Of a stretch of DNA of 38,382 nucleotides, positions 1 through 38,382 are shown in pieces. The stretch is from a virus. Location of the stretch: IMG/VR virus record IMGVR_UViG_3300042260_000169, positions 1 to 38,382 of that record; one strand, written 5' to 3'. How positions within the stretch are numbered: the first letter of the stretch is position 1; every line of letters starts with the position of its first letter. Position numbers and translations under genes: made by a program. The notes below the pieces were generated by a model that saw nothing but the letters and a program-made list of their open reading frames with translations, was not told the origin of the DNA and made no database searches.

Positions 1-107
1 ACGATACAACTGACCCACGCTCTGTTAAAAGCATGAGCACGTCAGAATGGATTGAAGCAGAACGCCAACGCCAGATCAAGAAGTACGAAGCTCAGAGAAA
101 CCGCTAA
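1..107 (+). CDS. Scaffolding protein, C-terminal fragment (5' cut by window edge)
   Basis: The first in-frame codon starts at base 3, and 34 residues run to a TAA at 105-107. The peptide is identical to the last 34 residues of the complete scaffold gene at 36816-37604, including the basic C-terminal helix that ends EAQRNR. In P22-type phages the basic C-terminal helix of scaffold binds coat during procapsid assembly, and this segment is its equivalent by position and charge. This allele ends AAC-CGC-TAA, whereas the right-hand copy ends AAT-AGA-TAG; the protein is the same. Confidence 0.9.
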   Translation, partial: DTTDPRSVKSMSTSEWIEAERQRQIKKYEAQRNR

Positions 108-310
108 CCCATTTTTTGAAAGAATAAAATGTCAAATTCAATCTTAACCATTGACATGATTACTCGTAAGGCCTTAGAAATCCTCGAGAACAATCTTGTC
201 TTAACTCGTAACGTAAACCGTCAATATGACGACTCTTTCGCTGTAGAAGGCGCTAAAATTGGTTCTACATTGCGTATCCGCTTACCGGATCGTGCTTTAG
301 TAACTGACGG
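1..310. repeat. Left copy of the terminal overlap (HNH-free allele)
   Basis: Bases 1-100 are identical to 37498-37597 and bases 201-310 are identical to 38273-38382. Between these blocks the left copy has only 100 bases (101-200), while the right copy has 675 bases holding an HNH gene and a synonymous variant of the coat 5' end. The simplest reading is one locus sampled twice when a circular or circularly permuted genome was assembled from a mixed population. A real duplication at the ends of one molecule is less likely, because each copy is cut at an arbitrary codon. Confidence 0.85.
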
Positions 311-1331
311 CGCAGCTTTGCAAGTTCAATCAGATAACGAACAGTACACAACTTTGTCAGTTGCTTCACAAAAGCACATTGGCGTGAACTTCACATCTGC
401 TGAATTGACAATGCAGTTAGACGACTTCGCAGAGCGTGTTTTGAAACCACGTATCTCTCAGTTGGCTTCTTCTATCGACGCTGACGTAGCTAACAGCTAC
501 AAAGCAATCGGTAACTCAGTTGGTACTCCTGGCACAACTCCAGCTACTTCATTAGTATTGTTGCAAGCTCAACAAAAACTAAACGAAAACGCTGCTGTTA
601 TGTCACCACGCTACGCTACTGTTAACCCAGCAGCTAACGCTGGCTTAGTTGAAGGCATGAAAGGTTTGTTCAATCCAACAGACACAATCAGCCGTCAATT
701 CAAGAACGGTATGATGGGTATGGGCGTATTGGGCTTCGACGAAGTTAATATGTCACAGTCTATCAAGCAACATACAAACGGCGACTGGGGTACAGGCATC
801 ACTGTAACTTCAACAGTTACAACTGAAGGCGCTACTTCTATCGGTATCAACTTCACTGGTTCTAGCAAGACTTGGAACGTTGGTGACGTGTTTACTATCG
901 CTGACGTATACGCTGTTAACCCACAAACTCGTGAATCAACTGGCTCACTACAACAGTTCACTGTAACTTCTGTAGCAACTGGTTCTTCAACAGCTACTTT
1001 GAACATCAGCCCTGCGCTTTACTCTGCTGGCCAAGCTTTGGCAACAGTAGCAGCATTGCCTATCGCTGGTAAGACAGTAACTATGTTGGGTTCTGCTAAC
1101 GGCCAATACGCTCAAAACTTGGTATACCACAAAGATGCAATCACTTTCGCGACTGCTGACTTGTTGATGCCACAGGGCGTAGACATGGCGTCACGTCAAG
1201 TTCATAACGGTATTTCAATGCGTATTGTTCGCCAATACGACATTAACAATGACCGTATGCCTTGCCGTATTGACGTTCTTTATGGCTACAGCACAATCCG
1301 TCCACAGATGGCCTGCCGTATTTGGGGCTAA
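129..1331 (+). CDS. Major capsid (coat) protein, P22 gp5-like
   Basis: This 400-residue protein follows scaffold directly, as coat does in P22-type phages. The length is close to P22 gp5 (430 residues). The ending, with GYSTIRPQMACRIWG, resembles the GVNATRPEA region near the end of P22 coat. The N-terminal arm is charged and polar, a central stretch around residues 130-165 (TTPATSLVLLQAQQKLNEN) is the likely spine helix, and the Thr/Ser/Gly-rich stretch near 230-310 could be an inserted domain. It would form the icosahedral shell around scaffold. Codon use is strongly biased, as expected for the most highly expressed virion gene. A second, synonymously different copy of the first 61 codons lies at 38201-38382. 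The family assignment rests on resemblance and synteny. Confidence 0.85.
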   Translation: MSNSILTIDMITRKALEILENNLVLTRNVNRQYDDSFAVEGAKIGSTLRIRLPDRALVTDGAALQVQSDNEQYTTLSVASQKHIGVNFTSAELTMQLDDFAERVLKPRISQLASSIDADVANSYKAIGNSVGTPGTTPATSLVLLQAQQKLNENAAVMSPRYATVNPAANAGLVEGMKGLFNPTDTISRQFKNGMMGMGVLGFDEVNMSQSIKQHTNGDWGTGITVTSTVTTEGATSIGINFTGSSKTWNVGDVFTIADVYAVNPQTRESTGSLQQFTVTSVATGSSTATLNISPALYSAGQALATVAALPIAGKTVTMLGSANGQYAQNLVYHKDAITFATADLLMPQGVDMASRQVHNGISMRIVRQYDINNDRMPCRIDVLYGYSTIRPQMACRIWG

Positions 1332-1338
1332 TCTAACT

Positions 1339-1363
1339 GCTCCCGCGCAAGCGGGGGCTTTTT
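1339..1363 (+). terminator. Rho-independent terminator after coat
   Basis: Arms GCTCCCGC and GCGGGGGC (one G-T pair) enclose a GCAA loop, followed by five T. It lies 8 bases after the coat stop. It probably trims or partly stops transcription to keep coat mRNA in excess over the genes downstream. Confidence 0.85.
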
Positions 1364-1388
1364 AACTTATTTGTAAAGGAAATACATC

Positions 1389-1787
1389 ATGGCTCTACCA
1401 AATGGTGCAGGTGGTTATCAATTAGGCGACGGTAACGTCGGTGAAGCTCAGTTAAGCATTCAAGGCGCTCCAACGCTATTGTCTGCTGACGTAACAGTGA
1501 CTGCTGCTCAGTTAGCTAACGGTCTATTCACAGTAGACTCTGCTGCTGACATCACAGCAACTCTACCAACAGTAACTGTTCTTGAAGCTGGTATCAGCAG
1601 TGCAGAAAAAGCTAATAGCTCATTCGACATCGCTGTAGTTAACGTTGACGCTTCTTACCAAGTGACTTTTGCAGTTGGTACAGGTTGGACAATCGTTGGC
1701 AGTGCAATCGTTCTTGAGGCTACTTCAGCTCAGTTCCGCGCTCGTAAAACAGGCGTAGGTACATGGACTTTGTATCGTATTGCTTAA
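1389..1787 (+). CDS. Small virion protein, possible capsid decoration protein
   Basis: This 132-residue protein is rich in Ala, Val and Thr, with alternating polar/hydrophobic stretches that predict a beta-sandwich. There is no signal peptide or transmembrane segment. It starts after a clear Shine-Dalgarno (AAAGGAAA) and sits between two terminators immediately after coat, the usual place for a head decoration or head-fibre protein. It shares coat's codon bias, which suggests high expression. I do not recognise a named family, so the role is inferred from position and composition. Confidence 0.75.
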   Translation: MALPNGAGGYQLGDGNVGEAQLSIQGAPTLLSADVTVTAAQLANGLFTVDSAADITATLPTVTVLEAGISSAEKANSSFDIAVVNVDASYQVTFAVGTGWTIVGSAIVLEATSAQFRARKTGVGTWTLYRIA

Positions 1788-1792
1788 TGTAA

Positions 1793-1820
1793 TACCCCCG
1801 TCCTTCGGGGCGGGGTTTTT
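1793..1820 (+). terminator. Rho-independent terminator
   Basis: A GC-rich hairpin (ACCCCCG and CGGGG arms around TCCTT, extended by an outer ACCCC/GGGGT pairing) is followed by TTTTT. It lies just after the stop at 1785-1787. It is the second terminator within 500 bases, so the coat and following gene appear to be made from mRNAs with defined 3' ends. Confidence 0.8.
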
Positions 1821-1834
1821 ATAAAGGAAATATC

Positions 1835-2074
1835 ATGGCGAATAACAAACCTGTTGGTGTTGCGTACGCTGATCCTGCATTGGATAGCGCACAATTTACA
1901 CTTTACACAGTTGCAACTTTGCCAACAGCGAGCACTGCCATTGCTGGTATGCGCGCAGCGGTAAGCGATTCTAATGCTGCTTCATACACAGCAGGAATCG
2001 GTGCCACTGTAGCTGGTGGCGGTTCAACAATAGTACCAGTGTTTTGCAATGGTACAAATTGGCTAATTGGCTAA
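1835..2074 (+). CDS. Small virion protein with a GGGSTIVPVFCNGTNWLIG tail motif
   Basis: This is a 79-residue protein. Its second half (about residues 40-79) has the pattern of a short domain common in phage structural proteins: a segment like MRAAVSDSNAASYTAGIG, a glycine-rich turn, then VPVFCNGTNWLIG at the very end. I know this motif from head-fibre or tail-associated proteins of many phages but cannot assign a precise role. A Shine-Dalgarno (AAAGGAAA) precedes the ATG. It is probably exposed on the virion. Confidence 0.75.
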   Translation: MANNKPVGVAYADPALDSAQFTLYTVATLPTASTAIAGMRAAVSDSNAASYTAGIGATVAGGGSTIVPVFCNGTNWLIG

Positions 2075-2079
2075 ACAAA

Positions 2080-2100
2080 TAGGGGGTTAATCACCCCCTA
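2080..2100 (+). other. Hairpin upstream of the 69-residue gene
   Basis: TAGGGGG and CCCCCTA arms enclose TTAATCA and end six bases before the ATG at 2107. There is no T-tract, so this is not a classic terminator. The ATG lacks an obvious Shine-Dalgarno, so the hairpin may be an RNA-processing or translation-control element, or a 3'-end stabiliser for the upstream mRNA. Confidence 0.5.
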
Positions 2101-2106
2101 ACTACT

Positions 2107-2316
2107 ATGACAACTATTTACTTAGAGCATCCGCAACACGGCACAAAAGTCGCTAATTCAGACTTAGAAGCAGATTTTGATGAACAAAACGGCTGGACAC
2201 GCTATACTATTGACACGCCAACTCCTGTAGTTGAAGTGGTCGAAGAACAGGCTGTAGAGCCTACTGTCGAAGTTGTAAACACATTGAAGCCAAAGACACG
2301 ACGCAAATCAGCATAA
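2107..2316 (+). CDS. Small hypothetical protein with acidic middle and basic tail
   Basis: This 69-residue protein has a possible small fold at the N-terminus (YLEHPQHGTKVANSDLEA), a central proline/valine/glutamate-rich linker, and a strongly basic end, KPKTRRKSA. Similar small proteins lie between coat and the gp4-like adaptor in related podoviruses, but I do not know their function. The start is uncertain because only a hairpin, not a clear ribosome binding site, precedes it. Confidence 0.6.
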   Translation: MTTIYLEHPQHGTKVANSDLEADFDEQNGWTRYTIDTPTPVVEVVEEQAVEPTVEVVNTLKPKTRRKSA

Positions 2317-2326
2317 GGAGTAGGCC

Positions 2327-3037
2327 ATGACCACGGCAAACGAGCAAATAAACGGCGCCTTGCGCTTATTAGGTGTGTTAGCCGAGGGTGAAACGCCATC
2401 CGCAGCCACGTCGCAAGACGCTTTGACTGCACTGAATCAGATGATAGATTCGTGGAACACTGAGCGTCTATCTGTGTTTTCAACGCAAGACCAAGTGAGA
2501 ACTTGGTTACCTAATTTAATATCTAACACGCTAGGCCCTACTGGCTCGCTTGTTGGACAACGCCCTATTTTAGTGGACGACGCAACGTATTTCCGCGATC
2601 CGTCCAACAACATTTCGTTTGGTATCAAACTGATTAACCAACAGCAATACGATGGTATTGCGGTTAAAACAGTCACGTCTACATACCCACAAGTGATGTG
2701 GGTCAACATGACTTACCCTGACATTGAGGTTTACGTTTACCCAGTGCCAACCAAACCACTAGAGTTCCACTTTGTGTCGGTTGAGCCAATCACCAACGTA
2801 CCTAGCTTGTCAACTGACATTACCATGCCGCCTGGCTACTTGAGAGCGTTTAAGTACAACCTAGCGCTTGAAATTGCAGCTGAGTTTGGCATCCAGCCTA
2901 ACCCACAGGTGTCACGCATCGCCATGACATCTAAGCGCAACTTGAAGCGTATCAACAACCCAGACGACATCATGTCCTTGCCTTACAGCTTGGTTGCGAC
3001 TCGTCAGCGTTTCAACATCTTTGCTGGTAACTACTAA
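2327..3037 (+). CDS. Head-completion / tail adaptor protein, P22 gp4-like
   Basis: This is a 236-residue protein. Its helical N-terminus (NEQINGALRLLGVL, then ALTALNQMIDSWNTERLSVF) has the recognised pattern of the P22 gp4-type packaged-DNA stabilisation family. It should bind the portal ring as the first tail accessory factor and help keep DNA inside the filled head. P22 gp4 is 166 residues, so this version is longer. The stop overlaps the start of the gp10-like gene (TAATG), so the two are translationally coupled. A Shine-Dalgarno (AAGGAG) lies upstream. Confidence 0.85.
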   Translation: MTTANEQINGALRLLGVLAEGETPSAATSQDALTALNQMIDSWNTERLSVFSTQDQVRTWLPNLISNTLGPTGSLVGQRPILVDDATYFRDPSNNISFGIKLINQQQYDGIAVKTVTSTYPQVMWVNMTYPDIEVYVYPVPTKPLEFHFVSVEPITNVPSLSTDITMPPGYLRAFKYNLALEIAAEFGIQPNPQVSRIAMTSKRNLKRINNPDDIMSLPYSLVATRQRFNIFAGNY

Positions 3038-4476
3038 TGCAAACACCCATCTTAGGACAAGCTTATGAGCTTCGCAGTCCTAATGCTGCGGACAATCGCA
3101 TGGTTAACCTTTACCCTGAAGCCATCCCTAACGAGGGACAGACGGCAGGGTGGTTGCAACGCGCGCCAGGATTACGCTTACTAGCCAACATTGGTCTTGG
3201 CCCTATCCGTGGCTTGTGGGACTTCCAAGCCGATGCAGGTACGGCGTTTGTCGTATCAGGCGATAGAGTCTACAAAATCAACTCTAGCTACGTAGCCACG
3301 CAAATCGGTACGATTGCAGGCACTGGGCCAGTCAGCATCGCTGACAACGGCAACCAAGTGTTCTTTGCCGCCAATGGCCCTAGCTACATCTACAACAACA
3401 CAACCAACGTATTCCAACAGATTACTGACACGGATTTCCCAGGCGCAGTGACTGTGGCGTATTTGGACGGCTACTTCGTATTCAACGAGCCTAACAGCCA
3501 AAAGGTATGGGTCACAAGCCTACTAGATGGCTTGTCAGTTGATCCGCTAGACTTCGCTAGTGCAGAAGGTGCTCCTGACCAACTATCAAGCTTAATCGTG
3601 ACCAACCGTGAGGTGTGGTTATTCGGTACTAACTCCATTGAGGTGTGGTATGACGCAGGTGCAGCCGACTTCCCGTTGGCTCGTATCCAAGGTGCTTCTA
3701 ACGAACTTGGTTGTGCGGCGCCCTACTCAGTAGCCAAACTAGACAACGGCGTGTTCTGGCTAGGCGCAGACGCTCGTGGTAATGGTGTGGTTTACAGATC
3801 TAACGGCTATACAGGTGTAAGAGCCTCTAATCACGCTTTAGAATGGCAAATCCAAGGCTATGGCAACATTACTGATGCGATTGCTTACACGTATCAGCAA
3901 GATGGTCACTTTTTCTATGTGTTGTCATTCCCAACAGCCGGTAAGACATGGGTGTATGACGTTACGACTCAATCATGGCATGAACGTGCAGGTTGGTCTA
4001 ACGGCAGTTTTACACGCCATCGTAGCAACTGCCAAATGAACTTCAATGGCGAAATCATTGTCGGCGACTATGAAAACGGCAACATTTATGCGTTTGACAT
4101 GGATTACTACAGCGACAATGGTGCAGTGCAAAAGTGGTTGCGTTCATGGCGAGCGTTGCCATCAGGGTCTAATAACCTCAAGCGTACAGCCCAACACAGC
4201 TTGCAACTCAACTGCGAAACAGGCGTTGGTTTGAACCTTGGTCAAGGTAACGACCCTGAAGTAATGATGCGCTGGTCAGATGATGGCGGTCACACATGGT
4301 CTAACGAACACTGGACTAAGATGGGTAAGATTGGTGCTTATGGCTATCGTGCCTTTTGGCGTCGTCTTGGCATGACCATGAAGTTGCGTGACCGCGTGTA
4401 TGAGGTGTCAGGCACGGATCCAGTCAAGATTGCCATTGTGGGCGCTGAACTGATTGTTGACGGAACTAATGCGTAA
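3037..4476 (+). CDS. Packaged-DNA stabilisation protein, P22 gp10-like
   Basis: This 479-residue protein is nearly the size of P22 gp10 (472). The N-terminus (GQAYELRSPNAADNRMVNLY) is typical of the phage stabilisation family. It is followed by short Gly/Asn-turn repeats such as WDFQADAGTAFVVSGDRVYKI and WLFGTNSIEVWYD that predict a beta-propeller. It should form the hexameric ring below gp4 that receives tailspikes and needle. TAATG overlaps at both ends place it in a coupled cassette with gp4 and the next gene. Confidence 0.88.
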   Translation: MQTPILGQAYELRSPNAADNRMVNLYPEAIPNEGQTAGWLQRAPGLRLLANIGLGPIRGLWDFQADAGTAFVVSGDRVYKINSSYVATQIGTIAGTGPVSIADNGNQVFFAANGPSYIYNNTTNVFQQITDTDFPGAVTVAYLDGYFVFNEPNSQKVWVTSLLDGLSVDPLDFASAEGAPDQLSSLIVTNREVWLFGTNSIEVWYDAGAADFPLARIQGASNELGCAAPYSVAKLDNGVFWLGADARGNGVVYRSNGYTGVRASNHALEWQIQGYGNITDAIAYTYQQDGHFFYVLSFPTAGKTWVYDVTTQSWHERAGWSNGSFTRHRSNCQMNFNGEIIVGDYENGNIYAFDMDYYSDNGAVQKWLRSWRALPSGSNNLKRTAQHSLQLNCETGVGLNLGQGNDPEVMMRWSDDGGHTWSNEHWTKMGKIGAYGYRAFWRRLGMTMKLRDRVYEVSGTDPVKIAIVGAELIVDGTNA

Positions 4477-5756
4477 TGGCTAGTCCTTTAGACATCACTC
4501 GCATCCCCGCGCCCCGCGTTGCGTTCTTAGACGACCGCACAGGGCAAATCTCACGCGAATGGTATCGTTTTCTTTATAACCTGTTCATTTTGACAGGCTC
4601 TGGCAACAACGCCGTATCGCTAGACGAAGTGCAACTTGGGCCACCAAACAATGACCAGTTTGTGTTGGACTTGCAAAAAATTGCAGATGCTCAGACTAAT
4701 GACTCGCCATTGGTGTCAGATGTGGCTGAGATGGAAAAGCAAATTCAACAGCTTGAGGTTGTACCGCCCGTACAGAACAACAACTTCGTAAACACCAACT
4801 ATGTAGATTTTGAGCAAAGCGCACCGTTTACCCGTCAAATCGCTAGGGCTGGATGGAACACATCTGATCAAACGCTTGACTTGGGTATGGACTACGGCGT
4901 TACTCAACAAATCGGTCAAGAAACATACGCTCGCGTTAGAAATAGCACTGGTGTGACCATTCCTAACGGTACAGCCGTTGGCTTTGTTGGCGCAGCCACA
5001 GACGCGTTGAGCGTTGCACCTTACTTAGCCGATGGCTCACAGCCGACGCTGTACATTCTAGGTATTATGACCCACGACTTGCCAGACTCTGGCGAAAAAG
5101 GCTATTGCACCACTTGGGGATTTGTACGTGATTTAGACACTAGCGCGTTTAGCGCAGGCGATGTTTTATACGTATCTTCTACGGTAGCAGGTGAGCTAAC
5201 GAATGTTAAGCCTACAGCCCCCGCAAACGTTATTCCTATTGCAGCTGTGGTTGTTTCAGACGCAACCGCAGGCGTTATTTTTGTACGCCCAACTATTACA
5301 CAGATGCAGTATTACGGTGTATTCAGTAAGACATCGGATCAAACACCAGCGTCCGCTAATACAGCCTACGCCTTGACGTTTGACGCCACCGACATCAGCA
5401 ACGGCGTGGTGATTGGAACACCGACGTCTAGGATTGTGGTTCCTCAGTCTGGTTTGTACAATTTCAACGTTTCTGTGCAGATTACTAGTGGTAACACGTC
5501 TGCTAAAAACGTGTGGGTTTGGCTTAGAAAAAATGGCACAGATATAGCAAATTCAGCTAGACTTGTCACTATTAACATTAACAACGGGTATGTGCCTGTT
5601 TCATTTAGCGAGCCAGTATCTATGACCGCTAGTCAATATGTAGAAGTAATGTTCGCCGCAGATGACACAGCTATAACGATTGACAACGTAGCATCCACCG
5701 CTTTTGCTCCTGCAGCGCCTGCCGTAGCATTAGAAGTAACGCAAGTTCAACAGTAA
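4476..5756 (+). CDS. Tail-associated fibre or needle-type protein with C-terminal jelly-roll-like domain
   Basis: This is a 426-residue protein. The N-terminus (IPAPRVAFLDDRTGQISREWYRFLYNLF) is a conserved pattern that I know from virion proteins of many podoviruses, probably a tail-attachment helix. The middle (about 150-270) has a beta-rich repeat with a YARVRNSTGVTIPNGTAVGF core. The last 130 residues, with GLYNFNVSVQ, VWVWLRKNG and YVEVMFAADDTAITI, resemble the C1q/TNF-like jelly roll used at the tips of phage fibres. By position it corresponds to the gp26 needle or another distal tail component. The role is inferred. Confidence 0.75.
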   Translation: MASPLDITRIPAPRVAFLDDRTGQISREWYRFLYNLFILTGSGNNAVSLDEVQLGPPNNDQFVLDLQKIADAQTNDSPLVSDVAEMEKQIQQLEVVPPVQNNNFVNTNYVDFEQSAPFTRQIARAGWNTSDQTLDLGMDYGVTQQIGQETYARVRNSTGVTIPNGTAVGFVGAATDALSVAPYLADGSQPTLYILGIMTHDLPDSGEKGYCTTWGFVRDLDTSAFSAGDVLYVSSTVAGELTNVKPTAPANVIPIAAVVVSDATAGVIFVRPTITQMQYYGVFSKTSDQTPASANTAYALTFDATDISNGVVIGTPTSRIVVPQSGLYNFNVSVQITSGNTSAKNVWVWLRKNGTDIANSARLVTININNGYVPVSFSEPVSMTASQYVEVMFAADDTAITIDNVASTAFAPAAPAVALEVTQVQQ

Positions 5757-5765
5757 GGATTTAAT

Positions 5766-6104
5766 ATGACCGTAACCGTAAGAGTGCTTATTCCAGCGAA
5801 AATCGCTGAAGCCACACAGACAACACAGTACACCGCCAATAACGTCACAACGATTATTGACAAGTTTACTGCAACCAACTACAGCGCATCCGCTGCGACC
5901 ATCAGCGTGAACTTGGTCACTGTGACCGGTACAGCAGGCAACGAGAACTTAATCGTCAAGACCAAGACCTTGCAACCTAGCGAAACGTACACGTTTCCAG
6001 AGCTAGTGGGCGCAGCCTTGCGTTCTGGTGATTTCATCTCCACAATCGCTGGTACAGCCACATCCATCAACATCCGTGCTAACGGACGTGAGATTACAAG
6101 CTAA
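5766..6104 (+). CDS. Small beta-rich virion protein
   Basis: This 112-residue protein has alternating Val/Thr/Ile strands, no transmembrane segment and no cysteine. Patterns such as DKFTATNYSASAATISVNLV and LQPSETYTFPELVG suggest a small beta-sandwich like tail or head accessory proteins. Its stop overlaps the start of the SET-cupin gene (TAATGAG). A similar domain occurs beside tail proteins of other podoviruses, with unknown function. Confidence 0.65.
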   Translation: MTVTVRVLIPAKIAEATQTTQYTANNVTTIIDKFTATNYSASAATISVNLVTVTGTAGNENLIVKTKTLQPSETYTFPELVGAALRSGDFISTIAGTATSINIRANGREITS

Positions 6105-6898
6105 TGAGCACTTACAACGACTTTTTAGTGGCTAATGACCTGACAGAGGAATTTGTCAGTGCCATATCCAATGATGCGTCGGGGTACGTTGTAACAGACG
6201 ATGAAGTGTACGTTGCACCGTCAGCCATACATGGTGAAGGCGTGTTTGCTAAACAAGCGTTCAAGCAAGGCGACGCTATTTGTATGGCCCAAACAGATGG
6301 CTTGCGCACGCAAGGGGGTCGTTTTACTAACCATGCAGAACACCCTAACGCCATCATGGTCAGAATGCCTGATGGCAACTTAGTATTGATGGCGTTGCAA
6401 GACGTGGCTAAAGATGACGAAATAACGCTAGACTACAACCAAGCGTATGAAGTGTCAGACGCGGCTAATATTCGCAAAAAAGTGCTACATTTAGAGAAAA
6501 TGATCCAACAACAAGAACAAATTGATTGTCCTGTGACGCATCATTTTGCTCCAAACGTCTACGCTAGAGAGATGTTTATCCCCGCAGGCACTGTTTTAAC
6601 TGGTGCTGTGCATAAAACAGCGCATTTGAGTATGCTTGTAAAAGGCAAAGTTAGAGTCATAACCGATGATGAAGCAGTTGATTTAACCGCACCTGCTACT
6701 GTATTATCAGGGGTAGGCGCTAAACGTGCGATATACGCGTATGAAGATGCAATATGGACGACTATCCATGCGACAACGGAAACGGATGTTGATAAGCTAG
6801 TCGAAGAATTAACGGAATCTACTGCTGAAGAATTACTTGGTGGTAGTAAGAATGTGCAACAACTTAATTGTGTTGCAAGACAGCAAATAGGGAGTTAA
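6104..6898 (+). CDS. SET-domain protein fused to a cupin-like domain
   Basis: This is a 264-residue protein. Residues about 36-111 carry the hallmarks of a minimal SET lysine-methyltransferase domain: AIHGEGVFA, then GRFTNHAEHPNA (the RFxNHxxxPN cofactor motif, N76-H77) and DEITLDYN (the ELxxDY motif, Tyr111 in the catalytic position). The usual inserted subdomain is missing. A helical linker (120-140) joins a second domain at about 146-225 with a cupin-like double-stranded beta-helix pattern (REMFIPAGTVLTGAVHKTAH, LVKGKVRVI, WTTIHATTETD) and potential metal ligands His170/His174. It lies in the virion operon between a tail protein and the ejection proteins. It could methylate a virion or host protein on lysine, or be a non-catalytic structural derivative; the sequence does not decide this. 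Confidence 0.7.
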   Translation: MSTYNDFLVANDLTEEFVSAISNDASGYVVTDDEVYVAPSAIHGEGVFAKQAFKQGDAICMAQTDGLRTQGGRFTNHAEHPNAIMVRMPDGNLVLMALQDVAKDDEITLDYNQAYEVSDAANIRKKVLHLEKMIQQQEQIDCPVTHHFAPNVYAREMFIPAGTVLTGAVHKTAHLSMLVKGKVRVITDDEAVDLTAPATVLSGVGAKRAIYAYEDAIWTTIHATTETDVDKLVEELTESTAEELLGGSKNVQQLNCVARQQIGS

Positions 6899-6900
6899 AC

Positions 6901-7650
6901 ATGGCTTTCGGTATATCAGCAAGTGCAGCCGTAGTTGGCGGTGCCATATTAGGTAGCGCTTATCTAGGATCTAAAGCGGCTAAATCAGCAGCGCAAACGC
7001 AGGCGGGCGCAGCCGCGGCGGCAACAGACGCGCAACGAGATATTTTTGAACGTCAGGTTGAACTACAAGAGCCATTTAGAGAAGCAGGTTTAGCCGGCCA
7101 AAACCGACTGCTAGAGTTGTTGGGTATTGGCGGTACAAAAGGCGCGCAAGGCTATGGTAAATACGCCTCGGCTGAATTTACACCTGCTAACTTTTTAGCC
7201 AACCAAGACCCAGGCTACGCATTCAGAATGTCTGAAGGCCTTAAAGGCCTTGAGCGCAGCGCTGCTGCTAGAGGCGGTATGTTGTCAGGCGCAGCCCTAA
7301 AAGGCATTCAACGCTACAGTCAAGGTTTAGCGTCTGATGAATACCAAAACGCATTCAATCGCTATCAAACTCAACGTGCTAACACCTTGAACCCATATGC
7401 TAGTTTGGCAGGTGTAGGTCAAACGTCTGCTAATACAATGACAAACGCCGCAGGTCAGTTTGGTCAACAGATTGGCTCTAACATTATCGGCGCAGGTAAC
7501 GCTGCTGCTGCGGGGCAAATTGGTCAAGCCAACGCTATTGCAAGTGGTGTTGGGCAAGGGATTAACTTCTATCAAGGCAGACAGTTTTTAAATGCGTTAC
7601 GCGGTCCTGCAGGCACTGAAGGCCCAGAACTTTTAAATATGTACGGGTAA
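6901..7650 (+). CDS. Ejection-type internal virion protein, first of three
   Basis: This protein has 249 residues from the ATG at 6901, which follows AGGGAG at good spacing; an upstream in-frame ATG at 6868 would overlap the SET gene and lacks a ribosome binding site. The N-terminus is a glycine/alanine-rich hydrophobic helix (ASAAVVGGAILGSAYLG), followed by Ala/Gln-rich helices. The domain with NQDPGYAFRMSEGLKGLERSAA and GGMLSGAALKGIQRY is one I recognise from proteins annotated as phage DNA transfer/ejection proteins. Position matches P22 gp7, gp20 and gp16. It probably enters the cell envelope during DNA delivery. Confidence 0.75.
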   Translation: MAFGISASAAVVGGAILGSAYLGSKAAKSAAQTQAGAAAAATDAQRDIFERQVELQEPFREAGLAGQNRLLELLGIGGTKGAQGYGKYASAEFTPANFLANQDPGYAFRMSEGLKGLERSAAARGGMLSGAALKGIQRYSQGLASDEYQNAFNRYQTQRANTLNPYASLAGVGQTSANTMTNAAGQFGQQIGSNIIGAGNAAAAGQIGQANAIASGVGQGINFYQGRQFLNALRGPAGTEGPELLNMYG

Positions 7651-7659
7651 GGAATAAAC

Positions 7660-8853
7660 ATGGCTACTATTGACACTAGCATTTACGGCAACATCAAACC
7701 CGTACAAATTGAAGATCCATTAAATCGTTTTGCGCGTCAGCAAGAAGCAAGCGTAAATATGTTGAAGATGCAAGAAATGCAACAAGCGGTGCAAGATAGA
7801 AATATGCTGCGCCAAATTGACCCTAGCGACCCTGAATATCTCAACAAAGTCAGCCGTGTTAACCCTAAATTAGGCGCGGAGCTAGGAAAAAGCCGCTTAG
7901 AGTCAGATGAGAAACGCTTGAAATTAGCTGGCGACTCAACCAAAATGTATATGGATGTGTTACCAACCATATCTAACCCACAACAAATGGCCGAGCTAAC
8001 AGTGGCGCAATACAACGATCCTAACTTAGGCCCTGTGCTTAAACGTATCCGTCCACTAGAGCAAGCGTTGTCCACCATTCCTACAGACCCGCAAGGGTTT
8101 GAGATGTACAAACAAAAAGTTGCTATGGGGATGAAAGATTTTTACGAAAAAGCGCAAGCTGCCGATTTGCAAAAACGTGGCCAAGATTTAACATACCGTG
8201 CAGCAACGCAACCTGTATTTAGTGAAGCATCAGGTGGTTTCTATACCCGTCCTACCGCTGGTAAAGAGTCAACTTTTATTCCTGCAGGTGGAACAGAGAT
8301 GACAACAAAAGGTAAAGCTGTTGGCCAAGCTAAAGAAAACGTTACTACTTTGGCCTCAGAAATGGCAAAAGGCTATAAAGATTTGTTGGATAAAAAAGGT
8401 ATTAAATCTACCGAAGCAGGCGCTGCAAGTAATTTAAGCGCAAGTTCTCAATCTAGCATGGCTGGTCAAATTCTTGGCGGCGTGTTTGGCACTGAAGAAC
8501 AAGACATCCGCGACTTTATTAAATCGCAACGTCCATTGTTAGTTCAGTCAATCGTTAAAGCAACAGGTATGTCTGCACAACAGATTAACTCTAACGCTGA
8601 ATTGAAAAACATTTTAGATGCTGCTACTGATCCGTCTAGGGGTTATGAAAGCAACATCCGCGCGTTGAACGGGCTAAACAATATGTTTGGTACAGGTAAG
8701 CCAATATTGCCTGGTGCAACAGGCGCCGCACCTGCACCTGCGTCAAACATCAATGTGCCAGGTGTAGGGACACAATTAAATGTACCTGGCAGCGGCGCAA
8801 ATCCTGCTGCTAGACCATCCCTCGACTCAATTTTTGGATCAGGTAAAAAATGA
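7660..8853 (+). CDS. Ejection-type internal virion protein, second of three
   Basis: This 397-residue protein is mostly alpha-helical and charged (ARQQEASVNMLKMQEMQQAV), with a Pro/Ala/Gly-rich C-terminal linker. The protein seems extended and coiled-coil-prone, as expected for proteins stored with DNA in the head. It is the likely counterpart of P22 gp20 (471 residues). The stop overlaps the next start (ATGA). No enzymatic motif is visible. Confidence 0.7.
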   Translation: MATIDTSIYGNIKPVQIEDPLNRFARQQEASVNMLKMQEMQQAVQDRNMLRQIDPSDPEYLNKVSRVNPKLGAELGKSRLESDEKRLKLAGDSTKMYMDVLPTISNPQQMAELTVAQYNDPNLGPVLKRIRPLEQALSTIPTDPQGFEMYKQKVAMGMKDFYEKAQAADLQKRGQDLTYRAATQPVFSEASGGFYTRPTAGKESTFIPAGGTEMTTKGKAVGQAKENVTTLASEMAKGYKDLLDKKGIKSTEAGAASNLSASSQSSMAGQILGGVFGTEEQDIRDFIKSQRPLLVQSIVKATGMSAQQINSNAELKNILDAATDPSRGYESNIRALNGLNNMFGTGKPILPGATGAAPAPASNINVPGVGTQLNVPGSGANPAARPSLDSIFGSGKK

Positions 8854-10811
8854 CAACTATTCAGGAGCAAATCGCGCAAGCTAAGGCCGCAGGATATGAC
8901 GACGCCGCTATTACCAAGCATTTAAGCGGTTTGCCTGAATACAGTGGTAAAGTTAAAACAGCCCTAGACGCTGGGTATCAGCCTAGCGACATTCTTGGCT
9001 ACCTAGCTCCCGTAACAGTTACAGCTAAACGTGAAAACATACAAGCTGAACCACCAAAACCATCTTTAGGTAAAAAGCGCAGTTGGCTAGACGTGCCTGT
9101 TGAAGCTGTTACAAACGTAGTCCCTAGCGCGGTTAACCTAGCTAGTGGTATTTACGAGGCGGTAACAAGCCCTATACAAACCGCCAAGGGAATCATAGAC
9201 GTAGGCGCAGGCGCGTTGCAAAACGTATTGCCTCAAGGCGTTGTTGATTTTGTTAATAAATTTGATAGCAACCCAGAAGCTAGAAATAGAGCTATTGCAG
9301 CCGCAGACGCCGTAGGTGGTTTTTATAAAGATCGTTACGGCAGCGAAGAAGCGTTTAAGAAAACAATGGCTACAGACCCTGTAGGGTTTGCGGCTGATTT
9401 ATCTACGCTCTTGTCTGGCGGTGCTACGGCGACTGCGCGTGTAGCGCCCACTGTATCGACTGCATTAGCTACAGGTGCTAGAGTAACCAATCCCATGAAC
9501 GCAATCGTTCCTGTTGTTACAGCTCCTGTAAAAGCGGGTGTTAGAGGTGTGGATTACGCTCGTAAAGTTTTTAATCCTAAAGCAAACGCTTTACTTCAAA
9601 ACATTGAAGATAAAGGCCCAGACATTGTTAATGCGTTAAAAACACAGCAAGAGTTTGTAACAGGAGCTAAACCTACTGCCGGTGAACTCGCCGCAACTAC
9701 AGGTAGCACCTTGTACCCTGCGTTAGAAAAAGACGTTATGTCAAGAATATCGTCTAAAGCGTTGGCAAGAGAAAACGTATCTAAAGAAGCTATCAAGCAA
9801 CAAATAAAAACTTTTGCTAAAGGCCCTGACGAGTTAGATCAACTTGCTGTGGCTCGTGCAAACGCAACTGACCCGCTATACACCGCTGTTAAAGAAGCTG
9901 GCGATGTTGTTGACCCACGTAGCATGGCAACAATCGCTAATTACATAGGCGATACCATCACTAAAAACCCTGGTAACACCGAATTAGTCACTGAGTTTTC
10001 AAAGATTGGCAACTTGTTAGAGGGTGCAGGCGGTAGATACCGTACAGACGCAGGTCAAGTGGCATCTATTTTAGACGGGTTAAAAGCAACGATTGCCAAG
10101 CAAGACAACAAGTTTATCAAAGGTCAATTAGTAGACGTTAAAAATAGGTTGGTAGATGCCATACCAGGCTACGCTGCTGCCGATGCTAAATTTGCAGAAT
10201 TAAGTAAGCCTATTAACAAGATGCAAGTAGCGCAATATTTAGAAGGTAAGTTAATACCTGCGCTTGAAGGTAAAGCTAACTTAAAAGCTGAAGCGTTTAC
10301 TGCTGCGCTAAAAGACGCGCCTAGCACAATTAAAAAGTCGACTGGCATTCCTCGGTATAAAACAATGGCAGAGTTGTTTACTCCTGACGAATTACAAGCG
10401 ATTGAAGGCATCACTAAAGAACTACAGCGTAAGTCTAAGTTTGAAGAAGCTGCGGCTGCTGGCGCTAAAGAAGGTGTATCTTTGCCTGCCGCTAAGGTAG
10501 ATAAAGTAAATATGCTTAACCGTGTATGGTCTGTCGCTAACTTAGTTATGGCTAAGTTACAAGGCAAGGTTACAGAAAAAATAGCCGTCGAGTTAGCCGT
10601 TGAAATGCTTGACCCAGCAATGGCCGCTAAGTCTATAGAAAAAGCTTTAGCGCATCAAGCTAGAATGGAAAAGTTAGGTTACTTCCCTAAGAAAGCTGGC
10701 GCGCTTGCTGAAGATGTATTTTCTAGTCAACCTGCAGTGGCAGCAGGGCAGCTAACAAATGCGCTATCACAGCAACAACAAAATCAACCTAAAAATGCAC
10801 TTGCGAGATAG
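8850..10811 (+). CDS. Ejection-type internal virion protein, third of three
   Basis: This 653-residue protein is close to P22 gp16 (609 residues), its counterpart by position. A short repeat-like helical N-terminus (IAQAKAAGYDDAAITKHLSG) precedes an alanine-rich, helical body. There are several amphipathic Gly/Ala/Val-rich segments (for example near 85-130) that could insert in membranes. I see no transglycosylase motif. It probably helps form the conduit for DNA through the envelope. Confidence 0.7.
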   Translation: MTTIQEQIAQAKAAGYDDAAITKHLSGLPEYSGKVKTALDAGYQPSDILGYLAPVTVTAKRENIQAEPPKPSLGKKRSWLDVPVEAVTNVVPSAVNLASGIYEAVTSPIQTAKGIIDVGAGALQNVLPQGVVDFVNKFDSNPEARNRAIAAADAVGGFYKDRYGSEEAFKKTMATDPVGFAADLSTLLSGGATATARVAPTVSTALATGARVTNPMNAIVPVVTAPVKAGVRGVDYARKVFNPKANALLQNIEDKGPDIVNALKTQQEFVTGAKPTAGELAATTGSTLYPALEKDVMSRISSKALARENVSKEAIKQQIKTFAKGPDELDQLAVARANATDPLYTAVKEAGDVVDPRSMATIANYIGDTITKNPGNTELVTEFSKIGNLLEGAGGRYRTDAGQVASILDGLKATIAKQDNKFIKGQLVDVKNRLVDAIPGYAAADAKFAELSKPINKMQVAQYLEGKLIPALEGKANLKAEAFTAALKDAPSTIKKSTGIPRYKTMAELFTPDELQAIEGITKELQRKSKFEEAAAAGAKEGVSLPAAKVDKVNMLNRVWSVANLVMAKLQGKVTEKIAVELAVEMLDPAMAAKSIEKALAHQARMEKLGYFPKKAGALAEDVFSSQPAVAAGQLTNALSQQQQNQPKNALAR

Positions 10812-10813
10812 CT

Positions 10814-11077
10814 ATGGATCAGAACTTTATAAACTGGGTGTTCGCCGGTGCTGGCGCAGCTTTTGGTTGGGTGCTTAAAGTGATTTGGGACGCAATACAA
10901 GAGCTGAAGAAGGATATGCGCCAGATTGAGCGTGATTTGCCAGAGGTCTATGTGCGCCGTGATGACTTCAAAGACGCCATCAAAGAAATTAAAGAGGACA
11001 TGAAGGCAGGTTTTTCTAGCGTTGATAAAACATTAGGCCTTATCTTTAAAAAGCTAGACGACAAGGAAAATAAGTGA
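10814..11077 (+). CDS. Membrane-anchored coiled-coil protein, holin-associated
   Basis: This 87-residue protein has one hydrophobic segment (residues 5-25, NWVFAGAGAAFGWVLKVIW) followed by a long charged helix rich in Lys/Asp/Glu (30-85). This topology, one transmembrane helix with a cytoplasmic coil, is common for haemolysin XhlA-like or accessory lysis proteins. It opens the lysis cassette and its stop overlaps the GTG of the next gene. It could be a holin partner or antiholin. Confidence 0.65.
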   Translation: MDQNFINWVFAGAGAAFGWVLKVIWDAIQELKKDMRQIERDLPEVYVRRDDFKDAIKEIKEDMKAGFSSVDKTLGLIFKKLDDKENK

Positions 11078-11316
11078 TTCAAAAGCTAATCGCTTGGGCC
11101 AACGCCATACCTGCTGACAAGGTGTATCACTTCGCAGGCGGCGTTATCTTGTTTGCGATTGGACAACTGTTTGGTTATGGTCTAGCCCTAGCCATCATCG
11201 TAGCGGTTGTGAAAGAGATTTACGACTATTACCACCCTAACCATACGCCAGACGTTAAAGACGCCTTGGCAACGATTCTAGGCGGTTTGCTAGGTTACGG
11301 AATATGGAGCATCTAA
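11074..11316 (+). CDS. Small two-helix membrane protein, lysis cassette
   Basis: This 80-residue protein starts with GTG, overlapping the previous stop (GTGA). It has an N-terminal amphipathic part, hydrophobic segments at about 20-45 (FAGGVILFAIGQLFGYGLAL) and 65-80 (ATILGGLLGYGIW), and a polar DYYHPNHTPDVKD loop between them. The Tyr/His/Asp loop is conserved in small phage membrane proteins that I have seen near endolysins but cannot name. It is a holin candidate alongside the next gene. Confidence 0.6.
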   Translation: MIQKLIAWANAIPADKVYHFAGGVILFAIGQLFGYGLALAIIVAVVKEIYDYYHPNHTPDVKDALATILGGLLGYGIWSI

Positions 11317-11507
11317 TGATTCAAGCACTCAAATCTAAAACCATTCTGTTTGCTTTATCTTTGGCCATCCTCGGTGTGCTTGAGATGAACATCAAAGTGT
11401 TTGCACAATACATGACGCCAGAGCTATTTGGCTGGTTCAGCATCCTTATCAGCGTAATCGTAGCTGTATTGCGCGTTGTGACCACGGTGCCACTTAACCA
11501 AAAATGA
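11316..11507 (+). CDS. Putative holin, two transmembrane helices
   Basis: This protein has 63 residues from the ATG at 11316, which overlaps the previous stop (TAATG). A longer start at 11304 would add four residues. Helix one spans about 8-27 (KTILFALSLAILGVLEMNI), helix two about 37-56 (LFGWFSILISVIVAVLRVV), and the end is polar. Small size, two transmembrane segments and its place just before spanin and endolysin fit a class II holin. The stop overlaps the Rz start (ATGA). Confidence 0.65.
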   Translation: MIQALKSKTILFALSLAILGVLEMNIKVFAQYMTPELFGWFSILISVIVAVLRVVTTVPLNQK

Positions 11508-11914
11508 TCCCCGCACGTCTAGTCGCCTACGCAGCCATCATTGGCGCTGTATTTTGCAGTGGGCTGTTTGCAGGATATAAGTTTGAAAACGGGCGCTTCA
11601 CAGCCTTTAAAGAGCAATTAGCTGTTGAAGCAGCTAAACAAGAAGCCAAGACCGAATCGGTTGTCAAACAAAACGAACTCATCACCAAAGGAATACGAAA
11701 TGAATATGAAGCTCGTATCGCTGCTTTGCGTCAGTTTTATGGCAGTGGGGTGCGCCTCAACGCCAGTGGCGGTCAAGTGCCCGCCCATGCCCTCACCGCC
11801 CCAAGAGTTGATGGCTTCGCCGCCGACGCAATACTTGCTGGACAATGCGCTGAAACCACGCAACAACTAGTCAGCTTGCAAGACTGGATTAAACAACAAG
11901 GGAATGTGCAGTGA
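11504..11914 (+). CDS. Rz: i-spanin (Rz-like)
   Basis: This 136-residue protein has an N-terminal signal anchor (residues 5-24, RLVAYAAIIGAVFCSGLFAG) and then a periplasmic helical coil rich in Glu/Lys/Gln, the standard architecture of an inner-membrane spanin subunit. A lipoprotein gene is nested in the +1 frame, as in the lambda Rz/Rz1 pair. Together they fuse inner and outer membranes in the last step of lysis, so the host must be Gram-negative. The gene overlaps its neighbours at both ends. Confidence 0.85.
   Translation: MIPARLVAYAAIIGAVFCSGLFAGYKFENGRFTAFKEQLAVEAAKQEAKTESVVKQNELITKGIRNEYEARIAALRQFYGSGVRLNASGGQVPAHALTAPRVDGFAADAILAGQCAETTQQLVSLQDWIKQQGNVQ
11700..11870 (+). CDS. Rz1: o-spanin lipoprotein (Rz1-like), nested inside Rz
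   Basis: This 56-residue protein lies in another frame, wholly within the Rz gene. The chosen ATG at 11700 follows AAAGGA at 8-base spacing; an open frame extends further upstream to 11625 but would put a charged stretch before the signal. The signal peptide MNMKLVSLLCVSFMAVGC ends in a lipobox (AVGC), so Cys18 should be lipidated. The mature part is proline-rich (CPPMPSPPQELMASPP), as in known Rz1 proteins. It sits in the inner leaflet of the outer membrane and binds Rz. Confidence 0.85.
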   Translation: MNMKLVSLLCVSFMAVGCASTPVAVKCPPMPSPPQELMASPPTQYLLDNALKPRNN

Positions 11915-12444
11915 TACAGAACTTAGATAGAGCCATGCAGCACGTCTTGAAAGAAGAAGGCGGCTTTGTTAATCACCCACAAGACCCAGGCGGTATGACA
12001 AATTTAGGCGTAACAGCTAGGGTTTGGGAAGAATGGGTGGGGCATCCTGTAGACGAAAAGCAAATGAGAGCCCTCGTCGCAGCCGACGTGATACCACTAT
12101 ATCAGAGGAAATACTGGAATGCTACCCGCTGCTCTGACTTACCTTCTGGCCTTGATCTATGTGTGTTTGATACTGCTGTTAACTCTGGCCCCGGCAGAGC
12201 CGTTAAGTTGCTCCAAGGATGTCTTGGCGTTGCTGCTGACGGTGCTATTGGCAACAACACTCTTGCTGCTATAGCTCAGTTTAAGAACCAAGCCTTAATT
12301 GACTTGATCCATGGGTACTGTGACGTAAGGCTCGCCTTTTTGATGGGGCTACCAACGTTCTCTACGTTTGGTAAGGGTTGGACTGCTAGGGTCGAACGCT
12401 TGCGTTCTGAGGCAGTTGTTCTAAGTGGGCAATCTCTGCCCTGA
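11911..12444 (+). CDS. Endolysin, GH108-family muramidase
   Basis: This 177-residue protein starts with GTG, overlapping the Rz stop (GTGA). The N-terminal domain has the GH108 signature EEGGFVNHPQDPGGMTNLGVT around residues 15-35; Glu16 is the expected catalytic acid. CVFDTAVNSGPGRAVKLLQ and GVAADGAIGNNTL (about 85-120) match the C-terminal peptidoglycan-binding part. It should cut the glycan strand of host peptidoglycan. No signal peptide or signal-arrest-release helix is visible, so it depends on a holin. It converges with the minus-strand operon at its 3' end. Confidence 0.9.
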   Translation: MIQNLDRAMQHVLKEEGGFVNHPQDPGGMTNLGVTARVWEEWVGHPVDEKQMRALVAADVIPLYQRKYWNATRCSDLPSGLDLCVFDTAVNSGPGRAVKLLQGCLGVAADGAIGNNTLAAIAQFKNQALIDLIHGYCDVRLAFLMGLPTFSTFGKGWTARVERLRSEAVVLSGQSLP

Positions 12445-12533
12445 TTACACTCGTGGTTGCAACAAATCTTTGACGCCAACGTCTGGCGTTCTGCAACCCA
12501 CCGATCAGTCCAAGCTTTTATCTTATCTTTCAT
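12276..12533 (-). CDS. Small cysteine-motif protein, antisense overlap with endolysin
   Basis: This open frame encodes 85 residues; its ATG overlaps the stop of the preceding small gene (ATGA). Residues about 23-37 carry CCNHECNQGRDCPLR, a short Cys motif (CNxxCNQGRxCP) that I recognise from small proteins of betaproteobacterial phages and prophages. The last 55 or so codons run antisense through the endolysin gene, so this end may be a chance extension. Function is unknown; the Cys spacing could bind a metal. Confidence 0.55.
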   Translation of the reverse strand: MKDKIKAWTDRWVAERQTLASKICCNHECNQGRDCPLRTTASERKRSTLAVQPLPNVENVGSPIKKASLTSQYPWIKSIKAWFLN

Positions 12534-12694
12534 TTGAACTCCATTTTGCAGGTGTATTGAGATTTAACAATCTCTAAAACGGCGTTCATGCTGAGTTGAG
12601 CATGACGCCCATGCTTATGACCCATACCGTAAGCAAACACAACGCTGACGATGAAGGCCACTGCGTACAGGGTAATGATGGCTGTCTTGCTCAT
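12530..12694 (-). CDS. 54-residue single-pass membrane protein
   Basis: The reading frame starts at 12694 (ATGA overlap with the preceding stop) and ends at 12530 (ATGA overlap with the following start). Residues 4-23 (TAIITLYAVAFIVSVVFAYG) form one transmembrane helix, followed by a His/Gly-rich stretch (GMGHKHGRHAQ) and a helical tail. Coupling on both sides supports a real gene. Function is unknown. Confidence 0.7.
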   Translation of the reverse strand: MSKTAIITLYAVAFIVSVVFAYGMGHKHGRHAQLSMNAVLEIVKSQYTCKMEFK

Positions 12695-12912
12695 TTTCTG
12701 CGCAGCACCCTAGTTTTAGGTTCATTCAAGATGAGCAAAGGCACGTCTAGGCGTTTGACGTAATTGTCTGGGTGACAGACCCACTTAGACCCCATGCGTT
12801 CAATCATCTCCTTAGAGTCTGCCAAGATCACGTCTGGCATAAAGTCCATAATGGCGCCGTAACGCCCTGCTTTAATCATTTGTTTCACGAGTTCTCTGTC
12901 GCTGTTCTTCAC
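12691..12912 (-). CDS. Small hypothetical protein
   Basis: This 73-residue protein begins with GTG at 12912, preceded by AGGAGA at good spacing. The sequence is mixed helical with a basic C-terminus (PKTRVLRRK). MKAGRYGAIMDFMPDVILAD-like features do not match a family I know. It is part of the overlapping minus-strand operon. Confidence 0.65.
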   Translation of the reverse strand: MKNSDRELVKQMIKAGRYGAIMDFMPDVILADSKEMIERMGSKWVCHPDNYVKRLDVPLLILNEPKTRVLRRK

Positions 12913-12935
12913 GTTCTCTCCTTAGTTCATTGCAC

Positions 12936-13169
12936 TTAAAACAAATCCACTTGTATGTGAGGCCATCCGGGCTTGTAATCTGTCGCCCCGTCTGGTTGTA
13001 CTTCTGTAGCTGGCAGTTGCTGCAAATTCTGTTCATGCGTTTCTTTCAATAAAGTTCTGTATGCGTCAATCGCTACTCGTAAATCGTTGCGTAAATACAA
13101 CACTTCTTGAGTGCTTTCCTGAGCAAACTTTACCAAATTTGCATGGCTCCAAGTACTAAAATCGGTCAT
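12936..13169 (-). CDS. Small hypothetical protein, helical
   Basis: This 77-residue protein has a helical N-terminal 50 residues (LVKFAQESTQEVLYLRNDLRVAIDAYRTLL) and a polar, proline-containing tail ending GWPHIQVDLF. The start overlaps the preceding stop (ATGA). No recognised family. Confidence 0.65.
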   Translation of the reverse strand: MTDFSTWSHANLVKFAQESTQEVLYLRNDLRVAIDAYRTLLKETHEQNLQQLPATEVQPDGATDYKPGWPHIQVDLF

Positions 13170-13375
13170 GGTTGTGTTGCATCTTTCATAATTTCTAGGC
13201 GTTCACGGGATGCTCGCACCATCGTATAGCGTTGGTGCAGGCGTTGTAGGACAGATGCACGGCGCTCGCCAGTGCGTTCATCGGTGAGCATGGCCAATAT
13301 CTCATCCTCTGTCATGGTGGTTAACTGGTCATTTAGAGCGCGCCAACTTAATCTTTTCACGGATAATCCTTTCAT
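13166..13375 (-). CDS. Small basic helical protein
   Basis: This protein has 69 residues from the ATG at 13375, or 63 from an in-frame GTG at 13357 that has a better Shine-Dalgarno (AAAGGA, then six bases). The shorter form would reduce the overlap with the preceding gene. The sequence is charged and helical (DEILAMLTDERTGERRASVLQRLHQRY), possibly nucleic-acid-binding. Function unknown. Confidence 0.6.
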   Translation of the reverse strand: MKGLSVKRLSWRALNDQLTTMTEDEILAMLTDERTGERRASVLQRLHQRYTMVRASRERLEIMKDATQP

Positions 13376-13502
13376 TCAGTTGCGTCACTTTGTTGATGGC
13401 GCGTTGATGGGCGCGTACCGCTGCAGTAGCAAAGCGGGCGCGGATGGTCACTTCAGCCTTTGCGGCTTTTAGCTGGGTTCTTAGGCTCAGTAGTTTGCTC
13501 AT
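13329..13502 (-). CDS. 57-residue basic helical protein
   Basis: The frame opens at ATG 13502 after AAAGGAAG and ends at 13329. It is highly basic and alanine-rich (LRTQLKAAKAEVTIRARFAT) and should form one or two long helices. It overlaps the genes on both sides by about 50 bases, so the operon uses three frames in turn. Function unknown. Confidence 0.6.
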   Translation of the reverse strand: MSKLLSLRTQLKAAKAEVTIRARFATAAVRAHQRAINKVTQLNERIIREKIKLARSK

Positions 13503-13629
13503 TTAGCTTCCTTTGTAGTATTTCAATTTCTAGAACCAAATCACGGATCATCAGGGCGATGTTCGTGTCGGGCGCGTATTCGTCAATGTCATCAGCCAAC
13601 TGCTTGGCTTTTTCTATCAAGTTGCTCAT
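13453..13629 (-). CDS. 58-residue small helical protein
   Basis: The frame runs from ATG 13629, preceded by a strong AGGAG, to 13453. It is acidic at the N-terminus (KAKQLADDIDEYAPDTN) and coiled-coil-like in the middle (LVLEIEILQRKLNEQ), with a basic end. It starts one base after the stop of the HTH gene. Function unknown. Confidence 0.65.
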   Translation of the reverse strand: MSNLIEKAKQLADDIDEYAPDTNIALMIRDLVLEIEILQRKLNEQTTEPKNPAKSRKG

Positions 13630-13630
13630 A

Positions 13631-13807
13631 TCAATCTCCTAATAAATCTTCAATGTTTTTGATGCGCTTGGCCAACTCTTTCTTGAACTTCTTGTAAGCG
13701 CGTTGTTCAATCTGGTACACCGCTGTTCTGGTGATGCCTAGCGAATCCGCTACCTCTTGCTGTGTCATGCCATCGTAAGCAGCAGGCTGCGTCTTTTGTT
13801 CCTTCAT
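13631..13807 (-). CDS. Small HTH protein resembling sigma-70 region 4
   Basis: This 58-residue protein has a central sequence, MTQQEVADSLGITRTAVYQI followed by EQRAYKKFKKEL, that matches the helix-turn-helix of sigma-70 region 4, where the recognition helix is followed by QIE and a basic helix with a KK pair. In whole sigma factors this part contacts the -35 element. Here it stands alone. The ATG overlaps the helicase stop (ATGA) and follows GAGGAG. It is likely to bind DNA and regulate transcription, either phage promoters or host RNA polymerase. Homology is suggested by pattern only. Confidence 0.75.
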   Translation of the reverse strand: MKEQKTQPAAYDGMTQQEVADSLGITRTAVYQIEQRAYKKFKKELAKRIKNIEDLLGD

Positions 13808-15138
13808 TTAAGCTCCTCTAGTGCTATGTCGCTAATCGCCCGTTTATCCTTCAGGGCGCCCCAAATACGTTCATCAATGGTCTTGTTGGTCATCAACAGA
13901 TACACCCAAACGTCATGCGTCTGCCCTGATCGGTGCAAGCGCCCAACAGTCTGCTCGTACAGTTCCAAGCTCCAAGGTAATGAAACGAATACCATTTTGC
14001 TACCGCCATGCTGTAAGTTCAAGCCATGCCCTGCGGACTTAGGGTGGATGAGCAGCAACTCAATCTTGCCCTCGTTCCAACGTTCGATGGCCTTGGTGTC
14101 ATTGACTGTCTGAGCGTGTGGGTAACGACGCTTGAGTTCAGCGAGTTCTTCCACGTAGTTATAGACAATGATGGTGTTGGCGTGTTGGTTTTCTTCTAGC
14201 AGTTCGTCTAGCAGGTTGAACTTATGCTCGCTAAACCACACAGGCGTATTGGATACGTTGAACTTGCCAGGCGTGTCCGATGCGGTGGTCACGCTGTTAT
14301 AGACCCAGCCACCTGCCATCTGCTGTAGCTTGGCAGTCACCACACCTGCGTTCACAGCCGTAATCTGCTCAGTACCGAACTCCACCACAAAGTCCTTCTT
14401 CATCTTCTCGTAAGGTGCTCGGTCATCAAAGTCACACTTCATCTCAACCACATGGCATGGTGGCAACTTGTCCTTGTATTCGCCTGCGTCTAACAGGAAT
14501 GTCGCTGGTTTGATTTGTTTCATAACCGCCTCTAGTGATCCTACACGGGGCTCCCATTCGCCAAAGTCCTTATTAACAAGGACGAAGTATTGCTGCATGA
14601 ACGCGCCCTTGGCACGACCTAACAGGCTCTGGTCAACAATCTTGCACTGACCAAACACATCCTCTAAGCCGTTGCTAGTAAACGAGCCCGTCAACCCCCA
14701 ACGCACCTTGATCTTGTCAATCACCTTGGCTAATGCTTTGAAGCGCTGGCCTGATGGGTTCTTGAGGCGTGTCAGTTCGTCAAACACGATGCCATCAAAG
14801 TTCAAGTCTTGCGTGGCTAACCATTGGATGTTGTCGTAGTTGGTCACAACCACAGGCATATCAGACATCAAGGCGTGTAGGCGTTGAGCAGGTGTGCCAA
14901 CCGCTACGGCTAATGGCATCTCAGACGCCCACTTGGGTTGCTCGACAGGCCACACGTCGGTACAGACGCGCTTGGGCGCCAACACAAGCCAACGCTTGAC
15001 GATGCCACAACGCAACATATCAGACATGGCAGCAAGAGTGATGGCCGTCTTGCCTGCGCCCACAGGCGCAAGAATCATGGCGCGGTCATGCTCGTACAAG
15101 AAGTCGGCTGCCTTCTCTTGGTAATCTCTTAGTTTCAA
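13804..15138 (-). CDS. SNF2-family (SF2) helicase / DNA translocase
   Basis: This 444-residue protein shows the SF2 motifs in order: Q-like LRDYQ at 3-7, Walker A APVGAGKT (24-31), motif Ia/Ib VVTNYDNIQWL, Walker B FDELTRLKN, motif III LTGS, then the second RecA-like domain with IHPKSAGHGLNLQ (motif V) and EQTVGRLHRSGQ (motif VI). The compact size and GHGLNLQ/HRSGQ pattern are typical of phage SNF2-like proteins. It probably remodels DNA or displaces proteins during replication or recombination. It sits downstream of a VRR-NUC nuclease, a recurrent pairing in phages. Confidence 0.9.
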   Translation of the reverse strand: MKLRDYQEKAADFLYEHDRAMILAPVGAGKTAITLAAMSDMLRCGIVKRWLVLAPKRVCTDVWPVEQPKWASEMPLAVAVGTPAQRLHALMSDMPVVVTNYDNIQWLATQDLNFDGIVFDELTRLKNPSGQRFKALAKVIDKIKVRWGLTGSFTSNGLEDVFGQCKIVDQSLLGRAKGAFMQQYFVLVNKDFGEWEPRVGSLEAVMKQIKPATFLLDAGEYKDKLPPCHVVEMKCDFDDRAPYEKMKKDFVVEFGTEQITAVNAGVVTAKLQQMAGGWVYNSVTTASDTPGKFNVSNTPVWFSEHKFNLLDELLEENQHANTIIVYNYVEELAELKRRYPHAQTVNDTKAIERWNEGKIELLLIHPKSAGHGLNLQHGGSKMVFVSLPWSLELYEQTVGRLHRSGQTHDVWVYLLMTNKTIDERIWGALKDKRAISDIALEELK

Positions 15139-15293
15139 AATGATGCTTCTCCAACTAAATCTATCGGGTTAGGCTTGGCTTTGCGTGGTAGCACAACCAA
15201 TGACCAATCTTGTTGCATAAAAGCAACAGCTTCAATACGGGTGTAAAACATACGCAGGGCTTTGCCTGTTTCGTCTTTAACGAGGTAGCGCAT
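15135..15293 (-). CDS. 52-residue hypothetical protein
   Basis: The chosen start is the ATG at 15293, giving 52 residues; an in-frame start at 15338 would run deep into the nuclease gene. The N-terminus (MRYLVKDETGKALRMFYTRI) predicts two short strands and then a helix, with a basic proline-containing tail. It overlaps the helicase start by four bases. No known family. Confidence 0.6.
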   Translation of the reverse strand: MRYLVKDETGKALRMFYTRIEAVAFMQQDWSLVVLPRKAKPNPIDLVGEASF

Positions 15294-15558
15294 TTTCCAC
15301 CCATGTATCAATATGTTCTTTAGACCAAAGACACGCATAATTCTGTTGCAGTGACTTTAGATTGTGCGCATGAACTTGTTGCAGTGCACTCAAAGTACCA
15401 TTGGGTGCTTTCAACTCTACGAACCAAGTGACACCGCCTGGCAGACAAGCGATGCGGTCAGTCACACCGCGCTGTGTAGGGCTGCGGAACTTGTAGGTGA
15501 TGCCACCCAAGCGTTGCACTGCCCAGCAAAAATATTTTTCTACTTCTTTTTCTAACAT
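15277..15558 (-). CDS. VRR-NUC domain nuclease
   Basis: This protein has 93 residues from the ATG at 15558, preceded by GGAGAA. The longer open frame from 15645 would run through the promoter and is rejected. The core RGVTDRIACLPGGVTWFVEL with K-A-P following is the PD-(D/E)XK signature of stand-alone phage VRR-NUC proteins (Asp of TDRI, then E-L-K). These are thought to be Holliday-junction-type or structure-specific nucleases. It is the first gene of the minus-strand operon. Confidence 0.88.
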   Translation of the reverse strand: MLEKEVEKYFCWAVQRLGGITYKFRSPTQRGVTDRIACLPGGVTWFVELKAPNGTLSALQQVHAHNLKSLQQNYACLWSKEHIDTWVENALPR

Positions 15559-15584
15559 AGTGTATTCTCCTGTTTGTGTAAAAG

Positions 15585-15614
15585 AATATACCACAGTAAA
15601 AAAGTTTTGCACAA
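15585..15614 (-). promoter_or_regulatory. Sigma-70-like promoter for the minus-strand helicase/nuclease operon
   Basis: On the minus strand TTGTGC (15614-15609) is followed after 18 bases by TATATT (15590-15585), with TGG just before it, an extended -10 pattern. The start would be about 20 bases before the nuclease ATG. Its -35 overlaps the -35 of the plus-strand promoter. Confidence 0.65.
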
Positions 15615-15635
15615 CAGTTATTTTTATGCTACAGT
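15607..15635 (+). promoter_or_regulatory. Sigma-70-like promoter for the replication operon
   Basis: TTGCAC (15607-15612), a 17-base spacer and TACAGT (15630-15635) with an upstream TGC extended -10. The start site would lie about 25 bases before the DUF2800 ATG at 15668. A, T-rich flanks and a GTAAAGGAAA ribosome binding site follow. Confidence 0.7.
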
Positions 15636-15667
15636 GGAATCTCAATCAATAAAGTAAAGGAAATTAA

Positions 15668-16804
15668 ATGACTATTGTCACAGCACACAGTTCAGTCGTT
15701 GGCGGTTCTACCGCCAAGCGCGTGATGAACTGCCCAGGCTCAGTAGCACTCTGCGCTACCATGCCACCAAGACCTTCTAGCAAGTACGCAGACGAAGGCA
15801 CACTCTTGCACAACATCATCTCTGAAGTATTAGAAACCGACAAGGCTCCGATTGAGTTCTTAGGTACTAAATACAACGACGTTGTGTTCACCAAAGAATT
15901 GTTAGAGGACAAGCTGTTCCCAGCCTTGGACTTGTTAGACGAAGTAGACCCTAAGAAAGAGATGGAATATGCAACTGAAACACGTGTTGGCTTTGGTGAT
16001 TTTCTTCCTGGTGTGTTCGGTAGTACCGATCTCCTTGGTCGTATTGGGTCAAAAGCTATCGTCTTGGATTGGAAGTTTGGTTCTGGCGTAGCCGTTGAAG
16101 CTGAGGAAAACCCACAGTTGATGTTCTACGCAGCTGCGGCCATGCGTACTGATGTTGCTAAGTGGGTGTTCGACGGTGCAACTGAGATTGAGTGCATCAT
16201 CGTGCAACCACCTGAAATCAAGCGTTGGACGACAACACCTGAGCGCATCAAGCAGTTTGAGCAAGAACTTAAGTTTGCTGTGCAAGAGGCGCAGAAGCCT
16301 AACGCACCGCTAGAGCATGGTGAGCACTGCCGTTGGTGTGCCGCCAAGCCTGTGTGCCCTAAGATGACAGGTGCAGTAGACCGTGCCTTGAAGTCACAGA
16401 TTGAAGCGTTGGACGTGGTTCACATCGGTGGCTACCTCAAGAACGCTGACCTGCTAGAGCAGTGGATCACTGACCTACGCGCCCTAGCGCATCAAGTGTT
16501 GGAGTCTGGCAAAGAAGTGCCAGGCTGGAAGTTGGTTGCCAAGCGCGCCACACGTCAGTGGGTGGATGAAGAACAAGCAGCCATAGCACTAGCTCAGGAT
16601 ATGAGCCATGACGAGATGTATACTAAGAAATTACTGTCGCCTGCTCAAGCAGAAAAAATCTTGAAAAAGGCGAAAAAAGAATTACCCGCTGATCAAGTAG
16701 TAGCGATTAGCTCAGGTAGTACGTTGGCACCCGTGGATGATCCACGCCCAGCGGTGTTGCAAATCGGACAGCAGTTGACCGCTGCCCTCTCTAAACTTCA
16801 ATAA
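15668..16804 (+). CDS. DUF2800-type exonuclease (Cas4/RecB-like PD-(D/E)XK)
   Basis: This is a 378-residue protein. N-terminal CPGS with Cys21, H48 in DEGTLLHNI, GVFGSTDLLGRIG (Asp121) and IVLDWKFGSG (Asp134, Lys136) form the RecB-family nuclease core; CRWCAAKPVCP near residue 230 supplies three more cysteines for an iron-sulphur cluster as in Cas4/AddB. The whole matches the phage DUF2800 family. It typically precedes a small ssDNA-binding protein and a family A polymerase, exactly as here. Likely role: end resection for recombination-coupled replication. Confidence 0.85.
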   Translation: MTIVTAHSSVVGGSTAKRVMNCPGSVALCATMPPRPSSKYADEGTLLHNIISEVLETDKAPIEFLGTKYNDVVFTKELLEDKLFPALDLLDEVDPKKEMEYATETRVGFGDFLPGVFGSTDLLGRIGSKAIVLDWKFGSGVAVEAEENPQLMFYAAAAMRTDVAKWVFDGATEIECIIVQPPEIKRWTTTPERIKQFEQELKFAVQEAQKPNAPLEHGEHCRWCAAKPVCPKMTGAVDRALKSQIEALDVVHIGGYLKNADLLEQWITDLRALAHQVLESGKEVPGWKLVAKRATRQWVDEEQAAIALAQDMSHDEMYTKKLLSPAQAEKILKKAKKELPADQVVAISSGSTLAPVDDPRPAVLQIGQQLTAALSKLQ

Positions 16805-16816
16805 GGACTTAAAATC

Positions 16817-17473
16817 ATGTCAAATTTAGTAACTTTCGGTTCAGGTAACTTACCTTCAGTAGCATCATTAACAACAGCCTTGCGCTCCATCGAAACTGAG
16901 ATTGGCCCTGCAGGGGTCGTCATCATCAAGATGGACAAGACAGGTCACTGGGTGTTCGGTGCAGACCAAACAGAAATCGAGGACGACAGCCTTTGGGCTA
17001 TCAATCCGTTTTCATTCGTGCATGGCTTTATCGCATGGGGTGACGGCGAAGTTCTTGGTGAGAAAATGGTGTCTGTATCACAGCCTTTGCCTGAGCTAGA
17101 CGCTGCTCCACCTAACGCTAAAAAAGGTTGGGAAGCACAAGTAGGCTTATCAATGAAGTGCATCTCTGGTGAAGATAAGGGCATGGAAGCGCGCTACACA
17201 ACGACTTCGGTTGGCGGTAAGCGTTCTGTTCAAGCCTTGGCTGTGGCCATCGCTACGCAAGTAGAGAAGGATCAAACCAAGCCTGTGCCTGTCGTGCTCT
17301 TGAAGAAAGAACACTACACGCACAAGTCTTATGGTCGCATTTTCACACCTGTATTCGACATCCAAGAATGGGTGACGATGGATGTTGAAGCTGCGCCTGC
17401 AGATGCACCTAAGATTGAAGCACCTGCGGCTGAAGAAGCTGCGCCTGCCTCAACTCGTCGCCGTCGTAGTTAA
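16817..17473 (+). CDS. Putative single-stranded DNA-binding protein
   Basis: This 218-residue protein has a beta-rich body (residues 40-170) and a low-complexity Ala/Pro/Glu tail that ends in RRRRS. The order DUF2800 nuclease, this protein, DNA polymerase is the one in which phage SSB-like proteins (for example the DUF2815 family) are found. Features such as WAINPFSFVHGFIAWGDGE and a LLKKEHYTHKSYGRIF segment do not prove the assignment. No catalytic motif is visible, and it is probably abundant and DNA-binding. Confidence 0.6.
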   Translation: MSNLVTFGSGNLPSVASLTTALRSIETEIGPAGVVIIKMDKTGHWVFGADQTEIEDDSLWAINPFSFVHGFIAWGDGEVLGEKMVSVSQPLPELDAAPPNAKKGWEAQVGLSMKCISGEDKGMEARYTTTSVGGKRSVQALAVAIATQVEKDQTKPVPVVLLKKEHYTHKSYGRIFTPVFDIQEWVTMDVEAAPADAPKIEAPAAEEAAPASTRRRRS

Positions 17474-17483
17474 TCAGGAGTTA

Positions 17484-17618
17484 ATGATGAAAAAAGCACT
17501 CTTAGTAGCTCTTTTGGCCTTTTCTTTTACAGCTTCAGCGGCTTGTCCGCCTCATGCACCTTACGGATGTAAGCAAGGCATGAACGGCAAGATGATTTGC
17601 GGTTGCGGTATTAGATAA
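17484..17618 (+). CDS. 44-residue secreted cysteine-rich micro-protein
   Basis: An ATGATG start follows CAGGAG at ideal spacing. MMKKALLVALLAFSFTASA is a clear Sec signal peptide (positive N-region, hydrophobic core, ASA cleavage). The mature 25 residues contain four cysteines, CPPHAPYGC and CGC near the end, so two disulphides are possible. There is no lipobox at the cleavage site (ASA-AC is a weak alternative with a cysteine two residues on). A periplasmic or outer-membrane target, such as superinfection exclusion, is possible but unproven. Confidence 0.7.
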   Translation: MMKKALLVALLAFSFTASAACPPHAPYGCKQGMNGKMICGCGIR

Positions 17619-17675
17619 CTTATAGGGGGAAAGTGGACTACCGACATGAGTACCCCACCTACAGTAAAGTAAATT

Positions 17676-19619
17676 ATGATTCTTTGGATTGATTTTGAAA
17701 CCCGTAGCCGTTGCGACTTGTTTAGTCGTGGTGTCTACAACTACGCTCAAGACGGTAGCACCGATGTGCTCTGCATGAGCTACGCATTCAATGATGAGGA
17801 TGTCCAGACATGGACGCCTGATCAACCTTTTCCTGAAGCAGTACGCAACCACAAGGGTCAAATCAGGGCGCACAACGCTGCCTTCGAGCGACTCATTTTC
17901 TGGTATGTATTGCAGATTAACTTTGAACTAGAGCAGTTCTATTGCACCGCTACGCAAGCCCGTGCCAACTGCGCGCCTGGCTCCCTTGAGGATGTCGGTC
18001 GCTTCGCTAGTGTGAACATGAAGAAAGATCACCGCGGTAGCCAACTGATTCGTCTGTTGTCTATCCCTAGAGCCGATGGCACATTCAATGACGACCCAGC
18101 CCTGATGGCTGAGATGGTTGCTTATTGCGAACAAGACGTCAGAGCCATGCGAGCCATCTCATTGGCCATGCGTGAGTTATCCAACGAGGAGTTGCTCGAC
18201 TACCATGTGAACGAGCGCATCAATGACCGTGGCGTGTTGCTTGACAAGCCCTTGGCTGAGGCAGCCGTGCGCTACGCAGGGGATGAGTTGGCTGAGATTG
18301 AGGCCTTGGTTGCTGAGGTCACGCAGGGTGAGATTACATCCGTTCGCAGCCCACGCATGAGAGAATGGGTGCTTGCCCGTGTTGGCGACCAAGCCAAGAA
18401 ACTGATGGAGAATTACAAAGATGGCGAGAAGAAATATTCAATCGACAAAACAGTTCGAGCTAACCTACTTATTCTTGCTGATGAAAACCCCGACGAAATA
18501 CCGCCGGAAGTTGCAGATGTTATCCAATGTGCGGACGACCTATGGGCGTCTAGTGTTGCAAAATTCAAGAGATTAGCGGAGTTAGCCGATGAAGAAGATC
18601 ACAGAGTTAGAGGAGCTTTTGTCTTTGCTGGCGGTAGTGCCACTGGCAGAGCTTCAAGCTATGGAGCGCAGGTACACAACTTTACACGTAAATGTGCCAA
18701 AGATCCCGACAGTGTTCGACACGCCATGGTGCGAGGACACCAAATCGTTCCTACTTACGGACGACGCGTTACGGATGTCCTTAAAGGAATGCTACGTCCC
18801 GCACTCATACCCGAACGGGGAAAATCATTAGTCGTTGCTGACTGGGCAGCGATTGAGGCTAGGGTAAACCCTTGGCTATCCAACTGCGAGGCAGGTGAGC
18901 ACAAGCTAGAGTTGTTCCGTCAAGGCGAGGATGTCTACAAGGTCAACGCTTCTGCTACGTTCCATGTGCCTGTTGAGGCTGTCAATGGTGATCAACGTCA
19001 GATTGGTAAGGTGCAAGAGCTTGCTTGCGGATTCGCAGGCGGTGTCGGTGCCTTCGCTGCGATGGGTCGTGCCTATGGCATCTTGTTGCCTGAAGCTGAA
19101 GCCAAGCGCATGGTCAATGGCTGGCGTCTGGCTAACTCATGGGCTGTGCCGTACTGGCAGAACCTTGAGAGCGCCTACACCAGAGCGATGCGCAACAAAG
19201 GACATGAGTTCAGCGCAGGTCGTGTGACCTATTTGTTTGATGGTTTACACCTATGGTATGCACTTCCGAGTGGGCGCGTGTTATGCTATCCCTTCGCCAA
19301 ATTAGACGCAGACGGAGTAACTTATGCCAAAGCTTCATGGAAGCCAGCAGCAGACGCCAAAGAATGGCCAAGAGCTAGATTATGGAAAGGATTGGCTTGT
19401 GAGAACATCACTCAAGCCGTGGCTAACGACCTGTTACGCTACAGTTTGCGCCATCTCGATGATGTGGTCTTACACGTCCACGATGAAATCGTCATCGAAA
19501 CTAGCGACCCCGAATCAGTAACAAAACAGATGGAGCAAGTCATGTGCTCAACACCTGAGTGGGCTACGGGCATTCCGTTGAACATTGAAGTGCAGACAAT
19601 GACAAGGTACGGTAAATAA
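17676..19619 (+). CDS. DNA polymerase, family A, with 3'-5' exonuclease domain
   Basis: This is a 647-residue protein. The N-terminal DnaQ-like exonuclease shows WIDFET (Asp6, Glu8), AHNAAFERL and YCEQDV. The polymerase part has motif A VVADWAAIEAR (Asp389), the O-helix QRQIGKVQEL (Arg441, Lys445), and motif C HDE at 602-604. Aligning R-x3-K to E. coli Pol I Arg754/Lys758 puts Leu449 at the Phe762 position and Phe453 at Tyr766. It is the replicative polymerase of the phage. The ATG lacks a strong Shine-Dalgarno. Codons 255-395 use a different codon style (more AGA, GGA, TTA), and an alternate-frame ORF lies there. Confidence 0.93.
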   Translation: MILWIDFETRSRCDLFSRGVYNYAQDGSTDVLCMSYAFNDEDVQTWTPDQPFPEAVRNHKGQIRAHNAAFERLIFWYVLQINFELEQFYCTATQARANCAPGSLEDVGRFASVNMKKDHRGSQLIRLLSIPRADGTFNDDPALMAEMVAYCEQDVRAMRAISLAMRELSNEELLDYHVNERINDRGVLLDKPLAEAAVRYAGDELAEIEALVAEVTQGEITSVRSPRMREWVLARVGDQAKKLMENYKDGEKKYSIDKTVRANLLILADENPDEIPPEVADVIQCADDLWASSVAKFKRLAELADEEDHRVRGAFVFAGGSATGRASSYGAQVHNFTRKCAKDPDSVRHAMVRGHQIVPTYGRRVTDVLKGMLRPALIPERGKSLVVADWAAIEARVNPWLSNCEAGEHKLELFRQGEDVYKVNASATFHVPVEAVNGDQRQIGKVQELACGFAGGVGAFAAMGRAYGILLPEAEAKRMVNGWRLANSWAVPYWQNLESAYTRAMRNKGHEFSAGRVTYLFDGLHLWYALPSGRVLCYPFAKLDADGVTYAKASWKPAADAKEWPRARLWKGLACENITQAVANDLLRYSLRHLDDVVLHVHDEIVIETSDPESVTKQMEQVMCSTPEWATGIPLNIEVQTMTRYGK

Positions 19620-19624
19620 AAAAA

Positions 19625-19647
19625 TCCCCTAGCGGTTAACTAGGGGA
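19625..19647. other. Hairpin between polymerase and primase-helicase genes
   Basis: Perfect 8-bp arms (TCCCCTAG / CTAGGGGA) enclose a 7-base loop. A run of A precedes the stem, so on the minus strand it reads as stem plus T-tract, a rho-independent terminator for antisense transcripts. On the plus strand no T-tract follows, so it is more likely an mRNA processing or stability site. AGAAAGG and the ATG of the next gene follow. Confidence 0.6.
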
Positions 19648-19667
19648 CTCAACAGAAAGGTACAACA

Positions 19668-21983
19668 ATGATTAGCTTTACGGAATATATCACAAAATTA
19701 GCACCTGAGGGTGAAACAGCCCTAGTAGTCAAACAAAAGCCACAACTGAAGGACGGTGAGCTACAGTTCCATGCCGATGGCGCTGTCAAGTGTACATGGC
19801 CTGCTTACCTACCGACCACTAAGATGAAACAGGGTGAGTCATGGTACGGTAACACAGGCTCGTTCATCATCGACCGCTTCGAAGAAGGTCGTGTGTCTGC
19901 GTCTGCTGCCAACTGCGAGTACGTCCTTGTGATGATGCTTGATGACGTGGGCGACCCTGCCAAGACAACCCAAACGCCTGACCTGCCACCAACGTGGATT
20001 ATGGAAACGTCTGAGGGTTCGTTCCAATGGGGTTACGCTTTCTCTGAGCAACCGACCAAGGGTGACTACACCGCAGCCATCAAAGCCATCGCTGAAGCAG
20101 GCTACTGCGACAAGGGCGCGACCAACGCAGTGCGTAACTTCCGTCTGCCAGGATCAGTCAATATCAAGCCTGGTCGTAATAACTTTGAGGCTCGTTTGGT
20201 TGAGTTCCACCCTGAGCGTGAGTACACCCTAGAGCAAATCTGCGAGGCTCTTGATGTCGTGCCTGCTGAAGCGGACACGACTGCTAACGCGCCGATTCGC
20301 TTGAAAGACACAGGTCAAGACTCAGTGGTTACGTGGATGAACGACAACGGTATGGTGCTGAATGCACCGAACGGTGAGGGTTGGATGGGCGTTGTCTGTC
20401 CTAACCATGCCGAGCATACCGATGGCAACCCTGAAGCGCGCTACAAGCCACTTGATCGTTCGTTCTGTTGCTTGCACTCACATTGCGTGGACTTGGACAC
20501 CAACACCTTCTTGAAGTGGGTGGGTGAGAATGGTGGCCCTAAAGTGACGGCTGGTCTGCGTGATGAGTTGATGGCTGAGGTCATGGAGCAGGCTCTGTCT
20601 AAGCTAACACCAACTGAGATGTTCAACGATGACGCAGCGCAGCGTATTCTTGAGATTGAGCGTAAAGAGCTTGGCCGTGTTCAAAAGGCCGAATGGTATG
20701 AGCGCTTCGCCTATATTCAAGACGACGAGTCTTACTTTGATCTGCGTGATCGCCGTGAGATCAGTCGCTCTACATTTAACGCCCTGTATAGGCACGTGGA
20801 CTGTAAATCTCTACACAGTGGGCGCCGAGTCGAAGCCTCTGTCTGTTTTGATGAGAACCGTCAAGCTATGGGCGCCAAGGCGTTGGTTGGTATCACTTAC
20901 GCAGCCGGTGAGTCCATGGTCGTTGCGCGCGATGGTGATTTGTATGGCAACCGTTGGCGTGATGCGCGCCCTGAAGTCGGAGCAGATGCGCCTGTCGGCG
21001 ACATTTCCATGTGGCTTGATCACTGCAAAACGTTAGTTCCGGAAGAATCCGAGTTGGAGCACCTGTTCGATATTATGGCGTTCAAAGTTCAGCACCCTGA
21101 GATCAAGATTAACCATGCTGTTTTGCACGCCGGCGACGAAGGTAGCGGGAAAGATACATTTTGGGCGCCGTTTATTTGGGCGGTCTGTGGGCCACACCTT
21201 AAAAACCGCGGGATCATGGATAACAACTCAATCAATTCTCAATGGGGCTACCAACTCGAGTCGGAGATCCTGTTGATCAACGAATTAAAAGAGCCCGACG
21301 CCGCCACGCGTCGCCAATTAGCTAACCAATTAAAACCAATCATAGCCGCGCCGCCTGAAACGTTACCGATCAATCGTAAGGGGCTGCACCCGTATCAAAT
21401 GGCTAACCGCCTGTTCGTCCTAGCGTTTTCAAATGATCCCGTCCCTATTTCATTGGCCTCACAGGATCGCCGCTGGTTCGCGATCTGGTCTACTGCTACT
21501 CGAATGGATCCGTCTGTCGCTCATAAAATTTGGACTTGGTATAGATCCGGCGGTTTTCAATCTATCGCCCGTTGGTTTTATCAGCGCGACGTCCGAGCCT
21601 TTAACCCTGCCGCAGCGCCACCAATGACCGAGTTTAAGGCTAACCTGGTCGAGCACGGCATGAGCATGGCGGAAAGCTATCTAGTCGAAATGATGCGCAC
21701 TCGGTCAAGCGAGTTTCAGCGCGGCGTCATTGGCTCGCCGTTTCACTCTATTTGTGATCGCTTGGCGGGATCCGCGCCGGCGGGCGTCAAGATCCCACAG
21801 GCTGCACTCTTGCACGCGTTAAAAGAAGCGGGCTGGATCGATTGCGGGCGCCTCATGTCGCGCGATTATCCTAGCAAAAAGCACGTTTTCGCAGCGCCTG
21901 AGGTGTTCGCGTCGCTTAGTAAGTCCGAGCTAAGGCGAGCCGTTGAAGAAACGCCCGCGCCCGCCCTAGTGCGCGTTAAATAG
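19668..21983 (+). CDS. Primase-helicase: RepB-like primase domain plus SF3-type (DUF5906/D5-like) ATPase
   Basis: This is a 771-residue protein. Residues about 1-200 resemble the RepB/archaeal-type primase fold of phage replication proteins. A Cys/His stretch near 265 (CCLHSHC) suggests a zinc site. The helicase has Walker A HAGDEGSGKDTF (Lys495), a Walker B-like ILLINELKE, and motif C in QMANRLFVLAFSND, as in SF3 helicases of phage and plasmid primases. It should unwind DNA and prime for the family A polymerase. Base composition and codon use change at about codon 455, just before Walker A, indicating a mosaic gene. Confidence 0.85.
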   Translation: MISFTEYITKLAPEGETALVVKQKPQLKDGELQFHADGAVKCTWPAYLPTTKMKQGESWYGNTGSFIIDRFEEGRVSASAANCEYVLVMMLDDVGDPAKTTQTPDLPPTWIMETSEGSFQWGYAFSEQPTKGDYTAAIKAIAEAGYCDKGATNAVRNFRLPGSVNIKPGRNNFEARLVEFHPEREYTLEQICEALDVVPAEADTTANAPIRLKDTGQDSVVTWMNDNGMVLNAPNGEGWMGVVCPNHAEHTDGNPEARYKPLDRSFCCLHSHCVDLDTNTFLKWVGENGGPKVTAGLRDELMAEVMEQALSKLTPTEMFNDDAAQRILEIERKELGRVQKAEWYERFAYIQDDESYFDLRDRREISRSTFNALYRHVDCKSLHSGRRVEASVCFDENRQAMGAKALVGITYAAGESMVVARDGDLYGNRWRDARPEVGADAPVGDISMWLDHCKTLVPEESELEHLFDIMAFKVQHPEIKINHAVLHAGDEGSGKDTFWAPFIWAVCGPHLKNRGIMDNNSINSQWGYQLESEILLINELKEPDAATRRQLANQLKPIIAAPPETLPINRKGLHPYQMANRLFVLAFSNDPVPISLASQDRRWFAIWSTATRMDPSVAHKIWTWYRSGGFQSIARWFYQRDVRAFNPAAAPPMTEFKANLVEHGMSMAESYLVEMMRTRSSEFQRGVIGSPFHSICDRLAGSAPAGVKIPQAALLHALKEAGWIDCGRLMSRDYPSKKHVFAAPEVFASLSKSELRRAVEETPAPALVRVK

Positions 21984-21984
21984 A

Positions 21985-22019
21985 TAAAAGAAAAGCCGGC
22001 GTATAGCCGGCTCTTTTTT
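21985..22019. terminator. Bidirectional rho-independent terminator
   Basis: AGCCGGC (21994-22000), loop GTATA, GCCGGCT (22006-22012), then C and six T. The sequence before the stem is A-rich, so it also works on the minus strand. It separates the converging replication operon (+) and the 22-24 kb accessory operon (-). Confidence 0.9.
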
Positions 22020-22032
22020 GGGTGCTGCGGGG

Positions 22033-22095
22033 TTATAAATCTAGCAAAATGACCATGACCGCCGCGAGCGCTAAGGCTGCAATTAAAACAATCAT
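22033..22095 (-). CDS. 20-residue hydrophobic micro-protein (candidate)
   Basis: The frame starts at ATG 22095, overlapping the stop of the 83-residue gene (ATGA), and ends TAA at 22033, just before the operon terminator. It encodes MIVLIAALALAAVMVILLDL, a single membrane-spanning helix. Coupling and a weak AAGG upstream support translation; the very small size keeps confidence low. Confidence 0.4.
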   Translation of the reverse strand: MIVLIAALALAAVMVILLDL

Positions 22096-22343
22096 AGGGC
22101 GGCCTTTTGGTATAAAACCGGCGCAACTATACCGGCTAAGGGATCTTTTTCCGCGTGATCATACGCATAATAGTCGCGCACGCCTTGAGCGTAGCCGTCG
22201 CCATATAATGACTGGTGCGCGGCCGTAAACTTGGCGACGTCTGGCAACTCTGGCCGGCATTCATCAACGCGATAAGTTGCGCGGCCGTCGCGATAGCCTA
22301 CGGCGTAGGCGTACGCATCACTATAAAATTCAGTTGTTTTCAT
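22092..22343 (-). CDS. Small hypothetical protein, Tyr/Asp-rich
   Basis: This 83-residue protein has many Tyr, Asp and Gly residues (SDAYAYAVGYRDGRATYRVD and GDGYAQGVRDYYAYDH). Similar short tyrosine-rich proteins occur in early regions of phages without known function. A strong GAGGGG precedes the ATG. Confidence 0.7.
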   Translation of the reverse strand: MKTTEFYSDAYAYAVGYRDGRATYRVDECRPELPDVAKFTAAHQSLYGDGYAQGVRDYYAYDHAEKDPLAGIVAPVLYQKAAL

Positions 22344-22345
22344 AA

Positions 22346-22546
22346 TTAACCCCTCATTATGGTTTTATACGGTTCGCCGTATATGTTAGTGAATAGCTCG
22401 ATCCGGTGCGGGCGCCCGCCGGCGTAACCCGCCGCCCACTTGAGCACGCCGCGCTCGCTTTTTAGGTGTGAGATCAACGCGCGGTTATTCATACCCACGC
22501 TATCAAAGCCGCCCGCGTTGTTTTGTTTTGTGATTATTGCGCGCAT
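22346..22546 (-). CDS. Small hypothetical basic protein
   Basis: This 66-residue protein has basic character (RALISHLKSERGVLKWAAGY) and a GGRPHRIELFTNIYGEPYKT segment. It overlaps the preceding gene by 13 bases. Unknown role. Confidence 0.65.
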   Translation of the reverse strand: MRAIITKQNNAGGFDSVGMNNRALISHLKSERGVLKWAAGYAGGRPHRIELFTNIYGEPYKTIMRG

Positions 22547-23010
22547 AACGTCGCCCCCTCAATTTGAGCCGCTAGATCAAGCGCGTCAAAATGTTTTCGC
22601 TGCGCACGTTTAGCGTTGTTTTTAATGCGCTCGACATAGTGAGCCGTGAGATCAAAACCGTCGATAAATTTGTAAGCGGCTTTCAACGCTTGATCGCTTT
22701 TTTTCATGGCTGCGTCAAGATCCAGGCGCGCTACTTCGTCGCCGTATATATCAAAAATGGCGTAACGAAAACCCCGCGCGGTGCGCTCATAATTGGTATA
22801 GCTGCTATCCACTACTAAGAATAAGAGCCCGCTGCACGTTTCACGGGCGTAAGATATACGGGCGCCAAAGTAGCGCAGCGTTTCGGGCGTCGCGTAGTAA
22901 TTGCGCCCGGCTAGATTTTCTTGAGCGTTAAATTTTGCATAGCTTGATTTATGGCTATAAAGGCGCTCGCCGGCGCGTTGCATAATTGCTGCTAATTCAT
23001 TGTTTTCCAT
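22534..23010 (-). CDS. Conserved phage hypothetical protein
   Basis: This 158-residue protein contains NYYATPETLRYFGARISYAR, a hydrophobic core FLVVDSSYTNYERTARGFRY, then IFDIYGDEV and a helical, basic C-terminus. I recognise the theme as a small conserved protein in phages with similar early regions, function unknown. Its leader ends CTACAAA before ATG, as in the clamp gene. Confidence 0.75.
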   Translation of the reverse strand: MENNELAAIMQRAGERLYSHKSSYAKFNAQENLAGRNYYATPETLRYFGARISYARETCSGLLFLVVDSSYTNYERTARGFRYAIFDIYGDEVARLDLDAAMKKSDQALKAAYKFIDGFDLTAHYVERIKNNAKRAQRKHFDALDLAAQIEGATLCAQ

Positions 23011-23077
23011 TTTGTAGATCCTTTACTTTAATTTATGAGGGGCGCCGCCAATGCTGCGCAGCGCCCAGGGGTAACAC

Positions 23078-23731
23078 TTAAGCGGCTAATTGTTCGAGCG
23101 TGGTTACGTCGGTTATTAGATCCGCCGGAAATAGAGCGCCCGCGCTGCCTACTTGTTCGCGTAACGGCATAACCACGCCCGCGAAGCCGTCGATCCCGTC
23201 GAGCGTTACAATCGCGCCCTGGGCGCCGTTATGATGCACGCGAACACGTGAGCCGCCGGCGCGTAACTTACCGCCGCCCAGGATCACGCCCGCCTTTTCA
23301 AAAGATAGTAAATAATCAAGATTAAAACCCGCCGCGTCGCCGCTTGTTTTTAGCCCGTGAGTTACGCGGCGCCAATCGGGGTATTTATCATCATACGGCG
23401 CAAAATTGATCGAAACGCCGCCCGCCACGATCGCCCAGCGCTTAGAATCGTCCACGCCCGTGCACGTGATACTCACTATCGCGTCGTTTTTAGGGCGTTT
23501 AGGTAAGCGCTCGATCACGTCGCGCGGGATAATAACCGAGCCCGCGCCTTGGTTATCGTTTTGGGTTTCATTTAACACGGCCAATTTATGGCCGTCGCAG
23601 CCTACGGCGCGCGTTAAAACGTTATTCCATTCAAGATAAACGCCGTTTAAATAGTAGCGGATATCCTTTTTGCCGGCGATCAGTAGCATGGCGTCGAGCG
23701 TTGATTGTTTTACATGGATAATAGTAGTCAT
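23078..23731 (-). CDS. DnaN-like sliding clamp, reduced to domains II-III
   Basis: This is a 217-residue protein. Its sequence follows the second half of the bacterial beta clamp: KDIRYYLNGVYLEW (24-36), GCDGHKLAVLNE (44-55), SVIIPRDVIERL (65-76), DDKYPDWRRV (114-123), FNLDYLL (136-142) and FAGVVMPLRE (183-192), which align in order to E. coli DnaN elements VRYYLNGM, ATDGHRLAV, VIVPRKGVIEL, DGRFPDYRRV, FNVSYVL and VVMPMRL. Domain I is missing, and 25 residues follow the conserved C-terminal motif that in E. coli ends the protein. A two-domain subunit would need a trimer to close a ring. It would raise polymerase processivity, though the phage polymerase is family A. Confidence 0.82.
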   Translation of the reverse strand: MTTIIHVKQSTLDAMLLIAGKKDIRYYLNGVYLEWNNVLTRAVGCDGHKLAVLNETQNDNQGAGSVIIPRDVIERLPKRPKNDAIVSITCTGVDDSKRWAIVAGGVSINFAPYDDKYPDWRRVTHGLKTSGDAAGFNLDYLLSFEKAGVILGGGKLRAGGSRVRVHHNGAQGAIVTLDGIDGFAGVVMPLREQVGSAGALFPADLITDVTTLEQLAA

Positions 23732-23745
23732 TTTGTAGCCCCTTA

Positions 23746-23886
23746 TTAAAAGTCATTAAGTAATAAAAATTTCACGCGCTCAACGTCGCCCGCGCGGATA
23801 GCGTCGGTTACGTTGTCGTTTTCCAAAGCAATAGCGGGATCAATACAAGCCGCCGCGCACAATTCCATAAATAGATTCTTAGTCAT
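23746..23886 (-). CDS. 46-residue hypothetical protein
   Basis: The frame runs from ATG 23886 to TAA 23746. Acidic helical sequence (ACIDPAIALENDNVTDAIRA) then GDVERVKFLLLNDF, reminiscent of the last part of an ankyrin-like repeat. Unknown role. Confidence 0.55.
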   Translation of the reverse strand: MTKNLFMELCAAACIDPAIALENDNVTDAIRAGDVERVKFLLLNDF

Positions 23887-23888
23887 GG

Positions 23889-23996
23889 TTAAAAACCCCC
23901 CGTTTTAAAAACATAAGTAAGCGCTAAGATCGCGCCGCCAATGGCGCCCAGGATCGCGGCGCCCAAAATATCTCTTAACGTTGTTTTATTAGTCAT
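23889..23996 (-). CDS. 35-residue membrane micro-protein
   Basis: The frame starts at ATG 23996 with GGGGG upstream and stops at 23889, two bases before the next ATG. Residues 8-28 (glycine/alanine/isoleucine-rich) form one transmembrane helix with GxxxG-type spacing (LGAAILGAIGGAILALTY). Unknown role. Confidence 0.55.
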   Translation of the reverse strand: MTNKTTLRDILGAAILGAIGGAILALTYVFKTGGF

Positions 23997-24009
23997 ATAA
24001 ACCCCCGTT

Positions 24010-24204
24010 TTAATAATCAAAACCTACAAATACAATCGTGCTGCCTTTTAGCTGCACGCCATTACCCCATACGTCGCTACAATCGGCGCATTGGTATTTT
24101 TTAACGTCGCGACAATATTCTTCGCGGATATACACTTTCACGGCGTCGGCTTTACGCTTGAAAAACTCGCCGGCTTTAATATCTTTTAATTGAATCGCTT
24201 GCAT
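24010..24204 (-). CDS. Small conserved hypothetical protein
   Basis: This 64-residue protein has the pattern LKDIKAGEFFKRKADAVKVY, YCRDVKKYQCADCSD and KGSTIVFVGFDY. I recognise it from small proteins in phage early regions. It is the first gene of the minus-strand accessory operon. A CxxC pair could bind metal, but half the cysteines in the family are not conserved as far as I recall. Confidence 0.7.
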   Translation of the reverse strand: MQAIQLKDIKAGEFFKRKADAVKVYIREEYCRDVKKYQCADCSDVWGNGVQLKGSTIVFVGFDY

Positions 24205-24252
24205 TTTTATACCCCTATAAAAAGTTGTTTTTAACTAAACTGCCCCTCTACT

Positions 24253-24290
24253 GTAATGAATTGTTTTACAGTTGTAAAGCAATTCATTAC
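24253..24290. promoter_or_regulatory. 18-bp-arm palindrome, probable operator at minus-operon promoter
   Basis: Left arm 24253-24270 and right arm 24273-24290 are complementary in 17 of 18 positions, with GT between. Reading the minus strand, TTTACA in the arm and TACAGT 17 bases further on form a possible sigma-70 promoter for the operon that begins at 24204, so the dyad overlaps the promoter. A repressor or activator would be expected to bind here. The phage HTH protein or a host regulator are candidates. Confidence 0.65.
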
Positions 24291-24328
24291 AAAAATATTA
24301 AAAATAGGGTTTTTACTTAGTTTTTGAC

Positions 24329-24772
24329 ATGACTAACATTTTTACCTGGGCGCCTGGGCGCAAAAATAGCGGCGCGGTAATGTTAGTCATTTTGTCGGTC
24401 ATGTAGTCATTTTGTCGGTCATTACAATGGCGCTAAATGACTAACGGGGAAAGCATATAGCAAAAGGGTTTTTGCTTAATGTTAGTCATGTAGTCATTTA
24501 TTTGGGGTTATTCTAGAAACTATACATTAAGTTAGTAAGCACTAACGTTCGTGTAGGCGCAGCGATTTAAAACGCATGGCTAACATGACTTACATGACCT
24601 ACATTTTCGCCCCCGCTTTGTAGCCCGTGGAAAATATCTTTTCATTTTGTAGGTCATGTTAGTCATTTAAAAACTAATGACCGACATGACCTACATTTTC
24701 ACGGCGCCCAGGATCACGCCAAAAGTTTAGAGCGACGCCCGCCGCCATGACTACATGACCGACATGACCTAC
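24329..24772. repeat. Array of 17 nonamers ATGAC(C/T)(T/G/A)AC, both orientations
   Basis: Plus-strand copies start at 24329, 24437, 24585, 24594, 24677, 24686, 24747, 24755 and 24764; minus-strand copies lie at 24382-24390, 24394-24402, 24403-24410, 24414-24422, 24481-24489, 24490-24497, 24649-24657 and 24658-24666. Three are one base short. Many abut head-to-tail, giving runs of two or three. No gene overlaps them. Iterons of a replication origin or a cluster of regulator sites are the best explanations. Confidence 0.85.
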
Positions 24773-24787
24773 AAAAAAACCATATTA

Positions 24788-24865
24788 CCCGCAAAGCCTT
24801 ACGGCATAAGGGCGCCCAGCTTTTATAGCCCGCAAAGCCTTACAGCATAAGGGCGCCCAGCTTTC
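24788..24865. repeat. Tandem 41-bp direct repeat
   Basis: Two near-identical units (24788-24824 and 24829-24865, period 41) share CCCGCAAAGCCTTAC and GCATAAGGGCGCCCAGCTTT, differing at one base plus the ends. Each unit has a small CCTTA/TAAGG dyad. Position upstream of terS would also suit part of a packaging signal. Confidence 0.8.
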
Positions 24866-24895
24866 AAGCAAAAAAGCAGTTTTCTGAAAGGCATA

Positions 24896-24920
24896 CCCCC
24901 AGGGGCCCGGGGCATGGGCC
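24896..24920. other. GC-rich palindromic block upstream of terS
   Basis: CCCCCAGGGGCCCGG followed by GGCATGGGCC contains several short dyads (CCCC/GGGG, GGCCC/GGGCC) in an otherwise AT-rich stretch. No T-tract follows directly. It may be a folded mark such as a packaging or replication site. With the palindrome, nonamers, tandem repeat and promoter, this accounts for the gene-free stretch 24205-24996. Confidence 0.4.
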
Positions 24921-24960
24921 AGTTTGGTTGTGGTGCTCTTACGAACAATTTTTTTATTTT

Positions 24961-24989
24961 TTGCAAAATTTTTACAAGCTTGATACACT
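24961..24989 (+). promoter_or_regulatory. Sigma-70-like promoter for the packaging/virion operon
   Basis: TTGCAA (24961-24966), 17-base spacer, TACACT (24984-24989), preceded by a T/A-rich UP-like element (24949-24960). The predicted start lies at about 24996, directly at the terS ATG (24997), where there is no Shine-Dalgarno, so the transcript would be leaderless. Confidence 0.7.
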
Positions 24990-24996
24990 TCACTCC

Positions 24997-25443
24997 ATGT
25001 TCTACTCAATACCTTACGAGCCACGCAAGCTCCAAGCCACAGAGGGCAGGTTGGAGAAGATTTACGCTGCCGCAAAGCTCGGCTTGAAGGGCGACGCCCT
25101 CGCACTAGCGGCTGGGATGTTACCCACCGAATACCGACAACTCACACAATTCGATCCCATCGCCGAAATGGCTGAACTCAAAGGTCGCGCTGATGGCGAG
25201 CGTGAGATGTCCGAAGTGCTGCACGAAGCCGCACGTAATGGCGACGCTAAAGCAGCCCTTGAAATCTTGAAGCACCAGCACGGCTGGGTGGCCAAACAGC
25301 AAATCAATGTTGAGGTCGACCAACGCATCTCCATCACGCAAGCACTCGAAGATGCTCAAAAGCGCGTGATAGATGCCATCGACATCACACCTAAAGATGA
25401 ACAACCCATGCTTCACGTGGAACAACAACAGAAGGCAGCCTAA
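24997..25443 (+). CDS. Terminase small subunit (TerS) candidate
   Basis: This protein has 148 residues from the ATG at 24997; an open frame from 24928 would extend through the promoter and is rejected. A helical HTH-like part (LEKIYAAAKLGLKGDALALA) is followed by a charged coiled-coil (AELKGRADGEREMSEVLHEA) and a tail containing EILKHQHGWVAKQQINVEVD, which is typical of phage terminase small subunits. It lies upstream of the large subunit and would recognise the packaging site. The stop overlaps the next ATG (TAATG). Confidence 0.82.
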   Translation: MFYSIPYEPRKLQATEGRLEKIYAAAKLGLKGDALALAAGMLPTEYRQLTQFDPIAEMAELKGRADGEREMSEVLHEAARNGDAKAALEILKHQHGWVAKQQINVEVDQRISITQALEDAQKRVIDAIDITPKDEQPMLHVEQQQKAA

Positions 25444-25514
25444 TGCTATACATACTTGGTATCGTCGTGTTCTTGTGGTTATTTAAGATGTTCGTAGAAG
25501 AAACCTTCGAATAA
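25443..25514 (+). CDS. 23-residue membrane micro-protein between terS and terL
   Basis: The frame begins with TAATG overlap from terS and ends with TAATG overlap into terL. It encodes MLYILGIVVFLWLFKMFVEE plus TFE: one hydrophobic helix with an acidic C-terminus. Both junctions show classic translational coupling, so it is probably translated even though it is tiny. It could relay ribosomes to terL or have a membrane role of its own. Confidence 0.6.
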   Translation: MLYILGIVVFLWLFKMFVEETFE

Positions 25515-27040
25515 TGCAAGAGCCCATCTACTCGGCAAAAGACGAACAAGAACTGATGTCCCGTCTTTGGAGCCCCGCGCTCAAAGACAACCCGCTCGCT
25601 TGGGTGATGTACACCTTCCCGTGGGGGCAAAAGGGCACGCCCTTGGAGCACTTCGCTGGGCCAAGGAAGTGGCAGAAAGAGGTCTTGACGCAACTCGCCG
25701 AGCACATCAAAGAGAACAACGGACTCGTTGACTTCAACACTTTCCGCATGGCAACTTCATCTGGTCGTGGTATTGGTAAGTCAGCCCTCGTGTCATGGAT
25801 TGTTATTTGGATGCTGTCTACCCGCATCGGCTCGACAAGCATTGTGTCCGCCAACAGTGAGTCACAGCTGCGGTCTATCACCTGGGCGGAGATCACTAAG
25901 TGGTTGTCTATGGCCATCAACTCACATTGGTTTGAAGTCAGCGCCACACGAGTGATGCCAGCCAAGTGGATCACGGAACTGGTCGAGCGTGACCTCAAGA
26001 TGGGCACAAGATATTGGGGTGCTGAAGGTCGACTCTGGTCGGCTGAGAATCCCGACGCTTACGCGGGTGTGCATAACTTCGCGGGTGTATTATTGGTATT
26101 TGACGAGGCGTCAGGTATTGACGACTCGATATGGTCAGTCGCCGCGGGTTTCTTCACGGAGAACACGCCAAACAGATTCTGGTTGGCATTCTCGAACCCG
26201 CGGCGCAATTCTGGGTATTTCTATGAAACCTTCCACGGTAAACGTGACTTCTGGAAAAACAAGATTGTCGACGCTCGCACGGTCGAAGGCACAGACAAGA
26301 ACGTCTATCAATCCATCATTGACGAATACGGCTCGGATTCAAGCCAAGCGCACGTTGAGGTCTACGGTCAATTCCCGAACGCATCGGATGATCAGTTCAT
26401 CTCAAGCTTGGTGGTTGATGAGGCCATGCAACGTGAGAAATACAAAGACTTGTCAGCCCCGATTGTGATTGGCGTAGACCCAGCCCGCTTCGGTAGTGAC
26501 TCAACGGTCATTGCTATCCGCCAAGGGCGTGACATCATCGAACTTAAAAAGCACAAGGGCGACGACACGATGGAAACAGTCGGTCGTATCATTGAGGCGA
26601 TTGAAGAATACAAGCCAGCACTGGTCTGCATTGACGAAGGTGGTCTAGGCGCAGGCGTGGTGGACAGGCTGAAAGAGCAACGCTACAAGGTGAGAGGCGT
26701 GAACTTTGCGAACAAAGCGAGCAACTTTATGATGTATGGAAATAAGCGAGCCGAAATGTGGGGCTTGATGCGTGAATGGTTGCGCAGTGCGGCCATACCA
26801 TCCGACCGCTACCTCAAGACCGACCTGATCTCACCGCTAATGAAACCCGACAGCAAGGGTGCCATTTTCTTAGAGTCTAAAAAAGACATGAAGGCACGTG
26901 GTCTAGCGTCCCCTGACGCGGCTGATGCCATCGCTCTGACGTTTGCGTTCCCTGTGGCGAGTAGGCAATATGTTGACAAGTCACCAAGGCGTGGCTATTC
27001 TAGTATGCAATCTGTATCTAACTCATGGATGGGAAGCTAA
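25514..27040 (+). CDS. Terminase large subunit (TerL)
   Basis: This is a 508-residue protein. The ATPase has Walker A SSGRGIGKS (82-90) and Walker B VLLVFDEAS (about 195-203). The RNase H-like nuclease has GVDPARFGSD, CIDEGG and ASPDAADAIALTF acidic motifs. It packages DNA through the portal and cuts concatemers. Genome ends cannot be read from this sequence; the circular contig is consistent with circular permutation (headful) but also with cos. No ribosome binding site is evident, in line with coupling to the micro-gene before it. Confidence 0.95.
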   Translation: MQEPIYSAKDEQELMSRLWSPALKDNPLAWVMYTFPWGQKGTPLEHFAGPRKWQKEVLTQLAEHIKENNGLVDFNTFRMATSSGRGIGKSALVSWIVIWMLSTRIGSTSIVSANSESQLRSITWAEITKWLSMAINSHWFEVSATRVMPAKWITELVERDLKMGTRYWGAEGRLWSAENPDAYAGVHNFAGVLLVFDEASGIDDSIWSVAAGFFTENTPNRFWLAFSNPRRNSGYFYETFHGKRDFWKNKIVDARTVEGTDKNVYQSIIDEYGSDSSQAHVEVYGQFPNASDDQFISSLVVDEAMQREKYKDLSAPIVIGVDPARFGSDSTVIAIRQGRDIIELKKHKGDDTMETVGRIIEAIEEYKPALVCIDEGGLGAGVVDRLKEQRYKVRGVNFANKASNFMMYGNKRAEMWGLMREWLRSAAIPSDRYLKTDLISPLMKPDSKGAIFLESKKDMKARGLASPDAADAIALTFAFPVASRQYVDKSPRRGYSSMQSVSNSWMGS

Positions 27041-27328
27041 ATGGCGACCAAGAAGCATGACAAACCAATCCCGCGCACAACCACTGGTAAGGGTGCGAAC
27101 TACAAACCCACCGAAAAAGGTGCGGGTACGACTGCCAAAGGAAGGGCTGAGTACAATGCAAAAAATAACGCAAATCTTAAACCACCTGCTCCGAATCCTA
27201 AGACTAAAGCCGACGCTGGAAGAAAAGCCAGCTTCTGCGCCAGAATGTCAGGAGTCGTTGCAAAAGCCAAAGGCGACGCCCCGCGCGCGAAAGCCGCGCT
27301 CAAAAGTTGGAACTGTGGAAAAAAGTAA
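27041..27328 (+). CDS. Small basic protein, DUF6321-like
   Basis: This 95-residue protein follows the terL stop without a gap. It is very basic and Lys/Ala/Asn-rich; the C-terminal half (AGRKASFCARMSGVVAKAKG and ALKSWNCGKK) matches a short domain that I recall from many phage and algal-virus proteins annotated DUF6321. It may bind DNA or be packaged with it; function is unknown. Confidence 0.75.
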   Translation: MATKKHDKPIPRTTTGKGANYKPTEKGAGTTAKGRAEYNAKNNANLKPPAPNPKTKADAGRKASFCARMSGVVAKAKGDAPRAKAALKSWNCGKK

Positions 27329-27338
27329 GGAGAAGAAA

Positions 27339-27503
27339 GTGGCAACTAAACCAGGACTATACGCAAACATCCACGCTAAACGCGAACGCATCAAGGCCGG
27401 CTCAGGCGAGAAGATGAGAAAGCCAGGCGCAGCAGGAGCACCAACAGCTAAAGCATTTAAAGAATCAGCTAAAACAGCCAAACCTGCTAAGAAAACAAAA
27501 TAA
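27339..27503 (+). CDS. 54-residue basic phage protein with GLYANIHAKRERIKAGSGEK motif
   Basis: It starts at GTG 27339 after a strong AAGGAG; the same frame stays open upstream to 26943 but only as an overlap with terL and the previous gene. KPGLYANIHAKRERIKAGSG with KMRKPGAAGAPTAKAF is a widespread short phage motif. It ends in a Lys/Ala-rich tail. Probably a DNA- or virion-associated small protein; function unknown. Confidence 0.75.
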   Translation: MATKPGLYANIHAKRERIKAGSGEKMRKPGAAGAPTAKAFKESAKTAKPAKKTK

Positions 27504-27512
27504 TATTTTACC

Positions 27513-27541
27513 TTGCACTTTTCTTTTAAGAGTGGCATACT
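27513..27541 (+). promoter_or_regulatory. Candidate promoter for the HNH gene
   Basis: TTGCAC (27513-27518), 17-base spacer and CATACT (27536-27541). The -10 lies 6 bases before the ATG at 27548, so the mRNA would be leaderless, as at terS. Confidence 0.45.
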
Positions 27542-27546
27542 CTTAA
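27526..27546 (+). other. Hairpin immediately before the HNH start codon
   Basis: Perfect 8-bp arms TTAAGAGT / ACTCTTAA with a GGCAT loop; the ATG is one base further on (27548). No Shine-Dalgarno lies between the stem and ATG. It could limit translation of read-through transcripts, as hairpins do for some T4 homing endonucleases. Confidence 0.65.
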
Positions 27547-27547
27547 T

Positions 27548-28126
27548 ATGAAAAGATTAGACTTAGCAGGAAAACGAAAAGGAAAACTAGTTGTGATTGG
27601 ATATAGCCATTCACATACGCAACCTTCAGGTCAAAAACGCGCTGTTTGGGACGCAGTATGTGACTGCGGAAATAAAACGCAAATCTCAACTAGTAATTTT
27701 ACGCATGGGAGCACGGTATCTTGCGGGTGTTACTTTAATGAAATCATAGCTTCTGGCGCAAACAAAAAATCTTTTGGTGAAGCAACTTTTAATAGCAAAT
27801 ATTTATCTTATAAAGCACGAGCTAAATCTCATCGAAAAAAGCTTTCTTTTACTTTAACAAAAGAACAATTTAGAGCTTTAATAACCGCCCCTTGCTATTA
27901 CTGCGGTGAAGTAGGATACTCCACCTATAAAAGCAAACCAACGGCAAACGGTAATTTTCCTTCAAATGGAATTGATAGAATCGACTCAAATTTAGGATAT
28001 GATATTGAGAATTGTGTGCCTGCTTGCGGTCTTTGTAACAAAATGAAACTTGATTTATCTTACGACGATTTCATAACACATTTAAAAAGGATAGTGAATT
28101 ATGCCCCTAGCCAAATCATCAAGTAA
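27548..28126 (+). CDS. Free-standing HNH endonuclease with N-terminal zinc ribbon
   Basis: This is a 192-residue protein. An N-terminal CDCGNKT...SCGC zinc-ribbon pattern (residues 38-62) precedes basic helices. The HNH core is CYYCGEV (about 115-121), GIDRIDSNLGYDIENCVPAC and GLCNKMK. It is more AT-rich than its neighbours, lacks a Shine-Dalgarno, and its last 8 codons overlap the start of the next resident gene, so it looks like an inserted mobile gene. Probably a homing endonuclease that cuts HNH-free relatives nearby. Confidence 0.9.
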   Translation: MKRLDLAGKRKGKLVVIGYSHSHTQPSGQKRAVWDAVCDCGNKTQISTSNFTHGSTVSCGCYFNEIIASGANKKSFGEATFNSKYLSYKARAKSHRKKLSFTLTKEQFRALITAPCYYCGEVGYSTYKSKPTANGNFPSNGIDRIDSNLGYDIENCVPACGLCNKMKLDLSYDDFITHLKRIVNYAPSQIIK

Positions 28127-28244
28127 AGCTGCGTTCCGTAAAAACATCAAGGCGGAAGTCAAAAGTGGCAAGCCAGTCCGTCAAGCCGTGGCCATTGCGT
28201 ATTCAGTCAAGCGTGAAGCTAGTAAAGGTAAAAGCAAAAAATGA
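28101..28244 (+). CDS. 47-residue basic protein
   Basis: It starts at ATG 28101 inside the HNH 3' end, after AAAAAGGA, and its stop overlaps the GroES start (ATGATG). The sequence has FRKNIKAEVKSGKPVRQAVA and IAYSVKREA, a short motif common in phage and bacterial small proteins (KAFKxNIxxExxxGKPxKQAVAIAYSVxR pattern). Function unknown. Confidence 0.7.
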   Translation: MPLAKSSSKAAFRKNIKAEVKSGKPVRQAVAIAYSVKREASKGKSKK

Positions 28245-28513
28245 TGCGTCCGTTAAGTAATTGTGTTTTAATTCGTCAAGATATTGAAAAGCTGTCATCA
28301 CTATTAGTTTTACCCCAAAACAAGTTATTTAGCGGTATCATTGTGGCTGCAGGCGAAGGTAAAAAATTACCGAAAGGTGGTATTGAACCTATGAACGTCA
28401 AAGTCGGCGACCACGTGCTATTCGGTGAATATTCAGGCCAAAAGGTCACAGTGGACGGCGAAGAACTATTGATGATGCGCGAACCAGACGTGATCGGGAT
28501 ATTAGATGAGTGA
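28241..28513 (+). CDS. GroES-like co-chaperonin
   Basis: This 90-residue protein is close to bacterial GroES (about 97). Its start is MMRPLSNCVLIRQD, it has a mobile-loop region (residues 15-28) with the hydrophobic LLVL element that contacts GroEL, then SGIIVAAGEGKK, VKVGDHVLFGEYSG and VDGEELLMMREPDVIGIL, all in family order. It should cap host GroEL and help coat or another virion protein fold, as gp31 does in T4. It overlaps the portal gene by 8 bases. Confidence 0.9.
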   Translation: MMRPLSNCVLIRQDIEKLSSLLVLPQNKLFSGIIVAAGEGKKLPKGGIEPMNVKVGDHVLFGEYSGQKVTVDGEELLMMREPDVIGILDE

Positions 28514-30728
28514 TCCAACAGGCATAAACAAGGCAGGACAAGTAGCCAATGTAGGTAGCAATCCTACAGGCCCAGACGACCACCGCGATAAACTCGCTGA
28601 GATGCGTCATCGCTACACGATGTCAGTGGCTGCTTACTCGGACAGCCGTGAAGATGAACTAGACGACCTACGCTTTATGGCGGGTTCGCCTGACAATCAG
28701 TGGCAATGGCCAGCCGATGTGCTACAGACTCGTGGCTCAGTGCAAGGTCAGACCATCAATGCGCGCCCATGCCTAACAATTAACAAACTGCCGCAACACG
28801 TTCGTATGGTAACCAACGAACAGCGTCAGAACCGCCCATCGGGCAAAGTCATTCCAGCAGACGACAACGCGGACGTGCAAGTAGCAGCCATCTATGACGG
28901 CATGGTTCGTCATATTGAGTATATGTCCGATGCCGATGTGGCGTATGACACAGCCTGCGAGAACCAAGTGACGTATGGCGAAGGCTACATCCGCATCTTG
29001 ACAGAATACTGCGACGAGAACAGCTTTGACCAAGATTTACGCATTGGTCGTGTACGCAACAGCTTTTCCGTCTACATGGATCCGATGTCACAAGACCCTA
29101 CAGGCGCAGACGCTGAGTTTTGCTTCATCACTGAGGACTTGACCAAAGAAGAATATGAACGTGAGTACCCTAACGCCGCGCCCATCAGTTCGATGCTCGC
29201 AAGCGGTGTGGGCGACCAATACTTGAGCCAGTGGTTAGACGAAAACACTATCCGCATCGCTGAGTATTTCTACTACACGCACAAAAAAGAAACATTGAAC
29301 TTGTACCCAGGCAACAACTCATTCTTTGAGGGTTCACCTGAAGATAAAGACATGAAGCGCATGGGTGTTAAGCCTATTCGCAGCCGTGAAGTCGACCGTC
29401 GCAAGGTCATGTGGATGAAAACCAACGGCTTTGAAGTCTTGCAAGAGCAAGAGTGGGCTGGTAAGTGGATCCCTGTGGTTCGCGTGATTGGTAACGAATT
29501 TGAAGTAGAAGGTCAAATCTATATCAGCGGTCTAGTGCGTAACGCTAAAGATGCTCAAAGAATGTACAACTATTGGACGTCACAAGAGGCTGAGATGTTG
29601 GCTTTGGCGCCCAAAGCACCGTTCATTGGTTATGGTGGTCAGTTCGAAGGCTACGAAATGCAGTGGAAAACTGCCAACACGACCAACTGGCCGTACTTGG
29701 AAGTGAATCCAGACGTAACTGACGGCGCAGGTGCTGTATTGCCGTTGCCACAACGTGCAGCCCCACCGCTACCACAGACAGGCTTGATCCAAGCCAAGAT
29801 GGGCGCTAGTGAGGACATCAAATCAACAACTGGCCAGTATGACGCAAGTCTTGGAGTTGGTGGTAATGAGCGTTCAGGTCGTGCTATCTTGGCTCGTGAA
29901 AAACAAGGCGACACAGGCACTTACCACTACGTAGACAACTTGGCACGTGCCATCCGTCACATCACACGTCAATTAGTGGACATGATTCCTAAGATTTACG
30001 ATACAGAGCGTATTGCTCGTATTGTTGGTATTGATGGCGAAGTGGACATGGTGAAAATCAACCCAGAACAGCCAGAGCCAGTCAAAGAGATCCGCGATGT
30101 CAATACAGGCATCTTGATTGAGAAGGTTTACAACCCAGGCGTAGGTAAATACGACGTGGTTGTGACCACTGGCCCAAGCTACATGACCAAACGTCAAGAA
30201 TCTATGGACGCAATGAGTCAGATCCTGCAAGGCAACCCACAGTTGTGGAGCGTTGCGGGCGATTTATTCGTTAAAAACATGGATTGGCCTGGTGCTCAAG
30301 AGTTGGCAGACCGCTTGGCTAAGACGATTGATCCAAAATTGCTTGAAAATGGCGATAAAGACCCTGCGTTGCAGGCTGCTGAACAGCAGATTCAAGCAAT
30401 GGGTCAAGAAATGGAACAAATGTACGCCATGATGCAGAATTTCCAAAAATCAGTGGAAGTTCAAGACCTAGAACGTAAGAATTTTGAAGCTGAAATCAAG
30501 GCATATCAAGCTGAAACACAGCGAATTAGTGCTGTTCAAGCAGGTATGACACCTGAGCAGATTCAAGACATCGTGATGGGTACGATTGCTGCAGCTTTGG
30601 ACACAGGCGACCTAGTTGGTCAAGAATTACAGCGTGAGCCTATGGAAATGCCACAGGCAGCACCTGAAATGATGCCTCAAGAGATGCCAATGGAAGGTCA
30701 AGTACCGCCAGAAGGGATGCCACAATGA
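28506..30728 (+). CDS. Portal protein, P22 gp1-type
   Basis: This 740-residue protein is nearly the size of P22 gp1 (725). The N-terminal pattern (RYTMSVAAYSDSREDELDDL, RPCLTINKLPQHVRMVTNEQ, then QVTYGEGYIRI) belongs to the P22-type portal family, with a long C-terminal helix and a Gln/Met/Pro-rich barrel tail. It forms the dodecameric ring at one head vertex through which TerL packages DNA and to which gp4-like and gp10-like proteins bind. The stop overlaps the next ATG (ATGA). Confidence 0.95.
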   Translation: MSDPTGINKAGQVANVGSNPTGPDDHRDKLAEMRHRYTMSVAAYSDSREDELDDLRFMAGSPDNQWQWPADVLQTRGSVQGQTINARPCLTINKLPQHVRMVTNEQRQNRPSGKVIPADDNADVQVAAIYDGMVRHIEYMSDADVAYDTACENQVTYGEGYIRILTEYCDENSFDQDLRIGRVRNSFSVYMDPMSQDPTGADAEFCFITEDLTKEEYEREYPNAAPISSMLASGVGDQYLSQWLDENTIRIAEYFYYTHKKETLNLYPGNNSFFEGSPEDKDMKRMGVKPIRSREVDRRKVMWMKTNGFEVLQEQEWAGKWIPVVRVIGNEFEVEGQIYISGLVRNAKDAQRMYNYWTSQEAEMLALAPKAPFIGYGGQFEGYEMQWKTANTTNWPYLEVNPDVTDGAGAVLPLPQRAAPPLPQTGLIQAKMGASEDIKSTTGQYDASLGVGGNERSGRAILAREKQGDTGTYHYVDNLARAIRHITRQLVDMIPKIYDTERIARIVGIDGEVDMVKINPEQPEPVKEIRDVNTGILIEKVYNPGVGKYDVVVTTGPSYMTKRQESMDAMSQILQGNPQLWSVAGDLFVKNMDWPGAQELADRLAKTIDPKLLENGDKDPALQAAEQQIQAMGQEMEQMYAMMQNFQKSVEVQDLERKNFEAEIKAYQAETQRISAVQAGMTPEQIQDIVMGTIAAALDTGDLVGQELQREPMEMPQAAPEMMPQEMPMEGQVPPEGMPQ

Positions 30729-31087
30729 GTTGCGAAAAGTTTGTAGGAATGTTGTTCTTGGCTCGTGATGTGACCCATTCAGCCCACTTGAACACCCGTA
30801 GTTACGCAAAACACAAGGCTTTGCAGAAGTTTTATGAAAACATTATTGAACGTGCAGACGCGTTTGCCGAAGCCTACCAAGGTCGTAAAGGTTTGATTGG
30901 CCCAATCAGCTTGATGTCTGCAAAAAAGACGAATAATGTGATTGAATTTTTAGAAGATCAGCTTGCTGATTTAGAAGCAATGCGTTACGATGTATGCGAC
31001 AAGACAGATGCACCGTTGCAGAATTTGATTGATGAAATTATCGACCTTTACCTATCAACGTTGTATAAGTTAAAATTCTTGGCATAA
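30725..31087 (+). CDS. Four-helix, ferritin-like hypothetical protein (DUF5856-like)
   Basis: This 120-residue, wholly helical protein has FLARDVTHSAHLNTRSYAKH, FYENIIERADAFAEAYQGRK and LEDQLADLEAMRYD. I recall this as a ferritin-like or Dps-like fold in many phages, annotated DUF5856. Catalytic iron ligands are not obvious. It follows portal (ATGA overlap). Function unknown. Confidence 0.65.
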   Translation: MSCEKFVGMLFLARDVTHSAHLNTRSYAKHKALQKFYENIIERADAFAEAYQGRKGLIGPISLMSAKKTNNVIEFLEDQLADLEAMRYDVCDKTDAPLQNLIDEIIDLYLSTLYKLKFLA

Positions 31088-31096
31088 GGAGCCACA

Positions 31097-31402
31097 ATGG
31101 AACTTTTAAGACCCCTTTCAGACACCGATTACCCAGCTAGTTCCGTGGCTAGCGGTGCAGCCGCCGCTACAGTAGGTACTTGGAACACAGGCCCACAAGG
31201 CGTCATGGTTTGGTCTACCGAACCAGTGTATGTTGCAGTTGGCGAAGGCGCCGTTGCTACATCAGCAAGCACTCCAATCCCAGCGTTCACACCAATCCCT
31301 TTCTACGCACCGCAAACAGGTTCAGGCGCCCCATGGCGTGTGAGCGTATTGCAAGTGTCGACTGCTGGTACTGTGTACGCTAAACCAATCAATATTCGAT
31401 GA
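31097..31402 (+). CDS. Small virion protein
   Basis: This 101-residue protein is beta-rich, with alternating Val/Ala/Thr and Pro-rich loops (TPIPAFTPIPFYAPQTGS). Similar small proteins lie near head genes in related podoviruses, maybe decoration or stabiliser. The stop overlaps the next ATG. Confidence 0.65.
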   Translation: MELLRPLSDTDYPASSVASGAAAATVGTWNTGPQGVMVWSTEPVYVAVGEGAVATSASTPIPAFTPIPFYAPQTGSGAPWRVSVLQVSTAGTVYAKPINIR

Positions 31403-31557
31403 GCTTCGGCGTTGGCCTTCGTACCAGCGTAGCCATCGGGCTAGGCGGTATTGTGTCTTTCTTCTCAGGCTATGGTCGAGATCAAGCGTATGACAACCTT
31501 GCCACCGAATCTGGCTTAAACCTTGTCCAAGAGGACGGGGCGTTTATTTTAGTCTAA
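31399..31557 (+). CDS. 52-residue hypothetical protein
   Basis: The start overlaps the previous stop (ATGA) and the frame ends at 31557. It has a Gly/Val/Ile-rich part (GVGLRTSVAIGLGGIVSFFS) followed by a polar GYGRDQAYDN and hydrophobic end. It may be a small structural protein. Unknown family. Confidence 0.6.
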   Translation: MSFGVGLRTSVAIGLGGIVSFFSGYGRDQAYDNLATESGLNLVQEDGAFILV

Positions 31558-31566
31558 GGAAAAATC

Positions 31567-32019
31567 ATGGCTGACGTCAAAATATCAGGCTTACCCGCAT
31601 CTACCACGCCACTTACTGGCGCTGAAGTATTGCCGATTGTGCAAGGCACAACTACTAAACAAGTGTCAGTTACTAACCTAACATCAGGCAAAACAGTTCC
31701 AGCTACAGGTTATACGCTAGAAGCTGCAGGCATCATCACTGAGGCCACTACATCACGCACTCTTTCAGCGGCTGATAACGGCAAAGTTATTTATTGCACC
31801 AGTGGATCAGCAACAACAATCACTTGTGCAGCAGGCTTAGGCGCAGGTTTTAGCGTCACCATCATTCAAGGCGGTGCAGGCAAAGTGACTGTGGCTGCAG
31901 GTGGTCAAACATTAGTATCTTATTCATCATTGTTTAGCACAATGGGTCAATACGCGGTTATTTCATTGATTGCACCTGTAGCTAACACCTTTGTGGCTGC
32001 TGGTAATCTAGGAGTTTAA
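31567..32019 (+). CDS. Small tail or fibre protein
   Basis: This is a 150-residue protein. The start ADVKISGLPASTTPLTGAEV is a frequent N-terminus of phage fibre proteins, with a short attachment peptide preceding a compact beta-rich domain (GAGFSVTIIQGGAGKVTVAA). It lies directly before three tailspike-type genes. Probably a tail-fibre adaptor or capping protein. Confidence 0.7.
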   Translation: MADVKISGLPASTTPLTGAEVLPIVQGTTTKQVSVTNLTSGKTVPATGYTLEAAGIITEATTSRTLSAADNGKVIYCTSGSATTITCAAGLGAGFSVTIIQGGAGKVTVAAGGQTLVSYSSLFSTMGQYAVISLIAPVANTFVAAGNLGV

Positions 32020-32020
32020 T

Positions 32021-34276
32021 ATGGCCGTTAATTTATCGCCGTACGGTGGTGTAGGCGCACAGTTTTTAGATAACAGCGGTAATGTGCTGACTGGCGGTAA
32101 GATTTACACTTATGCAGCGGGTACGACTACCAATCAAGCTACATATACCAATGCTACAGGAGCTATTTCACACCCAAACCCAATTATTTTGGACGCATCT
32201 GGCAGAGTGCCAGGCGGTGAAATTTGGCTAACAGATGGTTTGCAATACAAATTTGTTCTTAAAGACAGCAATGATGTATTGATTGCTACATACGACAACA
32301 TTATTGGTATTAACAGCAACTTTGTTAATTACGCTACCCAACAAGAAATTCAAACGGCAACCGCAGGTCAGACAGTTTTTACGTTAACAACTATTAACTA
32401 TACGCCAGGCACAAATAGTCTTAGTGTGTTTGTTGATGGTGTTAATCAGTATGGCCCTGGCGCTCAATATGCGTATTTAGAAACAGATTCAACCACGATT
32501 ACGTTTGTATCAGGCCTTCACGTAGGAGCTTCAGTTAAATTTACAAACGCGGTAACATTATCATCTGGGGTAACAACGGCAGATTTAGTAATTTATAACC
32601 CACCGTTTACAAATAGCGTCGCAACTACAGTAGAAACTAAACTATCTCAAACCGTTAGTGTTAAAGATTTTGGTGCTGTAGGCGATGGGGTGGCAAATGA
32701 CACAACAGCAATTCAAGCTGCGATTGACGCTGTAAACGCTGCTGGCGGCGGTGTGGTTAATTTTCCAGCAGGTACATACGCTTGCGCAAATTTATGGCCA
32801 AAAGATAATGTTACGCTACAAGGCGAAGGCCCTTACGCATCGCAACTTATAAATAACTCTGCTATATATAGCGTTATATCAACTTGGCGACTTGCGCCTA
32901 CAAACAACTCTGCAACTATTTCTGCGTATGTAGCAACAGCGTCAAGAACTACGGGTTTCAACGTAGATGGGTTGTTGATTAACGGTCAATATAATGTGCA
33001 CCCAGACGGTGGTGATGATAACCACCAACACGGCGTGTACTTATTTAAAACCACAGAATGCAGTGTTACAAATTGTATTATTAAAGAAGTTTGGTATGTG
33101 GGCGTTGAAAGCTACTATGATTGTTTTGATAACGTTATCGCAAACAATACTTTTATAGATGTTGGCAACAAGCAAACTTTAGTAGCTCCAACAGGTTTTT
33201 ATTACGGCGTTGGTATCGACAACGGCGCATTTAGATGTGTGGTGAGAAATAACTACTTTAATGATTGCGGTCATGCAGTTAATAGTATTGTAGATTTTTT
33301 TGGTGGCGAAGATTGCATAATTGAAGGAAACACTTTTGGTACGCTTGAGGGGTTATTTTTAACACACCGCAACGGGGGTACTCGGCTAATTGTTCGAAAT
33401 AATACAGGCGATACGTGTGGGTCTAGCTTTATCAGTATTTCGGCGGACGCAGGGCAAGAAGCGGGTGGTGGGTATTGTGAAAACCCCACTGTTACGGGTA
33501 ACTCATGTAACGATTTTAATACCTCAAACGGCGCGGCCGTTGCAGGTATTGTTGTGACAGCCAATGGACATAAAATTGTATCAAACAACCGCGTAAGACA
33601 TGAAGTTACGGCGGCTGTTAGAGGATGTATTGGTATCAATATGAACGGCCCAGCACCAGGGGGATCTTCTAGCTCTGAAGTAGAAAATAACTATTTAAGC
33701 GGTGATTTTCCTAACTATCAAGCAATTCGGTTTAACGCTGAAACAGATTTTATTGAAAGAAATAACTCAATAGATGGCCAAACTACAGGCGACGGGGTGT
33801 TTGTTGCTTCAAATTGCAGTAATGGTGAAGTTTGTTTTGGTACGCAATTTATTGATGTTGTAATAGATATTGAAAATCAATCTACCACTACTAAAGTTTT
33901 TGGGCTTAGACAAAGCTATACGCCAGTTGTTACTGCGTCTGGCGGTGGGTTTGTGTTAGGTAATGGATCTGTTTCTGGCGAATCTGTTTACATATCTAAA
34001 GATTCTGTACAAATTAACGCTACAGTAAATATCGGGTCTACAACTAATTTAGGTACTGGTGTTTTACTTATATCACTACCTTTTACATCAGATGGTTCAG
34101 AACAAATAGGTAGTTTTTTGCTTACAAACGGCGCGTCACCTTTAACTGGAATTTCACGTTGTCGTAACGACGGAAGCGTGGATTTGTTTGCGCCAACGCA
34201 AGTTTCTGGTGTTTCGCCAGTAACTATTGCTAGCGGGGCTGTTATTAAAATTGCTTTAGTTTATAAACCCGCATAA
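32021..34276 (+). CDS. Tailspike with head-binding domain and right-handed beta-helix
   Basis: This is a 751-residue protein. Residues 1-105 (LSPYGGVGAQFLDNSGNVLT, KIYTYAAGTTTNQATY, DASGRVPGGEIWL) form the attachment domain typical of podovirus tail proteins. At about 215 the pectate-lyase-like signature KDFGAVGDGVANDTTAIQAA and NFPAGTYACANL opens a right-handed beta-helix of many short repeats, and the last 100 residues form a C-terminal beta domain. It would recognise and probably degrade surface polysaccharide. Its base content is AT-richer than the head genes. Confidence 0.88.
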   Translation: MAVNLSPYGGVGAQFLDNSGNVLTGGKIYTYAAGTTTNQATYTNATGAISHPNPIILDASGRVPGGEIWLTDGLQYKFVLKDSNDVLIATYDNIIGINSNFVNYATQQEIQTATAGQTVFTLTTINYTPGTNSLSVFVDGVNQYGPGAQYAYLETDSTTITFVSGLHVGASVKFTNAVTLSSGVTTADLVIYNPPFTNSVATTVETKLSQTVSVKDFGAVGDGVANDTTAIQAAIDAVNAAGGGVVNFPAGTYACANLWPKDNVTLQGEGPYASQLINNSAIYSVISTWRLAPTNNSATISAYVATASRTTGFNVDGLLINGQYNVHPDGGDDNHQHGVYLFKTTECSVTNCIIKEVWYVGVESYYDCFDNVIANNTFIDVGNKQTLVAPTGFYYGVGIDNGAFRCVVRNNYFNDCGHAVNSIVDFFGGEDCIIEGNTFGTLEGLFLTHRNGGTRLIVRNNTGDTCGSSFISISADAGQEAGGGYCENPTVTGNSCNDFNTSNGAAVAGIVVTANGHKIVSNNRVRHEVTAAVRGCIGINMNGPAPGGSSSSEVENNYLSGDFPNYQAIRFNAETDFIERNNSIDGQTTGDGVFVASNCSNGEVCFGTQFIDVVIDIENQSTTTKVFGLRQSYTPVVTASGGGFVLGNGSVSGESVYISKDSVQINATVNIGSTTNLGTGVLLISLPFTSDGSEQIGSFLLTNGASPLTGISRCRNDGSVDLFAPTQVSGVSPVTIASGAVIKIALVYKPA

Positions 34277-34291
34277 AGGCGTGTATTTAAT

Positions 34292-35509
34292 ATGATTACA
34301 CCTTCTTTTTCACTTACTGCTACTGAACGAGTCCTTCCTAGACTTGCGTTAGATTTCACTACCGCAAGCCTTGACCCACGAGTTACTTTTACGCGATCAG
34401 GAAATACAGCGACTGTAGTTAATAGCTCTGGGTTTATAACGGCTATAAACGCAAACTTACCACGCTTTGATTTTAATCCTGTTACGTTGGCCTGCAATGG
34501 TCTTTTGATTGAAGAATCAAGAACTAATAGTATTTTGTACTCTAATGATTTAAGCCAAGTATCTGCTTGGACAATCTCTACCGCAACATTAACACCTAAT
34601 GCTGTTGTAAGTCCAGATGGAACACAAAATGCTGCAACCATCAGCGCAGCAGCGCAGAACCCCCTTGCGGCTCAATTTTATACAATCCCAGCCGATGCGG
34701 CTACATATTGCATTTCCATGTATGTTAAATATGTGTCAGGATCAAAGAATTTTCGCCTTCGTTGCGCGTTGACAAACGGAACAGCGGTAGCCACGAACAT
34801 TGCGTTTAATGCTGAAACTGGTGCATTTGTTTCATCTAGCGCAGGCGCTGTTTACACCATTACAAATGCTGGAAATGGCTGGTTTAGAGTCACGCTGTTG
34901 GCAACAAATAACTCTACAAATACACGTTTAAATTTTCAGATTTACTCTGGCAACGATGCAACAGTTACAAACTCAATGGCGGTTTACGGATGTCAGAGCG
35001 AAGTTGGCGCTTTCGCTACTAGCTACATACCCACAACTACTATAGCATTAACCCGCAACCGCGATAACGTTGTGATGACAGGTACAAATTTCAGTGACTG
35101 GTTTAGTAGCGCAGCGGGCACTTTTATGGTTGGTTGGACTCAAGGCGGATACGCAACTACTAGCGCATCGTTTATTTTAGAGTGTGTAGGTGGTTTGCGT
35201 TCGCCACAACAGACTTTTGGTATTCGTTTTTATGGCCAAAACGGCAGTAACGTAGCTCTTGCTGGTGCTCCTACTGTTGGGGCTACATATAAAGTAGGCA
35301 TAGGCTACACCAACGGCGCAGGTGAGCGCGTAGCTATCAATGGTGGCGCCGTATCAACAAACGGTACAAATTACACCACCGCCCCCACGTCGCTAACCCT
35401 AGGATTTTCAACTATATCTAATAACTTTGCTATGAACGGCTGGGTTCGTCAATTAAACTGGTACCAACAACAACTTACCAACGCCGAAATAAGCGCAATT
35501 AGTAAATAA
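34292..35509 (+). CDS. Receptor-binding protein with lectin/CBM-like domains
   Basis: This is a 405-residue protein. The N-terminal pattern (TFTRSGNTATVVNSSGFITA, NLPRFDFNPVT, CNGLLIEESRTNSILYS) is a widely shared phage module of adhesins, followed by a carbohydrate-binding-module-like beta-sandwich and a C-terminal LamG-like domain (NNFAMNGWVRQLNWYQQQLT). Such proteins bind sugars rather than cleave them. It lacks a classic head-binding domain, so it may attach through a partner spike. Confidence 0.8.
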   Translation: MITPSFSLTATERVLPRLALDFTTASLDPRVTFTRSGNTATVVNSSGFITAINANLPRFDFNPVTLACNGLLIEESRTNSILYSNDLSQVSAWTISTATLTPNAVVSPDGTQNAATISAAAQNPLAAQFYTIPADAATYCISMYVKYVSGSKNFRLRCALTNGTAVATNIAFNAETGAFVSSSAGAVYTITNAGNGWFRVTLLATNNSTNTRLNFQIYSGNDATVTNSMAVYGCQSEVGAFATSYIPTTTIALTRNRDNVVMTGTNFSDWFSSAAGTFMVGWTQGGYATTSASFILECVGGLRSPQQTFGIRFYGQNGSNVALAGAPTVGATYKVGIGYTNGAGERVAINGGAVSTNGTNYTTAPTSLTLGFSTISNNFAMNGWVRQLNWYQQQLTNAEISAISK

Positions 35510-35518
35510 GGATACGAC

Positions 35519-36730
35519 ATGAGTCTGACAAAAGCTTCTTACGCAATGATTAACGGTTCGCCAGTCAACGTTTTAGATTATGGCGCAGACCCAACAGGTG
35601 TGGCCGATAGCACTGCAGCAATTCAAGCGGCGTTAGACGCGTCAACTAGTGTTTTTATACCTGTAGGAACCTATAAAACAACAGCTTCTTTATATATTAG
35701 AACGTCAGGTCAAGTTTTAATTGGCGCAAGTTCAGGTGATATGCGCACTGTTTTAGGCGCTGGCGGAGCAGTTATCAAACCGACATCTGCGGTATCCCAG
35801 GCCATTATTATTGCTAAAGCGTTAGATTATGTTACTGGGTTTGAAATTAAGTCTTTATCTATTGATATGGATGATATGACAGACGCAGGCACTTCCATAG
35901 GCATATATCAAGATCGCTCATACCACGGCTTAATTGAAACCGTAGCCGTGTTTAACGCAGGCACAAGCAAAATAGCCCATAAAGCAGTTGCTGGAGCGTA
36001 TGTAACTACATTACTTAATTGTCAATATCCTAACTTGCATTTAATTGGTACTTCTTTGATAGACGCCGTAACTACATTTACGATTGTAGGTTGCACGTTT
36101 AACCAAGTATATATGCGTTACGTTGCAACTTGCACATTCTTACAAGCAGTCATTCAAGGAACTCAAGACAAATTTGACCTTGAGTATGTTGATGGTTTAG
36201 CTATTTATGGCTCAGATATTGAAGGCACGGGCGTATATTTAAAAATAGGCGCTAACTGCTTAAACATTTTCTCAATGGGTAACTTTTTTGTTGGCTTTGG
36301 TGGCACATACAAGACAGGATCTATAGCAGGTGGCAGAAGCCAGCTATTAGACAACGGAGCTACGTTTGAAATAGACTATCAAAATTTAGTTTTAAATAGC
36401 GGAACTATTACAGCTAAATCATCAGACGCAGTAGGATATAGACAGCTTATTGAAAGCACCAACGTAACAGCACAACAAGTAGATATACATTTAAAAAATA
36501 GTTTTGGCCAACAATATACAGGTATTACACCTACTGGCGACTCTTTTATCGACAATCGCGGTAGTGGTAAAAACGTATTACAAGTATCAGGCGCAGATAA
36601 ACTAGGCGTAGCAGCAAATAAAGTTGTAGTTAATACATCGGTTTCGGGGACTGCGGGTGCTTTAGTTGGCTATATTGTTATCACTATCGGTAGTACAGAC
36701 TATAAAGTTCCATACTACGCGGTTGCATAA
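35519..36730 (+). CDS. Second beta-helix tailspike / depolymerase-like protein
   Basis: This is a 403-residue protein. A short N-terminus (MSLTKASYAMINGSPVNVLD) leads to YGADPTGVADSTAAIQAAL and VFIPVGTYKTTASLYI, the pectate-lyase beta-helix opener, then a helix of repeats and a small C-terminal beta domain. No long head-binding domain is present, so it probably docks on another spike. It may cleave surface glycan. Confidence 0.8.
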   Translation: MSLTKASYAMINGSPVNVLDYGADPTGVADSTAAIQAALDASTSVFIPVGTYKTTASLYIRTSGQVLIGASSGDMRTVLGAGGAVIKPTSAVSQAIIIAKALDYVTGFEIKSLSIDMDDMTDAGTSIGIYQDRSYHGLIETVAVFNAGTSKIAHKAVAGAYVTTLLNCQYPNLHLIGTSLIDAVTTFTIVGCTFNQVYMRYVATCTFLQAVIQGTQDKFDLEYVDGLAIYGSDIEGTGVYLKIGANCLNIFSMGNFFVGFGGTYKTGSIAGGRSQLLDNGATFEIDYQNLVLNSGTITAKSSDAVGYRQLIESTNVTAQQVDIHLKNSFGQQYTGITPTGDSFIDNRGSGKNVLQVSGADKLGVAANKVVVNTSVSGTAGALVGYIVITIGSTDYKVPYYAVA

Positions 36731-36815
36731 CCGCTTGACGAACAGAATATTAAAGAATATATTTAGTAAATAACCGTACTGGTGCGGATCATCAGGGTTT
36801 CTAAGGAAACAAAAA

Positions 36816-37604
36816 ATGGACGAAAGTCAAGAAGTAGTACCAGCGGAAGTACCCGCGCCGGAACTGGAAGCAACGGCTGCACCAGAATCTGAAGTAGTAG
36901 CGCCGGAAGAAACGCCAGTTGAGCAGGCCGCTAAGACCTTCACACAAGAAGAATTAGACGCTGCGATTGGCAAAAGGCTCGCAAGAGAGCAACGTAAGTG
37001 GGAAAGAGAACAGGCTGCAAAGCAAGCAGAAATGCAAGCCAAGCGCGCAGTACCAGCCGAACTCCCGCCTGTCGATTCGTTTGAATCGCCTGAAGAATAT
37101 GCCGAATTATTGGCAGAACGTAAGGCAGAAGAACTACTCGCCAGACGAGAGCAAGCTAGACAGCAAGCCGAACTCCTTGAGGCATTTCACGACCGTGAAG
37201 AAGAAGCTAGGACTAAGTATGATGACTTTGAACAAGTTGCCTACAACCCTAAACTTCCAATCACAGACGCAATGGCTCAAACGATTCAAGCGTCCGAAGT
37301 TGGGCCAGATATTGCCTATTATCTAGGTAGTAACCCCAAGGAAGCTGAACGTATTTCACGCTTATCTGCACTGATGCAAGCGAAGGAAATTGGCAAGATT
37401 GAAAGCAAATTAGCTGACAATCCGCCTGTAAAGAAAACCTCGAATGCTCCGGCGCCTATTGCTCCGGTGACGGCTAGAACCTCTGGTTCGCCTGCATACG
37501 ATACAACTGACCCACGCTCTGTTAAAAGCATGAGCACGTCAGAATGGATTGAAGCAGAACGCCAACGCCAGATCAAGAAGTACGAAGCTCAGAGAAATAG
37601 ATAG
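36816..37604 (+). CDS. Scaffolding protein
   Basis: This 262-residue protein is acidic and Ala/Glu/Pro-rich at the N-terminus (EVVPAEVPAPELEATAAPE), has a long charged helix (residues 45-120, QEELDAAIGKRLAREQRKWE), and ends in a basic helix (SEWIEAERQRQIKKYEAQ). It is typical of scaffold proteins that direct coat assembly and leave before maturation. It precedes coat, and ends AAT-AGA-TAG within the inserted 572-bp segment, while the HNH-free allele ends AAC-CGC-TAA. AAGGAAA precedes the ATG. The 85-base gap before it holds no further gene. Confidence 0.85.
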   Translation: MDESQEVVPAEVPAPELEATAAPESEVVAPEETPVEQAAKTFTQEELDAAIGKRLAREQRKWEREQAAKQAEMQAKRAVPAELPPVDSFESPEEYAELLAERKAEELLARREQARQQAELLEAFHDREEEARTKYDDFEQVAYNPKLPITDAMAQTIQASEVGPDIAYYLGSNPKEAERISRLSALMQAKEIGKIESKLADNPPVKKTSNAPAPIAPVTARTSGSPAYDTTDPRSVKSMSTSEWIEAERQRQIKKYEAQRNR

Positions 37605-37620
37605 TAATACCTGATGATTT

Positions 37621-37639
37621 CATGTAAGATGATTACATG
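37621..37639 (+). other. Hairpin overlapping the HNH start codon
   Basis: Perfect 7-bp arms CATGTAA / TTACATG with a GATGA loop; the second arm contains the ATG (37637-37639). No Shine-Dalgarno is present. This would hide the start codon in any mRNA that reads in from scaffold. Confidence 0.65.
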
Positions 37640-38176
37640 GATAATTCAGAAAAAAGTGTTGTAAAGGGTACTCCGTACTCAGAAGTCGAACAGCTAAAGC
37701 GGGAACGCAATAGGGAAGCGGCTGCTAGGTATAGAGAACGTAACCGGGAACGGTATAACCAACGTATGCGCGATTGGCGAGAAAATAACAAAGAGAAATC
37801 TTTGCAACAAGCTCGTGAGTGGCGCAACCGCAAGTTAGCGAATGGTTCACCAGAAGAAGTAGCCGCTATCCGCGCTGCTGAAGCTGCAAAAACCAAACGA
37901 GCGCAAGCGGTGTGCAAGGAAGCTGTGTTTACTGCTTATGGTGGATACAAGTGTGCTTGCTGTGGTGAAACTGAACCTATGTTTTTATCGATAGACCATG
38001 TACATAACGACGGAAATGTTGAAAGAAAATCAGGCTTATACCGCGGAAGTGGATCAGCTTTCTATCAATGGTTGCGTAAAAATGATTTCCCTTCAGGGTA
38101 TCAGGTGTTGTGTATGAACTGTCAAATCGGAAAACATAAAAACGGCGGTGTGTGCCCTCATCAAGACTTCCGCTAA
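37637..38176 (+). CDS. Free-standing HNH endonuclease inserted between scaffold and coat
   Basis: This is a 179-residue protein. A basic, arginine-rich helical N-terminus (about 20-75, RNREAAARYRERNRERY) probably contacts DNA. The HNH/zinc core has CACCGETEPMFLSIDHVHND (about 108-127) and VLCMNCQIGKHKN near the C-terminus, as in a common phage HNH family. Its final Arg codon and stop (CGC TAA) coincide with those of scaffold in the HNH-free allele. Different in family from the other HNH gene at 27548. Likely a homing endonuclease targeting HNH-free scaffold/coat junctions. Confidence 0.9.
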   Translation: MDNSEKSVVKGTPYSEVEQLKRERNREAAARYRERNRERYNQRMRDWRENNKEKSLQQAREWRNRKLANGSPEEVAAIRAAEAAKTKRAQAVCKEAVFTAYGGYKCACCGETEPMFLSIDHVHNDGNVERKSGLYRGSGSAFYQWLRKNDFPSGYQVLCMNCQIGKHKNGGVCPHQDFR

Positions 38177-38200
38177 CCATTTTTTAAGGACTTACTAACC

Positions 38201-38382
38201 ATGAGTAACTCAATCTTAACGATCGACATGATAACCCGCAAGGCTTTGGAGATCTTAGAAAACAACCTAGTATTAACTCGTAACGTAAACCGTCAATATG
38301 ACGACTCTTTCGCTGTAGAAGGCGCTAAAATTGGTTCTACATTGCGTATCCGCTTACCGGATCGTGCTTTAGTAACTGACGG
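38201..38382 (+). CDS. Coat protein, N-terminal fragment (3' cut by window edge), HNH-linked allele
   Basis: The first 60 residues are identical to those of the coat at 129, but 15 of codons 2-24 differ, all silently; from codon 25 the DNA is identical to the window end. AAGGA lies upstream. It continues beyond the window in the same way as the coat at 129-1331. Confidence 0.9.
   Translation, partial: MSNSILTIDMITRKALEILENNLVLTRNVNRQYDDSFAVEGAKIGSTLRIRLPDRALVTD

Follow-up and report, generated by a model that had tools for sequence, protein, structure and literature searches.

A putative free-standing HNH homing endonuclease and a short, silently recoded tract at the start of the coat gene in P22-like environmental phages

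Introduction

Why should the first codons of a phage coat gene be rewritten, with every amino acid preserved, in the copy that lies beside an HNH gene? The question is raised by the window analysed here, the whole 38,382-nucleotide stretch of IMG/VR record IMGVR_UViG_3300042260_000169, in which genes of a P22-like podovirus are recognised (portal, PF16510; P22 coat, PF11651; scaffold, exonuclease, and family A DNA polymerase). The junction between the scaffold and coat genes is present at both ends of the window (1–310 and 37498–38382) in differing alleles, HNH-free at the start and HNH-bearing at the end (Table 1). A sequence-only reading had proposed that coat codons 2–24 hold the cleavage site of the HNH enzyme, and that their divergence marks a co-converted, resistant tract with a conversion or recombination boundary at its edge. 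Intronless homing, collaborative homing, co-conversion and the assumed resistance of the copied site are established ideas (PMC6083498, PMC2988022, PMC3984707, PMC12724721), and we have compared the locus across related phages with these in mind.

Results

Two alleles of one junction

An independent contig from another sample (L083, IMGVR_UViG_3300047483_000049) holds the scaffold gene, HNH gene, recoded tract and full coat gene contiguously, and matches the HNH-bearing arrangement of the window with 99.985% identity over 6,537 bases, i.e., one mismatch. The two alleles are therefore real and nearly isogenic, and the window ends represent two alleles of one junction in a circular genome of about 38,072 bp with the HNH gene and about 37,497 bp without it. 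Contig ends that carry two alleles are what an assembler is expected to produce when a circular genome comes from a mixed population; a check for end repeats would miss the circularity of this record, its overlapping ends carrying different alleles. Elsewhere in the genome, a region without long recognised genes holds two tandem 41-bp copies that are 93% identical (24783–24864).

The synonymous recoding described in the sequence-only reading is borne out: 18 of 72 bases differ between 129–200 and 38201–38272, spread over 15 codons and all silent, with 15 changes in third, two in first and one in second codon positions (for example Ser2, TCA in the HNH-free and AGT in the HNH-linked allele, and Leu19, CTC and TTA, respectively). 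Coat residues 1–60 are identical in both alleles. The flanks are likewise identical, as had been noted, over the 110 bases from the tract to the contig end and over the last 100 scaffold bases from the contig start; both identical stretches stop at contig ends, and their true length was taken from L083. On the coat side, the tract ends at coat nt 72, and on the scaffold side, the left edge of the exchanged cassette lies at 37597/37598. The scaffold gene of the HNH-bearing allele ends in AAT AGA TAG as compared with AAC CGC TAA, leaving the protein end unchanged (Asn-Arg-stop), and the 5′UTR ahead of the coat ATG also differs between the alleles.

Table 1. Features of the scaffold/coat junction at the two ends of the window
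Feature	Position	Strand	Evidence or remark
Scaffold gene end, HNH-free allele	1..100	+	Identical to 37498-37597
P22-type coat protein gene, HNH-free allele	129..1331	+	Pfam PF11651, E 5e-40; PHROG 283
HNH-free form of tract (T46, G60)	129..200	+	Near-match in L003
Head scaffolding protein gene, HNH-bearing allele	36816..37604	+	PHROG 8865 head scaffolding protein, E 5e-29
100 bases matching window 1-100	37498..37597	+	Sequence comparison
Hairpin CATGTAA-GATGA-TTACATG holding HNH start codon	37621..37639	+	Fold z = -3.1
Putative free-standing HNH homing endonuclease gene, 179 aa	37637..38176	+	PHROG 2255 HNH endonuclease, E 4e-9
P22-type coat gene start, HNH-linked allele, cut by contig end	38201..38382	+	Full length in L083
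Recoded, putatively co-converted tract, coat codons 2-24, 18 silent differences	38204..38272	+	Allele comparison, carrier/HNH-free pairs
Predicted core of homing target, coat nt 46-60 (codons 16-20)	38246..38260	+	Marker bases, intron site

The direction of the exchange is indicated by an HNH-free relative, L003, which is about 92% identical around the site and whose tract (with C46 and G60) shows only two differences from 129–200, suggesting that the latter is the recipient form. Since L003 carries nearly the HNH-free tract, the HNH cassette and its accompanying tract can be polarised as the presumptive newcomer.

The HNH gene and its upstream hairpin

The predicted HNH protein consists of a helical N-terminal part and a putative C-terminal nuclease part with the arrangement CxxC–DHVH–CxxC, and in the AlphaFold2 model (mean pLDDT 84) these appear as a helical segment followed by a compact C-terminal part. 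In an alignment of 33 relatives, the DH, the CxxC pairs and a CPH motif are invariant. Matches to HNH models are weak (PHROG E 4e-9; best Foldseek matches are HNH enzymes, E 0.25), and a Pfam search gave no match above cut-off (Endonuclease_7, E 0.12). Compared with the Endo VII-type pattern (CX2-4C–DHDH–R–CX2C plus N), CxxC, DHxH and CxxC are present with longer spacing, and the residue after the last cysteine is Gln rather than Asn in most relatives. No relatives were found in a search of genome contigs, and those in phage isolates are less than 60% identical over half of the protein.

The HNH start codon sits within a stable hairpin, reminiscent of those that limit the translation of homing endonuclease genes in T4 (PMC2988022). 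Comparable structures around (T)ATGATTAC, differing in their stems, are found ahead of many HNH genes in this family, both free-standing and intron-encoded, and could function as translational switch, operator or promoter; the motif does not recur elsewhere in the window beyond chance.

In three other phages (L045, L057 and L216) the same scaffold–coat gap holds an unrelated HNH_3 gene on the opposite strand, with NUMOD3 in addition in L057. At least two kinds of homing endonuclease have thus entered this gap.

Recurrence of the diverged tract across phages

Coat loci were gathered from IMG/VR by coat, HNH and DNA-pattern scans. They comprise 187 loci without HNH, 42 with a free-standing HNH gene between scaffold and coat, 34 with HNH in a coat-gene intron, and three with another insert in the gap, counts that include the window alleles and retain duplicates. 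As described for intronless homing, the HNH gene is optional between two conserved genes and absent from close relatives, and its distribution on a tree built from the remainder of the coat gene requires at least 22 changes.

Free-standing carriers and their nearest HNH-free relatives are 93.3% identical in coat codons 40–400 and 74.5% in codons 2–24, an excess tract divergence of 18.9 points (16 non-overlapping carrier/HNH-free pairs, Wilcoxon p = 3e-5). For intron carriers the corresponding values are 91.2% and 82.3%, an excess of 8.9 points (13 pairs). HNH-free nearest pairs have no such excess, with 91.8% in codons 40–400 and 92.6% in codons 2–24 (53 pairs); because of this difference from the carriers, the tract divergence is not a matter of chance. 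A short diverged tract in the neighbouring gene, repeated in independent pairs, is what co-conversion of flanking DNA in intronless homing would leave behind.

The proposed linkage of the tract to HNH proved strong in the comparison of homologues with and without the gene, but not absolute. In L006, whose genome is about 86–91% identical, the recoded codons 3–24 are present letter for letter without HNH and behind the HNH-free 5′UTR. The tract can perhaps travel alone, for instance by partial conversion, or the HNH gene may have been lost.

A group I intron inside the tract

An intron of about 750 nt interrupts the coat gene after nt 53 (codon 18) in L040 and many further contigs. It encodes an HNH protein, and these proteins are approximately 67–79% identical to that of the window. 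The insertion point between coat nt 53 and 54 corresponds to window 38253/38254, inside the recoded tract, and thus provides an independent mark of the target of the window enzyme's family. The introns have features that identify them as group I and predicted self-splicing: the exon segment GGAGAU forms P1 with GGUCUCC, placing a U·G pair at the 5′ splice site, the introns end in G, and P2 and several 3′ helices covary. The Rfam group I model RF00028 matches at 25–37 bits, which is below its gathering score of 50. A scan with the intron core returned 79 contigs, 74 of which have HNH inside the intron and coat exon 2 after it.

HNH-less introns of about 250 nt occupy the same coat site in L297 (3436–3693), L298 (3509–3760) and L319, with a closed tetraloop where other copies hold the HNH gene. 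The pairing that characterises collaborative homing, an HNH-less intron together with a free-standing HNH gene, occurs in none of the loci examined. More distant P22-type coat genes (35–42% identical; L148, L149, L150, L152, and L153) are also associated with related HNHs; L149, L150 and L152 show weak matches to the Rfam group I model, and in L148, judged by eye, the intron interrupts the coat gene around codon 15/16, which is within a few bases of the site at codon 18.

In close pairs, the right edges of the tract fall at coat nt 57–75, i.e., 4–22 nt past the intron site. The comparison across phages supports the proposal that codons 2–24 hold the target and form a co-converted, presumably resistant tract: an intron with a 78% identical HNH sits at codon 18, the tract is diverged in independent carriers, its right edges lie next to the intron site, and the marker bases described below recur in held-out carriers.

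Two marker bases flank the intron site

Over all unique tracts, free-standing carriers are best told apart from HNH-free genes by nt 46 (T in place of C) and nt 60 (A in place of G), both silent and located 8 nt before and 7 nt after the intron site. C46 is found in 94% of HNH-free genes and 6% of carriers (p = 1e-34, unique tracts), and A60 in 16% and 87%, respectively (p = 2e-20, unique tracts). T46 and A60 occur together in 45 of 53 free-standing carriers as compared with four of 153 HNH-free and one of 42 intron-bearing genes, so that the site in carriers differs from that in HNH-free genes, as resistance in intronless homing would require. In the first set of carriers these positions ranked first and fourth, and in 27 carriers that were fetched later and not used to define them, they were the top two. 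Ser2 and nt 55, which we also considered as members of the signature, had a strong association among the first carriers that dropped markedly among the held-out ones. Of 20 independent pairs on the coat tree, about 16 have T46 on the HNH-bearing side and none show the reverse association (p = 3e-5), while the control codon Leu6 has no association with HNH (p = 0.6).

The HNH-linked allele of the window has T46 (38246) and A60 (38260); since T46 is also present in the HNH-free allele, nt 60 is the only one of the two at which the alleles differ. The consistent changes are those at nt 46 and 60, and the majority of the 18 probably reflect the background of the donor. Most intron-bearing genes (36 of 42) have C46/G60, as would be expected if the intron itself separates the halves of the site. 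The carriers L020 and L374 have neither marker base, which means that protection can come from other bases or that these carriers encode altered enzymes, and three HNH-free tracts besides L006 hold both. HNH-free tracts with T46 are closer to carriers (p = 0.04), but they are also richer in TTR codons, and we therefore draw no claim from this closeness. As for leucine codons more generally, CTN is used in >90% of HNH-free genes at codons 16, 19, 23 and 48, and TTR in about 35% at codons 6, 52 and 57.

The Leu-Glu-Ile-Leu-Glu region forms an imperfect inverted repeat, CTNGA...TNGAG, around the intron site. This symmetry is suggestive only, since the repeated Leu-Glu codons produce much of it.

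Discussion

Proposed mechanism

Based on these comparisons, the insert very probably encodes a free-standing homing endonuclease, and its gene spreads, by intronless homing, together with a short, co-converted and presumably resistant tract of the coat gene. In HNH-free phages that infect the same cell, the enzyme would cut or nick the coat gene around codons 16–20. Repair from the carrier would then copy the HNH gene and the 5′ end of the coat gene, in a short conversion tract that stops 4–22 bases past the site, and the copied tract would leave the carrier uncut, as it differs silently at bases that the enzyme probably needs (nt 46 and 60). In intron carriers, the intron at nt 53/54 would itself interrupt the target, with no need for altered exons.

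The alternative that survives best accepts homing but regards T46 and A60 as inherited marks of one ancestral cassette, with protection provided by other bases. The free-standing HNHs form one clade, which makes a shared ancestral tract possible, and the two carriers that lack both marker bases point in the same direction. However, nt 46 changed once on the tree of free-standing HNHs, whereas most other variable silent sites changed 3–9 times, and the marks are retained in the held-out carriers to a much greater extent than Ser2 and nt 55. We regard this explanation as unlikely, but as the most serious competitor.

A second alternative leaves the enzyme uninvolved and the tract without function, ordinary homologous recombination between related phages having brought in the HNH gene along with diverged coat DNA. 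Phage mosaicism is common, the donor tract is diverged by 25% with all changes silent, like any related coat gene, and L006 shows a tract moving without HNH. Recombination of this kind would not readily place the right edge at nt 57–75 in close pairs across the coat tree, adjoining the intron site of the same enzyme family, nor produce the same short tract in intron carriers, nor fix nt 46 and 60 among carriers while adjacent silent sites vary, and we consider it improbable.

It is far less probable that the recoding serves expression of the coat gene behind the HNH gene, through RNA structure or the translation start. The tract does occupy the beginning of the coat gene and is accompanied by a changed 5′UTR, but in L006 the recoded codons sit behind the old 5′UTR, and the diverged tract is also found in intron carriers, where no gene is inserted before the coat gene. 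Furthermore, the two most consistent bases are in codons 16 and 20, while Ser2 weakens in the held-out set and Leu6 is null. The three unrelated opposite-strand HNH_3 genes in the same gap leave C46 in place, and we therefore reject the idea that any insert before the coat gene causes the recoding. An assembly artefact that joined two unrelated phages at a contig end could be imagined because one contig carries an allele at either end, as a mixed population would give, but is ruled out for practical purposes by the contiguous arrangement in L083.

Origin of the free-standing form

Free-standing and intron-encoded HNHs separate cleanly. In a tree rooted with a distant, mostly intron-encoded outgroup, the free-standing HNHs form one clade (96/90) with intron-encoded HNHs at the base, which tentatively makes escape from the intron the likelier direction; the caution is due to the long outgroup branches, and a single clade of intron-encoded HNHs is not rejected (p = 0.15). 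The opposite idea, that the intron captured a free-standing HNH, was first based on the MKTPSQ start of intron-encoded HNHs, which derives from intron sequence. It is weakened by the rooted tree and by the finding that distant intron-encoded HNHs share this start.

A possible, still tentative, picture is that one coat site exists in four states: empty, with a free-standing HNH and recoded site, with an HNH-less intron, and with an intron plus HNH. The free-standing enzyme would then be an intron escapee that has traded interruption of the site for two near-symmetric silent substitutions around it, as if an enzyme reading the inverted repeat had lost one base pair in each half-site.

Comparison with known homing systems

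As for F-CphI and psbA of cyanophage S-PM2, which represent collaborative homing (PMC6083498, Zeng et al. 2009), the free-standing endonuclease gene in the window adjoins a conserved gene, and its predicted target in this neighbour is also where a group I intron inserts (PMC6083498). The F-CphI carrier's own gene is protected by an endonuclease-less intron, whereas the free-standing carriers described here have no intron but a recoded site, and unlike in S-PM2, intron and endonuclease occur as one unit in separate phages (PMC6083498). F-CphI is an Endo VII-type (DHHRN) enzyme; the window protein, with CxxC, DHxH and CxxC and, in most relatives, Gln after the last cysteine, can be considered at most a candidate member of that family.

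SegF, SegG and MobE of T-even phages, known for intronless homing and marker exclusion (PMC2988022), are also free-standing endonucleases between conserved genes, with the target in the neighbouring gene and co-conversion of flanking DNA (PMC2988022). They involve other genes and are mostly GIY-YIG enzymes (PMC2988022), while in the window system the coat-side tract is very short and the putative target is independently marked by an intron. The intron of L040 and others resembles phage group I introns with HNH of the I-HmuI and I-TevIII type (PMC2988022, PMC3984707) in having the ORF in an intron loop, but the relatives' intron sits in a P22-type coat gene, and the HNH of the window is free-standing. 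A literature search covering papers outside subscription found no account of this HNH family or the coat-gene intron.

Ideas on how endonucleases and introns come to share targets, and on how free-standing carriers escape their own enzyme, have so far been drawn from a small number of examples in T4 and cyanophages. In the present set, which spans hundreds of environmental phages, a single site is found in all the proposed states; near-isogenic pairs of alleles are available, and the prediction concerns two bases. If the reading is true, homing would also account for synonymous recoding and short mosaic stretches where a major capsid gene begins.
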